Part shown: piece after piece, positions 1 to 64,000 of the stretch | Numbering within the stretch: position 1 is the stretch's first letter | Layout of the letters: every line of letters starts with the position of its first letter | Source of the DNA: Spiroplasma endosymbiont of Polydrusus cervinus | GTDB lineage: Bacteria > Bacillota_I > Bacilli_A > Mycoplasmatales > Mycoplasmataceae | Direction: 5' to 3' | Assembly (NCBI RefSeq): GCF_964019755.1 | Contig: NZ_OZ026469.1 | Span: 124,001 to 188,000 of the forward strand | DNA length: 64,000 bases | The notes under the pieces: model-generated | Told to the model about the DNA's origin: nothing | The model's database searches: none | What the model saw: only the letters and a program-made list of their open reading frames with translations | Position numbers and translations under genes: made by a program

Positions 1-1243
1 AAAACCTTTTATAAGAAAAATGAATATATTTTGGATTATTACAAAACATAATAAAAGTCGGAATCATACTCTCGGGTTGTGTTGCATAATAGATTTTTAA
101 ACGACCACCATTAAAATCTGGCGGGGGATTTAATAATTGAACTTTAACTAAAATTTCATTTAAAACACTAGTTTTAACCCGCTGGGTTAACCCAGCATAA
201 ACTTCATCAATTGTTTGAAATAAAAGATGCAAACGTTTTTTTTCTAATGCCGAAACAAAAACCATTTTAGCATAATTTAAATATTTAAAATAACCGCGGA
301 TACTTTTTTCAATTTTTTGCATTGACTGATCATCTTTTTCAGCTACCGCATCTCATTTATTAACAACTAAAATAATTGGTTTATTTTGTTCAAAGGCAAT
401 TCCAGCAATATTAGTATCTTGATCAGTAATAGGAATTGTACCATCAATAATTAGTAAAACAAGATCACTTCGTTCAATAGCACTAACAGCCCGTAGAACA
501 CTATATTTTTCGAGCTTTTCATAAACCTTTCCCTTGCGGCGAATACCAGCCGTATCAATTACAGTATAAAGTTGGGTATTTCGTTTAAAACTGGTATCAA
601 TTGAATCGGTAGTTGTTCCCGCAATTGGTGAAACAATTACACGTTCTTCACCTAAAATGGCATTTGTTAAGGAAGATTTCCCAACATTTGGTTTTCCAAT
701 TAATGAAAAATGAATCCCTTCTGTTTTTGGTTGAACGGGAATTTGATCTAAATGCGAAATTACTTGGTCTAATAAATCTCCCACCCCAATTCCATGGACT
801 GCTGACACCGCAATTGGCTCGCCAAATCCTAATGTCATATATTCATACAATTCACTTTCTTTTTCTTGTTTATCATATTTATTAATAACTAAAAGAACTG
901 TTTTTTTTGCTCGATATAAAATTTTAGCAATCATCTCATCATCGGAAGTAATCCCTTCTTTGTATGATAAAACAAAAATAATAATATCTGCTTCTTCAAT
1001 TGCAATTTCAGCTTGCATTTTAATTTTTTGGGCAAACATTGCTATATTATTTAACGTAATTCCACCAGTATCAATAATTAAAAATTCACGGGTCAATCAT
1101 TCTGAAAAAGCATAAATGCGGTCACGCGTCACACCAGGAGTATCTTCAACAATGGCAAGCCGATTTTTAATGATACGATTAAATAATGTTGATTTCCCAA
1201 CATTTGGCCGTCCTATAATTGCAACAGTTCCTTTTTGTGCCAT
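1..1243 (-). CDS. der: GTPase Der (EngA), C-terminus cut by window edge
   Basis: Ribosome-associated double GTPase needed for 50S assembly. The ATG at 1241-1243 gives an N-terminus with a first P-loop (GRPNVGKST), followed by DTPGVTRD. A second G domain carries [27 protein letters not shown] and NKWD-type motifs, so both tandem G domains are present. The last visible residues ([15 protein letters not shown]) match the C-terminal KH-like domain. The frame is open to base 2, so about 20 residues are probably missing beyond the edge. Two TGA codons are read as Trp. The start follows the cmk stop directly (TAA then ATG), so the two are very probably cotranscribed. Identification is firm. Confidence 0.96.
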
Positions 1244-1915
1244 TTATTTCCCTGCTTTCTGATAAGTACTTACTACTTGATAAATTTTTGCTACTGTTTC
1301 AGCAAATGTTAATCCACTACTATCAATAACAATTGCGCCCGGGGCAATTGTTAATGGCCCTACTGTTCGGGTTGTATCAACATAATCCCGTTCAGTTAAT
1401 TTTGCTGTAATTTTTACTAAACTATTAGGAGTAATATGATTTTCCTTATTTTGATTTCATCGTCGTTCCGCACGCGCGACAATACTAGCTGTTAAATAAA
1501 TTTTTACTTCAGCATCAGGTACTATAACCGTTGTAATATCACGGCCAACAACAACATTCCCTTTCTTAATAACTAATTTTCGTTGCAAACAAACCATTGT
1601 TGTGCGAATAAAATCAATCCCCGTAATTTTGTTGATATTATCAAGAACGATATTGGTTTGTAACTTGTCAGTAACATCAACATTATTAACATAAACTTGA
1701 TTATTAATAACTTGATATTTAAAGTGTGCTAATTGTGCTTGCAATTGATGATGGTTTGTAAAATCAACGTCCCCTTTGACACAAAAATAAGTAAAGGCAC
1801 GATAAGTTAAACCAGTATCAATAAACTGATAATTTAATTTTTTAGCCAATTCATAACCAGCAGAGGATTTACCACTACCAGCTGGCCCATCAATCGCAAT
1901 ATTTATTTTCATCAT
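1244..1915 (-). CDS. cmk: Cytidylate kinase
   Basis: Phosphorylates CMP/dCMP to the diphosphates. The N-terminus IAIDGPAGSGKSS is the characteristic Cmk P-loop, followed by DTGLTYRAFT and, further on, VGRDITTVIVPDA, all diagnostic for Cmk. The predicted product is 223 aa, normal for the family. Two adjacent ATGs exist; an AGGAG lies 3 nt before the first and 6 nt before the second, so the second (KINIAIDG start) may be the real one. TGA is read as Trp within the C-terminal third. The stop TAA abuts the der ATG, giving the common cmk-der pairing. The gene looks intact. Confidence 0.95.
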
Positions 1916-1928
1916 CTTCTCCTATTTT

Positions 1929-2630
1929 CTATAACATAAAGATTAAAGCTATACAAACTATCAATAAAACAATTAGTAAAACCATCGTACTAAATAAAAC
2001 TTTATATCGTGGTTTTATCTTGCGATAAACAACTAACACATTATTATGTTTTTCCTCTAACAACGCGCTTGAGTCTTTTAACATTTCTGCTGTTGGTCGT
2101 TGATCATTTTTACGCATATACGCAATTGTACTAAATTCAATATTAGCAGAATTAATTTTAAAATCATTATTTTCTGCTTGAATTTTATCGCTTATGCGAT
2201 GATATGTAATTTTTTCCGCTAAAATACTTTCTAAAATTGCTTGATATTTCTGATAAGTTGGTTTATTTAACAAAGTTTCCGTAATTAAAATATTATGCAT
2301 AATATCACCAGCATCTTGTTCATTTTTTTGATTAGTTTGAATTGTTGCCTTTGTTGTATTAACAACTTGTTCTAACAATTGTTGCAAATCATATTTAAAG
2401 TCAGATGCATAAGGTTGTTCATCCGGATTTTTGTCCAAATATACTTTTTCTCAACTAAATTCTTGTTCAAAGTTTAATTTAACACTACCAAAAAAAGTCT
2501 CATCAATAGCATTTAATTTCGTCATATAACTATTAATGATCTGATTTGTTTGATTAATTTCTTGATCTATTTCAATCTCCTTCTTAATCATTTCACGTAG
2601 CTGGGCGAATTTCTCCATTCTAGTTTCCAT
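1929..2630 (-). CDS. Unknown tail-anchored coiled-coil protein
   Basis: I do not recognise this protein. The 233 aa product starts METRMEKFAQLREM and has a charged, probably coiled-coil N-terminal half rich in E, K, Q, N and I. The middle is hydrophilic. A single strongly hydrophobic segment at the extreme C-terminus (VLLIVLLIVCIALIFML) suggests a tail anchor with the body in the cytoplasm. The start is supported by GGAGG about 6 nt upstream. One in-frame TGA (FSWEK) is Trp. It lies 13 nt upstream of cmk, so it is likely in the same operon. Just before the start (2647-2668) sits a solo copy of the IS30-type end TGTATACTGTAAAACT. Confidence 0.75.
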
Positions 2631-2646
2631 ATTAAACCTCCAACAT

Positions 2647-2690
2647 TGTATACTGTAAAACTAAATCAGTCAAAAATTGACTGATTTTCA
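2647..2690. repeat. Solo IS30-type right tip followed by small hairpin
   Basis: Bases 2647-2668 match the outer 22 bp of the IS30-family right end found elsewhere in the window, but the rest of the element is absent. It is followed by an inverted repeat (AATCAGTC ... GACTGATT) that could terminate the gene ending at 2698. On the minus strand the tip reads TTTTACAGTATACA 16 nt before the next start codon, so it could also hold a -10 box. Confidence 0.55.
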
Positions 2691-2697
2691 AATAATT

Positions 2698-3366
2698 CTA
2701 TTTTTTACTTTTATCTAAAATATCATGAATTGTTAATTGTAATTCTTTTGTTTCTTCAACTGCTAAGTCTTTTTTAGATTTTTTTGTAATGCCCTGCTTT
2801 GGCATTTGATTAAAATTAACCCTTTGAAGAGTTTGCTCATGATTATTTGAATTAACATTTTTTAAACCGACTTTAATTGCCCCCGCGGGGGCTTGTTCAA
2901 TTGCTTTTAATCATTCTGTTCGTGATTTAGCTTTTACAATCGGTTTTGTTACTGTTTCTTCATAACCCTCATTATTATTAAATTTAAAATCAATTTGTTG
3001 TTGATGTTTATCTTTCAAAAGAACTTCAACAGTAGTAACTACTTTCCCAAAAGTTGGTTTTGTTGGATGAAAAAAAGTTTCCGTTATTTGCTCATTTTTT
3101 GATGGCTGGTTTTGTTGTGCTTGGGCTTTTACTAATACTACTTTCGCTTGTTCACGTTGTTTCTTTTCAATCAACATATCGGCCGTTGTTTTTATTTTCC
3201 CAAAAGTTTTACGAACAAACAAGGTCGGTTGTTGTGGTGGTGGGGCCGGGGGTAATATTTTCGTTTCGCTAACTTCGCCTACTTTTGGTGGTGGTAATTG
3301 TTCTTTTTCATATTTTGCTTTTAAGTATTTTTTTTTATTACTTTCATATTTTTCTTTTTTTGCCAC
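2698..3366 (-). CDS. Unknown low-complexity K/P/Q-rich protein overlapping parC end
   Basis: Not recognised. About 222 aa, hydrophilic, with no signal peptide or membrane segment. The start is probably GTG at 3364-3366, with GGAG 7 nt upstream, which puts it 46 nt inside the end of parC in another frame. Two similar internal segments of about 14 residues can be seen (FGKIKTTADMLIEKK and FGKVVTTVEVLLKDK), suggesting an internal duplication. The C-terminal part contains one TGA Trp (RTEWLKAIEQAPAG) and ends KKSKKDLAVEE...LDKSKK. Because ParC ends in a similarly charged tail, an alternative is that this is a former continuation of ParC separated by a frameshift. Translational coupling to parC is likely either way. 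Confidence 0.6.
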
Positions 3367-6137
3367 ATTTTTTCTCCGCGTGGTTTAACCACAGTTTTTT
3401 CTTTAAGCGCTTTGCTTTTTTTAATATTCTTTTCAAGTGTCTTAATCGGTTCTGCTGTTGCAATAACTTGTTCCGCGTGATAAATTTCATTCGTTGGAAT
3501 CATTAGAGCTACTTTAACAGTGAGATCACTTTCTTCATCACTATTACTATCTGGTGAACTTGTTCCTTGTTCATATTTTTTTTCATCTGAAACAGTTTTA
3601 TTAATTGGAACATTATTAGGCTTATTTGTTGCTTCAATTATGCGTTTAACACTATTAGTATTTTCATGTTCATGATGATTACCATATTTCTTACCAATAA
3701 TATTACTGTTTTCCAAACTTTTTTTCGAAGGAATTACTTTTAAATCATAGTATTGGGGAATCACAATATCAACAATGTTTTCAAATCCTAACACATGATT
3801 AGCCATAACTAATTTGTGAACAGCCATTTTATCAGTATTAAATAATTCAATTTTATCACTTTGATTTAACATATGTAAAGTGTCTTTCCCTTTTATTAAA
3901 AAAGCTCAGCGGACAAGTTCGTTCATATCTTTATTTAATTTATACAAGCGAGTCCCTCGAACTGGTCGAGTCGATGTTGGAATTTCGGTTAAAGATATCT
4001 TTTTCCCAGTATTAAGGCTCGTAATGAAAACTAAATCATCTTCTTCACAATAACCAACACTAATAACAACATCATTTCGTAAATTGATTGATTTAACCCC
4101 CGCTGTGCGTAATCCTAAGATTGGAATTTGTTTTATCCGATATTTAACAATAAAACCATTCGCTGTTATTATCACAACATAAGGATAATGACCAACTAGC
4201 TGACTAGCAACAACTTCATCATCATTTTTTAAGTTAATCGCTTTAATCGCTTTACTAATTCGCGTCGCTTCAAAATCCTTAACTGCCGTCTTTTTAATCA
4301 TTCCGTTTTTAGTTGCTAACATAATATATTGTTCTTTTTTATTAAAATCATTTAGTAAAAAAGAACTAATAATTTTTTCTTCTCCTGGTAATTCGGAAAT
4401 TGTATTAACATGTTCACCAATATCGCGTAAACGAACGGTTTTAATTTTATAGACTGGAATAATAACATAATTTCCTTTTGAAGTAATTAATAAAATTTTA
4501 TCAGAAGTACTTGCTTGTAAATCAGCAATTCATAAATCCCCTGGTTTTCGCTTAAATTCTTCGTATGCTAAGCGGACTAATTGATTATTTTCTAACGCTT
4601 TTAAATACCCATCGCGAGAAATTCAAATACTCAAATCTTTTTCAATAATTGTTTCTGTCTTTTGAATTTCAATTGTTTCAATTTCATTTTCAATAACACT
4701 CCGACGACGAGAAGCAAACTTTTTCTTAATTAATTCTAATTGATTAATAATAACATGATTTAATTTGTTGATATCTCTTAAAATTGCTTTTAATTCCTCA
4801 ATTATGGCAATTAATTCTTTTTGTTCAGCTTTTAATTGCAAAATATCAGTTGAAGTTAAACGATATAAACGTAATTGTACAATCGCTTCTGTTTGAATTT
4901 TCGTAAAAGAAAACTTTTTCACTAAATTATGGATTGCATCACTACGATCTTTAGAATGGCGAATAACAGCAATAACTTCATCTAAAATACTAATTGTTTT
5001 AATTAATCCCGCTACAATTTCAGAACGTTTTTGGGCACGAGCTAATTCAAAACGTGAACGATTAGTAACAACTTCTTGCTGATGTTCAACATAGTATGCT
5101 AAAATTGCTTGTAAACCTAATTGATGTGGCTGTTTTTTGGCAATTGCAACCATATTAAAATTATAAGAAATTTGCAAATTAGTATTTTTTAATAAAAATT
5201 TCCGAACAGTTTCAACATTTGCTTGTTTCCCTAATTCAATGACAATCCGTAACCCTTCTCGGTCTGTTTCATCGCGGACTTCTTTAATATTTAAGCCTGG
5301 TTCATTATATTTAATATCATCAATCTTTTTAACTAAGTCTTGTTTAATAACTTCATACGGGATTTCGGTAATAACTAAGGCATTATTCTCATAAGCAATC
5401 TTACTACGAACAATAATTTTTCCTTTTCCTGTTTCATACGCTTCTAAAATCCCGCTTTTTCCTTGGATAATCCCCCCCGTTGGAAAATCAGGGCCCTTAA
5501 CGTATTTTACTAATTCTTTAACGGTACTGTCTGGTTTTTTAATAAAATGAATTGTTGCATTAATAATTTCATGTAAATTATGGGGAGGAATATTTGTGGC
5601 ATATCCAGCCGCAATTCCGGTTGAACCATTAACTAATAAATTTGGAAATAAGGCTGGTAAAACAACCGGTTCTTGTTCTGAATCATCAAAATTAGGAGTA
5701 AAAGCAACTGTTTTTTTATCAAGATCTTGTAATAAAAATGATGAAATTTCACTTAAACGAGTTTCAGTATAACGCATCGCTGCTGCTGAATCACCATCAA
5801 TTGAACCATTGTTTCCATGCATATCAATTAAGGGATAACGAACTTTTCAATCTTGCGATAATCTGACCATTGCGTCGTAAACAGAAGTATCACCATGGGG
5901 ATGATATTTCCCAATTACTTCTCCAACAATCCGCGCTGATTTCTTATAACTAATATTAAAAATTAACCGTAACTCATTCATCGCAAATAAAATTCGGCGT
6001 TGAACGGGTTTTAATCCATCACGAACATCGGGTAAGGCACGATCTTGAATAATATATTTTGCATAACGACCAAATCGTTCTGACATAATATCATTTAAAG
6101 TATAAATTAATTCATTTTCTTTTTCATTATTACTCAT
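3321..6137 (-). CDS. parC: DNA topoisomerase IV subunit A with extended C-terminal tail
   Basis: Breaks and reseals DNA; with ParE it decatenates daughter chromosomes. The frame is open from 6137 to 3321 with several TGA Trp codons, giving 938 aa. The N-terminal breakage-reunion domain has [10 protein letters not shown], the QRDR region [12 protein letters not shown] (Thr84 at the usual Ser position) and the catalytic tyrosine in AAAMRYTE (Tyr123). The C-terminal half shows repeated beta-pinwheel strands up to about residue 760. After [10 protein letters not shown] come about 150 residues of low-complexity K/E/N/P-rich tail, which is not part of the core family fold. The start has AGAGGG 8 nt upstream. 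It is separated from parE by a decayed gene. Identification as ParC rather than GyrA rests on the pairing with parE and is likely but not absolute. Confidence 0.93.
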
Positions 6138-6151
6138 TTTTAAATCCCTCT

Positions 6152-7057
6152 CTATAAATGAACTTTCATTATTTCTGTCTTAATTATAAATTTTTTATAA
6201 TCAATTTGACAAAATAACTTTTGCCCTAATTTTGTTAATATTCAATAATCCTGTTCTTTATCATAGTCAAAAAGTTGTTGATGATGAGTTAATAATAACA
6301 ATATTCGATAATATTCTAATATTTGGCTGTTAAGTGCATTACATATCGTAATTAACTGTAAAAGTTGAAATAAAATATCTGTTCTTATTGCAAATTCTTG
6401 TTGATAATAAATTATTGCTCCTGATGTAATTATATACATTCCTTTTTGTGATAATCAATCAATTTCATATTGATAAGCTAATGTTCCTTCAATTAAGGAT
6501 AATTTATAAATTGTTTGGTTTAAAGCATTTAATTGTTGTTTAATTTTTGCCTATAAATTCGGAACATTAATTAATCCAGGTTTTGAAAAGTCTACACTCA
6601 TATTAATTTTTTGGTAAGCAATCAAAATTATTAAAATATTATAATTATAGTAATTTAACTTAAGCGCATTAGCATTATCATTAAAAAAATGAAGGCCTCT
6701 TTTGGTTAATACGTATAAGTTACTACTGCTTTCTAATTGATAAAGTGGTTCTGGCTGTTGTATTATTTTTTTTCAAAAACTTCTTTTTGAACAGTTTGTT
6801 GTTCCGATAATAATAAACTTTCATAACTTCATCTTAACGCTGTTTCATCCAGTTATTGGGAAATCAATTGTTGCTACAATAATATTATCACTATTTTCAC
6901 TACCACTAGTTGTTGATATTTCTAATGTTAAAATCGCACTTATTTTTTTGTTTTAATAAGTCATAACTGAAAATTTTGGTATTGACTAAGTACTAGATTT
7001 ATTTGATTTAGGTTATCAATTACTTTTTAATTGATTGTTACAACACCCTAATCCTTG
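6152..7057 (-). pseudogene. Decayed unknown gene between parE and parC
   Basis: Coding remnants can be followed on the minus strand but not in one frame. Readable pieces include ISAILTLEISTTSG, ETALRWSYESLLLSEQQ, QPEPLYQLESSSNLYVLTKRG and MSVDFSKPGLINVPNL followed by TAG. The last piece, MYIITSGAIIYYQQEFAIRT, runs to the stop at 6152. At least one frameshift in a poly-A run near 6770 and one nonsense codon are needed to join them. I do not recognise the ancestor; it was probably a soluble protein of about 270 aa translated between parE and parC. It sits in the parE-parC operon and its last stop lies 14 nt before the parC ATG. Confidence 0.6.
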
Positions 7058-8995
7058 TTAACTAATGATTGCTTGAAAATTGTCTTCTAAAGTGAATTTA
7101 ACATTTTCATCAATTCAATCTTTCCGTTTTTTAGCATCATCTCCCATTAAGATTACAATCCGTTTTTCAGCCATAACAGCGTCATCAATTGTTACCAAAA
7201 TTAACTGACGAGTTTGCGGATCCATCGTGGTTTCCCATAATTGTTCGGCATTCATCTCCCCTAATCCTTTATAGCGCTGTAATTCAAATTTACCATTAAA
7301 TTGACTTAATTTATTTTTTAATTCATTTTCATCTCACGCATATTCAATATGCTTATTTTTGGTACTAGTAATTTTAAATAAAGGGGGTAAGGCAATAAAT
7401 ACCCGATGATTTTCAATTAATGGCCGCATGTAACGGTAAAAAAATGTTAATAATAAAGTTTGAATATGCGCACCATCAGTATCAGCATCAGTCATTATAA
7501 TTACTTTTCCATAATTTGCATCATTAATATCAAACCCATTTCCAACACCAGCGCCAATGGCATTAATCATAACATTAATCTCTTCATTATTCATTAAATC
7601 CTGCAGTTTTGCCTTTTCGGCATTAATTACTTTTCCTCGTAATGGTAAGATTGCTTGAAAACGACGATCACGCCCTAACTTTGCACTACCACCAGCTGAA
7701 TCTCCTTCAACCAGAAAAATCTCATTATTAAATTTATTGCGACTTTGGGCGGGGGTTAACTTCCCTGTTAATAAACGGTCACTATTCCCGCGTTTTTTAT
7801 TACTCCGCTCTGCTTCCCGCGTTTTACGAGCTTCTTCGCGAACATTACGAGCTAATAATGCTTTTTCAATAATAGTATAAGCATTTGTTTTATTTTCGGT
7901 TAATCAAAAGCCAAATTGTTTCGCAACAATGTTTTCAACCGCTGTGCGAGCTTCATAAGTTCCTAATTTTCCTTTTGTTTGTCCTTCATATTGAATTAAA
8001 TTTTCGGGAATTTTTACGGAAATAATTGCTGTTAAGCCCTCACGAGTATCAACTGAATCAAGGTTCTTATCTTTTTCTTTTAACAATCCTTCTTTTCGGG
8101 CATAATCATTAATAACTTTTGTTAATCCTGTTCGAAACCCAGCAACATGGCTTCCACCTTCACTTGTTTTAACATTATTAGCAAAACTAAGTAAATTTTC
8201 ATTAAATTCGGTTGAATATTGCAAAGCGATTTCAACTTCAATTTGTTTTTCTACCCCTTTTAGCATCACAATTGGGTTAATACTTTTTTTTCCTTCATTC
8301 ATATATGTAATAAATTCTTCTAAACCATTATTAAATAAATATGATACTTTTTTATCAGTTCGTTGATCATGTAACGTAAGTTTTAAACCACTATTTAAAA
8401 AGGCTGATTCACGAATTCGTTCAGCAATTGTTGAAAAGGAAAAATCAACTATTTTAAAAATCTTATGGTCAGGTAAAAAAGTAATTGTTGTTCCAATTTT
8501 AGTTGTTGTTCCAATTTTAGTTAATGGTTCTTTTACTTGTCCCCCATTAGCAAATTTAATATTTCAAACCTTTTGGTCACGATAAATTGTCACATCAAAT
8601 GCTGATGATAAAGCATTAACAACCGAAGAACCAACCCCATGTAATCCTCCCGATGTTTTATAACCGTCACCACCAAATTTCCCCCCCGCATGTAAAACAG
8701 AAAAAATTACTTCTGGCGTTGACTTTCCTGAAGCATGAATTCCGGTTGGAACACCACGGCCATTATCAGCAACGGTAATGGCATTATTTTTATAAATGGT
8801 AATATTAATTTCATCGCAATAGCCTGCCAATGCTTCATCAATTGAATTATCAATAATTTCTCAAACCAAATGATGTAAGCCACGAACATCAGTTGACCCA
8901 ATATACATCCCTGGTCGTTTTCGAACAGCGTCTAATCCTTCTAAAATTTGAATTGATGATTCATCATACTTTAATCTTTTATCTTCAATACTCAT
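7058..8995 (-). CDS. parE: DNA topoisomerase IV subunit B
   Basis: ATPase subunit of topoisomerase IV, partner of ParC. The product is 645 aa, typical for ParE/GyrB. The GHKL ATPase domain is visible: [24 protein letters not shown] and the lid segment [10 protein letters not shown]...GLHGVG. The TOPRIM domain has EGDSAGGSA and DTDGAHI. The C-terminus [15 protein letters not shown] resembles the conserved GyrB/ParE ending. Internal TGA codons are Trp (for example HLVWEIID). The start at 8993-8995 has only a weak upstream purine-rich signal. The divergent flank holds the IS30 element whose left tip begins about 100 bp upstream. Confidence 0.94.
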
Positions 8996-9192
8996 ATTCT
9001 CTATCATCCCTTTTACTTATAATTTCACTATTAATATCTTATATTATAACGGTTTTATTTACAATTATTTACTAAATTATTTCTAATTACTATAATATGT
9101 AAATTGTAAATACCAAATCATAAAAAGTTAATTATTAATTTAGTTAACTTTTTTTAAGTTAATTTTTAAATTAATTATAGGAGGTTGAAATT

Positions 9193-9302
9193 ATGCAAAT
9201 AAATCACTATTTAATTTTGTGGTCTTAGTGAAAAAGTATGGTAAAGATATTGTTATTAATACTGTCAATAAGATTGTAAATGATATTGAAATTAAAAAGT
9301 AA
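9193..9302 (+). pseudogene. Small IS-borne ORF, frameshifted copy
   Basis: Begins MQINHYLIL after AGGAGGTTGAAATT. In the intact copy elsewhere (52050-52160) the product is 36 aa. Here one base is missing after TTTTGTGGTC, so the frame stops at once. The downstream part still encodes the VKKYGKDIVINTVNKI tail in another frame. Function unknown. Confidence 0.55.
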
Positions 9303-9350
9303 AGAATAAATTATCCCGCGTAATTTACAATTTTCAATTAACTTTCAATT

Positions 9351-9485
9351 ACTTCCAACTGGTGGTTGTTGTGGTTTGGGTTCTGGTTTATTACTCCCCG
9401 TTTTCACTATTATTTGGTTTTTCGCAACTAATTAATGATATTGTACTTGTTGCTTTTAATCCGATTGCCCCTAAAATATTTAAAA
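9351..9485 (-). pseudogene. Lipoprotein leader fragment inside IS30 element, antisense
   Basis: The minus strand reads ILGAIGLTATSTTSLISC followed by EKPNNSEN, a typical spiroplasma lipoprotein signal peptide with lipobox LISC. The start codon and first few residues (normally MKKLLS) are replaced by the arm of the inverted repeat next to the transposase. The frame is lost after the Asn/Gly-rich stretch. This looks like a captured 5-prime end of a lipoprotein gene. Confidence 0.6.
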
Positions 9486-9538
9486 TGTTATAATTATTGC
9501 AAATAAATTATAACATTTTAAATATTTTAGGAGGTAAA
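9471..9538. repeat. Inverted repeat at transposase start
   Basis: CCTAAAATATTTAAAATG on the left mirrors CATTTTAAATATTTTAGG on the right, around a short AT-rich loop. The right arm overlaps the ribosome binding site AGGAGG of the transposase gene, so the hairpin could mask translation initiation. The same structure recurs at 19318-19380, 40122-40187 and 51817-51882. Confidence 0.7.
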
Positions 9539-9540
9539 GT

Positions 9541-10529
9541 GTGAAAAAATATGAAAGATTAGATTTTAATGAAAGAGTAAATTTGGAAAAATTAAAAGAT
9601 AATGAATTATTTAAAAAGGAAAATGGAATAATTAATATTCGAAAAATTGCTAAGCAAATGAATAGAGATTATAGAGCTATTTGGCAAGAGTTAAATATGT
9701 TTGATAATATTAATGATTATAATGCTGCAAAAGCACAAAAAATACATGATAAAAATAAAAAACAATGTCGTAAATATTCAATGTTAAATTCACAAGAATT
9801 AAGTCATTTTTCTAATGAATATAATAATTTTGGTCGTTCGCCACAAAATATTATTACTTCGTATGAATTACAATATAATGTAAAATTTGGTGTATGTTTT
9901 AAAACAATGTATAAATATATTAAATTAGGTTATTTTAATTTAAAAAAAGAAATGTTATATTTTAAAAATAAAAAAAGAAAAACAAAAAATGGGGAACAAA
10001 ATGATAATCGTGGAAAATTACTTAATATTAGAGATTATAAGCAATTTTAAAATGATTATGGAAATGATTTAAGTTTTAGTGGAATTTGAGAAATGGATAC
10101 TCTTGATTGTGGTAATTTTTATTTGTTAGTTTTAGTAAATCGTAAATCAAAAATACTTTTTTATCATATTTTATTTAGTAAAAAGGCAAGTATTGTATTA
10201 ACAATTTTAATGAAAATGATTAAATAAATTGGTATTAGTAAATTTAGTTGTATTTTAACCGATAGAGGAAAAGAATTTTATAGATGAAAAACAATAGAAA
10301 AACATTTTAAAATAAGAGTTTATTTTTGTGATCCTGGTAAACTTCGCCAGAAAGCATTAGTAGAAAGAATAAATAAGAGATATAAGGCGTTGATTGACTC
10401 AAAATGAGCCATTAATTAATATTCGTAGTAGATTAAAATCTATTTTAGATATAATTAAATACCACAATTAGACCTTGCTTGGAAAATTTTACATCAAGAC
10501 AATATTTTAAAAAAATTTTTTTAAATTAA
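9541..10529 (+). pseudogene. IS30-family transposase, decayed copy 1
   Basis: Encodes a DDE transposase that would be about 330 aa. The N-terminal helix-turn-helix region is IAKQMNRDYRAIWQELN. The catalytic core shows DTLDC, LTDRGKEF and the ALVERINR glutamate region, the layout of IS30 enzymes, including those known from Spiroplasma plectrovirus SpV1. The start here is GTG where copy 2 has ATG. Two nonsense codons (after RDYKQF and after MKMIK) and one frameshift near ERINK break it. The inactivating changes differ from those of copy 2, so both decayed independently. Confidence 0.85.
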
Positions 10530-10726
10530 ATTAGTGTTTGTTAAGATTAGTAAAATTTATTTTTTTGTTGTGTTTAATTTTATAATTTTAAAAATAAATA
10601 TTAAAAACAATATTTTTAATTTAATATTTTTTGTGATTATTGTTTTTTATTTTTAATTTGTTATAATGTTATTAACTTTTTATGATTTAGTTTTACAGTA
10701 TACAATAGTAAAAGAGGGGTGAAGCA

Positions 10727-11521
10727 ATGACATTATATGGATATTTAGGAACAGCTATTACTGCAATAATCGGATACTTAATTGGTTCTTTTAGTTGATC
10801 AATTTTTATTAGTAAAACAATTTATAAGATTGATGTGCGTGATTATCATTCGAAAAATGCTGGTGCTACAAATATTAGCCGTGTCTTAGGAAAAAAGTGG
10901 GGTTTTGCAATTATGTTTTTAGATATGTTGAAAGTTACAATTACAATGTTTATTGCATTCGGTATTAGTTGTATTAATATTAATGGTGTTAATTTTGGTT
11001 CAACTAGTTATTATATTCCAGCTTTTTTTGTTTTAATTAGTCATTCTTATCCAATTTATTATAAATTTAAAGGTGGTAAAGTAGTTTCTTCTTTTTTAGG
11101 ATTATTATGGATGACTAATCCATATTACTTTTTAATTGCAACAGTTATTTGATGAAGTACAATTTTTATTTGAAATCGAGTCTCTGTTTCTTCAATTTTA
11201 GCAGCGTTGTTGACAGGAGCATTATGTTGGATTCCCCAATTAAGTGGTATTGATGTCATTAATTTCAATGGTGAATTATTCCAAGATTCTCATCTTGTTT
11301 GAGTCAATTACTTACATTATGTTAATTACGATAATTACTATGATAGTTTAGCTTTAATTAATATTATTGTTACTTTAAGTGCATACTTCCTAATCCTAAA
11401 ACATCATAAAAATATTGCTCGTTTATTAAAAGGAACCGAAAAACCTTATGATTTTAAGGGGAAATCTGATTTAGAAACTGGAAATATTTCAACAAATAGT
11501 AAAAAAATAAGCAATAATTAA
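10727..11521 (+). CDS. plsY: Acyl-phosphate:glycerol-3-phosphate acyltransferase PlsY
   Basis: Integral membrane enzyme that makes lysophosphatidic acid from acyl-phosphate and glycerol-3-phosphate, the first step of phospholipid synthesis. The N-terminus YLIGSFSWSIFISK and the motif NAGATNISRVLGKKWG are diagnostic, as is FKGGKVVSS in the second active-site loop. Several hydrophobic segments fit the multi-pass topology. It is 264 aa, longer than the roughly 200 aa typical form because of extra residues between the last membrane segments and a hydrophilic tail. Three TGA codons are Trp. The ATG follows GAGGGGTGAAGCA. The IS30 right tip ends 22 bp upstream, so the native promoter has been displaced or replaced. 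Confidence 0.93.
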
Positions 11522-11522
11522 A

Positions 11523-12626
11523 TTGGAACGATACCCAAAAAGTAGACATAAAATAAAAAACATTTGGTATTAATATTCTACACGATATGTTTGTTTAAAA
11601 TTCATTCATTTATGAATTAAATTAATCATATCGTGTTTTGTTTTGATAAATAGTTTCTTTCTTTAAAATTGAATGAAAACTTTCTATAACTGCATTATCT
11701 AAAGGAGTACCTTTTCTTGACATTGATATACGTATTCCAAGATTTTCACAAAATTTATTATATTTAGTGGTTCTATATTGAATTCCTTGATCAGAATGTA
11801 ATATTAAACCATTTAATTTTTTATTTTTTACAGCTTTTAAAAGAGTATTCATTACTAGCTCTGTATTGTTTTTAAAACTAATTTCATATGCAATAATTCT
11901 TTTATCATATAAATCAATAATAGTACTTAAATAAAGAAAATATTTTTGTTTATAAATTTTAATATAAGTAATATCAGTAACTCATTTTTGATTAATTTTT
12001 TCAGCTCTAAAATTTCTTTGTAATAAATTATATTTAGCATCTAATAAATTTTCATAACTACGATCAGTATTTTTTCTGTGAATATATTTTACTCAATTAG
12101 CTCTAATATTATAATTTTTAATTAATTTTAATAATTTTTTATGATTAATAATTCATCTAACTTCCTTCTCAATAGCAATTTTTAGTCTCCTATACCCGTA
12201 ACATTTCTTTTTTTTCAAAAATTTTTTAATACTATTTATTTCTTTAAAATCATTTTTATTATTAAATCTTTGTTTATAATAATTAGCAAGATTAACATTA
12301 AGAATTTTACATAATACTTTTATTGAGTATTTATTTTTATATAAATTAATAAAATTTATTTTATATTTTGTTGTTGTCTTGAGAAGGAAAGAAACTTTTT
12401 TAGAATTTCATTTTCTAATCTTAAATATTCAAGCTCACTATAATTTTCCTTATGAATTTTTCTTTCAAAATTTAAATTTTTATTTTTATTTTTATAAAGT
12501 CACTGACTAATAGTATTGCGAGAAATATTATATTTTTCAGCTAAATAACTATAACTACATCCTTCTTTTAGATGTTCATTAACAATTTTAATAATTAATT
12601 CTTTACTTCTATGAATTTTTTTCCAT
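11523..12626 (-). mobile_element. IS3-family element (second type), 5-prime truncated
   Basis: The outer end at 11523 reads TGGAACGATACCCAAAAAGT and recurs at 35634. The transposase genes lie on the minus strand. The opposite end is missing: at 12627 the sequence passes straight into an 80 bp palindrome made of IS30 left tips. An 11 bp deletion near 11644, compared with the fragment at 35634-35832, alters the end of orfB. Confidence 0.75.
11622..12625 (-). pseudogene. IS3-family transposase orfA/orfB, truncated
   Basis: orfA (about 12342-12625) has a helix-turn-helix (YSYLAEKYNISRNTISQWLY) and lacks its start. It joins orfB through the A6G heptamer CTAAAAAAG, the usual IS3 site for programmed -1 frameshifting. 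orfB carries the DDE set: WVTDITYI, ILHSDQGIQY and NAVIESFHSILKKE, with LDxAKY-type IS150-group features. The orfB tail is shifted by the 11 bp deletion and ends early (NKTRYD). Two defects, no N-terminus and an altered C-terminus, make activity unlikely. Confidence 0.82.
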
Positions 12627-12706
12627 TGTAAATTGTAAATACTAAATCATAAAAAGTTAACTAAATCAATAGTTAACTTTTTATGATTTAGTATTTACAA
12701 TTTACA
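12627..12706. repeat. 80 bp palindrome of two IS30 left tips
   Basis: Two 36 bp arms (TGTAAATTGTAAATACT... and its complement) around an 8 nt loop. The arms match perfectly. Both carry a T where every other left tip in the window has C (ATACTAAA versus ATACCAAA), so the change is shared by the two arms. It sits at the point where the IS3 element at 11523 breaks off. Confidence 0.8.
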
Positions 12707-12862
12707 CTTAAATATTTTAATAATTTATATATTCGTACTTAATAATTTATATTCTTAATTAATATGAGATTATTTTATCATTCCTAAATATTTTTGTTAA
12801 GACTGCTCTAATTTTTGGCCCCAAAATAAAAAATGTTTCAAAAACAGTTTTTATCGTAGTAG
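12707..12862. other. AT-rich intergenic stretch downstream of ffh
   Basis: No gene is visible. The stretch lies 3-prime of ffh (minus strand). A segment with GGCCCCAAAATAAAAAATG is seen near 12820 but no convincing hairpin terminator. Confidence 0.4.
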
Positions 12863-14221
12863 TTAATTAAAGCCCATTCCGCTTAAACCACCCATCCCAG
12901 GAATATTTGGCATTCGCCCAGATTTAATTTGACGAGCAATTTCATCAACTTGTTTTTTTGTTTTTTCAAATTGATTAATTAATTCATTATATTCTTTCTC
13001 AGTTCGCCCTGATCCTTTTACAATGCGGTTTTTACGAGATAAATGCTTTAAGAGGCGGGGTTCGCGCCGTTCTTTCACAGTCATTGAAGATAGTAATACT
13101 TCAGTTACTTTTAATTTGCGTTCAGCATCAGCAATCTTTTCATCACTTAACTTTGGCATTCCGGGTAGTAATTTCATAACCCCCCCCATTTTCCCCATTT
13201 TTGAAATTTGGTGCATTTGGTTTAACAAGTCTTGCATATCAAACTGCCCCATCATCATCCGGTTCATTGTTTTTTTCATATCGCGTTCATCTAAAACGTC
13301 TTTTGCTTTTTCAACTAAGGTTTGAACATCACCCATTCCAAGAATCCGGTCCGCCATTCTATCAGGATAAAAGATTTGTAAATTGCTCATTCCTTCACCA
13401 GTTCCAATAAAAGTAATTGGTAATTTCGTTAAATGCGTAATTGATAAGGCTGCCCCCCCCCGAGCATCACCATCTAACTTCGTTACAATTACGCCGGTTA
13501 ATTTTAATAGCTGGTTAAATTCAGTTGTAATATTAATAATGTCTTGTCCAGTCATTCCATCAACAACTAATAAGATTTCATCGGGAGTAATATGATTTTT
13601 AATTTCTTTTAATTCTTGCATTAATTCAGCATCAATATGTAAGCGCCCAGCAGTATCAATTAAAATAACATCGTTTTTCTTTGCTTTGCCATATGCAATT
13701 GCTTCTTGTGCCGTAGCAATGGGATTTTGAGTTCCCTGTTCAAAAACTTCAATATTTAAATTTTTTCCAATAGTTTTTAACTGGTCAATCGCCGCTGGCC
13801 GGTAAATATCACAAGCAACTAATAACGGTTTTTTATGATATTTCTTTTCCACTAACTTCGCAATTTTTCCAGTTGTTGTTGTTTTCCCACTTCCTTGTAA
13901 TCCAACCATCATTACAATTGTTGGTTTTGAAGCAAAAGATAATTCTTTCGTGGTTTTCCCAAAAATATTAACTAATTCTTCATGCACAATTTTAACCATC
14001 ATCTGTGATGCATTTAATCCGTCTAAAATATATTCCCCACGAGTTTTAGCTTCAACAGCTTTAATAAAATCTTTCACAACTTCATTATTAACATCCGCTT
14101 CTAACAACGCTAAGCGAATTTCACGCATTGTTTCAGTAATAGCATCGGTTGTTAAAGTTGATTTTTTCATATTTTTCTCGATTGATTTCTTCAATCGATT
14201 TGCTAAAAAATCTCCAATCAT
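12863..14221 (-). CDS. ffh: Signal recognition particle protein Ffh
   Basis: GTPase subunit of SRP; binds signal peptides and 4.5S RNA and docks with FtsY. 452 aa, full length. The N domain (residues 1-95) is followed by the G domain with P-loop GLQGSGKTTTT (107-117), VACDIYRPAAIDQL, DTAGRLHID and TKLDGDARGG. The C-terminal M domain is methionine-rich (MNRMMMGQFDMQDLLNQM) and ends with GRMPNIPGMGGLSGMGFN. No TGA codon is needed. AAAGGAG is 6 nt before the ATG. The gene starts 19 bp from a 189 bp palindrome whose outer tip reads TTTTACAGTATACA toward it. Confidence 0.97.
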   Translation of the reverse strand: MIGDFLANRLKKSIEKNMKKSTLTTDAITETMREIRLALLEADVNNEVVKDFIKAVEAKTRGEYILDGLNASQMMVKIVHEELVNIFGKTTKELSFASKPTIVMMVGLQGSGKTTTTGKIAKLVEKKYHKKPLLVACDIYRPAAIDQLKTIGKNLNIEVFEQGTQNPIATAQEAIAYGKAKKNDVILIDTAGRLHIDAELMQELKEIKNHITPDEILLVVDGMTGQDIINITTEFNQLLKLTGVIVTKLDGDARGGAALSITHLTKLPITFIGTGEGMSNLQIFYPDRMADRILGMGDVQTLVEKAKDVLDERDMKKTMNRMMMGQFDMQDLLNQMHQISKMGKMGGVMKLLPGMPKLSDEKIADAERKLKVTEVLLSSMTVKERREPRLLKHLSRKNRIVKGSGRTEKEYNELINQFEKTKKQVDEIARQIKSGRMPNIPGMGGLSGMGFN

Positions 14222-14240
14222 ATCTTTTTCTCCTTTATTT

Positions 14241-14429
14241 TGTATACTGTAAAACTAAATCATAAAAAGTTAATAAAATTATAACAAATTAAAAATAAAA
14301 AACAATAATCACAAAAAATATTAAATTAAAAATGCCATTTTTAATTTAATATTTTTTGTGATTATTGTTTTTTATTTTTAATTTGTTATAATTTTATTAA
14401 CTTTTTATGATTTAGTTTTACAGTATACA
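14241..14429. repeat. 189 bp perfect palindrome (IS30 right ends), MITE-like
   Basis: Two 93 bp arms, each equal to the IS30 right end, separated by only 3 nt (GCC). I find no mismatch between the arms. It holds no gene. It lies exactly between the divergent starts of ffh (19 bp away) and the gene at 14487 (57 bp away), so both genes have the same outward tip in front of them. It could be a non-autonomous element mobilised by the IS30 transposase, a bidirectional promoter, or both. Confidence 0.85.
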
Positions 14430-14486
14430 AAATAAAGGATATAATTAATATATAGTTCTAAATTTGGTTTGAAGTGGGTGCTTATA

Positions 14487-16268
14487 ATGCGAAGTGATGA
14501 TATTAAAATTTTAAAAATTAAACCAATTAAAAGAAGTGTTCTTAAAGACCAAAATAATGATCAACAAGACCTTTTTTTAAGCAATAAAAAAGCAACTTTT
14601 TTGCAAAATGAAAATAGTCATTTTTTTAAAAATAATTATTATTCATCATTTGCTTTGCCTCAAAATCAAATTGCTGACCAAAATAATGATTTAAATGCTG
14701 TAATACAACAAGCTCGTAACATAACTTTAAATTTAGATAATCCTGATGCTTTAAATATTTTACATAATCAAACGGAGAAATTAAAACAAGAAAAGATAAA
14801 TTTTCATCAGCGCTTAAATAAGATTAAATCAACTTTTGATGAAAAAGATCCTTTGTATAATGAAAAATATTTGCATGAACCCCCAGTAATAATAAAAAAG
14901 ATTAATTTAATAAATTTTAATAATAAGAATAATACTGTTGTTGGGAATGACCCTGCGGAAAAAAAAATTGAACGAGTAGTTTTGGAAGAACAAGCTCGTG
15001 CTGTTGCTCAGAAAATAATGCAAAAGGATCAGCAAAAAAAGAGTCAGTCATTAACTAATCCTGTTGATAATAATCAAAGAAGAGCATCAAAGCCTCTTTT
15101 TCCAAAACATTTGTCTAATTTTTCTTCATCAAAAGCAACACAAAAAAAAGATGTTTTTTTTACCCAGAGTTATAATAAGCCCCCCTTACCAAAAGCAATT
15201 ATTTTGCCAAAAGAAGAAGATAAAATATCATCTAAGTTATTAAAAGGGGCAGGTGAATTAAATCAAGATAATAGTTTTGCTGTTACGGGGAAAGAAATGT
15301 TAAAAGCAAAGCAAGACATTAATTTTCTTATGCCTTCAGAACAAAATAGACAATTGTATGATGAGACTGAGACAATGGAATGAGATATCACAAAGCGTCC
15401 CAATTTAGGTGTAGAGCAGACAACTAATAAATATTATCATCAGGAAGAAAAGAAACCCCAACAAGCAGAAACTTTCCAAATGTTACAAGGAAAGGAAAAT
15501 TATCAAAAAGAAATTCTGCGAGCAGTAGAACTTGAAGAAATAGATGGAACTTATCAGATTGATAATTTTTATGCGAAGTTATTTAATTCTAATATTAATG
15601 AACATGCATTAAACCAAAAAGGAAAAATTAAAACTAAGAAAATTAGGGGAAAAAAGAAAAAACAGCTTAATCCTAATGAGGAAAAGTTAGCAAAGAAACA
15701 AGCAAAATTTTCTGTGCAAGCAACAACAATATTTAATAATAATTATCAAGTTCAACAATTATCAAATGGTCGCCAGCGAATTACTAAAATTAATAAAAAT
15801 AACATTATTAAGTGACGATATCCAATTATTTTAGCCGCCCGTTTGATGGCGATTATTGGTTTAATTGCATTATGCAGTACTTTTTTATTATTTAATAATT
15901 GAGTTAATAATTCAGCATTAGATTTATATAATTTTATTGAAGTTAATTTTGGGAAACTTGATTTTATTGCTGTTAAGCACCATTATTTTTTCATAAATCG
16001 AATTTTTATGTTAACTTTAATTGGCATTTATGCGGTGATTGGTATTTTTCCATTTTGTTTGGTATCGAATTTTAAGATGCAACTTTATTGCTTTTTACCA
16101 TTAAATTTAATATTTTTGTGTGGGGTGATTGGTATCGCTTTATATGGGTATTTTTTTATGAATATTAACTTTAATTGAATTAACAATATTCTGCAAATTA
16201 TTAGTTATAGTTTTTTACTGTTAGCAAATCTTTTAATGGTGATCGGAATTTTTAGTTGTATACTGTAA
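14487..16268 (+). CDS. Unknown large low-complexity protein with C-terminal membrane domain
   Basis: Not recognised. About 593 aa if started at ATG 14487 (AAGTGGGTG may serve as ribosome binding site; in-frame TTG 14469 and GTG 14478 are alternatives). Residues 1-430 are hydrophilic, rich in N, Q, K and E and probably disordered, with no signal peptide. The last 150 residues hold four hydrophobic segments (ILAARLMAIIGLIAL, FMLTLIGIYAVIGIF, FCGVIG-type stretch, SYSFLLLANLLMVIGI). Two TGA codons are Trp. The IS30 right tip starts at 16257 and supplies the last residues (CIL) and the TAA, so the native C-terminus is lost. Architecture resembles the protein at 37654 in reverse order, without evident similarity. 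Confidence 0.75.
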
Positions 16269-16761
16269 AACTAAATGATAAAAAGTTAATAAAATTATAA
16301 AAAATTAAAAATAAAAAACAATAATCACAAAAAATAGTAAATTAAAAATATTGTTTTTAATATTTATTTTTAAAATTATAAAATTAAATACAACAAAAAA
16401 TAAATTTTACTAATCTTAACAAATACTAATTTAATTTAAAAAAATTTTTTTAAAATATTGTCTTGATGTAAAATTTTCCAAGCAAGGTCTAACTGTGGTA
16501 TTTAATATATCTAAAATAGATTTTAATCTACTACGAATATTAATTAATGGCTCATTTTGACCCAATCAACGCCTTATATCTCTATTTATTCTTTCTACTA
16601 ATGCTTTCTGGCGAAGTTTACCAGGATCACAAAAATAAACTCTTATTTTAAAATGTTTTTCTATTGTTTTTCATCTATAAAATTCTTTTCCTATATCGGT
16701 TAAAATACAACTAAATTTACTAATACCAATTTATTTAATCATTTTCATTAAAATTGTTAAT
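16257..16761 (-). mobile_element. IS30-family fragment, right half
   Basis: Right tip at 16257 running inward to the middle of the transposase gene (LTD-region complement near 16700). Interrupted at 16762 by an IS3 element; the N-terminal part of an IS30 transposase and a left tip reappear at 19225-19751. Part of the middle is missing, so these are either one element with a deletion or two fragments. Confidence 0.75.
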
Positions 16762-17947
16762 TAGACTGCACCCTGTTTAGTAAGTATTAATAAAAAGGTT
16801 TACAAACTTTCATTTATTATATATTTTTCTTTTTGGTTTGAATATCATTTATTTAATTTTTTAACATCATTAATATATTCATTATGAGATTTATAATTTT
16901 TATTATGGATTGTTCCTTTTTTAAGTAATGAATGAAAACTCTCAATAATAATGTTGTCTGCACAATGATAATTTTTACCCATTGAAATTATAATTTTGTT
17001 ATCTAAACATTTACTATTGTAATCTTTAGATGTATATTGATATCCGTGATCTGAATGAATTATTATTTTATTTAAATCTTTTTTTATTTTTTTAATTTTA
17101 TTAATTGCATCATTTAAATTATCAATTACAAGTTTGTTATTATTAAATTTTGATCATTTTACATCAATAATTTCTTTAGTATATCCATCAAGTATTGTTG
17201 ATTGATAATGTTTTTTACCATTTCAAATTAAATAAGTTACATCAGTAAATAAAATTGAAAATCTTTCTTTAATATCATTAAAATTACGATTTACTAAATC
17301 AGGATATTTAATTATATTTTTATTTCTATTTTGTTTTATTAATATTTTTCTACGCATACGCTTTACATATTCAGCTTGAATATTATTTTCTTTCATAATT
17401 CGCAATACTTTCTTAGCATTATAAACAATGCCATAATCTTCTTTTAAATATTTGGTAATTCGACGATAACCAAATTGTTTTAAATTTTCTTCATAGACTT
17501 TTACAATATTTTTTAATGATTCGCTATCCTTACCATTACTTGAATAATTTTTATATTTATCTCAATAACTACGCTTTAAATCTGTTATATCAAGTAATAA
17601 ATTTAGTGGATATTTATTAATGTTTTCTTTGATAAAAGATACAATTTTTCTTTTATTTAATTGTAAAAGTCATGAAGCTTTTTTAGTAATTCATACCTAA
17701 CTTTGTAATAGTTTAAATCTCTTTTTTCAAATGATTCTTTTGGACCTTTATTGGTGTTTAAAATTCCTTTCTTAAAATTTTCATACCATGAAGCAACAGT
17801 TTTTTTATTAATTTGATATTTTTTTGCAATAAAACTTATACTATTATTTTTAACCTCTTGTACTATCATTTTTCGAAAATATGCTGTATATTTATTAAAT
17901 TTTTGTCCTTTTCTTGCCATATAAAAATGCACCTTCTTTAAAAAAAG
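16762..17947 (-). mobile_element. IS3-family element (TAGACTGCACCC type), copy A
   Basis: Left end TAGACTGCACCCTGTTTAGT at 16762. The right end is missing because copy B is inserted 30-40 bp before it. The remainder of the right end (AGCAAAGACTTT...GGGTGCAGTCTA) reappears after copy B at 19176-19224. The flanks AAG on each side of copy B look like a 3 bp target duplication, as expected for IS3 elements. Confidence 0.85.
16818..17932 (-). CDS. IS3-family transposase orfA-orfB, copy A
   Basis: orfA at 17657-17932 (real start probably MARKGQKFNKY, 12 nt inside) has a helix-turn-helix, IAKKYQINKKTVASWYENF. orfB follows in the -1 frame from the A6G heptamer in CTAAAAAAGCTTC. It reads through to NESL near 16818 with DDE motifs LFTDVTYLIW, IIHSDHGYQY and NIIIESFHSLLKK. 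TGA is Trp in several places. Both frames look open in this copy, so the protein may still be made, although the element has lost its right end. Confidence 0.8.
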
Positions 17948-19175
17948 TAGACTGCACCCTGTTTAGTAAGTATTAATAAAAAGGTTTACAAACTTTCATT
18001 TATTATATATTTTTCTTTTTGGTTTGAATATCATTTATTTCATTTTTTAACATCATTAATATATTCATTATGAGATTTATAATTTTTATTATGGATTGTT
18101 CCTTTTTTAAGTAATGAATGAAAACTTTCAATAATAATGTTGTCTGCACAATGATAATTTTTACCCATTGAAATTATAATTTTGTTATCTAAACATTTAC
18201 TATTGTAATCTTTAGATGTATATTGATATTCGTGATCTGAATGAATTATTATTTTATTTAAATCTTTTTTTATTTTTTTAATTTTATTAATTGCATCATT
18301 TAAATTATCAATTACAAGTTTGTTATTATTAAATTTTGATCATTTTACATCAATAATTTTTTTAGTATATCCATCAAGTATTGTTGATTGATAATGTTTT
18401 TTACCATTTCAAATTAAATAAGTTACATCAGTAAATAAAATTGAAAATCTTTCTTTAATATCATTAAAATTACGATTTACTAAATCAGGATATTTAATTA
18501 TATTTTTATTTCTATTTTGTTTTATTAATATTTTTCTACGCATACGCTTTACATATTCAGCTTGAATATTATTTTCTTTCATAATTCGCAATACTTTCTT
18601 AGCATTATAAACAATGCCATAATCTTCTTTTAAATATTTGGTAATTCGACGATAACCAAATTGTTTTAAATTTTCTTCATAGACTTTTACAATATTTTTT
18701 AATGATTCGCTATCCTTACCATTATTTGAATAATTTTTATATTTATCTCAATAACTACGCTTTAAATCTGTTATATCAAGTAATAAATTTAGTGGATATT
18801 TATTAATGTTTTCTTTGATAAAAGATACAATTTTTCTTTTATTTAATTGTAAAAGTCATGAAGCTTTTTTAGTAATTCATACCTAATTTTGTAATAGTTT
18901 AAATCTCTTTTTTCAAATGATTCTTTTGGACCTTTATTGGTGTTTAAAATTCCTTTCTTAAAATTTTCATACCATGAAGCAACAGTTTTTTATTAATTTG
19001 ATATTTTTTTGCAATAAAACTTATACTATTATTTTTAACCTCGTGTACTATCATTTTTCGAAAATATGCTGTATATTTATTAAATTTTTGTCCTTTTCTT
19101 GCCATATAAAAATGCACCTCCTTTAAAGTTTAGCAAAGACTTTTTTTCTTTACTTACTCTTTTGGGTGCAGTCTA
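17948..19175 (-). mobile_element. IS3-family element (TAGACTGCACCC type), copy B, nested in copy A
   Basis: Complete ends: TAGACTGCACCC at 17948 and GGGTGCAGTCTA ending 19175. The insertion point is inside the right terminal 50 bp of copy A. The orfA of this copy has lost one base in a T run (near 18986), so orfA is frameshifted; orfB appears open. Confidence 0.88.
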
Positions 19176-19224
19176 AAGTTAGCAAAGACTTTTTTTCTTT
19201 ACTTACTTTTTTGGGTGCAGTCTA
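19176..19224. repeat. Right-end remnant of IS3 copy A
   Basis: AAG then AGCAAAGACTTTT...GGGTGCAGTCTA: the last 49 bp of copy A displaced by copy B. Similar doubled right ends follow three other copies (31397-31445, 37063-37118, 59785-59836). Confidence 0.8.
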
Positions 19225-19751
19225 GTGAGTCTATAAAAAAATTCATTATCTTTTAATTTTTCCAAATTTACTCTTTCATTAAAATCTAATCTTTCATATT
19301 TTTTCATACTTTACCTCCTAAAATATTTAAAATGCTATAATTATTGTACATAAATTATAACATTTTAAATATTTTAGGAGTAATCGGATTAACAGCAACA
19401 AGTACAACATCATTAATTAGTTGCGAAAAACCAAATAATAGTGAAAACGGGGGGGTAATAAACCAGAACCCAAACCACAACAACCACCAGTTGGAAGTAA
19501 TTGAAAGTTAATTGAAGATTGTAAATTAGGCGGGATAATTTATTCTTTATTTTTTAATTTCAATATCATTTGCAATCTTATTGACAGTATTAATAACAAT
19601 ATCTTTACCATGCTTTTTACTAACGACCGCAAAATTAAATATTGCTTTATTTGCATAATTTCAACCTCCTATAATTAATTTAAAAATTAACTTAAAAAAA
19701 GTTAACTAAATTAATAGTTAACTTTTTATGATTTGGTATTTACAATTTACA
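19225..19751 (-). mobile_element. IS30-family fragment, left half with leader fragment and small ORF
   Basis: On the minus strand: left tip (19751), small ORF start (ATG at 19656, frameshifted), inverted repeat, and the first 27 or so codons of the transposase (MKKYERLDFNERVNLEKL). On the plus strand 19365-19509 encodes the lipoprotein-leader fragment ILGVIGLTATSTTSLISC, with a run of seven G after GAAAAC that shifts the frame. Confidence 0.75.
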
Positions 19752-19840
19752 CACTTTAAATAAAAAATTACATTTCTACTTGCTTTTAATTTAAAAATTA
19801 GTTACTATTTTATAGTATATAGATATAAAGGAGTGAAATT

Positions 19841-20038
19841 ATGGCAAGAAAATGTGAAATTACTGGTAAAAGAGCTTTATCAGGAAATAAAAGATCACAC
19901 GCTTTAAACGCAACCCATCGTAAATGAAATGTTAATTTACAAAAAGTAAAGATTGTTGTTGATGGTGAAGTTAAAACATTACGTGTTGCAACAAGAACTT
20001 TAAAAACATTAAAGCGTAAAGGTCAAATTGCGAAATAA
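19841..20038 (+). CDS. rpmB: 50S ribosomal protein L28
   Basis: 65 aa, normal for bacterial L28. Starts [16 protein letters not shown], matching the conserved beginning (the C of the usual zinc-type pattern is retained once), followed by [19 protein letters not shown] with TGA as Trp, and ends [20 protein letters not shown] is 7 nt before the ATG. A TATAGTATA motif upstream near 19812 is a possible -10 box. The gene stands alone, about 90 bp downstream of an IS30 left tip and just before a tRNA. Confidence 0.96.
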
Positions 20039-20104
20039 ATAAAGCTCACAGAAACAATTAAGACATAATAAAAAAGTAAGGATAAAATTAAAAAGATACA
20101 AAAT

Positions 20105-20189
20105 GCCCATGTGGCGGAATAGGCAGACGCAGTAGACTCAAAATCTACCGAAGAAATTCGTATCGGTTCGAGTCCGATCATGGGCACCA
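20105..20189 (+). tRNA. tRNA-Leu (CAA)
   Basis: 85 nt with encoded CCA. The acceptor arm GCCCATG pairs with CATGGGC before ACCA. The anticodon stem GTAGA/TCTAC encloses loop CTCAAAA, so the anticodon is CAA (codon TTG). The variable arm is long (class II), as expected for leucine, and GGTTCGAGTCC forms the T arm. It lies 66 nt after rpmB and may share its transcript. Confidence 0.95.
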
Positions 20190-20207
20190 TTTTAAGAGAA
20201 AAAAATA

Positions 20208-20428
20208 ATGATTTGGTATTTACAATTTACAAAATTGTTAATACAATACTTGCCTTTTTACTAAATAAAATATGTAAATTGTAAATACCAAATCATAAAA
20301 AGTTAACTATTAATTTAGTTAACTTTTTTAAGTTAATTTTTAAGTTAATTATAGGGGGTTGAAATTATGCAAATAAAGAAATATTTAATTTTGCGGTCGT
20401 TAGTGAAAAAGTATGGTAAAGATATTGT
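20208..20428. mobile_element. IS30 left-tip scraps
   Basis: 20208-20231 is an inward-facing left tip (complement of TGTAAATTGTAAATACCAAA). After 41 unrelated bases, 20273-20428 is another left end with the start of the small ORF (MQIKKYLILRSLVKKYG, ATG at 20367). That ORF is cut after 26 codons by an IS3 scrap. Confidence 0.7.
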
Positions 20429-21177
20429 AATTAATACTTACTAAACAGGGTGCAGTCTATATCATTAAAATTACGATTTACTAAATCAGGATATTTAATT
20501 ATATTTTTATTTCTATTTTGTTTTATTAATATTTTTCTACGCATACGCTTTACATATTCAGCTTGAATATTATTTTCTTTCATAATTCGCAATACTTTCT
20601 TAGCATTATAAACAATGCCATAATCTTCTTTTAAATATTTGGTAATTCGACAATAATCAAATTGTTTTAAATTTTCTTCATAGACTTTTACAATATTTTT
20701 TAATGATTCGCTATCCTTACCATTACTTGAATAATTTTTATATTTATCTCAATAACTACGCTTTAAATCTGTTATATCAAGTAATAAATTTAGTGGATAT
20801 TTATTAATGTTTTCTTTGATAAAAGATACAATTTTTCTTTTATTTAATTGTAAAAGTCATGAAGCTTTTTTAGTAATTCATACCTAACTTTGTAATAGTT
20901 TAAATCTCTTTTTTCAAATGATTCTTTTGGACCTTTATTGGTGTTTAAAATTCCTTTCTTAAAATTTTCATACTATGAAGCAACAGTTTTTTTATTAATT
21001 TGATATTTTTTTGCAATAAAACTTATACTATTATTTTTAACCTCTTATACTATCATTTTTCGAAAATATGCTGTATATTTATTAAATTTTTGTCCTTTTC
21101 TTGCCATATAAAAATGCACCTCCTTTAAAGTTTAGCAAAGACTTTTTTTCTTTACTTACTCTTTTGGGTGCAGTCTA
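20429..21177 (-). mobile_element. IS3-family element, copy C, rearranged remnant
   Basis: Right end complete (GGGTGCAGTCTA, 21177), orfA and the first half of orfB present, then an abrupt end at about 20459. Joined there is the element left end in inverted orientation (20429-20458, complement of TAGACTGCACCCTGTTTA). orfA has point changes relative to intact copies, including TAC to TAT in the complement of CTATGAAGC. Not functional. Confidence 0.78.
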
Positions 21178-21250
21178 TTTAATAACCAACAACAACACTA
21201 TCAAAAAAAAGAAAAATATTTATTACCAAGAAAGAAAAAAATTTAACAAA
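21178..21250 (+). pseudogene. 3-prime end of a plectrovirus-like gene
   Basis: About 22 codons (NNQQQHYQKKEKYLLPRKKK) ending in TAA just upstream of the small membrane gene. Cut on the left by IS3 copy C. A basic tail of this sort before a small membrane gene suggests SpV1-like DNA; the parent gene cannot be named. Confidence 0.4.
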
Positions 21251-21285
21251 ATAAAAATTTTTAAATAACAAAGGAGGACGAAAAT

Positions 21286-21525
21286 ATGAAAGCAAACACA
21301 GTAAATTTAAGTGGAATAATTGATGTTGCCATAATGTGAACTAATATTGTTTTGGGAGTAATTCTGACATTGGAAGTTATATTTGCAGGTTGAAAATTAA
21401 TTATTATTTTAATTTCAATAATGCGAAATACCGATAACCCAGAGGCAAGAGCAAATGATTTGGGCGCTTTAAAATGACCAATTATAGTAATTATTGCTTC
21501 GTTGGTAGTAATTGCCCATAATTAA
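21286..21525 (+). CDS. Small two-span membrane protein, plectrovirus-like
   Basis: 79 aa. Starts MKANTVNLSGIIDVAIM after a strong AGGAGG (7 nt). Two hydrophobic segments (IVLGVILTLEVIFAGW and WPIIVIIASLVVIAH) flank a polar loop RNTDNPEARANDLG. Three TGA codons are Trp. Size and layout resemble small coat or membrane proteins of Spiroplasma plectroviruses (SpV1 group), and the flanks are mobile debris, so this is likely a leftover of an integrated virus. The specific SpV1 ORF cannot be assigned from memory. The frame is intact, so it could still be expressed. An IS30 right tip follows at 21530. Confidence 0.6.
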
Positions 21526-21529
21526 TTTA

Positions 21530-21544
21530 ATTTTACAGTATACA
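21530..21544. repeat. Solo IS30 right tip
   Basis: TTTTACAGTATACA only, without the rest of the element, 53 bp before the ATG of the gene at 21598. A TATAAT lies between them at about 21554. Confidence 0.5.
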
Positions 21545-21597
21545 AAAATTGTTATAATAAATATAAATGATAAATTCATGGGAGGAGGACTTATTAA

Positions 21598-22365
21598 ATG
21601 GAAACACCATTAAATTATTATGATGAGTTAATTTATGAAATTAAGGAATTAATTAATAATAATAATTATGATGGAGCCTTTATGAAAATTAATGATGAAT
21701 TAATGATGCCTTATGTTCCACAACATATTGAAAAAAAATTAACAACCTTATTAGAAGAAGTTAATGCAAAAATCCGTGAACAAAAATCTAGCGAAACGGC
21801 TGTTTGAACATTAGCAAAAATTAGTGCTATTTTAGCAAATCCACCTAATGAAGAAACACAATTATTAGCTTTTCAATATTTAAAAGATCAAAATTTACGT
21901 CAAATTCTGCCAGTCATTCGTAAATATTTCCTTAATAAAAAGGTTTCTGATTTTGCTAAAATTTATTTATTATATCTTTTAAAAAAACAAGAAATCACTG
22001 AAGTATTTCAAGTTCAAAAAACAAATGGTGTTTTTAATTTAGATCCAACCAAAATTATCCCATATAAAGAGAATGACCAAGTTAAAGTTGTTATGAAATT
22101 ATTAGATCAATGAGTTTATAACGATAATTCTAGTTTATATCATACTTGTTTGTATTTATTAGAAACATATTATTATAATTTATATCCTTATTTTTTAAAA
22201 CATAACGAAACAAGAGAATTAGCGATTGCGATTATATATCAAGGGCATCAGATGTATGGTGAAAACATAACATTACAAGTGTTGGCTGATCAATTTAAAG
22301 TGCAAGACAAAATAGTGAAAAAATATGTTCTTTATTTGGCATTTGCCAATTTACACCACAATTAG
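21598..22365 (+). CDS. DUF3196-like helical protein, C-terminus replaced by IS30 DNA
   Basis: 255 aa. Hydrophilic and probably all-helical; the start METPLNYYDELIYEIKELI and the segment YDGAFMKINDELMMPYVPQ resemble the mollicute DUF3196 family (TPR-like fold, function unknown), recalled rather than tested. Later segments (YYYNLYPYFLKHNETREL, HQMYGENITLQVLADQF) look like helical repeats. TGA is Trp twice. GGAGGAGG is 10 nt before the ATG. At about 22352 the sequence changes into the IS30 transposase tail, so the last residues (HHN) and stop come from the IS. About 30-40 native residues are probably missing. Confidence 0.65.
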
Positions 22366-22598
22366 ACCTTGCTTGGAAAATTTTACATCAAAACAATATT
22401 TTAAAAAAATTTTTTTAAATTAAATTAGTGTTTGTTAAGATTAGTAAAATTTATTTTTTTTGTTGTGTTTAATTTTATAATTTTAAAAATAAATATTAAA
22501 AAAATATTTTTAATTTAATATTTTTTGTGATTATTGTTTTTTATTTTTAATTTATTATAATCTTATTAACTTTTTATGATTTAGTTTTACAGTATACA
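22353..22598 (+). mobile_element. IS30-family fragment, right end
   Basis: From the end of the transposase gene (CACAATTAGACCTTGC) to the right tip at 22598. It separates two convergent host genes and has removed or replaced the 3-prime end of both. Confidence 0.8.
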
Positions 22599-23158
22599 AC
22601 TTGACCTAATCCTTTTTCTTTTCAAATTTTCATCACAGTGTCTTTGCCTTTAGTATTTAAAATATCTTTATATTCTAAATAACGGTCTTGACATTCTTTA
22701 ATTTCTTTTAAAGCTTGGTCTAAGCCACTTCAACCGTTAATTTTAACTTCTTTTTTTTGTAAAGCTTTATATTGTAAAAAGAAGTTTTCAATTTCATCGC
22801 GAATAGCTTGTGGTACATCTTCTAAAGTTTGAATATGATTAAAACGAGGGTCATCGGCAACAACAGCCATTAATTTTGTGTCAATTTCCCCATTATCAAT
22901 CATATTAATTGCTCCTAAAATTCGAACATTAATTTGACAACCTGGTACAGTTGGATAAGTGATTAATGAAATCACATCAAGCGGATCCCCATCTCAGTCT
23001 AATGTATTTTCAATAAAACCATATTCGCCAGGATAAAAGTTAGCACCATATAACACTCGATCTAATATGATTCGTCCCGTTTTAAGATCATATTCGTATT
23101 TATTGCTAGATCCTTTTGGGATTTCAACAACAATTGGTAAAATATTATTTTTACTCAT
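22574..23158 (-). CDS. ppa: Inorganic pyrophosphatase with IS-derived C-terminal residues
   Basis: Hydrolyses pyrophosphate released by biosynthetic reactions. 194 aa as read. The core has [31 protein letters not shown], the metal-binding signature DGDPLDVI and [17 protein letters not shown], all standard for family I. The gene runs to GLGQV at about 22598; from there the IS30 right tip is translated in frame (VYCKTKS) until a TAA inside the tip. The catalytic core is complete, so activity is probably kept. The start has AAGGAAG upstream, and a solo 11 bp tip (TGTATACTGTA) lies 25 bp upstream at 23184. Confidence 0.93.
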
Positions 23159-23246
23159 TATTTTTTCTTCCTTTCATTAATTTTGTATACTGTATCGGGG
23201 GCATTCCATGTTAACACTAGTATTTTTTATTATAATTTTATGCTCC

Positions 23247-23849
23247 CTAATCAATTAGCTTCTCAGAAATTATGGCAACAATCTCTTCTGGTGTTTTATG
23301 ATTGGCATCAATAACTAAAAAATTAAACTTATCTTTTGAACGTTCATATCATTCCTCATACTTCTGGTTCAATAATGTTCAATAAGCGCTACCAACATTT
23401 TGCTCACTAGCACGGCCTCTTTTACTAATTCGCTCCATTGCTATTTCTGGATCAACCCGTAAATAAACAACTAATTCTGGTTTGATATTTTCATCTAAAT
23501 ATAAACTTTGTAATACAACAACAACATAAAATTCTTTATAAACTTTATAGTCGGTCTTATTCATATATCCTAGTTCATACAAAACATCAACAAAAATTGG
23601 GTCTTCTAAAATACTACGATCAAAAATAATATTTGATGTTATTTTTGCTTGTTTTAATTGCTTACTGCGGGCCATAATCATATAAACTTGCATTTTAAAA
23701 GCCATCCCTTTTGGATCAGCATAATACTGATCTAAATATGGATTTTCTTCGACTGGTTCATCCATTACCAGATATTTATGCTTTTCCCCCAACATTTTAC
23801 TAACAGTTGATTTTCCAACTCCAACAACTCCTGCTAATGTAATTCGCAT
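23247..23849 (-). CDS. Deoxynucleoside kinase (dAK/dGK family)
   Basis: Phosphorylates deoxynucleosides for nucleotide salvage, important in mollicutes that lack de novo synthesis. 200 aa. P-loop GVVGVGKST at residues 7-15, then MDEPVEENPYLDQYY, FDRSILEDPIF (the DRS motif) and the arginine-rich lid RISKRGRASE. These fit the Dck/dGK family; whether it prefers dA, dG or dC cannot be read from the sequence. The C-terminus includes two TGA Trp codons (YWTLLNQKYEEWYERSK). AAAGGAGAG lies before the ATG. It is followed by rluB upstream in the same direction, 17 nt away, so probably cotranscribed. Confidence 0.9.
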
Positions 23850-23865
23850 TGTTTTTTTCTCTCCT

Positions 23866-24609
23866 TTATTTTGTTTTTAAATGTGATGCTATTCCAAAAA
23901 AACGTTTAATCTCTTTCGGTTTTAAATAACGTCATTCACCAGGTTTTAATGCTTCATCTAATTGTAAAAAACCAATTGCAACGCGTTTTAATTTAATAAC
24001 TTCATGTCCAATCGCTTGAATCATTTTTTTAACTTGATGCTTTCGTCCTTCATGAATTGTCAATAAAAGAATGGAAGCATCCTTTGTTTCTTCGTATTTT
24101 ATTAATTTTGCTTGCGCTTGACTTGTTATAATTCCTGGCTCAATTTCAACGCCAGCTGCTAACTGTTGTAATTCTTGTTTTGTAAGATAACGAGAAACTA
24201 ATACATGATATGTCTTATTAATAATATGACTTGGGTGCGTAATAATATTAGTAAATTCCCCATCATTAGTCAATAGTAAAAGACCACTAGTATCATAGTC
24301 TAATCGTCCGACTGGATAAATTCGTTGTGGTACCCCTTTAATATAACTTAACACCATTTTTCGATGTTGAGGGTCATGCATTGTTGAAACACAATTACGG
24401 GGCTTATTTAACATTAAATAAACCTTACTTGAATTTTCATCAGTAAGGATTTTATTATCAATCTGAATTTGATCATATTTATCGATTTTTGTTCCTAATG
24501 TTATCACAATAACATTATTAACTTTAACTCGACCCTGTGTAATTAATTCTTCTGCTTTTCGGCGTGAACAATAACCTTTTGCAGCAATAACTTTTTGTAA
24601 TCGTTCCAT
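23866..24609 (-). CDS. rluB: Pseudouridine synthase of the RsuA/RluB family
   Basis: Modifies a uridine in rRNA (23S for RluB). 247 aa. The N-terminal S4 RNA-binding domain (RLQKVIAAKGYCSRRKAEELI) is followed by the catalytic motif GRLDYDTSGLLLLTNDG with the nucleophilic aspartate and by LTIHEGRKHQVKKM. RluB is favoured over RsuA by its usual position next to scpB, but sequence alone does not decide. The ATG overlaps the scpB stop (TAATG), showing tight coupling. One TGA Trp near the C-terminus. Confidence 0.9.
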
Positions 24610-25157
24610 TATTTAAATAAATCCTGTTCATTATCCACCACAGTTTCTTTAATTTGTGGCAGCTCCGATAAAGAAGTTAAATTAAAAGCTTTTAAAAATT
24701 CTTCGGTAATGTGATAAGTCATTGGTTTCCCTGGTAATTCACTTTTTCCAGCTTCATCAATTAAATCACGAGCGCGTAATTTGGCAATAACACTATCTGA
24801 ATTAACACCACGTAATTCTTCAATTTCTGGTTTACTAATTGGTCCCCGATATGCAACAATAGCTAATGTTTCTAATGCTGCTTGTGATAATCGTGCTTCC
24901 ATTTTATTATTAGCTAATTTTAAATAAAATTGGTAATATTCTTGTTTCGTTGTTAAACGATATTTATCCGCAAAAGGCGTTATTGTCAACCCTCGCTGCT
25001 CATTAGTTTGATATTTTGTTTGTAATTTTGTTAAAACTTCTTCACATTCAACAACAGAAATTTCAAGAATATAAGCGATTTCTTTTAAACTAATTCCTTC
25101 ATCGCCCCTAATAAATAAGAGCCCCTCTAAAACAGCCATTTTTTTATTTACATTCAT
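24609..25157 (-). CDS. scpB: Segregation and condensation protein B
   Basis: Partner of ScpA and SMC in chromosome condensation. 182 aa with two winged-helix regions. Recognisable segments: EGLLFIRGDEGISLKEIAYIL, LSQAALETLAIVAYRGPISKPEIEELRGV and LIDEAGKSELPGKP, all typical of ScpB. It starts 5 nt after the scpA stop and overlaps rluB by one base. Length normal. Confidence 0.96.
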   Translation of the reverse strand: MNVNKKMAVLEGLLFIRGDEGISLKEIAYILEISVVECEEVLTKLQTKYQTNEQRGLTITPFADKYRLTTKQEYYQFYLKLANNKMEARLSQAALETLAIVAYRGPISKPEIEELRGVNSDSVIAKLRARDLIDEAGKSELPGKPMTYHITEEFLKAFNLTSLSELPQIKETVVDNEQDLFK

Positions 25158-25162
25158 TAATC

Positions 25163-25924
25163 TTAATTCCCCTCTTTCTGTAAATATGGTCTAATATAAA
25201 TTTCTTCTAAATGGTGGTATTGCTCAATTTCAATTTTTTGGTGCCGAGCTAAATCTAACAACGCAATAAAACAAGCAATAAAAACTTGCAATGATAACGT
25301 AAAATTACCTAATAATTCTTCTAATGTCCATTCTTTATCATCTTGGGCTAATAAAGCCATAATGCGCTCAGCCATTTCCTCTGGTGAAAATTCAGTAATA
25401 ACAACTTTTGATTCTAACGGTTTTGTTGCATTAACTCGTTCTAACATTTTTAAAAAACTATTCGTTAATTTATCAATATTAATTTTGGGTGATAATAGTA
25501 AATCCTCGTCTTTAATGGGATTACCCTTAATAATTGTCCGTGGTTTTGATAAATAACGAATTCCTTCTTGATGCTGATCTTTGAAATATTGACTAACTTC
25601 TTTAATTTTTTTATATTCTAATAAACGACTAATTAACTCATTCCGGGCATCTTTTTCATAATTATCATCAATTTTAACTTCTTCTTTTGGTAACACTAAC
25701 TTTGTTTTTGTTTCCACTAAATAACTTGCCATTGTTAAATATTCCGAGGCAATTTCAATATTTAATTGTTCCATGGCCCCAATATATGCTAAAAATTGGT
25801 CAGTAATTTCTGTTAACTTAATTGTAAAAAGATCCATTTCTTTTTCCTTAACTAAATGTAACAACAAATCTAATGGTCCTGAAAAATTATCAAGTTTTAC
25901 TTCATAACGCGGTAAATGTAACAT
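25163..25924 (-). CDS. scpA: Segregation and condensation protein A
   Basis: Kleisin subunit that bridges the SMC heads. 253 aa. N-terminal YEVKLDNFSGPLDLLLHLVKEKEMD is the conserved kleisin beginning; IEIASEYLTMASYLVETKTKLVLP is the following ScpA signature. The C-terminal winged helix is short. First gene of the scpA-scpB-rluB-kinase set. GGGAGAG is just before the ATG. The 115 bp upstream contain no other gene. Confidence 0.96.
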   Translation of the reverse strand: MLHLPRYEVKLDNFSGPLDLLLHLVKEKEMDLFTIKLTEITDQFLAYIGAMEQLNIEIASEYLTMASYLVETKTKLVLPKEEVKIDDNYEKDARNELISRLLEYKKIKEVSQYFKDQHQEGIRYLSKPRTIIKGNPIKDEDLLLSPKINIDKLTNSFLKMLERVNATKPLESKVVITEFSPEEMAERIMALLAQDDKEWTLEELLGNFTLSLQVFIACFIALLDLARHQKIEIEQYHHLEEIYIRPYLQKEGN

Positions 25925-26027
25925 TATTATTTCTCTCCCATTTTCATTTTCTTAGTTAATAAGACCGCTATTTTTAAAAAAATTAAAGTCATTAAAACAA
26001 AAAAGTGATTAACTTAAAGCATGACTT

Positions 26028-27347
26028 TTACTGAATTATTTCATAAACTAACTCTTCTTCTTGTGGTTTTGTTGCAACAATCCGGAAAGTCCGTTTTGCT
26101 CAATTATAAACTGGGGTCGTAATATACCGATTAGTATATAATGTCATTATAACCTCATCCTTGGCTACTTCCTCGCCGGCTTTTTTATTTAAATAAATTC
26201 CTGCATGATAGTCAATTGTTTCTTCCTTAGTATTACGCCCAACTCCTAAACGCCCAGCTAATAATCCTAATTAATTAGTATCAATAATTTCCATAAAGCC
26301 AGCTTGGTTGGCTTTAATTTCAATAATATTTTTTACTTTTAAAATATCTTTTAAAGGTAAATTATTATCAATAAAACTTAAATCTCCTCCTGCACTTTAA
26401 CAAAAGAACGGAAGCAATTTAATGGTTCTTTAGTTTTTAATTTTTCCTGACAAGCTTGAACTGCCGATGGCAAATCATTAAAAAGACCTGCTTGGGTTAA
26501 GGGTTAAACTTAAAGCCGCAGCTTCACAAACAATATAATTTAAATCATCCGGTCCTTGTCCTTGCAATGTTTGTAATGCTTCATAAATTTCAATCGCATT
26601 ACCAATTGTTCGCCCTAATGATTGGGTCATATTCGTAATTTCAGCGGCAATTTTCTTGTTAAATTTAATCCCTAATTCAACCATAATTTGGTCTAATTTA
26701 CGAGCATCAGAAATTGTTTTCATAAAAGCACCGTTTCCACATTTAACATCTAGGGCAATGCCACCCCCACCAGTTGCAATTTTTTACACATAATACTGGT
26801 AGCCACTAATGGTAATGAATCAACCGTCCCCGTTACATCCCGTAAAGCATAAATTTTTTTATCCGCAGGTACTAGATTATCTGACTGGGCCATGATTGAT
26901 AAATTTATTTTATTAATAATATCCTGAAATTCAACAAAAGAAAGTTCAACTTTAAAACCAGGAATACTTTCTAGTTTATCAATTGTTCCCCCTGTTTGTC
27001 CTAATCCCCATCCTGACATTTTCGCTACTTTTAACCCAAAAGCAACCACTAACGGCCCATAAATTAAGCTAACTTTATCACACCAACCCCGCGCCTGACG
27101 AATGTTTATCAACTTTAAAACCTGGGATCCCACTTAAATCATATACTTCCCCAGATTCAATCATTGCTTCGATTAAAAACAAAATTTCGGAAATTGACAT
27201 TGACTGAAAATAAATTGCCATTAAAAAAGCTGAAATTTGATAATCAGGAATAATCCCTGTCGTATAACCTTTAATAACAAAGTTAATTTCTTCACATAAT
27301 AATTCTTGTCCATTTTTCTTTTTATCAATTAATTGTAAAATATTCAC
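26028..27347 (-). pseudogene. Pyrimidine-nucleoside phosphorylase, heavily frameshifted
   Basis: Would split thymidine, uridine or deoxyuridine to base and (deoxy)ribose-1-phosphate. N-terminus MNILQLIDKKKNGQEL...FVIKGYTTG, then VDKHSSG, DKVSLIYGPLVVAFGLKVAKMSG, GQTGGTIDKLESIPG, and later DVKCGNGAFMKT identify the family. The reading frame breaks near 27090 (two dinucleotide gains, CG and GT), near 26785 (one A lost in an A run), near 26505, and near 26393. A TAA codon (DTN then LGLL) at about 26275 adds a nonsense mutation. At least four frameshifts and one stop make this a true pseudogene rather than a sequencing slip. Without it, pyrimidine nucleoside breakdown through this enzyme is lost unless another copy exists. 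Confidence 0.88.
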
Positions 27348-27366
27348 TATTAGATACCTTCTTTTT

Positions 27367-28158
27367 TTAAGTATTTTTTTTCTTTAATGAAGCTTTATAT
27401 TCAATATAAGCTTTTTTATGATCCACATCTTGATATTGCTCAATTCCTTTTTGAATAATTTGTTTAACATTATTAGCAATTAACTCCGTTGGTTTTGTCA
27501 TAAATGTATCGGGTTTAATTGGTTTATGAAACACAACATGCACATACTTCTTCCCACGTTTTTTAAATTTTTTATTAAAAATTAGATAAGAATTGACAAT
27601 TGAAACAGGAATAATTGGTGCATGAGCTTTTTGGGCAATTTTAAAACTTCCCGCATGGAATTCACCAATTTCTTGGCTAGGATTACGTGTTCCCTCGGGA
27701 AAAACAACCATTGTTCGCGGTACACGAATTAAGTCATTAGCTTCTTTAATAACTTCTAGGGCTTGACGAGGATTTTCACGGTCTAAAAATAAAACATCAA
27801 TTAATGTTAAAAAATTCTTATATGGCCGATCATTTGCTAATTCTTTTTTAGCAATAAAAGCACATGGCGCTATTTTATTAAAATCATTTAAAGCATACAA
27901 TAACACTGGATCAACATTTGACTGATGATTTGCAATCATTAAACAACCTTTATCAATTCAATTATCCCGATCATGGGCAATTATTTTAACATCATATACT
28001 CATAACATATAACGTGTTCGTTTTTGCAATCAATGATAACGATATTCTTCTGAAACAATATTTGGATCATGTTTAATCTTTTTACTAATACTTCTTGCCT
28101 TAGTAATTGTTCGCAAAAATCTTGGTCATGTTAGAATAATTTTTCAAATATTTACCAT
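27367..28158 (-). CDS. plsC: 1-acyl-sn-glycerol-3-phosphate acyltransferase PlsC
   Basis: Adds the second acyl chain to make phosphatidic acid; it works after PlsY, also in this window. 263 aa. The HX4D motif is seen in NHQSNVDP, followed by FIAKKELAN, LDRENPRQALEVI and FPEGTRNPSQEIGEFHAGSF, the standard acyltransferase blocks. The N-terminus has weak membrane-associating segments with several TGA Trp codons. The start at 28158 is one base before the folA stop region, so the genes are coupled. Identification firm. Confidence 0.92.
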
Positions 28159-28159
28159 T

Positions 28160-28642
28160 TTAATTTTGTTCCTTTCTCTTATAATATTTTATTACAAATT
28201 GTTGATATTCGGCTGTTTTAATTAACGTAAATTGTATTAAATCAAATTTCGGAAAATAAGTATCTCCTTTGTAATTTCCTTTAATATAACTAATAATTAA
28301 TTCATCAGCAACTGGTAATGTTACCTGATAAATCTGTTTACCCCCACAAATATAAATATCCTCTGTTGGCTTTTGATAATAAAAATTAATAATTGCTGAT
28401 AAATCAGTTACCACTTTAACATCCGGATGGTTAATTTGATAATCTGGTTGGGTTGTTAAAACTAATGTTTTGCGGTTTAGAAGCAGATGACCAATTCCTT
28501 CATAAGTTAAACGCCCAAATAAAATTGTTTGTCCACGAGTTGTTGCTTTAAAATGTTGCAATTCTTCATTGATATGTCATGGTAATCGATTATTTTTCCC
28601 AATTAAATTATTTTTATCCATTGCTCATAATAACTTAATCAT
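28160..28642 (-). CDS. folA: Dihydrofolate reductase
   Basis: Reduces dihydrofolate to tetrahydrofolate using NADPH. 160 aa. N-terminus LLWAMDKNNLIGKNNRLPWHI is characteristic, followed by FKATTRGQTILFGRLTYEGIG and IYICGGKQIYQV with the conserved GG of the cofactor site. TGA is Trp in the active-site LPW. It overlaps thyA by one base (TAATG), a functional pairing since ThyA produces dihydrofolate. Confidence 0.95.
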
Positions 28643-29511
28643 TATACTGCAACAGTTCCTTTAATCAATGGGGCTGGGTCATAATCCACCAGTGAGATAT
28701 CTTCAAATTTAAAATCAAATAAGGAAGTAATTGCTGGATTTAATTTTAAAGTTGGTAATTTTCGTGGTGTTCGTGTTAATTGTTCTTTAATTTGATCAAA
28801 ATGATTTTTATAAATATGATAATCCCCAAAAGTATGGACAAAATCGCCAACGTCTAAACCAACAACTTGGGCAATCAAATGAGTTAATAAAGCATAATTG
28901 GCAATATTAAAAGGAACACCTAAAAAAACATCAGCACTACGTTGATATAATTGACAACTCAATTTATTATCTTTTGAAACATAAAATTGCATCAAAGTAT
29001 GGCATGGTGGCAAAGCCATTTCATCAACTTCCGTTGGATTTCAAGCACTAATAATATGACGACGAGAATAAGGATTCTTTTTTAAATTCGTTAGTAATTT
29101 TGCTAACTGGTCCACTCTATCAAAGTTTCGTCATTGTTTCCCATATACTGGTCCTAAATCACCAAACTCCGCAGCAAAATTTGGATCAGTCTTAATTTTT
29201 TCTACAAATTCAGCTAATGTTTCATGATTATATTTTGCTGATGCTTTATATTTTTCATATGGTCATTCATTTCAAATTCGAATATCATGATCAACCAAAT
29301 ATTTAATATTAGTATCGCCTTTAATAAATCATAGCAATTCATAAACAACTGATTTAAAATGAACTTTTTTTGTTGTTAAAATTGGAAAACCTTCTTTTAA
29401 ATTAAAGCGCATTTGATAACCAAAAGCAGAAATTGTTCCAGTGTTTGTCCGATCATCTTTTTCTTGCCCATGCTCTAAAATAAAACGAGCCATTTTATGA
29501 TATTGTTCCAT
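28642..29511 (-). CDS. thyA: Thymidylate synthase
   Basis: Methylates dUMP to dTMP with methylenetetrahydrofolate. 289 aa. Contains [18 protein letters not shown], the central [11 protein letters not shown], the catalytic cysteine in [12 protein letters not shown] (Cys170) and [19 protein letters not shown]; the last residues KGTVAV are the typical family C-terminus. Several TGA codons are Trp. AGGGTG is 5 nt before the ATG. Upstream, an IS30 right-end fragment begins 105 bp away. Confidence 0.96.
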
Positions 29512-29616
29512 CCTTTTCACCCTATTTTCTATTCTCACATACTTAAATCTTACCTTATTTAAAAATAAAATCATATGAAAAAATAAAAAAATTCTTAACA
29601 AGATTATTTTTTTATG

Positions 29617-29670
29617 TGTATACTGTAAAACTAAATCATAAAAAGTTAATAAAATTATAACAAATTAAAA
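29617..29670 (-). mobile_element. IS30-family right-end fragment
   Basis: About 54 bp from the right tip (TGTATACTGTAAAAC) inward, then a break into unrelated viral-like DNA. Confidence 0.65.
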
Positions 29671-29876
29671 AACTAACATCAATTTATTAGTTTTTGCTTT
29701 ATATTTAAAATAACTCTGAACTGCTTTAAATGCTTGGGTGTAGAGTTACTGATTTATATAGCTGTTAATAACCCCAAACACACCTTAACGTTATTATAAA
29801 CGTATATAACTGTCCTTGCGGACAAGTTATATTTTATCACATTTTCTTTCTTTTCAAGAAGAATAACAAATGTAAA
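29671..29876. other. Structured noncoding stretch downstream of gene fragment
   Basis: No gene. Contains a GC-richer hairpin (AACTGTCC-TTGC-GGACAAGTT, about 29805-29830) and GTAACTC/GAGTTAC-type complementarity near 29690-29750. Lies directly 3-prime of the fragment at 29877. It could be a terminator or the remains of a viral replication region. Confidence 0.4.
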
Positions 29877-30112
29877 TTATTCTAACTCTAATAGATCAGC
29901 AACAACAAAGTTCCCAATTAAATAATTCGATACGGTTCCATACTTATCAGAAATAACTAATTTAACACCAATGATTTGTTTAATTGGTAAAATTGGTAAG
30001 TTTTCAAAAAGATTATCGTTACTCTTAACAACGGGACGGTCATCAACAAAATGCTTTGTTCACTTTTCTGAATCTCATACTGTGAAAGCTAATGTAATTT
30101 TTGCATTGGAAC
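29877..30112 (-). pseudogene. 3-prime fragment of an unidentified gene, possibly viral
   Basis: About 78 codons, open to a TAA at 29877. Reads SNAKITLAFTVWDSEKW, then VVKSNDNLFENLPILPIKQ, IGVKLVISDKYGTVSNY and FVVADLLELE, with TGA as Trp. The 5-prime end is cut by an IS30 left tip at 30113. Not recognised; the beta-rich pattern would fit a single-stranded DNA binding or virion protein, and the surroundings suggest plectrovirus origin, but this is inference. Confidence 0.4.
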
Positions 30113-30167
30113 TGTAAATTGTAAATACCAAATCATAAAAAATTAACTTAAAAAAGTTAACTAAATT
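30113..30167 (+). mobile_element. IS30-family left-end fragment
   Basis: Left tip TGTAAATTGTAAATACC and the following small inverted repeat (TTAACTT...AAGTTAA), cut by IS3 copy D. Confidence 0.65.
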
Positions 30168-31396
30168 TAGACTGCACCCTGTTTAGTAAGTATTAATAAA
30201 AAGGTTTACAAACTTTCATTTATTATATATTTTTCTTTTTGGTTTGAATATCATTTATTTCATTTTTTAACATCATTAATATATTCATTATGAGATTTAT
30301 AATTTTTATTATGGATTGTTCCTTTTTTAAGTAATGAATGAAAACTTTCAATAATAATGTTGTCTGCATAATGATAATTTTTACCCATTGAAATTATAAT
30401 TTTGTTATCTAAACATTTACTATTGTAATCTTTAGATGTATATTGATATCCGTGATCTGAATGAATTATTATTTTATTTAAATCTTTTTTTATTTTTTTA
30501 ATTTTATTAATTGCATCATTTAAATTATCAATTACAAGTTTGTTATTATTAAATTTTGATCATTTTACATCAATAATTTCTTTAGTATATCCATCAAGTA
30601 TTGTTGATTGATAATGTTTTTTACCATTTCAAATTAAATAAGTTACATCAGTAAATAAAATTGAAAATCTTTCTTTAATATCATTAAAATTACGATTTAC
30701 TAAATCAGGATATTTAATTATATTTTTATTTCTATTTTGTTTTATTAATATTTTTCTACGCATACGCTTTACATATTCAGCTTGAATATTATTTTCTTTC
30801 ATAATTCGCAATACTTTCTTAGCATTATAAATAATGCCATAATCTTCTTTTAAATATTTGGTAATTCGACGATAACCAAATTGTTTTAAATTTTCTTCAT
30901 AGACTTTTACAATATTTTTTAATGATTCGCTATCCTTACCATTACTTGAATAATTTTTATATTTATCTCAATAACTACGCTTTAAATCTGTTATATCAAG
31001 TAATAAATTTAGTGGATATTTATTAATGTTTTCTTTGATAAAAGATACAATTTTTCTTTTATTTAATTGTAAAAGTCATGAAGCTTTTTTAGTAATTCAT
31101 ACCTAACTTTGTAATAGTTTAAATCTCTTTTTTCAAATGATTCTTTTGGACCTTTATTGGTGTTTAAAATTCCTTTCTTAAAATTTTCATACCATGAAGC
31201 AACAGTTTTTTTATTAATTTGATATTTTTTTGCAATAAAACTTATACTATTATTTTTAACCTCTTGTACTATCATTTTTCGAAAATATGCTGTATATTTA
31301 TTAAATTTTTGTCCTTTTCTTGCCATATAAAAATGCACCTCCTTTAAAGTTTAGCAAAGACTTTTTTTCTTTACTTACTTTTTTGGGTGCAGTCTA
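30168..31396 (-). mobile_element. IS3-family element (TAGACTGCACCC type), copy D, complete
   Basis: 1229 bp with both ends: TAGACTGCACCC at 30168 and GGGTGCAGTCTA at 31396. Same length as copy H at 58556-59784. A second right end (31397-31445) follows directly. Confidence 0.9.
30206..31338 (-). CDS. IS3-family transposase orfA-orfB, copy D
   Basis: orfA 31063-31338 (probable real start MARKGQ, 12 nt inside) encodes the DNA-binding part with IAKKYQINKKTVASWY. orfB lies in the -1 frame, reached through the A6G heptamer AAAAAAG near 31085, and ends at about 30206. DDE residues are in LFTDVTYLIW, HSDHGYQYTSKDY and IIIESFHSLLKK. IS150-type layout. Both frames appear open, so this is one of two copies likely to be active. 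AAAGGAGGTG precedes orfA. Confidence 0.87.
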
Positions 31397-31445
31397 AAGT
31401 TTAGCAAAGACTTTTTTCTTTACTTACTTTTTTGGGTGCAGTCTA
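31397..31445. repeat. Second IS3 right end after copy D
   Basis: AAGTTTAGCAAAGAC...GGGTGCAGTCTA, 49 bp, one base shorter in its T run than the first right end. Remnant of an older copy into whose end copy D inserted. Confidence 0.8.
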
Positions 31446-31517
31446 TAATAATACTTATTCTCCTTTTTCTTATATATAAATTTAACCTTTATTATTGCAT
31501 AATACAAGGATATTTTT

Positions 31518-33302
31518 TTAATTAATTAAGTTTCTTAATAATTCGGCTAAATTATTAGGCTCTTTTTTAATTAAACCATTATCGTAACCATAATGTGAAA
31601 TTATCGTTGTATTATTGTTAATTAAAAAATCAATAATTTTAGCATATAACCCCGTTTCTTTAATAACTTCTTCAAAAACAATAATTTGTCAATATTTTGC
31701 TGTCTTAATTTGCACTAGCATTTGTTTATCAAGTCGATTAATAAATCGTGCGTTGATAAGATTAATTTTTTTTGTTGCTAACTTCATAATAATTGTTTGG
31801 GCTTTCACGACATTATTCCCATATGTTATTAATAAAATTGGTGCTTTAGCATTTTGAATAACATATTCTCATTGCCCAATTTGAAATGCCCCCCCCGCAC
31901 AAGCTTGATGCGTAATTCCACCCTTTGGATAACGAATAAAAAAAGGATTTGTTTGATTTGCTAACGCTAACTTTAATAATTGCTCAAATTCACCACTAGT
32001 TGCTGGTTGACTAATAATTGGGATATCACCCATACTATTTAAAAAACCAACATCATAAATCCCATGGTGACTATCGCCGTCCCCCAGTGATAAACTAGCC
32101 CGGTCAATTAAAAAGATCACTGGTAAATGATTACGAATAACATCATGTAAAACTTGATCATAAGTCCGTTGTAAAAAAGTAGCATACATATTCACAATTA
32201 CTTTATGATGGTCTAAGGCAAAACCAGCTGCTAATGTCACAGCATGCTCCTCTGCTAATCCAACATCAAAACAATATTGGGGATTTTGTAACATAAATTC
32301 TTCCAAATGAACGGAAGCTTGCATTGCCGCTGAAATAAAATAAAATTTTTCGGGGGCAGTTTGGAAGAATTTTCCCACTGTTTGAGCAACATAATAACTT
32401 CATTCATTATTTTTATTCTCGGTTAAACTATAAGAATGATATTTTTCTTGCTCTGCTTGTGATAATCCATAACCATGTCCTTTTTTTGTTTTAACATGTA
32501 AGACAACACTGGCACTGCGTTTTTTTGCCTGCCGCAAACTTTTTGTTAACTTACGAAAATTATGCCCATCAACAGTCCCAATATAATCCAAATTAAAACC
32601 AGCAAATAAACTCGGAATAACAAAACTACGAATAATTTTTTCCACTAATAAATGTCCTAATCATAACAATGTTAATGGTGGAATATAACGTAAAACTCGC
32701 GCAATTTTACTAGCCCCCCGGTATAATCACCCAGTTCGAACTTTACTAACTGCTGTATGTAAAATATTAACATTTTTTGAAATACTCATCGCATTATCAT
32801 TTAGAATAATAATAATTTTATTCGAAATTGTTCCTAAATAAGTTAAAGCTTCTAAAGTTAACCCATTGGTAAAAGCAGCATCACCAATTACACAAATAAT
32901 ATTATGATACTTTTGATTATAACTATAAGCAATAGCCGTTGATAAGCCCGTTCCAGCATGGCCATTTGAAAGATAATCATATTTACTTTCATCAACATGT
33001 TGAAAAGCAACTAACCCTTCTGGCAAGCGAATTGTTGTAAAATGGGTTTTTCGATCAGTTAAAATCTTATATGCATAAGTTTGATGACCAGTATCAAAAA
33101 TAATCACATCATTATTATCAATATCAAAAGTTTGCAATAAACTAATTGTTAACTCAACTACTCCTAAATTGCTAGCTAAATGACCACCATTTTTCGTCAC
33201 TGTTGCAATAATAATACGGCGAACATCCTCTGCTAATTCAATTAAAGCTTTTGTTTTTAAATTTTTTAAATCCTGATGACTCTGATAATCTTGCAATTTC
33301 AT
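31518..33302 (-). CDS. dxs: 1-deoxy-D-xylulose-5-phosphate synthase
   Basis: First enzyme of the MEP isoprenoid pathway; joins pyruvate and glyceraldehyde-3-phosphate using thiamine diphosphate. 594 aa. Visible: NGGHLASNLGVVELTI, FDTGHQTYAYKILTDR, the ThDP motif region GDAAFTNGLTLEAL...ILNDNAMS (Ala replaces the usual Gly after GD), GTVDGHNFRKL, then the pyrimidine domain VGLAEEHAVTLAAGFAL and DRASLSLGDGDSHHG. The C-terminal transketolase domain is present. Several TGA codons are Trp. The GDAA and SSGAG-type deviations are mild. The ATG follows a gene of unknown function by 13 nt. No other MEP gene is in the window. Confidence 0.9.
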
Positions 33303-33315
33303 CTTTTAACCCCAC

Positions 33316-33990
33316 TTAATATTTTTGTAAAAAATAATTAATTTGTTGAACAAAATTATTGAAATATAATGGCGTAATTTCACCAATTAAATAATGACAA
33401 TTAGCAGTTACGGCTAATTTTATTTTATAAATTTCAACATTACTGCTATCTTTTAAAACCTTTTTCATTACAGTTAAATTAATTAAAAAGACAAGATAAT
33501 AACTATAGTCAAAATATAACTTATGATTTTCCAATTTAGTAAATGGTTGGTAAAAAATATTAGCAATAATATTATAAAGCAAATTAAACTTATAATACAT
33601 TTTAATTTTTGGATTAGTAATATCACTATCCGCAAAAATTTCTGTTTCATAATTAGTATCAAGCTGGTTAACAAAAATTTTTGTTTTTAATTCCTTAATT
33701 ACTTTTAAAATTCGTTCCCCTTCTCGTTTTACCCCCGAATGACGAATATATTGCATATGATAATAAATTAAAACTAACTTGATTAAAATAATGCTATCAA
33801 AATATTCTTGTTCATCTAAATTATTTAACCGTAATAAGTAAACAAAGTTTTTAATTAAAATTCCTTTTTCATCAAAAGTTTTAAAATCTTTTAAAATAAC
33901 TCGATTTAATTTTAATTCATTTAATTTTTTTCAAATTTTAATATTATTCTTTTTAACTGAGCCACTACGTTCAAAAATTTGTCCTGCCAT
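33316..33990 (-). CDS. Unknown protein between xseB and dxs
   Basis: Not recognised. 224 aa, starting MAGQIFERSGSVKKNNIKIW with TGA as Trp. Rich in I, L, N, K and Y with no signal peptide. Moderately hydrophobic patches (LYNIIANIFYQPF, YYLVFLINLTVMKKVL) are not long enough for clear membrane spans. It lies 6 nt after xseB and 13 nt before dxs, all in one direction, so it is probably part of that operon. No strong ribosome binding site before the ATG; translation may depend on xseB. Confidence 0.7.
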
Positions 33991-33996
33991 TATAAA

Positions 33997-34218
33997 CTAG
34001 TCTTCATCAACTTTAAAATCAGTGGCATTATTATCTTTAACAATTTTAGTGACTTTATCTTTAATATCTTGTAACTTAGTTTCAGCTACTTTCGTTAATT
34101 TAATGCCAGTTTCAAAAGCATCAATTGCTTGATCTAATGGTAATTGATTATTTTCTAAATCATTAACGATTTGTTTTAATTTTTCTAAAATTTGTTCAAA
34201 TGATTTATTATTTGTCAT
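33997..34218 (-). CDS. xseB: Exodeoxyribonuclease VII small subunit
   Basis: 73 aa, the usual size. [35 protein letters not shown] is the family pattern, a helical hairpin that binds XseA. The start ATG at 34218 has AAGGATGGTG upstream and overlaps the end of xseA by 11 nt. A longer upstream frame exists but would read into xseA, so the short form is preferred. Confidence 0.94.
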
Positions 34219-35500
34219 TTTTTTCACCATCCTTATTAATTGATTGCACGATTGATTGAATAATTCCATCTTGCACACGTGTTATAATTATATCATTATT
34301 CTTAATATCTTGAGTTGTTATTACGACATTTTTATTATTATTGTAGGTAATACTATATCCTCGTGTTAATGTTTTTAACGGACTTAATAAGTCTAATTTA
34401 CTTAATAAATTATTTTTAATATGTTCAATTGTTAATATTTGTTGCTGAATTGTACTTATTAAAGTTTGATAATACGTTTTAATCATATTCTTATTTGCTA
34501 AAAAAAAAGTCTCTTGTAAGATATTAAATTTATTTAATAACAATTGATAAACATGCTGCTGATTAGTATACAAAGCTTGTGGCTTTGTTAACACATAACT
34601 ATGTTTTAAATCATTTAACTTATCTCCGACCTTATCAACCTTGCTTTTAATAATATTAATTAAACTACACCGTTGTTGTTGTAAATAAGTTCCTAATTCT
34701 TTTTGATCAGGGGTTGCTAATTCAGCCGCAGCAGTTGGGGTTGGTGCTCGTAAATCACTAACAAAATCAGTCAACGTAAAATCAACCTCATGCCCAACAG
34801 CAGCAATAATTGGAATCGTTGCTTGATAAATTGCCTCAATAACTTCAATTTCATTAAAGGCTCATAAATCTTCAATACTACCACCACCACGGCCAACAAT
34901 TAAGGTATCAATTTGTGGTTTAAAAGCTTGGGCTGCCTTAATTTTTGTGCGAATATCATGTTTCGCCTCAGATCCTTGCACTAAACTAGGAAATAAATAA
35001 ATATTTGCTTGTGAAAAACGACGATGAATGGTGGTAATAATATCGCGAATGACAGCTCCGGTTGGCGCTGTTATAACCCCAATATTATTTGGAAAGCGAG
35101 GAATTGGTTTTTTTAAGGATTGATCAAACCATCCTTTTTTATTTAATTCTTGCTTTAATGCTTCGTATTTTAAAAATAAATCACCAACACCTTGTAAAGA
35201 CAATGCAACAACTTGCAAACTATATGTCCCTTGTGGTTCATATACTTTAATCGAACCTGTTGCCACAATTTTTAAGCCCTCTTTTAATTTAAATTTTAAA
35301 TTTTTAGCACTAAAAGCGAACATAATTGCCCGAATTTGGGCTTTATCATCTTTAATTGTAAAATAAATATGCCCTGAAGAATGATTTGTAATATTAGAAA
35401 TTTCTCCCTGCAAAGAAATATTAATTAAATTTGGTTCTTGTTCAATCATTGTTTTTAAATAATAATTAACTTCACTAACCGTATAAATATTTTTACTCAT
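34208..35500 (-). CDS. xseA: Exodeoxyribonuclease VII large subunit
   Basis: Catalytic subunit of a single-strand exonuclease. 430 aa. N-terminal OB fold ([26 protein letters not shown]), then [53 protein letters not shown] (TGA as Trp) and [25 protein letters not shown], all diagnostic. The C-terminal third is coiled-coil. GGAGGGGG is 4-5 nt before the ATG. The IS30 right tip begins 43 bp upstream. Confidence 0.95.
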
Positions 35501-35543
35501 ATGCCCCCTCCAATTGTTGTCATGCTCCTCCAATTAATAATAT

Positions 35544-35633
35544 TGTATAATGTAAAACTAAATCATAAAAAGTTAATAAAATTATAACAAATTAAAAATA
35601 AAAAACAATAATCACAAAAAATAGTAAATTAAA
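35544..35633 (-). mobile_element. IS30-family right-end fragment
   Basis: Right tip in slightly altered form (TGTATAATGTAAAAC), about 90 bp, joined directly to a second-type IS3 end at 35634. Confidence 0.7.
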
Positions 35634-35832
35634 TGGAACGATACCCAAAAAGTAAACATAAAATAAAAAACATTTGGTATTAATATTCTACACGATATGT
35701 TTGTTTAAAATTCATTCATTTATGAATTAAATTAATCATATCGTGTTTTGTTTTGATAATATTATTGTAAATAGTTTCTTTCTTTAAAATTGAATGAAAA
35801 CTTTCTATAACTGCATTATCTAAAGGAGTGCT
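35634..35832 (-). mobile_element. Second-type IS3 fragment (3-prime end)
   Basis: Starts TGGAACGATACCC and holds the end of orfB (FHSILKKETIYNNIIKTKHDMIN...), with the 11 bp missing from the copy at 11523. Cut at 35833 by IS3 copy E. Confidence 0.75.
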
Positions 35833-37062
35833 TAGACTGCACCCCGTTTAGTAAGTATTAATAAAAAGGTTTACAAACTTTCATTTATTATATATTTTTC
35901 TTTTTGGTTTGAATATCATTTATTTCATTTTTTAACATCATTAATATATTCATTATGAGATTTATAATTTTTATTTATGGATTGTTCCTTTTTTAAGTAA
36001 TGAATGAAAACTTTCAATAATAATGTTGTCTGCACAATGATAATTTTTACCCATTGAAATTATAATTTTGTTATCTAAACATTTACTATTGTAATTTTTA
36101 GATGTATATTGATATCCGTGATCTGAATGAATTATTATTTTATTTAAATCTTTTTTTATTTTTTTAATTTTATTAATTGCATCATTTAAATTATCAATTA
36201 CAAGTTTGTTATTATTAAATTTTGATCATTTTACATCAATAATTTCTTTAGTATATCCATCAAGTATTGTTGATTGATAATGTTTTTTACCATTTCAAAT
36301 TAAATAAGTTACATCAGTAAATAAAATTGAAAATCTTTCTTTAATATCATTAAAATTACGATTTACTAAATCAGGATATTTAATTATATTTTTATTTCTA
36401 TTTTTTTTTATTAATATTTTTCTACGCATACGCTTTACATATTCAGCTTGAATATTATTTTCTTTCATAATTCGCAATACTTTCTTAGCATTATAAACAA
36501 TGCCATAATCTTCTTTTAAATATTTGGTAATTCGACGATAACCAAATTGTTTTAAATTTTCTTCATAGACTTTTACAATATTTTTTAATGATTCGCTATC
36601 CTTACCATTACTTGAATAATTTTTATATTTATCTCAATAACTACGCTTTAAATCTGTTATATCAAGTAATAAATTTAGTGGATATTTATTAATGTTTTCT
36701 TTGATAAAAGATACAATTTTTCTTTTATTTAATTGTAAAAGTCATGAAGCTTTTTTAGTAATTCATACCTAACTTTGTAATAGTTTAAATCTCTTTTTTC
36801 AAATGATTCTTTTGGACCTTTATTGGTGTTTAAAATTCCTTTCTTAAAATTTTCATACCATGAAGCAACAGTTTTTTTATTAATTTGATATTTTTTTGCA
36901 ATAAAACTTATACTATTATTTTTAACCTCTTGTACTATCATTTTTCGAAAATATGCTGTATATTTATTAAATTTTTGTCCTTTTCTTGCCATATAAAAAT
37001 GCACCTCCTTTAAAGTTTAGCAAAGACTTTTTTTCTTTACTTACTCTTTTGGGTGCAGTCTA
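35833..37062 (-). mobile_element. IS3-family element (TAGACTGCACCC type), copy E
   Basis: Both ends present (left end with C for T: TAGACTGCACCCCG). orfA 36729-37004 is intact. orfB has a one-base insertion near 35975 (TTTATTTATGG) that shifts the last 35 or so codons. Followed by a second right end to 37118. Confidence 0.87.
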
Positions 37063-37118
37063 TCCTTAAAGTTTAGCAAAGACTTTTTTTCTTTACTTAC
37101 TTTTTTGGGTGCAGTCTA
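37063..37118. repeat. Second IS3 right end after copy E
   Basis: CCTTAAAGTTTAGCAAAG...GGGTGCAGTCTA: the terminal 50 or so bases of another copy, left when copy E inserted. Confidence 0.78.
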
Positions 37119-37631
37119 TATTTGTATTAATAATTTTAATGAAAATGATTAAACAAATTTGTATTAGTAAATTTAGTTGTATTTTAACCGATAGAGGAAA
37201 AGAATTTTATAGATGAAAAACAATAGAAAAACACTTTAAAATAAGAGTTTATTTTTGTGATCCTGGTAAACCTCGTCAGAAAGCATTAGTAGAAAGAATA
37301 AATAGAGATATAAGGCGTTGATTTGGATTAAAATGAGCCATTAATTAATATTCGTAGTAGATTAAAATCTATTTTAGATATATTAAATACCACAATTAGA
37401 CCTTGCTTGGAAAATTTTACATCAAGACAATATTTTAAAAAAATTTTTTTAAATTAAATTAGTGTTTGTTAAGATTAGTAAAATTTATTTTTTGTTGTGT
37501 TTAATTTTATAATTTTAAAAATAAATATTAAAAACAATATTTTTAATTTAATATTTTTTGTGATTATTGTTTTTTATTTTTAATTTGTTATAATTTTATT
37601 AGCTTTTTATGATTTAGTTTTATAGTATACA
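37119..37631 (+). mobile_element. IS30-family fragment, right half
   Basis: Contains the second half of the transposase (CILTDRGKEFYRWKTIEKHF, DPGKPRQKALVERINRDIRRW) with a frameshift after IRRW, then the right end to 37631 (tip TTTTATAGTATACA). The tip ends 22 bp before the next start codon. Confidence 0.8.
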
Positions 37632-37653
37632 GTTTAAAAGATAGGTGAAAAAA

Positions 37654-38961
37654 ATGAAGAAATTACGAAGAGTTTCATTAATTTTCTTAACAATTGGAGG
37701 AATTTTTAGTACGTTACTATTTGGATTATTAATTATTTTAAAAAATAAAATTAGTAGTCAAATGTTTCTTTATAATGCTGCATACATGTTATTAGAAGAT
37801 ATTCGGCGTTTAGTTTTACAGTTTTCAAATAGAAGAGTATATAATAATATGATGGCAAAACCAGAAGTAGTCGGTGGTATTTTAATAGCAATTTCTTCTT
37901 TTTTAGTGTCAATGTATTTAATTCCAAATTATTTAAGAAAAAATAATGCTTATAAAGGATTTGGAGCTAGTTTAGCTTTTATTATTGGTCTAGCGAGTGT
38001 TATTTTATTATCAATGGCTGTTTTTCTTGCTGGACAACCAGAGAATTTAAACAAAAGTTTAAATATTTTTAAATTAGGTCGTAACTTTAATACGGGAATT
38101 ATTTTATTATTTATTGGACCAGTTTTAACTTTCCTTGGTGGTGTTTTAGCAATAGTTTATTATGGAAAAACTCAAAAAATGAAAGTATTAACCCAAGATC
38201 AACAAAATCGTTTGTCAGCAATTAATTTAAAAACTGATAAAATTGGAGCACTTGGCGTAACACTACAAAAAGAGATGGTAAGTTCTGCTGAGCTTTCTAA
38301 CGTTAAAGAACGAACACCAGCGGTTAATAAAACAGTTTCATCAATGAATGATTTAAAAGCGAAGATGGCTCGTAATGCTCTTTTACATGAAGAAGGTGAG
38401 GCCCATCTTCTTTCAGAAGAAGAAAATAATAGTAATATTCATAATTCAAATGGAGCAATGCGTATTGGCAAAGAGGGTCAATATTTACGTACAATTAAAG
38501 ATGGCGAAGGAATCGTTGATGAATCACCAGCAGGTTTATTGCTTGAAAAAGAAGGTAATTTTGTACAAAAAAGCGATATTATTAAACACCACGATTATTC
38601 AGCACCAATTTTTAGTGCGGGGACAGGATCATCAAGAGGACGTTCATCTTCGCATAGTTCAATTATTATTCCAAAATCAAAGCAACATATGCCATTAGAT
38701 ACAACAGAATTAGCTGAACGAATTGGTTCAGTTCCACAGCCAAGTAGAAAACAACGAATTAATCCGAATGCGCGTGTTGATAGTTCGTATTATGGGAAAG
38801 TTTTTTTAGGTGATATTGATAAAATTTGAACTGCCGGGAAAAAATATCGCGAAGATATTACTAAAAAACCAGCAACAAAGCATTCTTTTCAATCATCAAA
38901 TTTAGATGATAATCTTGATGATTATAATGAAAATGATGACAAAATAGATAATAATCATTAA
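37654..38961 (+). CDS. Unknown membrane protein with long cytoplasmic tail
   Basis: Not recognised. 435 aa. ATG 37654 has AGGTG 6 nt upstream; GTG 37645 is in frame but lacks such a site. Four hydrophobic segments in residues 8-175 (SLIFLTIGGIFSTLLFGLLI, VVGGILIAISSFLVSMYLI, ASLAFIIGLASVILLSMAVF, IILLFIGPVLTFLGGVLAIVY), then a 260-residue hydrophilic tail rich in S, K, E, N, with RGRSSSHSS and QPSRKQRINPNARV. One TGA Trp. The arrangement resembles a spiroplasma-specific surface or cytoskeletal anchor but no function can be given. The next gene follows after 33 nt. Confidence 0.75.
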
Positions 38962-38994
38962 TTAAGGCAAATTATGATAGGGGGGCGGGACAGC

Positions 38995-39684
38995 ATGGCA
39001 TTGCAAAAAGTGCTACCGTATCAGGGAAATTTAATTAAATATGATTTAATTATTAAAGAACAAAAGAATATTGTGTTGAATGTTAATAATGGCAAAATTA
39101 AAGTATCAGCCCCTAGCTATGCGTATGATTGGGAAATTGAAGCTTTAATTTATAAAAATATTAAAAAAATTATTACCGTAATTAATGTTCACGATAATTA
39201 TCGGAAAATTGTTATTAACCCTAATGGCATGGGTTATGTTTATGTTTTTAATGAAAAATATACATTGCAATTGACCCAAGAAAATATCCATACAAAAATC
39301 ATTAATCGCCAAGTATTCTTATTAAAAGACGCTGGTAGTTATGATGAAAATGTTAAAAAGTTACATAGTTTTTTAAAACAAAAATTTAGTTATAAATTTG
39401 AACAATTATTAAATAAATGAGCAAAAACGATGAATTTCTCTTATAAAAATTTAACAATTAAAACAATGATTCGCAAATGAGGTGTTTGTTATCCCCAAAC
39501 TGAAAAAATTGTTTTAAATACCAAATTAATTCATTTTAATCCAATGGTATTAGAATATGTTATTATTCATGAGTTATCCCATTTAGTTCATCATAATCAT
39601 TCGAAATCATTTTGATATCATGTTGAAAAATATATGCCAAATTATCGCGAAAAGGTTGAAATTTTAAAAAAACCAGGAATTTAA
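38995..39684 (+). CDS. Zinc metallopeptidase-like protein (DUF45/YgjP family)
   Basis: 229 aa. The C-terminal half has the zinc motif HELSHLVHHNHSKSFW (HExxH plus a downstream His) preceded by MIRKWGVCYPQTEKIVLNTKLI, matching the YgjP/WLM-type DUF45 family of putative metal-dependent peptidases. Substrate unknown. The N-terminal half is a beta-rich region typical of the family. AGGGGGG lies 9 nt before ATG 38995; an in-frame ATG at 38974 would add seven residues. Three TGA codons are Trp. Probably cotranscribed with the membrane protein upstream. Confidence 0.85.
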
Positions 39685-39732
39685 AATGGTTTTCTTTTTA
39701 ATTTATATTTTAACTAAGTAAGGAGATGAAAA

Positions 39733-39755
39733 ATGTGCTTTATATTTAGTGTAAA
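39733..39755 (+). pseudogene. 5-prime stub of a gene cut by IS30 copy 2
   Basis: AAGGAG, 6 nt, then ATG and six codons (MCFIFS) before the IS30 left tip. The ribosome binding site suggests a real gene began here; the other side of the IS holds unrelated IS debris, so its identity is lost. Confidence 0.35.
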
Positions 39756-41353
39756 TTGTAAATACCAAATCATAAAAAGTTAACTATTAATTTAGTTAAC
39801 TTTTTAAGTTAATTTTTAAGTTAATTATAGGAGGTTAAAATTATGCAAATAAAGCAATATTTAATTTTGCGATCGTTAGTAAAAAGTATGGTAAAGATAT
39901 TGTTATTAATACTGTCAATAAGATTGCAAATGATATTGAAATTAAAAAGTAAAGAATAAATTATCCCGCGTAATTTACAATTTTCAATTAACTTTCAATT
40001 ACTTTCAACTGGTGGTTGTTGTGATTTGGGTTCTGGTTTACTACTCCCCGCTTTCACTATTATTTGGTTTTTTGCAACTAATTAATGATGTTGTACTTGT
40101 TGCTTTTAATCCGATTACCTCCTAAAATATTTAAAATGTTATAATTTATGTGCAATAATTATAACATTTTAAATATTTTAGGAGGTAAAGTATGAAAAAA
40201 TATGAAAGATTAGATTTTAATGAAAGAGTAAATTTGGAAAAATTAAAAAATAATGAATTATTTAAAAAGAAAAATGAAACAATTAATATTCAAAAAATTG
40301 CTAAACAAATGAATAGAGACTATAGAACTATTTGGCAAGAGTTAAATATGTTTGATAATATTAATGATTATAATGCTGCAAAAGCACAAAAAATACATGA
40401 TAAAAATAAAAAACAATGTCGTAAATATTCAATGTTAAATTCACAAGAATTAAGTCATTTTTCTAATGAATATAATAATTTTGGTCGTTCGCCACAAAAT
40501 ATTATTACTTCGTATGAATTACAATATAATGTAAAATTTGGTGTATGTTTTAAAACAATGTATAAATATATTAAATTAGGTTATTTTAATTTAAAAAAAG
40601 AAATGTTATATATTAAAAATAAAAAAAGAAAAACAAAAAAATAGGGAACAAAATGATAATCGTGGAAAATTACTTAATATTAGAGATTATAAGCAATTTT
40701 TAAATGATTATGGAAATGATTTAAGTTTTAGTGGAATTTGAAAAATGGATACTCTTGATTGTGATAATTTTTATTTGTTAGTTTTAGTAAATCGTAAATC
40801 AAAAATACTTTTTTATCATATTTTATTTAGTAAAAAGGCAAGTATTGTATTAACAATTTTAATGAAAATGATTAAACAAATTGGTATTAATAAATTTAGT
40901 TATATTTTAACCGATAGAGGAAAAGAATTTTATAGATGAAAAACAATAGAAAAAAACTTTAAAATAAGAGTTTATTTTTGTGATCCTGGTAAACCTTGCC
41001 AGAAAGCATTAGTAGAAAGAATAAGTAGAGATATAAGGCGTTGATTGGGTCAAAATGAGCCATTAATTAATATTCGTAGTAGATTAAAATCTATTTTAGA
41101 TATATTAAATACCACAATTAGACCTTGCTTGGAAAATTTTACATCAAGAAAATATTTTAAAAAAATTTTTTTAAATTAAATTAGTGTTTGTTAAGATTAA
41201 TAAAATTTATTTTTTGTTGTGTTTAATTTTATAATTTTAAAAATAAATATTAAAAACAATATTTTTAATTTACTATTTTTTGTGATTATTGCTTTTTATT
41301 TTTAATTTGTTATAATTTTATTAACTTTTTATGATTTAGTTTTACAATATACA
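39750..41353 (+). mobile_element. IS30-family element, near-full copy 2
   Basis: About 1604 bp, same layout as copy 1: left tip, small ORF (ATG 39843, 2 bp lost), antisense leader fragment (about 39990-40125), inverted repeat (40122-40187), transposase and right end. The right tip has a change (TTTTACAATATACA). Confidence 0.82.
40192..41179 (+). pseudogene. IS30-family transposase, frameshifted copy 2
   Basis: Starts MKKYERLDFNERVNLEKL after AGGAGG. The frame stops at KKRKTKK because two bases are altered in an A run at 40635-40645; the rest (NDNRGKLLNIRDYKQFLND...) continues in another frame to FKKIFLN and TAA at 41179. Catalytic DTLDC, LTDRGKEF and ALVERISRDIRRW are intact. A -1/+1 slip on the A run could in principle restore the protein, so activity at a low level is not excluded. 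Confidence 0.83.
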
Positions 41354-41354
41354 A

Positions 41355-41417
41355 CACCTGTTGAATTTAGAAAACAACAGTCCATATAAAAAGTGTCCTA
41401 AAAAGGGTTGCCAATCC
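41355..41417 (+). mobile_element. Tail fragment of a third IS (IS3-like)
   Basis: ACACCTGTTGAATTTAG encodes TPVEFRKQ and stops, then GTGTCCTAAAAAGGGTTGCC forms the IS end. The same end, longer, is at 60946-61100. Confidence 0.6.
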
Positions 41418-41420
41418 AAT

Positions 41421-42638
41421 TTATTTTTTTACTGGTAGTTTTATAAAAAGAAAACTAAAACTAAAAAGTAACATTCCAATGATAATACTGTAAATAATAA
41501 TATAAGTTAATATATTTGCATAAAAATTGATCATATTTGGCATAATAATGATACTTAATAATAAACTAAAGATAGCACGGCCAAAGACATGTTCAATCAT
41601 TAATCCTAATGTTAAATGTTCAGAACCAACTAAATTAATAATATTATTTTTTTGAATCCGACTTAAATTTCCTAAACAACACCCAATTAAAAATTGACTA
41701 CCCCCTAACCCAATTGTTAAGTATAAAGTATATGATAACTGAGTTTGGAACGGAAAATAGGAAATTGTTAATCCTAATAATAAGCCAATTACGACGATAG
41801 CAATCGTAGTGTTACAAATAATTTGTTGTTTAATATTTTGATTTGTTTTAATTAAATATCCAAATAGATAACTTAATTTACGAATAACATATAAACTACC
41901 AATTATGATGATTATCATTGGCATATTATTTTTATTAAAAACTAAAATCGGTAAAATATAACCCAAAAGTTCATTAATACTATATAAAAAACTTGATGAA
42001 TATAAATAACTTCAAAATTGTTTATTTTTTCGCAACATTTTTCAACTAGCCGGATTAATTTTAAAGGTAATTTCTTCTGTTTGTAAATTATGGTTAAAGA
42101 AAATTAAACTAAAATTAATTAATGTAAACAAACTAAAATATGCTTGTAAGCTAATTTTAGCTGCTAAGTCTTTTAAAAAGTATTGTAATAAAAATGGAAT
42201 TATAATTGTCACAACACTCCCCATAATAAAATAAAGACTAGGGTTTGTTTTTAAATGATGTTCATGAGCATAACTCCGAATAATTTCCATTGAGAAGGGA
42301 ACCATTCCAGCAACAAACATTTCTGTGCAAAAAAGCAACAGGGGATAAAAATAAATAATTAAATTATTATCAAAAAAATTAATAGTCATTAATAATGATA
42401 GAAAAATAAATAGAAAAAAACTATTAATTTGAAGAATAAAAGTATTACTTTTTTTCTTTTTAACTTTTGCTCATAACGGGGTAAAAAAGAACATTGCAAT
42501 TGGAATTAATAAGAAGAATCAAATTTTTGTTACACCAAATTTGTCAAAAATTTGAAATGGAATAAATGAAAATAATGCTCCCATTAAAATCCCTTGAATG
42601 ATCATTATTATTTTTCAATTTCGTAATGTATTTGTCAT
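41421..42638 (-). CDS. MFS-like multi-pass transporter
   Basis: 405 aa with about 12 hydrophobic segments and very few charged residues in the core. Starts MTNTLRNWKIIMIIQGILMGALFSFIPFQIFDKFGVTKIW. A basic loop after the second span (PLWAKVKKKKSN) and the two six-span halves fit the major facilitator superfamily, but no specific substrate motif is seen. Three TGA codons are Trp. It ends LFIKLPVKK. The palindrome tip lies 17 bp upstream of the ATG. The family assignment is by topology and general similarity only. Confidence 0.65.
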
Positions 42639-42655
42639 TTTTTATTATCACATCC

Positions 42656-44072
42656 TGTATACTGTAAAAATAAATCATAAAAATCTAATAAAATTATAAC
42701 AAATTAAAAATAAAAAACAATAATTACAAAAAATATTAAATTAAAAATATCATTTTTAGACTGCACCCTGTTTAGTAAGTATTAATAAAAAGGTTTACAA
42801 ACTTTCATTTATTATATATTTTTCTTTTTGGTTTGAATATCATTTATTTCATTTTTTAACATCATTAATATATTTATTATGAGATTTATAATTTTTATTA
42901 TGGATTGTTCCTTTTTTAAGTAATGAATGAAAACTTTCAATAATAATGTTGTCTGCACAATGATAATTTTTACCCATTGAAATTATAATTTTGTTATCTA
43001 AACATTTACTATTGTAATCTTTAGATGTATATTGATATTCGTGATCTGAATGAATTATTATTTTATTTAAATCTTTTTTTATTTTTTTAATTTTATTAAT
43101 TGCATCATTTAAATTATCAATTACAAGTTTGTTATTATTAAATTTTGATCATTTTACATCAATAATTTCTTTAGTATATCCATCAAGTATTGTTGATTGA
43201 TAATGTTTTTTACCATTTCAAATTAAATAAGTTACATCAGTAAATAAAATTGAAAATCTTTCTTTAATATCATTAAAATTACGATTTACTAAATCAGGAT
43301 ATTTAATTATATTTTTATTTCTATTTTGTTTTATTAATATTTTTCTACGCATACGCTTTACATATTCAGCTTGAATATTATTTTATTTCATAATTCGCAA
43401 TACTTTCTTAGCATTATAAACAATGCCATAATCTTCTTTTAAATATTTGGTAATTCGACGATAACCAAATTGTTTTAAATTTTCTTCATAGACTTTTACA
43501 ATATTTTTTAATGATTCGCTATCCTTACCATTACTTGAATAATTTTTATATTTATCTCAATAACTACGCTTTAAATCTGTTATATCAAGTAATAAATTTA
43601 GTGGATATTTATTAATGTTTTCTTTGATAAAAGATACAATTTTTCTTTTATTTAATTGTAAAAGTCATGAAGCTTTTTAGTAATTCATACCTAACTTTGT
43701 AATAGTTTAAATCTCTTTTTTCAAATGATTCTTGTGGACCTTTATTGGTGTTTAAAATTCCTTTCTTAAAATTTTCATACCATGAAGCAACAGTTTTTTA
43801 TTAATTTGATATTTTTTTGCAATAAAACTTATACTATTATTTTTAACCTCTTGTACTATCATTTTTCGAAAATATGCTGTATATTTATTAAATTTTTGTC
43901 CTTTTCTTGCCATATAAAAATGCACCTCCTTTAAAGTTTAGCAAAGGCTTTTTTCTTTACTTACTTTTTTGGGTGCAGTCTATTTAATTTAATATTTTTT
44001 GTAATTATTGTTTTTTATTTTTAATTTGTTATAATTTTATTAGATTTTTATGATTTATTTTTACAGTATACA
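42656..44072. repeat. IS30 right-end palindrome split by IS3 copy F
   Basis: Left arm 42656-42756, right arm 43983-44072. Together they form a palindrome of about 190 bp like that at 14241, with arms that match perfectly over 90 bp. Relative to the other right ends both arms share four private changes (GTAAAAAT for GTAAAACT; AAATCTAA for AAAGTTAA; AATTAC for AATCAC). Confidence 0.85.
42757..43982 (-). mobile_element. IS3-family element (TAGACTGCACCC type), copy F
   Basis: Both ends present, inserted near the centre of the palindrome. Defective: one base lost in the orfA T run (near 43800), one base lost in the A6G slip site (AGCTTTTTAG near 43674) and other point changes. The host palindrome must therefore predate this insertion and have kept matching arms since. 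Confidence 0.87.
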
Positions 44073-44453
44073 TTGGAAAAAGAAAAAAGGCGACTAATTT
44101 AATTATAAATAATTCTTGGCGACAAAAACAAGCATACGAAGAACTGGATCAAGGAAATAAAATAGCAAATATATAAAAAATACCCTATCTATAAAGAGTA
44201 TAGTAAAATAATAGTAGTGAGTGATTTGGCTTCCTTACTTCTTAAAATTATACAAAGTGATACTAAGTTGTTTGTAAAACAATTTAGTATCGTGGAAACG
44301 CTAGCGTTTTCATAGACAATTTTAACATATTTTACTTGGGTATTTTGTTTATTATACTCTTGTGAAATGTTTTGAAAATTGCTTGTGGGAATAGTGTGCA
44401 GTGGTGCTGTTCTCTTTTTAATAAAAAAAGAGAACAGAAGGGAAACAAAGGAA
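44073..44453 (+). promoter_or_regulatory. Leader region of ScARP-like gene with three hairpins
   Basis: 44073-44175 holds a 33-codon gene tail (SWRQKQAYEELDQGNKIANI) from an unknown gene. Then come inverted repeats: 44259-44291 (GATACTAA...TTAGTATC), 44295-44311 (GAAACGCTAGCGTTTTC) and 44409-44435 (GTTCTCTTTTT...AGAGAAC). The last is 18 bp before the adhesin ATG and may control its expression. Confidence 0.5.
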
Positions 44454-46496
44454 ATGAAAAAATTACTAAGCTTATTAACTATAACTACGCTGGCAACGAG
44501 TGTTCCGGCTCCGTTATTAGCCAACACAGTACAAACTCGCACCAAACGCGATGTTGGAACAACTGAAAAAGATGTCACAGATGGATTACAAATAAAAATG
44601 GAAAACGGCAAAAATTTAAATTTTAATTGAAAATTAATTTCCAAAACAATTGGTGGGAGAGAAATAGAAAAAAAATACGATAAGTGATATTTTTTTATAG
44701 TCCCATACAATTATATTCCCAACAATGTTGTTAAATTTAATTCAAAATGAGATGTTTTAACTTTAGGTGGTAACATAAAATTTAATGGTTATTACTTTCC
44801 CTTCAAACATGTTAAAAAAATGTATCGCTGGGATGGCGTTGGCGAACCTAATTTACCCGAAATAAATTCTAGTACTGGTGAAATAACAGATTGAAAAGAT
44901 AGTTCTTTATTTCAAAAAGGAATTTCGTTTTCACTTGCTGATGGTTCTAAAACGGCGACTTGGTCTAATGTTGGAATGCGGTTGACTGTGGATGGCGAAA
45001 CAAACATCAATATCAATAATCCGAATGTTGAAGAAGTTTATTGAGATAGTGCTAAACAAAATATGTTAGAATACAAAGTAAATATCAATGTGAAATCATC
45101 AACAAGTGAAAAGACTCATAAATTAGTTATCAAATATAATATAAATGGCACTAAATACACAAGTGAAGATATTGATGTTGTTGTGGCAGCAAAAATTAAC
45201 CAACCAAGTCCAATAGTTCCAAAACAGTTAAGCGAGTTAATTAATAACACTACCTTAGGAAATATTACCAATAACAATGATGACACTATCAAGGCAAAAA
45301 TAATTAAAAATAATTCGCTTGATATTGATTTTTCTCAAATTGCAATTGAAAAAAAAGATATGCATTCGGCAACTTTAAAAGCACGCGATGTTAGCAGAAG
45401 TTATCAAGGTTCAGTTGTTGTAATTTACAACGTTGTACCAGCAACAGTGGTTGATTTAAAAATTTATTTAACATCATTGGCAAGTGGTGTTCAAATTGAT
45501 AAAGATTATTTAGCACAACTTGGCAAAAGTAAAATGACAAACAAAGTTGATACATTTTATTATGCGAATGGGAAAAGTGTTATTAAAATCAAACAACCAC
45601 CAACTGGCAATAACATAACTGGGGTTGTGTATGGCTGTGATGAGCAATGAAATAAAACAGCACAATCAAGTACTATTGACCAAACAAATGGTTTAGAGAT
45701 TGATAAGGGACAATATGGTTCAGTTGATGGTCGTTATTTAGTTGAATTACAACATAAAGATTTACCAACGCATACTAAAACTATTTATCTGCAAGTATCA
45801 GATAAACAAAAAGTGCCTCATTATTTTGACACTGATAATGGCAAACAGTTTGAACAATGAGCAGAAGATAACGGATATAAAAATATCCGTGGTTCTAGTG
45901 CTAGTCAGTTAAATAATTTGTTTGAGTTGTCGAAGACTTGAAAGCAGAGCTTAGCCCACTTAGACCTAAAATTAGATAACTTTGTTGTTTATAACATTCA
46001 AAATGTTACCCAAGATGAAATTGATACTTATAAAACAAAACTCCTTGCTAGTGTAAAAGCACAAGTTGAAAAGTATGTCCCTGATGTTGTAGAAAACATC
46101 GATTATGCTATTAACGCAAATAATCTTGTTGCGGGTGATTGAACTACGGGCAAAGATGTCAAAATTCAAGCGGTCGATGATAGCACAAAACTGTTGAGTT
46201 TTACTACCAAAACTATTCCAACACAAATAAAACACCAACCAACAACACCTGAGTCAACACTAAACAATGACAAAAAAGGATTAACAGGTTGAGCGATTGT
46301 TGGTATTATTGTTGGTTCTTTATCGGGACTACTGCTTCTTGGTTGATTATTGAAAAAATTTGTAATTACACCATTTATTTGTGAACCAATCCGCAAGAAA
46401 AAAGCGAAAGCGTTTGCTGAAAAAACCGCAAAAGACATCGCTCAAATGAAAGCTGACGAAGCTGACGAAGAAGCCAAACGAAAAGGAGAAAAATAA
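44454..46496 (+). CDS. ScARP-like adhesion protein
   Basis: 680 aa. Signal peptide MKKLLSLLTITTLATSVPAP, then NTVQTRTKRDV, an external region of about 580 residues, and near the C-terminus a single membrane span (WAIVGIIVGSLSGLLLLGWLL) with a basic cytoplasmic tail (KKFVITPFICEPIRKKK, AEKTAKDIAQMK). This leader, tail and layout match my knowledge of the S. citri adhesion-related proteins (ScARPs) encoded on pSci plasmids and implicated in binding insect cells. The external part contains repeated beta-rich segments such as LTIT/ KVNINVKSS and SVVVIYNVVPATV. Many TGA codons are Trp. AAGGA is very close to the ATG. Usual ScARPs are plasmid-borne, so this suggests integration of plasmid DNA. Confidence 0.82.
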
Positions 46497-46689
46497 ATAT
46501 GAACTGTAAATTGTAAATAAAATTATATAAAAAAATATATTTTATTGTTAATTTAGCCCTTAAAACGCGTAATAAGAGCTATTTTTCAAGATAAAATTCT
46601 TAAAATAATTCGTAATTTTGCTTGTATATATATAATGCAGGTAAATCTTGATAAAAAGTTTCAAGATTAAGAAAAGGAGAAAAACAAGG
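46497..46689. other. Spacer with IS30 left-tip scrap and leader of next gene
   Basis: 46504-46518 carries TGTAAATTGTAAAT, a left-tip scrap. TATATATATAAT near 46625 is a possible -10 box for the exported protein at 46690. No gene seen. Confidence 0.4.
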
Positions 46690-46881
46690 ATGAAAAAATT
46701 ACTTAGTTTATTGAGTGTATTAACAATTAGTGGAACTGCTGTACCAATAACAATTGCTGCTAGTCCGTATCAGAAACAAGAAAAATTAAATATTGAAACT
46801 AATTATAAACAAATAAATAATTTAAAAAGATGTAAATTGTATACTGTAAAACTAAATCATAAAAAGTTAATAAAATTATAA
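46690..46881 (+). pseudogene. Exported-protein leader cut by IS30 right end
   Basis: MKKLLSLLSVLTISGTAVPITIAASPYQKQEKLN is a leader I associate with a large family of spiroplasma exported or surface proteins; YKQINNLKR after it is also typical. At 46839 the IS30 right tip begins, and the frame runs through the tip ([13 protein letters not shown]) to a stop. Only the first 50 or so native residues remain. AAAGGAGAAAAACAAGG precedes the ATG. Confidence 0.7.
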
Positions 46882-46905
46882 CAAATTAAAAATAAAAAAA
46901 ACAAT
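46839..46905 (-). mobile_element. IS30-family right-end fragment
   Basis: TGTATACTGTAAAACTAAAT and about 50 further bases, preceded by TGTAAATTG (a left-tip fragment overlapping it), ending at the acpS terminator-like repeat ACAATTTTTAAAAATTGT. Confidence 0.65.
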
Positions 46906-46917
46906 TTTTAAAAATTG

Positions 46918-47259
46918 TTAAAAAGTTGAAAAAACTGCTAAACCGACACTATAATCACATTCATGGCTAAGTGAAACATGCACAATTTCATTTTGGGCTA
47001 AAGATAATCCTTCAACCAATAAATTATTATCATCCTTTAAATAAATCGTCACTTCGTTTAAAATTACCCTAATATCAAGGGCTTTAACTACGGCCTCTTT
47101 GACCACTCAACGTCCAGCTAAAAATTGGCGTCGGGCATTTTTATCAAAAAAAGTTGTATATTGCTTTAATTCAACTGGACTTAATAATTTTTTAACGAAT
47201 GCGGTTGATAACTTGATTCGTTTATTTTGAACAATATCAATCCCAACATTTTTAATCAT
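46918..47259 (-). CDS. acpS: Holo-[acyl-carrier-protein] synthase
   Basis: Transfers phosphopantetheine from CoA to acyl carrier protein. 113 aa, normal. MIKNVGIDIVQNKRI has the metal-binding Asp8; RRQFLAGRWVVKEAVVKAL has the catalytic glutamate (Glu55); VSLSHECDYSVGLAVF is the conserved C-terminal pattern. TGA is Trp in GRWVV. GGAGGAAAAAATT precedes the ATG. It sits alone between IS30 fragments; the right tip upstream is 31 bp from the start. Confidence 0.93.
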
Positions 47260-47290
47260 AATTTTTTCCTCCGTTTTATATCTATTAAGA

Positions 47291-47870
47291 TGTATACTGT
47301 AAAACTAAATCATAAAAAGTTAATAAAATTATAACAAATTAAAAATAAAAAAACAATAATCACAAAAAATATTAAATTAAAAATATTGTTTTTAATATTA
47401 ATTTTATAATTGGCATTATGTACGATGAACCTCCAAAAAATAAATTTTACTAATCTTAACAAACACTAATTTAATTTAAAAAAATTTTTTTAAAATATTG
47501 TCTTGATGTAAAATTTTCCAAGCAAGGTCTAATTGTGGTATTTAATATTTCTAAAATAGATGTTAATCTACTAAAAATATTAATTAATGGCTCATTTTAA
47601 CCCAAATCAACGCCTTATATCTCTATTTATTCTTTCTACTAATTCTTTCTGACAAGGTTTACCAGAATCACAAAAATAAACTCTTATTTGAAAATGTTTT
47701 TCTATTGATTTTCATCTATAAAATTCTTTTCCTCTATCGGTTAAAATACAACTAAATTTACTAATACCAATTTGTTTAATTATTTCCATAATCATTTAAA
47801 AATTGCTTATAATCTCTAATATTAAGCAATTTTCCACGATTATCATTTTGTTTCCTATTTTTGTTGGTCG
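47291..47870 (-). mobile_element. IS30-family fragment, right half with internal deletion
   Basis: Right tip at 47291, about 30 bp of foreign sequence near 47415-47435 (ATTATGTACGATGAACC), then the transposase end and core (complement of LTDRG near 47745). The core jumps to the RDYKQF region near 47790, so roughly 260 bp are missing. Confidence 0.72.
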
Positions 47871-47976
47871 CATGGAAAAAAGAAGGGTTTTGAAAAAAAC
47901 TAAGAAATTGAATAAGAATAATAAACCATTTTAGTAAGTGGTATATTTATTTATAAAACCATAATTATAGATTAAT

Positions 47977-48171
47977 TTAATTGAAATAGAGAAAAGACAG
48001 CATCTTATTTATAAAACAAAAAACTTTATAGCAACTTTTTGATGTCCTCTTTAAGTTGTTTGAATATTTATTAAATATCTTAGAAGTCTTTATAAAAAAT
48101 GTACCTGTTTTTTCTCCTAATTTAAGGTGTTGTCTTTTCTCTGTTCCATTTATATTAATTTCTATTGGCAC
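47977..48171 (-). CDS. Possible small protein of unknown function
   Basis: 64 aa from GTG at 48169-48171: PIEININGTEKRQHLKLGEKTG then a basic stretch NNLKRTSKSCYKVF. Unknown. The start codon lies inside one arm of an 11 bp inverted repeat (48164-48174 and 48237-48247). No clear ribosome binding site, so it may be a remnant or not a gene. Confidence 0.3.
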   Translation of the reverse strand: MPIEININGTEKRQHLKLGEKTGTFFIKTSKIFNKYSNNLKRTSKSCYKVFCFINKMLSFLYFN

Positions 48172-48247
48172 ACTTAATTATTTATTAAAAAATTAATATT
48201 TAATATACGATCTTTGAAAACTTAATAGTATTTTTCAGTGTGCCAAT
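48164..48247. repeat. 11 bp inverted repeat pair
   Basis: ATTGGCACACT at 48164-48174 and AGTGTGCCAAT at 48237-48247, exact complements 62 bp apart. Could be an operator pair, the terminal repeats of a small element, or a replication site. Confidence 0.5.
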
Positions 48248-48604
48248 TTTTACTATTTTGCATATTTTAAATGTTCCAAAATTTATTTTTACTATATATT
48301 TAATATATTTATTTAAAAGACAGAGAGATAAAGAGATAAAAAATAAAATATTAATATTTCTCTCACTCTCTCTCATAAATAATTAGTTAATAACAAAATT
48401 AATATATTTGTTAATAAATAAATTAGAGTAAAAGTAAGTAAAAAGTATTAATAATATATTTATTTCAATCTCTATCATAAACAAACAATATAAATATATT
48501 AAATTAAATATTTTTGATAAACATATCTTAAAATTATATATAAAAAATAATGTTAAAAAAATATTTAATAATTTTAGTTAAATAAAAAATAGGATGATAA
48601 TTTA
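48248..48604. other. AT-rich noncoding region before methyltransferase
   Basis: Very AT-rich with runs such as GACAGAGAGATAAAGAG (48320) and TCTCTCACTCTCTCTC (48358), which are partly complementary, plus several TATATTTATT-like repeats. It resembles a plasmid or viral replication region in composition but shows no clear iterons. No gene seen. Confidence 0.4.
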
Positions 48605-49345
48605 ATGAAAGAATTTAAGACTAATTTAGGTAAGTTAATAAATAATGATGCTTTATCTTTTGTCAAAACATTAGAAAATGATAGCGTTGATTTAATATTA
48701 ACTGATCCACCTTATTTATATGATTTACCAACAAGAAAAAAAGAACAAATAAATTATGGCGAAATATCAAAAAGTATAAATAAATATATTAACGCTATAT
48801 ATGATAATAATTTACATAATTCATTTGATATAAATACTTATTTAGATGAATTTTATCGAATTTCAAAAAATAAATTTATGTTAATTTGAATGAATAGAAG
48901 ACAAATTAAAGCTTACTTAGATTGAGTTTATAAAAATAATATGAATTTTGATTTTTATTTTTGAGAAAAAACAAATCCAATGCCAACTAATAATTTTATT
49001 TTTCAAGATAAAGAATATTGTATGATTATTTATTCTAAAAAAAATCCAATATCAAACTATATAAAAAACTATGAAAATAAAAAAACAATATTTAAAAACC
49101 CAATAGGTTCATCTTATAAAAAAACAGAACACCCAACAGAAAAACCATTAAATATATTTGGCGATTTGATTAAAAAACATAGCAAAGAAAATGATATAAT
49201 TTTAGATCCTTTTATGGGAAGTGGTACAACCGCATATGCTTGTGAACAATTAAAGAGAAAATGACTAGGTTGTGAAATAAATAATAATTATTTTGCAATT
49301 ATAGAAAAAAGATTAAATAAAATAGAACTTAAATTAAATTTTTAA
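48605..49345 (+). CDS. DNA methyltransferase (N4/N6 type, beta arrangement)
   Basis: 246 aa. The catalytic motif TDPPYLYD is at residues 33-40, and the AdoMet-binding motif LDPFMGSGTTAYACEQLKRKW is near the C-terminus. This order (DPPY before FxGxG) is that of beta-class amino-methyltransferases. EHPTEKPLNIF between them is also typical. The product may methylate adenine or cytosine N4; the target is unknown. No restriction gene is beside it, so it may be an orphan or phage/plasmid type. TGA is Trp five times. AGGATG lies 10 nt before the ATG. Confidence 0.88.
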
Positions 49346-49348
49346 AAA

Positions 49349-49853
49349 ATGAATAACTTTCAATTAATTAAAAAAATAAATTATGTGGTAATTTTAATTG
49401 CCATGACGGTTGTATTATCACAAGTAATGCAAATACAAGTTATTTCAAGAACATCAATTCCATTATTTTTAATCCCCATTTTTGTAGGCGGATTTATTTT
49501 AAATTGATATTGGTGTTTCTTAATTGGATTTATGGGACATTTATTTTCTATCTGATTTAACATTATGAGGTTTTACTTTGGGATCATTATGTTGAAATAT
49601 TGGTACGGGTTTATTGGCAATTTTAATTAAACTAATTAATTGAATAAAAATAAATCATATTATTAAAATTATTCTAATTTTATTAGTAAACATAATTATT
49701 TATTTTCCGATTGATTTTATACTTTTTTGATTAAATCTTGCGATTTTAAATATAGAACAAATAATTATCGGAATATTAATTACAAATACCATATGTTTAC
49801 CAATTTTCTATTTTATAACATTAAAAATAATCAAACTATTTAATAGTAAATAA
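49349..49853 (+). pseudogene. ECF-type substrate-binding membrane protein, frameshifted
   Basis: Two reading frames joined by one frameshift near 49560. Frame 1: MNNFQLIKKINYVVILIAMTV, IPLFLIPIFVGGFILNWYW, LIGFMGHLFSIWFN. Frame 2: LTLWGFTLGSLCWNIGTGLLAIL, ILLVNIIIYFPIDFILFWLN, LIIGILITNTICLPIFYF. The six-span layout and the LTLWGFTLG loop resemble S components of ECF vitamin transporters (folate-type). Starts 3 nt after the methyltransferase stop. Function inferred from topology only. Confidence 0.55.
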
Positions 49854-49874
49854 CGAAAGGAAGAAATAAAAAAT

Positions 49875-50442
49875 ATGGAATTAATAACTATAAAAGAATT
49901 AATAACTAAAAATGATATTGAAGATGAAAAAATAAAACTAAGGAATTCACTTAATGATTCTTTAAATTGTTTGAAAGATTTTATATCAAAAATAACTGAT
50001 AAAAATAATATTGATTATTTTAATTCTTTACAAAATAAAATCATTAATTACACAATTAATAATAAAAAAGATGCAGATAATGGTAGCGAATTAAAGTCTA
50101 TTTTAAAAATAGAAGAAAAAAAATACTTAAATCCACTTTCTTCATCAAAAAATATTTTAAATCAAGTAAGAAGAATTTTATTATTATTTGAAAAAGAAAT
50201 TAGCAATAAATTTAAAGATTTAACAGATGAAATTTTACAAAAACAAATTTATTGGTATGAAAAACAACAACAACTAATTTTAGAAAATAAGAATTTAACT
50301 AATAATGTTGGAATTATTGATCAATTAATTAGTGAAAATGAATTAAAAATTAGAGGATTAAAACAAAAAAAGAATATAATATTAAAATAATTGACATTGA
50401 TAAAGTTCCTAATAAATTTATTAAAAAAGAACTTGATACGAC
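49875..50442 (+). pseudogene. Coiled-coil protein, phage-like, frameshifted and cut by IS3
   Basis: The first frame gives 171 aa (MELITIKELITKNDIEDEKIKL ... RGLKQKKNIILK), strongly helical and charged. A one-base slip near 50385 moves the reading to KIIDIDKVPNKFIKKELDTT, which runs into IS3 DNA at 50443. The composition and the ENELKIRGLKQKK region recall phage proteins of the DUF1351 type, but I cannot confirm this. AAAGGAAG precedes the ATG. Follows the membrane gene after 21 nt, so the three genes from 48605 may be one transfer unit. Confidence 0.55.
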
Positions 50443-50483
50443 TAGACTGCACCCTGTTTAGTAAGTATTAATAAAAAGGTCAA
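50443..50483. repeat. IS3 left-end remnant before copy G
   Basis: TAGACTGCACCCTGTTTAGT and about 20 more bases, then copy G begins. A doubled left end, the mirror of the doubled right ends elsewhere. Confidence 0.8.
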
Positions 50484-51710
50484 TAGACTGCACCCTGTTT
50501 AGTAAGTATTAATAAAAAGGTTTACAAACTTTCATTTATTATATATTTTTCTTTTTGGTTTGAATATTATTTATTTCATTTTTTAACATCATTAATATAT
50601 TCATTATGAGATTTATAATTTTTATTATGGATTGTTCCTTTTTTAAGTAATGAATGAAAACTCTCAATAATAATATTGTCTGCACAATGATAATTTTTAC
50701 CCATTGAAATTATAATTTTGTTATCTAAACATTTACTATTGTAATCTTTAGATGTATATTGATATTCGTGATCTGAATGAATTATTATTTTATTTAAATC
50801 TTTTTTTATTTTTTTAATTTTATTAATTGCATCATTTAAATTATCAATTACAAGTTTGTTATTATTAAATTTTGATCATTTTACATCAATAATTTCTTTA
50901 GTATATCCATCAAGTATTGTTGATTGATAATGTTTTTTACCATTTCAAATTAAATAAGTTACATCAGTAAATAAATTGAAAATCTTTCTTTAATATCATT
51001 AAAATTACGATTTATTAAATCAGGATATTTAATTATATTTTTATTTCTATTTTGTTTTATTAATATTTTTCTACGCATACGCTTTACATATTCAGCTTGA
51101 ATATTATTTTCTTTCATAATTCGCAATACTTTCTTAGCATTATAAACAATGCCATAATCTTCTTTTAAATATTTGGTAATTCGACGATAACCAAATTGTT
51201 TTAAATTTTCTTCATAGACTTTTACAATATTTTTTAATGATTCGCTATCCTTACCATTACTTGAATAATTTTTATATTTATCTCAATAACTACGCTTTAA
51301 ATCTGTTATATCAAGTAATAAATTTAGTGGATATTTATTAATGTTTTCTTTGATAAAAGATACAATTTTTCTTTTATTTAATTGTAAAAGTCATGAAGCT
51401 TTTTTAGTAATTCATACCTAACTTTGTAATAGTTTAAATCTCTTTTTTCAAATGATTCTTTTGGACCTTTATTGGTGTTTAAAATTCCTTTCTTAAAATT
51501 TTCATACCATGAAGCAACAGTTTTTTATTAATTTGATATTTTTTTGCAATAAAACTTATACTATTATTTTTAACCTCTTATACTATCATTTTTCGAAAAT
51601 ATGCTGTATATTTATTAAATTTTTGTCCTTTTCTTGCCATATAAAAATGCACCTCCTTTAAAGTTTAGCAAAGACTTTTTTTCTTTACTTACTCTTTTGG
51701 GTGCAGTCTA
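50484..51710 (-). mobile_element. IS3-family element (TAGACTGCACCC type), copy G
   Basis: Both ends present. Defective: one base lost in the orfA T run (near 51530), one A lost in the orfB region near 50976 (AAATTGAAAATC for AAAATTGAAAATC), and TAC/TAT changes in orfA. Confidence 0.87.
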
Positions 51711-51739
51711 CTATATATATATTGCATTTTCCTTTTTAA

Positions 51740-52303
51740 ATAATTCATTATCTTTTAATTTTTCCAAATTTACTCTTTTATTAAAATCTAATCTTTCATA
51801 TTTTTTCACACTTTACCTCCTAAAATACTTAAAATGTTATAATTATTGTGCAATAATTATAACATTTTAAGTATTTTAGGAGCAATCGGATTAACAGCAA
51901 CAAGTACAACATCATTAATTAGTTGCGAAAAACCAAATAATAGTGAAAACGGGGAGTAATAAAAACCAGAACCCAAACCACAACAACCACCAGTTGGAAG
52001 TAATTGAAAGTTAATTGAAAATTGTAAATTACGCGGGATAATTTATTCTTTACTTTTTAATTTCAATATCATTTGCAATCTTATTGACAGTATTAATAAT
52101 AATATCTTTACCATACTTTTTCACTAACAACCGCAAAATTAAATATTGCTTTATTTGCATAATTTCAACCTCCTATAATTAACTTAAAAATTAACTTATA
52201 AAAAGTTAACTATTAATTTAGTTAACTTTTTGTGATTATTGTTTTTTATTTTTAATTTGTTATAATTTTATTAACTTTTTATGATTTAGTTTTACAGTAT
52301 ACA
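51740..52303 (-). mobile_element. Chimeric IS30 fragment (left interior fused to right end)
   Basis: On the minus strand from 51810 back: transposase start (MKKYERLDFNKRVNLEKLKDNE), the inverted repeat (51817-51882) and the left-end region up to 52228. There it joins directly to the outer 75 bp of a right end (TGTGATTATTG... to TTTTACAGTATACA at 52303) through a shared AACTTTTT. The plus strand 51858-51960 holds the leader fragment ILGAIGLTATSTTSLISC EKPNN. The tip ends 27 bp before rpsT. Confidence 0.75.
52050..52160 (-). CDS. Intact small IS30-borne ORF, 36 aa
   Basis: MQIKQYLILRLLVKKYGKD followed by IIINTVNKIANDIEIKK. Starts after AGGAGGTTGAAATT, an ideal ribosome binding site. Hydrophobic-basic N-terminal half and a helical C-terminal half. 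The other four copies in the window have frameshifts or truncations. The conserved site and codon pattern suggest a real protein, perhaps of the element or of a virus, of unknown role. Confidence 0.55.
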   Translation of the reverse strand: MQIKQYLILRLLVKKYGKDIIINTVNKIANDIEIKK

Positions 52304-52330
52304 TATCTTAAAAGACGAAAGGAGGTAAAA

Positions 52331-52582
52331 ATGGCTAATATTAAATCACAAATTAAAAGAGTTAAAACTAATGCAAAAGCTAATTTAGCAAATAAATCTT
52401 TTAAATCATCAGTAAAAAAAGCAATTAAAAAAGCTGAAATTGCAATTAACGCTCAAGAAACAAACACACCAGAATTAGTTAATACTGCAATTAGTTTAGT
52501 TGACAAAGCAGTTACTAAAGGAATTTATCATGCTAATAAAGCCGCTCGTGTTAAAAGTAAATTAATGCTTAAAGCACAATAA
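52331..52582 (+). CDS. rpsT: 30S ribosomal protein S20
   Basis: 83 aa, normal length. MANIKSQIKRVKTNAKANLANKSFKSSVKKAIKKAE and VDKAVTKGIYHANKAARVKSKL are the conserved S20 pattern (small, basic, three helices). AAAGGAGG is 5 nt before the ATG. The IS30 right tip ends 27 bp upstream, so its promoter, if not internal to the tip, has been displaced. Confidence 0.97.
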   Translation: MANIKSQIKRVKTNAKANLANKSFKSSVKKAIKKAEIAINAQETNTPELVNTAISLVDKAVTKGIYHANKAARVKSKLMLKAQ

Positions 52583-52614
52583 TTTTAAAGCCTTTTTAAC
52601 AAAAATAATAAGTT

Positions 52615-53103
52615 TGTATACTGTAAAACTAAATCATAAAAAGTTAATAAAATTATAACAAATTAAAAATAAAAAACAATAATCACAAAAAATATTAAAT
52701 TAAAAATATTGTTTTTAATATTTATTTTTAAAATTATAAAATTAAACACAACAAAAAATAAATTTTACTAATCTTAACAAACACTAATTTAATTTAAAAA
52801 AATTTTTTTAAAATATTGTCTTGATGTAAAATTTTCCAAGCAAGGTCTAATTGTGGTATTTAATATTTCTAAAATAGATTTTAATCTACTACGAATATTA
52901 ATTAATGGCTCATTTTGACCCAATCAACGCCTTATATCTCTATTTATTCTTTCTACTAATGCTTTTCTGGCGAGGTTTACCAGGATCACAAAAATAAACT
53001 CTTATTTTAAAATGTTTTTCTATTGTTTTTCATCTATAAAATTCTTTTCCTCTATCGGTTAAAATACAACTAAATTTACTAATACCAATTTGTTTAATCA
53101 TTT
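52615..53103 (-). mobile_element. IS30-family fragment, right half
   Basis: Right tip at 52615 through the transposase C-terminal half to about the MKMIKQIG region. Contains a one-base insertion (GCTTTTCTGGCGAGG). Broken at 53104 by an unrelated hairpin. Confidence 0.78.
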
Positions 53104-53183
53104 GGCGTTCTGTGCGATTAACCGGCAAAAAATAATCTCACAAGAATTGTTTTTTGCCGGTTCATCGCACAGAACAGGACGCC
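53104..53183. repeat. 80 bp GC-richer hairpin
   Basis: Arms GTTCTGTGCGAT-AACCGGCAAAAAA and TTTTTTGCCGGTT-ATCGCACAGAAC, outer GGCG/CGCC, with a 17 nt loop and one unpaired base per side. Stands out by composition from its AT-rich surroundings. No match to a known RNA. Could be a strong terminator, an element end, or a recombination site. Confidence 0.6.
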
Positions 53184-53283
53184 CATCAATAATGTTCCTT
53201 TCCAATTAAAAATTATGATGTTTATTAGGATTTATACAAATAAATTATACTATATCTTGACTAAGAGCACCATTAAAATTAAA

Positions 53284-53321
53284 AAAGTTTGCTCACTATT
53301 AATTAATAGTGAGCAAACTTT
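53284..53321 (-). terminator. Terminator of prs
   Basis: AAAGTTTGCTCACTATT and its complement AATAGTGAGCAAACTTT form a perfect hairpin followed on the minus strand by a T run (CTTTTTTAATTTT). Just after the prs stop. Confidence 0.85.
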
Positions 53322-53331
53322 AAAAACACAA

Positions 53332-54354
53332 TTATTTCTTCATTTTTTCAATTAATTTTTTTATTTTTTCATTACAACTTGAATAAACATCAGATAAACT
53401 ACGTTTTTCAATCATCGCCTTAATCATTTGTGAAATTAAATCAGCAATAGAAATAATTTCTAAACCATCAAATAAACGATTCTCATTAATATCAATTGTA
53501 TTTGTAACAATAACTTTTTTAACTGTCCCATCTTTAATAACTTCAGTTAAACGCTCTTTTGCTGGTGGTGAAAATACCCCATGACAAGCTAGTAAATACA
53601 ATGCTTTTGCCCCATTTTGTTTCAATGCTTTCGCTGCATTGCAAATTGTTCCAGCCGTATCAATCATATCATCAACAATAAAACAAACACGATCTTTAAC
53701 ATCCCCTAAAATAAATTGAACCTCGCTAACATTTGATTTTGGTCGGCGCTTATCAATTACCGCAATATTCCCAGCTAAATTCGCTAAGCGATCAGCGACA
53801 TTCCGTGCCCGAACTAATCCGCCATGATCTGGTGAAACAATTGTTACCTCTTCTTTAATGTGGTCTTCTTCAATTTTCCGCATAATTCTTTTTACTAGTT
53901 CTTGAGTTAAACGTAAATCATCAACTGGTACATCAAAAAATCCCATTGATTGTGACGAATGTAAATCAACAGTCATTACCCTTGTTGCCCCAGCTGTTGT
54001 TAACATATTTGCTACTAATTTACACGTAATTGGTTGACGACCACGGGCCTTACGATCTTGACGAGCATACCCAAAGTAAGGGATTATCACATTAATACTT
54101 TGAGCGCTGCCACGTTTTAACGCATCAATGGCAATTAATAACTCCATTAAATTTTCATTAACTGGTCAAGATGTTGATTGAATAATATAAACATCCTTCC
54201 CGCGTACCGAATTCATTGCACGTACCAGAATCTCACCATCAGCAAAACGAATTGTTTCCATTTCTTGCCTTTTAACACGTAAAATTTTACAAATTTCATC
54301 AGTTAATTTTATTCCCGCGGATAGGCCATATATACTAAAACTTTTTTCTTCCAT
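53332..54354 (-). CDS. prs: Ribose-phosphate pyrophosphokinase
   Basis: Makes PRPP from ribose-5-phosphate and ATP for nucleotide synthesis and salvage. 340 aa. FADGEILVRAMNSVRGKDVYIIQST, INVIIPYFGYARQDRKARGRQPIT (ATP site), VDLHSSQSMGFFDVPVDDL and the PRPP motif CFIVDDMIDTAGT are all present. TGA is Trp once (TSWPVNENLMEL). GGAGG is 4 nt before the ATG at 54354, which is preferred over upstream in-frame starts. C-terminal tail of about 20 charged residues is longer than usual. Confidence 0.96.
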
Positions 54355-54489
54355 TAGTCCTCCTTTAAACATTTAAGCTCCAATAAAAAATTATAAATTG
54401 AATTTATACCTATTATTATATACATTTCCATAATGAATTAAACAAACTTTTATCATAAAAATGCTATAATTAAAAAAGAAGGTGATAAA

Positions 54490-54717
54490 ATGACACAAAA
54501 AAAACAAGCAAAAGATATTATTGATAATCTTCGCCCTTACATTAATCAAGATGGTGGTGATATTGAATTTGTAGAAGTTAAAGATGATGTTGTTTATGTT
54601 CGTTTAGCAGGAGCATGTGTTGGCTGTGGTTTAATTGATTCAACAATTAAAGATGGCGTAGAACAAATTGTTAAACAAGAAATTCCTGATATTAAAGCTG
54701 TTGAAGTTATTATGTAA
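54490..54717 (+). CDS. NifU-like iron-sulfur protein (C-terminal domain only)
   Basis: 75 aa. LRPYINQDGGDIEFVEVKDDVVYVRLAGACVGCGLIDSTIKDGVEQIVKQEIPDI is the NifU C-terminal domain, with the cluster-binding CVGC. Such short proteins act as Fe-S scaffold or carrier. GAAGGTGATAAA precedes the ATG, and TATAAT at 54467 is a possible -10. Divergent from prs. Confidence 0.92.
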   Translation: MTQKKQAKDIIDNLRPYINQDGGDIEFVEVKDDVVYVRLAGACVGCGLIDSTIKDGVEQIVKQEIPDIKAVEVIM

Positions 54718-54756
54718 CTTCTTTTTTTGTATTGTAAAATATTACTTAAAAAAATA

Positions 54757-54776
54757 ATGAGGCATAGAACCTCATC
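54757..54776. terminator. Terminator-like hairpin
   Basis: ATGAGG-CATAGAA-CCTCAT between the ends of the NifU-like gene and the rpiB remnant. It could serve the plus strand gene; no strong T run follows. Confidence 0.45.
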
Positions 54777-55158
54777 CTAAAGTTTATTAAGTTTATCAAC
54801 ACGAAGATTATGACGTCCAGCATCAAATGCAGTATTTAAAAACATTTCAACAATTCAAATCGCATTTTGATTGGCAATAACTTTAGCCCCCTGATGCTAA
54901 AACATTAACATTATTGTGTTCGCGAGCTAATTTTGCTAACACTGTTTCATTACATAATGCTGCTCGAATCCCCTTTACTTTATTTGCTGCAATTGAAATT
55001 CCAATGCCTGTTTCACAAATCACAATTCCAATACTATCTTGCTCTTGGATTACTCTTTCCCCAACAGCTTGACCAATATCAGGATAGTCAACTGCCGTCA
55101 CACTATCTGTTCCCAAGTTAATAATTTGATGCTTTTGTTCGGTTAAATATTTAAAAAT
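54777..55158 (-). pseudogene. rpiB: Ribose-5-phosphate isomerase B, 5-prime deleted and frameshifted
   Basis: Would interconvert ribose-5-phosphate and ribulose-5-phosphate. The remaining part runs FKYLTEQKHQIINLGTDSVTAVDYPDIGQAV, then ICETGIGISIAANKVKGIRAALC with the catalytic-region GTGIG-like motif, and NVLASGG. One extra G (GGGGG) at about 54890 shifts the frame; after it AKVIANQNAIWIVEMFLNTAFDAGRH finishes the protein at 54777. The first 25 or so residues, including the start, are replaced by an IS30 right end at 55159. Two independent defects argue for a pseudogene. A second rpi gene elsewhere may make up for it. Confidence 0.88.
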
Positions 55159-55224
55159 TGTGTTTTTTATTTTTAATTTGTTATAATTTTATTAACTTTT
55201 TATGATTTACTTTTACAGTATACA
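55159..55224 (+). mobile_element. IS30-family right-end fragment
   Basis: Last 66 bp of the right end (TTTTTTATTTTTAATTTG to TTTTACAGTATACA). It has removed the start of rpiB. Confidence 0.7.
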
Positions 55225-55600
55225 AAATATTTTATTATTAATCTAGCAAGATATAAATTTGCCGTTTGTATCTACACAGCGCCACTTATTTATCAAAACA
55301 ACAATTAAAAGAATATTTAATTGAAATAGAAAATTATAATTTAAAATTTGAATTAATAATTTATAGAAAAACAAATGATGCACTTAGTAATAATATATAT
55401 CGTAAAGATAAAGAATTATGTTTATATATTTATAATAAACCAATTTCTTTGGATAGGTTACAATAAGTTGGACCATATTTATGTGGACTTTCAAATAAAA
55501 TATAATTATGAAGAAAGTGGGAATTGATCTACTGGTTACTAATATCACGAAAGGACAAAAAAAATAAAATACCTTTTACTTTTTTATTTTTAAAATAATT
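55225..55600 (+). other. Intergenic region with gene remnant
   Basis: 55257-55466 is open for about 66 codons (ATYLSKQQLKEYLIEIENY, ELIIYRKTNDALSNNIYRKD, CLYIYNKPISLDRLQ) with no good start or ribosome binding site; it is probably the 3-prime remnant of an unknown gene cut by the IS30 end. The rest shows no coding. Confidence 0.4.
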
Positions 55601-55640
55601 AGTCGGAAGATTGATATAATTAAAGAACAGGGAACAAAGG
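55580..55640 (+). promoter_or_regulatory. Candidate promoter of uvrB
   Basis: TGATATAAT at 55612-55620 is an extended -10 box 41 bp before the uvrB ATG. The -35 region is AT-rich without a clear TTGACA. Confidence 0.55.
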
Positions 55641-55660
55641 CGTAAAGGAGTAGTGAGACA

Positions 55661-57625
55661 ATGTTTAAATTAACATCAAATTATTTACCAGCAGGTGATC
55701 AACCATTAGCAATTGAAAAATTAACTACCAATTTATTAGCAAATAAAAAGCATCAAGTTTTATTAGGAGCAACTGGAACGGGAAAAACATTTACGATGGC
55801 TAATGTTATTGAAAATTATCAAAAGCCAACGTTAGTAATGGCCCATAATAAGACATTAGCAATGCAATTATATGTTGAATTAAAAGAAATGTTTCCCAAT
55901 AATCGTGTTGAGTATTTTGTTTCAAACTTTGATTTTTATCAACCAGAAGCTTATTTACCAGGGAAAGATTTATATATTGATAAAGATGCTCGCCAAAATA
56001 TGGAATTAGATATGATGCGGTTAAGTGCTTTTAATGCGTTAACAACACGTAAAGATGTGATTGTTGTCGCATCGGTTGCTGCGATCTATGGGGCGCAAGA
56101 TCCAAATGAATATAAAAAATCTTTTCTTCAAATTGATCGTAATCAAAAAATTAGTAAAAAGGATTTAGCTAATTTTTTAGTATCATCAGGATATGCCCGT
56201 AATGATATTGAATTAATTCCCGGTAGTTTTAGTGCAAAAGGGGATGTTATTAAAATTGTTCCAGGATGAAATATTAAAACTTTTATCCGCATTGATTTGT
56301 TTGGTGATGAAATTGATGATTTAGCTTATATTGATGGAATAACAGGTGATGTTACCCAACGGTTATCAACGGTAACAATTTTTCCAGCGCAAGATTATAT
56401 TATTTCACCAGAACGGTTAGTCAAAGGAATTAAACGAATTGAAGCGGAGTTAAAAGTTGGGTTAGAAGAATTAAAAGCAGATGGAAAAATTGTTGAGTTT
56501 CAACGATTAAAACAACGGACAGAATATGACTTAGATTCCTTACGAGAAAGTGGCATATGTTCAGGGATTGAAAATTACTCGCGTCATTTAGATTTACGTT
56601 CAGAAGGGGAAGCCCCTTATACTTTGATTGATTTTTTTGGTGATGATTTTTTAACTATTATTGATGAGTCCCATATGTCATTACCCCAAATTCGGGCAAT
56701 GTATAATACTGATCGAAGTCGAAAAGAAACATTAGTAAATTATGGCTTTCGTTTAAAAAGTGCATTGGATAATCGTCCTTTAAATTTTGATGAATTTAAT
56801 CAGAAATTAAAAAATATTATTTATGTTTCAGCAACACCCGGTGATTATGAGGTCCAATTGGTTGATCACAAAGTTGCTGAACAAATTATTCGACCAACGG
56901 GTTTATTAGATCCAACTGTCGAAGTAAAATCAACAACAGGGCAAATTGATGATATTATTGAACAAGTAAAAATCCGTTGGAAAAAGAATGAACGGGTGTT
57001 TATTACAGCGTTAACAATTCGAATGTCTGAAGATTTAACAAGTTATTTACAAGAACAAAATGTTAAAGTTGCCTACTTACACAGTGAATTAAAAACCTTA
57101 GAGCGTACTCAAATCTTACTTGATTTACGAAAAGGTGTTTATGATTGTATTGTGGGTGTTAACTTAATTCGAGAAGGAATTGATATTCCAGAAGTTTCGT
57201 TAATTTGTATTCTTGATGCGGATAAGCAAGGCTTTTTACGTAATGAACGTAGTTTAGTTCAAACAATTGGTCGGGCAGCGCGGAATGCGGAAGGGCATGT
57301 TATTTTATATGCTGATACTATTTCTGATGCAATGCAAAAAGCAATGCAAGAGACAGCTCGTCGTCGTCAAATTCAGGAAGCATATAATTTAAAATATCAT
57401 ATTACGCCAACAACAATTATTAAAAGTATTCGTGATTATAGTAATATTAAACGCCAAGAAGATAAATTACAGAAGATTAAAAATAAAAAATCAAAAGAAT
57501 ATCAAACAGCGAAAACAGCATTATTAGCTGATTTACGAAAAGAAATGTATGAAGCAAGTAAGAAACTTGATTTTGAACGCGCCGCGGAATTACGCGATAT
57601 TATTATTGAAATTGAAGCAGAATAA
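55661..57625 (+). CDS. uvrB: UvrABC system protein B
   Basis: DNA damage-verifying helicase of nucleotide excision repair. 654 aa, normal. Walker [14 protein letters not shown] (residues 41-53), the beta-hairpin [38 protein letters not shown], helicase motif [30 protein letters not shown] and QTIGRAARN, and a C-terminal UVR domain ([13 protein letters not shown]). One TGA Trp (PGWNIKTFI). Start ATG follows AAAGGAGTAGTGAGACA. The hprK gene begins 39 nt after the stop. Confidence 0.97.
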
Positions 57626-57664
57626 CAATTTGTGATAGTATTAATTTACAGGGAGAAACTGGGA

Positions 57665-58558
57665 ATGACAAAGTTTATTGTAAAAGATATTGTTGATAAA
57701 TTTTGCTATGAGGTTTTAGCAGGGAAAGATGGCATTAATCGGGCTGTTAAAATTTATGGCCTTAACCGGCCAGGGTTAGAATTAGCTGGCTTTGATTTTG
57801 AAAAAAATAATATTAATCGTCGGGTAATTTTATTATCAAATAAAGAACAATTATTTGTAAACACCTTAAGTGAAAAAGTAAAAAGAGAACGGTATGAATA
57901 TATTTTAAATGAAAACATTCCGATGATTATTTTAACGGAAAAGTTTACGGATAAAATATTATTAGAAATTGCGGAAAAACATAGTTGTCCCGTTGCCCGT
58001 GCTAGCAATATTACAACAAGTCGTTTATACCAACTAATCTTAGAATTTTTTGATGAATATTTTGCTCCAGTAACAGAAGAGCATGCTTCGTTAATTAATG
58101 TTTTTGGGAAAGGAATTTTATTAAGAGGAAAATCTGGGATTGGAAAATCAGAAATGACATTGGAATTAATTAAAAAGAATCATTTATTTGTTGGGGATGA
58201 TCGTATTATTATTCAGCAGCGAAATAATCGTTTATATGGGCAATCCCATGAAATGTTAAAAAATTTAATTGAAGTTCGTGGCTTAGGAATTTTAGATTTA
58301 AGTAAAATTTATGGTTTACAAGTGTTATTAGATGAAACAAAAATTGATTTAGTGATTGAATTAATTCATTTAGACGATGAACAATATAAATCAATTGATC
58401 GGTTAGGGACTGAATATAAATATATTAAAATTTTAGATACAAAAATCCCAATTATTACGATTCCAGTTACCTATGGTCGGAATGTTAGTGAATTGGTTGA
58501 GACGGCAGTTTCAAAATTGAAGTTAGATGAAGCGGGAATTTCTTCCCTAAAAAAATAG
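57665..58558 (+). CDS. hprK: HPr kinase/phosphorylase, stop supplied by IS3
   Basis: Phosphorylates HPr at serine to tune sugar uptake. 297 aa. Walker A GKGILLRGKSGIGKSEM, the DDR motif FVGDDRIII and the signature LIEVRGLGILDLSKIYGL are present; the N-terminal DRTGG-like domain precedes. AGGGAG lies upstream of the ATG. The stop TAG is the first three bases of IS3 copy H (TAGACTGCACCC), right after ISSLKK, so the original C-terminus (usually 10-20 residues longer) is lost. The core is intact. Normally lgt and trxB follow; they are not seen here, probably displaced by the IS events. Confidence 0.92.
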   Translation: MTKFIVKDIVDKFCYEVLAGKDGINRAVKIYGLNRPGLELAGFDFEKNNINRRVILLSNKEQLFVNTLSEKVKRERYEYILNENIPMIILTEKFTDKILLEIAEKHSCPVARASNITTSRLYQLILEFFDEYFAPVTEEHASLINVFGKGILLRGKSGIGKSEMTLELIKKNHLFVGDDRIIIQQRNNRLYGQSHEMLKNLIEVRGLGILDLSKIYGLQVLLDETKIDLVIELIHLDDEQYKSIDRLGTEYKYIKILDTKIPIITIPVTYGRNVSELVETAVSKLKLDEAGISSLKK

Positions 58559-59784
58559 ACTGCACCCAAAAGAGTAAGTAAAGAAAAAAAGTCTTTGCTA
58601 AACTTTAAAGGAGGTGTATTTTTATATGGCAAGAAAAGGACAAAAATTTAATAAATATACAGCATATTTTCGAAAAATGATAGTACAAGAGGTTAAAAAT
58701 AATAGTATAAGTTTTATTGCAAAAAAATATCAAATTAATAAAAAAACTGTTGCTTCATGGTATGAAAATTTTAAGAAAGGAATTTTAAACACCAATAAAG
58801 GTCCAAAAGAATCATTTGAAAAAAGAGATTTAAACTATTACAAAGTTAGGTATGAATTACTAAAAAAGCTTCATGACTTTTACAATTAAATAAAAGAAAA
58901 ATTGTATCTTTTATCAAAGAAAACATTAATAAATATCCACTAAATTTATTACTTGATATAACAGATTTAAAGCGTAGTTATTGAGATAAATATAAAAATT
59001 ATTCAAGTAATGGTAAGGATAGCGAATTATTAAAAAATATTGTAAAAGTCTATGAAGAAAATTTAAAACAATTTGGTTATCGTCGAATTACCAAATATTT
59101 AAAAGAAGATTATGGCATTGTTTATAATGCTAAGAAAGTATTGCGAATTATGAAAGAAAATAATATTCAAGCTGAATATGTAAAGCGTATGCGTAGAAAA
59201 ATATTAATAAAACAAAATAGAAATAAAAATATAATTAAATATCCTGATTTAGTAAATCGTAATTTTAATGATATTAAAGAAAGATTTTCAATTTTATTTA
59301 CTGATGTAACTTATTTAATTTGAAATGGTAAAAAACATTATCAATCAACAATACTTGATGGATATACTAAAGAAATTATTGATGTAAAATGATCAAAATT
59401 TAATAATAACAAACTTGTAATTGATAATTTAAATGATGCAATTAATAAAATTAAAAAAATAAAAAAAGATTTAAATAAAATAATAATTCATTCAGATCAC
59501 GGATATCAATATACATCTAAAGATTACAATAGTAAATGTTTAGATAACAAAATTATAATTTCAATGGGTAAAAATTATCATTGTGCAGACAACATTATTA
59601 TTGAAAGTTTTCATTCATTACTTAAAAAAGGAACAATCCATAATAAAAATTATAAATCTCATAATGAATATATTAATGATGTTAAAAAATGAAATAAATG
59701 ATATTCAAACCAAAAAGAAAAATATATAATAAATGAAAGTTTGTAAACCTTTTTATTAATACTTACTAAACAGGGTGCAGTCTA
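58556..59784 (+). mobile_element. IS3-family element (TAGACTGCACCC type), copy H, complete
   Basis: 1229 bp, both ends exact (TAGACTGCACCC at 58556, GGGTGCAGTCTA at 59784). The only copy in plus orientation. A further right end follows (59785-59836). Confidence 0.92.
58626..59746 (+). CDS. IS3-family transposase orfA-orfB, copy H
   Basis: orfA 58626-58889 (MARKGQKFNKYTAYFRKM...LHDFYN) has the helix-turn-helix FIAKKYQINKKTVASWY. The heptamer AAAAAAG at 58862-58868 is the programmed -1 site; orfB reads on from there to TAA at 59746. orfB has VLRIMKENNIQAEYVKRMRR, LFTDVTYLIW, HSDHGYQY and ADNIIIESFHSLLKK (DDE with K seven after E). Both frames are open with TGA as Trp. GGAGG before orfA is close to GTG 58614, which may be an alternative start. 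With copy D the best candidate for an active element. Confidence 0.9.
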
Positions 59785-59836
59785 CTATAGTTTAGCAAAG
59801 ACTTTTTTTCTTTACTTACTTTTTTGGGTGCAGTAT
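59785..59836. repeat. Second IS3 right end after copy H
   Basis: CTATAGTTTAGCAAAGAC...GGGTGCAGTA, 52 bp, in inverted orientation relative to the end of copy H: it is a right end following the left end. The final TCTA is altered to TATA. Confidence 0.75.
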
Positions 59837-59837
59837 A

Positions 59838-60035
59838 ATAAAAAAAATTTTTTTAAATTAAATTAGTGTTTGTTAAGATTAGTAAAATTTATTTTTTATT
59901 GTGTTTAATTTTATAATTTTAAAAATAAATATTAAAAACAATATTTTTAATTTAATATTTTTTGTGATTATTGTTTTTTATTTTTAATTTGTTATAATTT
60001 TATTAACTTTTTATGATTTAGTTTTACAGTATACA
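59838..60035 (+). mobile_element. IS30-family fragment, right end
   Basis: From AATTTTTTTAAATTAAATTAG (end of the transposase gene) to the tip at 60035. No gene. 60036-60190 beyond it is AT-rich with no visible feature. Confidence 0.75.
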
Positions 60036-60190
60036 ATAAAAATGTATTTTTGTCGTGGAAAAATTTAAAAAAATAAAAAAATATATTGATAATAAAATTA
60101 AAAGTAATATAATTTGAGTAATTAAGTGGTATATTATCCCACAATTTCTAAGATATTAATTAAAACCCTTAAATAATAAATACAATCTAT

Positions 60191-60925
60191 TTATTGTTGC
60201 AACATTTTAATTTGATAAATTAAAATAGCCGCTGCAACGGATACATTTAAAGAATCAAGATGACCTGTCGTTGGAATATAAATATTAAAATCAGAATGCT
60301 TTAATAATTTTGAACTAATACCGGTTGCTTCATTTCCAACAATTAAACAAACTGGTGTATCATATTTTAATTTCCCTACTTTTTGGGCTTTTGTTGTTAA
60401 ATTTGTCGCATAAATTCAAAAACCTTGTTTTTTTAAAGATTCAATCCCAGTAGTTAAATTATTTACCCGACAAACTGGAACATAATTAAAAGCTCCGGCA
60501 GAAGTTTTTGCAACCGTAGCATTAATATCAACTTGTCGTTTATCTAAAATAATAACACCATCAACATTAAACAAATCACAAGTTCGTAAAATTGCTCCAA
60601 AATTATGTGGATCAGAAATTTGATCAAGTACTAATAAAAAAGGATGTTTGCTTTGTAATGCTTTTTCAGTCAGTGTTATCAAAGAATAATTTTCTGGTTT
60701 GCAAATTTCTAATACTAAATTTTGGTGTTTGTTTGTTTCAACCAGGGTTGTCATTTTATCTGTTGAACAAAAAATAACCTCAAGGTGGCGCTCTTGAGCT
60801 AATTTTAAATAATAGTCATTATGCTTCCCGGTTAACAATAAATATAGTTTATTAAGTTTCATTGTCGGATTTAATAACGATTCCATAACAGGATTAATTC
60901 CATAAATGTATATATATTTTTGCAT
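60191..60925 (-). CDS. rlmB: 23S rRNA (guanosine-2-O)-methyltransferase, RlmB/TrmH family
   Basis: SPOUT-class rRNA methyltransferase. 244 aa. N-terminal substrate-binding domain IYGINPVMESLLNP, then VLDQISDPHNFGAILRTCDLFNVDGVIIL, NATVAKTSAGAFNYVPV, IVGNEATGISSKLL and IPTTGHLDSLNVSVAAAI, which are the three SPOUT motifs. One TGA Trp. Family firm; RlmB rather than another TrmH-like protein is likely. Upstream of the start are tail pieces of the third IS. Confidence 0.93.
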
Positions 60926-60945
60926 GCTTTCTTCCTTTTCCTGGA

Positions 60946-61100
60946 TTGGAAACCCTTTTTAGGACACTTTTTTATATGAAGTGTTGTTTTCTAAATTCAA
61001 CAGGTGTTAAATAATTTAAGCTATCGTAAATTCGAATATTATTATATCAATGCACAAAGTCAAATAATTTGTATTTTAATTGGGTTAAATTTATAATTTT
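60946..61100 (-). mobile_element. Third IS (IS3-like), orfB tail fragment
   Basis: Minus strand reads LKYKLFDFVHWYNNIRIYDS LNYLTPVEFRKQHFI then TAA at 60972, the usual IS3 orfB ending; the IS end GGAAACCCTTTTTAGGACAC follows. Cut by the palindrome at 61109. Confidence 0.7.
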
Positions 61101-61108
61101 TTCCCTCC

Positions 61109-61292
61109 TGTATACTGTAAAACTAAATCATAAAAAGTTAATAAGATTATAACAAATTAAAAATAAAAAACAATAATCACAAAAAATATTAAATTAAAAA
61201 TATTGTTCTTAATATTTTTTGTGATTATTGTTTTTTATTTTTAATTTGTTATAATCTTATTAACTTTTTATGATTTAGTTTTACAGTATACA
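61109..61292. repeat. 184 bp palindrome of IS30 right ends
   Basis: Two 83 bp arms around an 18 nt loop (AATTAAAAATATTGTTCT). The arms match perfectly and share a change found in neither of the other palindromes (AATAAGATTATAAC for AATAAAATTATAAC). The right tip ends 10 bp before the next ATG. Confidence 0.85.
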
Positions 61293-61302
61293 GGAGATTA
61301 AA

Positions 61303-62670
61303 ATGAAAAAAATAATGAAAGTTTTAATGATGGTACAAATACTAACAACATCGACGAGTTTTACCGTGTCTTGTGCGAAAAAATATCAGTATCTGTGTGA
61401 TGTGTGAGTAATTAGTAGTGGTGGTCCCATTAATGATAAGTCTTTTATTCAGTCAGCATGAGAAGGAGCAAGTAAATTTATTGTTTCACAAGCAGCAAGT
61501 AGTCCTGCTTTAGCGAAGTGACAAGATAGTTCTTTATGGGCTAGTTATTATGAACCAAGTGGGATTACCCCCAGTGAATTTCAAACGGCATATAAAGTGG
61601 CAACTATTGTTGGGGCAAAGACGCTAATTTTACCTGGCTTTAGTCATGGTCTTACGATTGGTTGAGCGGCCGCTTTAACCGATAACGTCATTTTTATTGA
61701 TGGTAGTGGGCAAAATGTGCACGCTAAGATGGGCGCTAATGAACCAATAGTTGATAATATTATTGGAATTTTATTTCAAAAAGAAATTGCTGGGTTTTTA
61801 GCTGGTCTTGTGACAGCAATTTGACTTAATTTACACCAAGCAGAATTTAAGCAAGAATTAAATATTGCAACTTATGGTGGAATGGATAATCCAATTGGAG
61901 TTTCAAATTATTTATGAGGATTTTTACTAGCGGCTGATATTTTTAATGAAATTATTAAGCCAAATGCTTCATATCCTAATTTACAACAATTAATGCCAGA
62001 TATTTTAGCAGTAATTAATAATAAGATTGATCCAACCATTAAGCATTTATTACCAATTAATAAAGTTCAAGATGTTTTAAATGCTAATGAATCATGATTC
62101 TCACAGTCTTTCAACCAAGGAGAAGGAAAAATAATTTCTGATTATTTAATTAGTAAGAAGGCAAGTATTATTTTCCCAGTTGCCGGACCACAAACACAAG
62201 ATACAATTGATTACATTAAATATAAGCAAGTGAAAACCAAAGTTATTGGTGTCGATACTGCCCAATCGCAAATATATGGTGATGAACATATCATTACTAG
62301 TGGTTTACTAAATATTGCCCAAGCAACGGAGGATGCTTTAGCTAATATTTATTCATCAAAATGTAATTATAATAGTGTAACTAAACAATGAGATGACAGT
62401 AAAACCGCTCAAGAATGTTGAATTAATACTGATCAATCTTCTAAAACAAATCCTAATTGATTAGGAGTCGAGAAAACAAAATGAATTGATGATAGCGTTA
62501 TTAATTATCTTAACAATAATGCAAAAATTGCTAAATTAACCACCACAATTGGGACAATTTATGAACAAATCAACCAAGCTCATTTTGCTGATACGTTAAG
62601 ATTAACTTATCAAACGCAAAACCAACTAAAAAAAGACTTATTAGTAATGCTAGAAAATGGTTTAAAATAA
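61303..62670 (+). CDS. BMP-family nucleoside-binding lipoprotein
   Basis: 455 aa. Lipoprotein signal peptide MKKIMKVLMMVQILTTSTS with lipobox TVSC (Cys24). The body has VISSGGPINDKSFIQSAWEGA, VGAKTLILPGFSHG, IIGILFQKEIAGFLAGLVTA and GGMDNPIGVSNYLWGFL, the pattern of BMP/PnrA substrate-binding proteins of nucleoside ABC transporters (GxxxDxSF start, GFxxG middle). More than ten TGA codons are Trp, so it is easily missed with the standard code. GGAGATTAAA is right before the ATG. No permease or ATPase gene is seen beside it. Confidence 0.88.
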
Positions 62671-62699
62671 AAATCATTTATTTTTTCATAAAATTTTAA

Positions 62700-62720
62700 A
62701 AAGTATAGTATAATTCTCAT
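62700..62720 (+). promoter_or_regulatory. Candidate promoter (-10) of small membrane gene
   Basis: TATAGTATAAT near 62704-62714, 37 bp before the start codon; -35 unclear. Confidence 0.4.
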
Positions 62721-62750
62721 AGATAGTGTGGTGTTTATATGGAGGGCTTC

Positions 62751-62999
62751 TTGACGACGACTATAAAAATCTTAGATTTGGAAATATCAGTAATCGGGTT
62801 AATTGGTTTTTTTCTAGGGTTTGCAGCGCTATTATTATTTGTTTATTTTATTATTACTTTTTCTTTATTTCAAAGTAAAAAAAGTAGTAGTAATTGAACA
62901 AATATTATAAATCTAAAACAAGAAACTAGTTTTAAAGAAAACATTGAGTATTTTGAACAAGAAATTATGCTAGCTAAAAAAATGGGTGATAAAAACTAG
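62751..62999 (+). CDS. Small single-span membrane protein, unknown
   Basis: 82 aa from TTG 62751, chosen because GGAGG is 5 nt upstream; the in-frame ATG at 62739 lacks such a site. One long hydrophobic segment (VIGLIGFFLGFAALLLFVYF IITF) near the N-terminus and a polar, probably helical tail (NLKQETSFKENIEYFEQEI). One TGA Trp. Not recognised. The next gene starts 53 nt later, so the pair may be cotranscribed. Confidence 0.65.
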
Positions 63000-63052
63000 C
63001 ACTTTCTTTTTTCATACAATGTTATTCACATTTAGGGCAGGTGAAACAAAGA

Positions 63053-64000
63053 ATGGGTTTTTTCAATACGGTTAAGTCTTTTATGGTAAAAGATAAACAA
63101 CATCAGCAACCACCAATGCAATCAGAGCAACGTTTTGGTGATAGTTTTAATGTTGATTTAATTCAACATAATAATTCTGGCTTTACAGAAAACCGCCCAT
63201 ATCCGCATAATATGCTGCCAAATCAATATTTTCGTCCAAATGAAGCATATAAACAAAACCAATTAAATAATATGGAAATGTTATATCAAAATAATAATAC
63301 AATTCATCCGTGCCGGATGAATTTAAGTAATCAATATAATTATTATGCTAATAATAATAAGCGACAATATCCACCAGAAGACCAGGATATTATGCATACA
63401 ACCTCACCTCAAATGCGATCAGGGTATGTTGAACCATATTATAATCATGTTGCTGCGCAAAATCATCCACAATCAATGCCAATGCAGCAACAAATTTTTC
63501 CACGGCGAATTCAACAATATCCGGCAAGTGCTAATTATGATCAATATTGGGCCGGACCACAAAAACCAGAGCGTTATGATAATCCGGAATTTGTTGGATA
63601 TCAAAATGACCATGAAGGGTATGAAAATAATGATAATTATTCACATCAGCATTGTCATCCTTATCAAGCTCGTGTTACACCGGCATATAATCAAATGCCT
63701 GTGAATGACCAATTTAATCGTTCGGAAGTAGGGTATGATTCGAAAGGATATTATCGTGGAGCAAATGCCGGCCAATATTTGGATGATAATCAAATGATGG
63801 GGAATAGGATGCTAGCGCCACCGTCATTTTATCAAAAGAATCATTTTATCCCCTCAACACAATTTGAAGCACCAGCGTTAACAAATAGTATTGAAAATAA
63901 ACGCTATGCTTATCAACCACAATTATCCGAGAAACAACGCCACCGTCATTTTAGTAAAGATTATGCTAATCGATTGATTCCGTTAGAAATTGGGCGGGAA
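63053..64000 (+). CDS. Q/N/Y/P-rich low-complexity protein, partial
   Basis: At least 316 aa; runs off the right edge. MGFFNTVKSFMVKDKQHQQPPMQ begins it; no signal peptide or membrane span is visible. Composition is dominated by N, Q, Y, P, H and M, for example NNTIHPCRMNLSNQYNYYANN. Near the edge it becomes more charged (EKQRHRHFSKDYANRLIPLE), perhaps the start of a folded domain. Not recognised. CAGGTG is 9 nt before the ATG. The prion-like composition is unusual for a mollicute cytosolic protein. Confidence 0.6.
   Translation, partial: MGFFNTVKSFMVKDKQHQQPPMQSEQRFGDSFNVDLIQHNNSGFTENRPYPHNMLPNQYFRPNEAYKQNQLNNMEMLYQNNNTIHPCRMNLSNQYNYYANNNKRQYPPEDQDIMHTTSPQMRSGYVEPYYNHVAAQNHPQSMPMQQQIFPRRIQQYPASANYDQYWAGPQKPERYDNPEFVGYQNDHEGYENNDNYSHQHCHPYQARVTPAYNQMPVNDQFNRSEVGYDSKGYYRGANAGQYLDDNQMMGNRMLAPPSFYQKNHFIPSTQFEAPALTNSIENKRYAYQPQLSEKQRHRHFSKDYANRLIPLEIGRE

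Follow-up and report, generated by a model that had tools for sequence, protein, structure and literature searches.

The window considered here, a stretch of 64,000 nucleotides from the genome of the Spiroplasma endosymbiont of Polydrusus cervinus (positions 124,001 to 188,000 of its contig), carries a long palindrome between two divergently oriented genes, ffh and a gene that begins at 14487. The features of this locus, in window coordinates, are as follows:

12863-14221, minus strand: ffh (SRP54 protein), which in relatives has its own promoter upstream, with rny ahead of it in at least eight
14231-14439, no strand: perfect palindrome with arms 14231-14334 and 14336-14439 and the centre, C, at 14335
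14231-14240, minus strand: native ffh-side flank, AAATAAAGGA, part of the Shine-Dalgarno region of ffh, which in relatives is of the AAAATAAAGGAG type
14241-14429, no strand: RR element, in which two right ends (TGTATACTGTAAAACTAAATC...) of an SpV1/IS30-type element lie head to head
14278-14305, minus strand: predicted outward promoter TTGTTT-N16-TATAAT of the left arm, directed towards ffh
14365-14392, plus strand: the same promoter-like TTGTTT-N16-TATAAT in the right arm, directed towards the 14487 gene
14417-14445, plus strand: predicted hybrid promoter of the 14487 gene, made of the tip TTTACA, 17 nt and a native TATAAT (11 of 12 consensus matches)
14430-14439, plus strand: inverted copy of the ffh-side flank (AAATAAAGGA), where relatives show TTTTAGGA
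14487-16268, plus strand: gene for a conserved 593-aa protein of unknown function with a hydrophobic C-terminus (table 4 code)

An earlier reading made from the letters alone (the sequence-only reading) had placed at 14241-14429 a palindrome with 93-nt arms, a 3-nt loop and no mismatch, which is exactly the mobile-element part of the structure but understates the whole, since a further 10 palindromic nucleotides flank it on each side. Its extent was set by aligning 14226-14444 to its own reverse complement, in which just five positions fail to match (14228, 14230, 14440 and 14442, plus 14335 at the centre), leaving perfect 104-nt arms about a 1-nt centre; in a second comparison, the arms extend to 109 nt at 98% identity. 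As a single strand, the palindrome folds with -100.6 kcal/mol, compared to an average of -20.6 for shuffled sequences (z = -27.5, with 0 of 200 shuffles as good), which is far beyond chance. Its tip lies 19 nt from the ATG of ffh and 57 nt from that of the 14487 gene, in agreement with the earlier distances, and the hydrophobic C-terminus of the 14487 product is probably membrane-spanning, in line with its description as a membrane protein. What the single-locus view missed is that this palindrome is one of dozens, is built of element ends, and sits at a rearrangement junction.

The palindrome is the "RR" form of a ~1.6 kb SpV1-like, IS30-type element, of which more than 100 copies, most of them broken, are present in the genome. 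Searching the whole genome (1.12 Mb, in which the window is C1:124001-188000) gave dozens of matches, and the tip TTTACAGTATACA occurs 260 times at no more than one mismatch, compared to 11 times for a reversed control. The parent element is ~1602 bp long, with left (L) end TGTAAATTGTAAATACC.. and right (R) end TGTATACTGTAAAACTAAATC.., and its consensus transposase ORF matches Pfam rve (2.5e-11). At the DNA level the element aligns to SpV1-R8A2B over ORF3, which is annotated as a transposase of the IS30 family, and over the sequence around it (26% query coverage, 76% identity); related pieces are carried by S. kunkelii and S. citri plasmids. The element thus has in common with the SpV1-type plectrovirus (Vespertiliovirus R8A2B) an ORF3-related IS30-like transposase with an rve core, but it is only ~1.6 kb long, truncated, and bounded by L and R ends of its own, and the near-full copies that we aligned are decayed. 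Of 18 L-R pairs, many of them nested or truncated, 4 have a target duplication of at least 2 nt. A literature search joining Spiroplasma plectroviruses with an IS30 transposase gave no match. Further pieces of the family in the window are:

9098-10705, plus strand: near full-length decayed parent copy, with the L end at 9098, the R end at 10705, and a transposase pseudogene from 9541
12627-12706, no strand: LL palindrome downstream of ffh, two left ends with 37-nt arms and a 6-nt loop
35544-35633, plus strand: single R end, beside a gene whose neighbour in relatives is the right-hand flank of the LL palindrome at genome position 881337
42656-44072, no strand: RR whose arms are separated by ~1.2 kb of IS-like DNA, this insert having the ends gactgcaccctg..., as in IS3-family insertion sequences
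61109-61292, no strand: second RR of the window, 10 bp before the start of the 61303 gene, with flanks CTCC/GGAG

We also considered, and rejected, the possibility that the arms are part of the abundant IS3-family insertion sequence at 58556-59784, which is a separate element of 1229 bp that merely inserts nearby. This insertion sequence encodes an rve-type orfB (201 aa) and an orfA of 91 aa; about 30 further near-full copies occur in our sample, at ~99% identity and sometimes as tandem pairs, often inside or beside the SpV1-derived element.

About 38 palindromes of the RR and LL types were examined within ~627 kb of the 1.12 Mb genome, window included. A first set of stretches was picked for containing copies, and is hence biased, while a second set of 172 kb was spaced regardless of copies; in this unbiased sample, we find 6 long palindromes in 172 kb here, compared to 3 in 1.82 Mb of 13 congeners, and the small loci of relatives, family matches included, yielded no perfect palindrome. 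RR palindromes consist of two right ends and usually span 189 bp, LL palindromes consist of two left ends and span 80 bp, and each turns at a small hairpin already found in the parent end, which for the RR at 14241-14429 is the right end's natural hairpin TTAAAAA..TTTTTAA.

Long palindromes derived from the ends of other elements were seen as well, at 443737-443817 and 507895-507967 of the genome, at 19427-19507 of its segment L241, and at 11987-12109 of segment L200 in the congener G008, with end types that include an IS3-family-like terminus (TAGACTGCACCC..) and a GGCGTCCTGTACGATGAACC.. repeat. One G008 palindrome and one palindrome of the present genome resemble the end of another insertion sequence, and the process that forms palindromes may therefore extend beyond the SpV1-derived element. 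Separately, the palindrome at genome positions 417939-418154 (107-nt arms, 3 mismatches) derives from a transposase start region and turns at the hairpin upstream of that start, and is thus an inverted duplication inside the element.

Comparison with relatives places most of the palindromes that could be assessed at breakpoints. Five of six informative palindromes, the ffh one included, join two loci that are separate in relatives: at 531641, 641209, 881337 and 436412, the left and right flanks map to different places, whereas the site of 829646 is contiguous. Six palindromes were queried for the empty site, of which 185109 gave no information, its left flank consisting of repeated DNA. In the case of ffh, a motif test finds rny immediately upstream in at least 8 of 13 congeners, and in all 13 the DNA upstream of ffh is non-element and has a TATAAT-like promoter, while in the present genome ffh has upstream of it the palindrome and then the 14487 gene, which sits elsewhere in relatives. 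The search for an empty site that had been suggested thus finds relatives in which the element is absent, ffh has its native upstream sequence, and the two flanks lie at separate loci; a palindrome with diverged arms in relatives, which would have spoken against the sequence-only reading, is not seen at ffh, where the relatives have no element. We note in passing that S. poulsonii MSRO_BK (G009) has a second, split copy of ffh at 1524339-1525693 besides an intact one.

The ends left at the split ancestral sites are informative in themselves, as rny now carries an L end and ffh carries RR, and among the other partner flanks there are R ends at two LL partners and an LL palindrome at one RR partner. 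This is consistent with one original L-R insertion per ancestral site. A further RR palindrome lies at genome positions 458038-458226, 15 bp before the rny start codon, such that rny and ffh, neighbours in relatives, have each gained an upstream RR palindrome.

The two arms of a palindrome agree with each other in a manner that is specific to the copy. Across 15 RR and 13 LL copies, 38 departures from the consensus are shared by the two arms of a copy and 11 are confined to one arm (28 and 11, respectively, for RR, and 10 and 0 for LL), and by alignment column the one-arm variants lie at or near the centre, save for one at the arm tip, which is a trimming point. Shuffling arm partners (20,000 shuffles) never reaches the observed agreement, giving a mean of 58 one-arm variants and a minimum of 34 for RR, where 11 are observed, and a mean of 17 for LL, where there are none. 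The outer 34 nt are identical in 20 of 24 close RR pairs, compared to 14% of between-copy pairs, with the other 4 showing 1-4 arm differences, and arm differences are greater in RR pairs separated by over 220 bp (p = 0.0014). In the RR at 42656-44072, 85 nt of the arm are identical, private variants included. Agreement within copies combined with variation between them indicates that arm identity belongs to each copy, and not merely to the family.

Changes shared by both arms of one copy are also what is expected of a quasipalindrome corrected by template switching, a process that is able to create and to perfect hairpin stems (PMC8794818). As in quasipalindrome template switching in E. coli and in RNA-stem evolution (PMC7202029, PMC8794818), one arm appears to be copied from the other at a hairpin and residual mismatches lie near the loop; the present case differs in that the arms are 37-104 nt long, dozens of loci are involved in one natural genome, the palindromes sit at rearrangement junctions, and the palindromy spills over into the flanks.

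This spill-over is measurable, in that complementarity past the terminus averages 2.05 nt, compared to 0.58 in permutation, and reaches at least 4 nt in 10 cases, compared to 1.0. Flank palindromy of at least 2 nt is found in 0 of 18 L-R pairs and in 25 of 56 LL/RR pairs (p = 0.0003), and as it does not exceed 1 nt in the 18 L-R pairs, a preference for palindromic targets can be rejected as the origin of the inverted flanks. At the ffh palindrome, the non-ffh side reads TTTTAGGATATAAT in relatives and AAATAAAGGATATAAT here, so that six bases look copied, in a run ending in the AGGA that is common to both flanks; the AAATAA at 14430-14439 thus appears, from this comparison, not to be native. 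Comparable one-sided flanks are present at 531641, 641209, 881337, 436412 and 829646, each judged on few bases, and calls of native and copied flanks rest in general on a few AT-rich bases.

In bacteria, long perfect palindromes are generally deemed lethal or soon lost, as SbcCD cuts hairpins. Profile searches of 14 genomes, with positive controls, detected SbcD and MutS in none of the 14, and did not detect RecA in this genome, G004 or G008. TIGR00619 and TIGR02012, our test for SbcD and RecA, had no match in this genome while the controls were positive, and SbcC (TIGR00618) likewise had no match here and marginal matches in four congeners. By profile search, this genome thus appears SbcCD- and RecA-deficient, a background in which E. 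coli undergoes palindrome-dependent inverted rearrangements via hairpins (PMC3315005). The two cases have the same missing proteins and hairpin-based rearrangement in common, but in E. coli a 246-bp interrupted palindrome leads to inverted chromosome duplications, whereas here the ends of natural elements join different loci. Extensive rearrangement has also been reported for S. poulsonii, with recA truncated in one strain (PMC8208695). We note, however, that loss of RecA as the sole cause is unsupported, as G004 and G008, also without detectable RecA, have 0 and 2 palindromes, respectively, in 140 kb.

Taking these observations together, we consider it probable that the palindrome is a junction of two R ends of a degenerate SpV1-derived, IS30-type element, which were joined, copied onto one another through a hairpin, tolerated, and put to use as a two-way promoter. 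An L-R element would once have lain between rny and ffh, as is still visible in part from rny being followed by an L end and ffh by an R end. The ffh-side R end would then have joined head to head with R-end sequence beside the 14487 gene, with the product turning at the small natural hairpin ~93 nt inside R, and L ends would join alike at their own natural hairpin, giving the LL junctions observed. Hairpin-templated synthesis would copy one arm from the other, either at birth or repeatedly later, and at the ffh palindrome would have run 6 nt past the element to end in the shared AGGA. The palindromes would be tolerated without SbcCD and, in this species, without RecA, losses that may have a causal role.

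Alternatively, each palindrome could be one recent event, in which a broken end within an element folds at the natural hairpin, copies itself out to the terminus and a few bases past it, and joins elsewhere by microhomology, so that all palindromes are recent and none is maintained. We regard this as unlikely, although it is the strongest of the alternatives, as a single act would cover identical arms, turning points at natural hairpins, breakpoints and spill-over, and as a similar hairpin pathway operates in E. coli without SbcCD and RecA (PMC3315005). However, spill-over lengths are not random but concentrated within 0-2 nt beyond the terminus, which marks the terminus as special, and nearly all arm mutations (38 both-arm, 11 one-arm) would have to predate 28 separate junctions. 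The sequence-only reading had posed the right question in asking whether the palindrome is recent or something maintains it; on the basis of arm co-variation and flank spill-over, we favour active copying, without considering it proven, and very recent formation still competes. Hairpin-templated copying would, on our reading, have made the arms identical, and probably keeps them so.

The splitting of the ancestral sites bears on a further possibility, namely that the RR and LL forms are MITEs, each transposing as a unit, which only afterwards recombined among themselves. Precise termini, many copies, and symmetrical ends that a transposase could recognise are all in keeping with this, and the palindromes share with REP, BIME, REPIN and MITE repeats that they are dispersed, palindromic and mostly intergenic, but their perfect arms are far longer and like ends are joined symmetrically. 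We found no evidence that RR or LL move as a unit. Instead of contiguous empty sites with target duplications, the flanks are split in 5 of 6 informative cases and duplications are not consistent. That single ancestral sites are now split into L and RR, or RR and LL, is not expected from MITE insertion, and the opposite element ends on the partner flanks argue against RR and LL having arrived as transposing units. Later recombination would, in addition, have to occur where RecA is undetectable, and movement alone leaves the arm identity of each copy unexplained, making this account improbable. An artefact of assembly or polishing, which might be suspected since long palindromes are difficult to sequence, is more improbable still, considering that about 38 cases differ in their flanks and carry private variants in the two arms alike, that polishing would draw copies to the family consensus rather than to private variants, and that the arms remain identical around ~1.2 kb of IS-like DNA in one palindrome.

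Returning to the junction of two R ends, its predicted consequence for the adjoining genes follows from sequence and position. Outward TTGTTT-N16-TATAAT motifs are found in both arms of 14 of 17 RR copies, albeit with a weak -35 (TTGTTT), and R ends face 41 gene starts and 34 gene ends, compared to 3 and 25 for L ends (p = 4e-5), with 28 of the gene starts that R ends face lying at 10-46 bp. The ffh promoter is most likely within the palindrome, given that the native upstream region has been lost and the new neighbour is divergent, and the TTGTTT-N16-TATAAT of the arm is likely the replacement; each half probably provides its adjoining gene with an outward promoter, such that the two-way promoter would have replaced the native ffh promoter. 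The hybrid promoter of the 14487 gene has no counterpart elsewhere among the 150 R ends, and is thus a local accident rather than a family feature. The motifs in both arms, the hybrid promoter and the spacing of R ends from gene starts lend support, at the sequence level, to the earlier suggestion that the palindrome gives both genes the same outward tip. Selection for a symmetrical regulatory site or an RNA hairpin, which the clustering of R ends at gene starts might suggest, is the least probable reason for the identity of the arms, as LL arms are identical too although L ends rarely face gene starts, and as arm variants are spread along the arm.

In a broader sense, hairpin template switching could have become a routine means of shaping a natural chromosome that lacks SbcCD, RecA and MutS, joining like ends of dead elements into perfect palindromes where rearrangements occur, correcting arms over evolutionary time, spilling into flanks, and installing two-way promoters ahead of essential genes such as ffh and rny, a reading that we put forward tentatively and at somewhat short of an even chance. 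A small natural genome with dozens of long palindromes at its joints, whose arms seem to evolve in concert, allows the birth and persistence of palindromes to be tested directly in the absence of these proteins, and the tests of arm identity and flank spill-over used here are applicable to other genomes without recA or sbcCD. It also shows how an essential gene may come to have its promoter replaced by the remains of a dead element.
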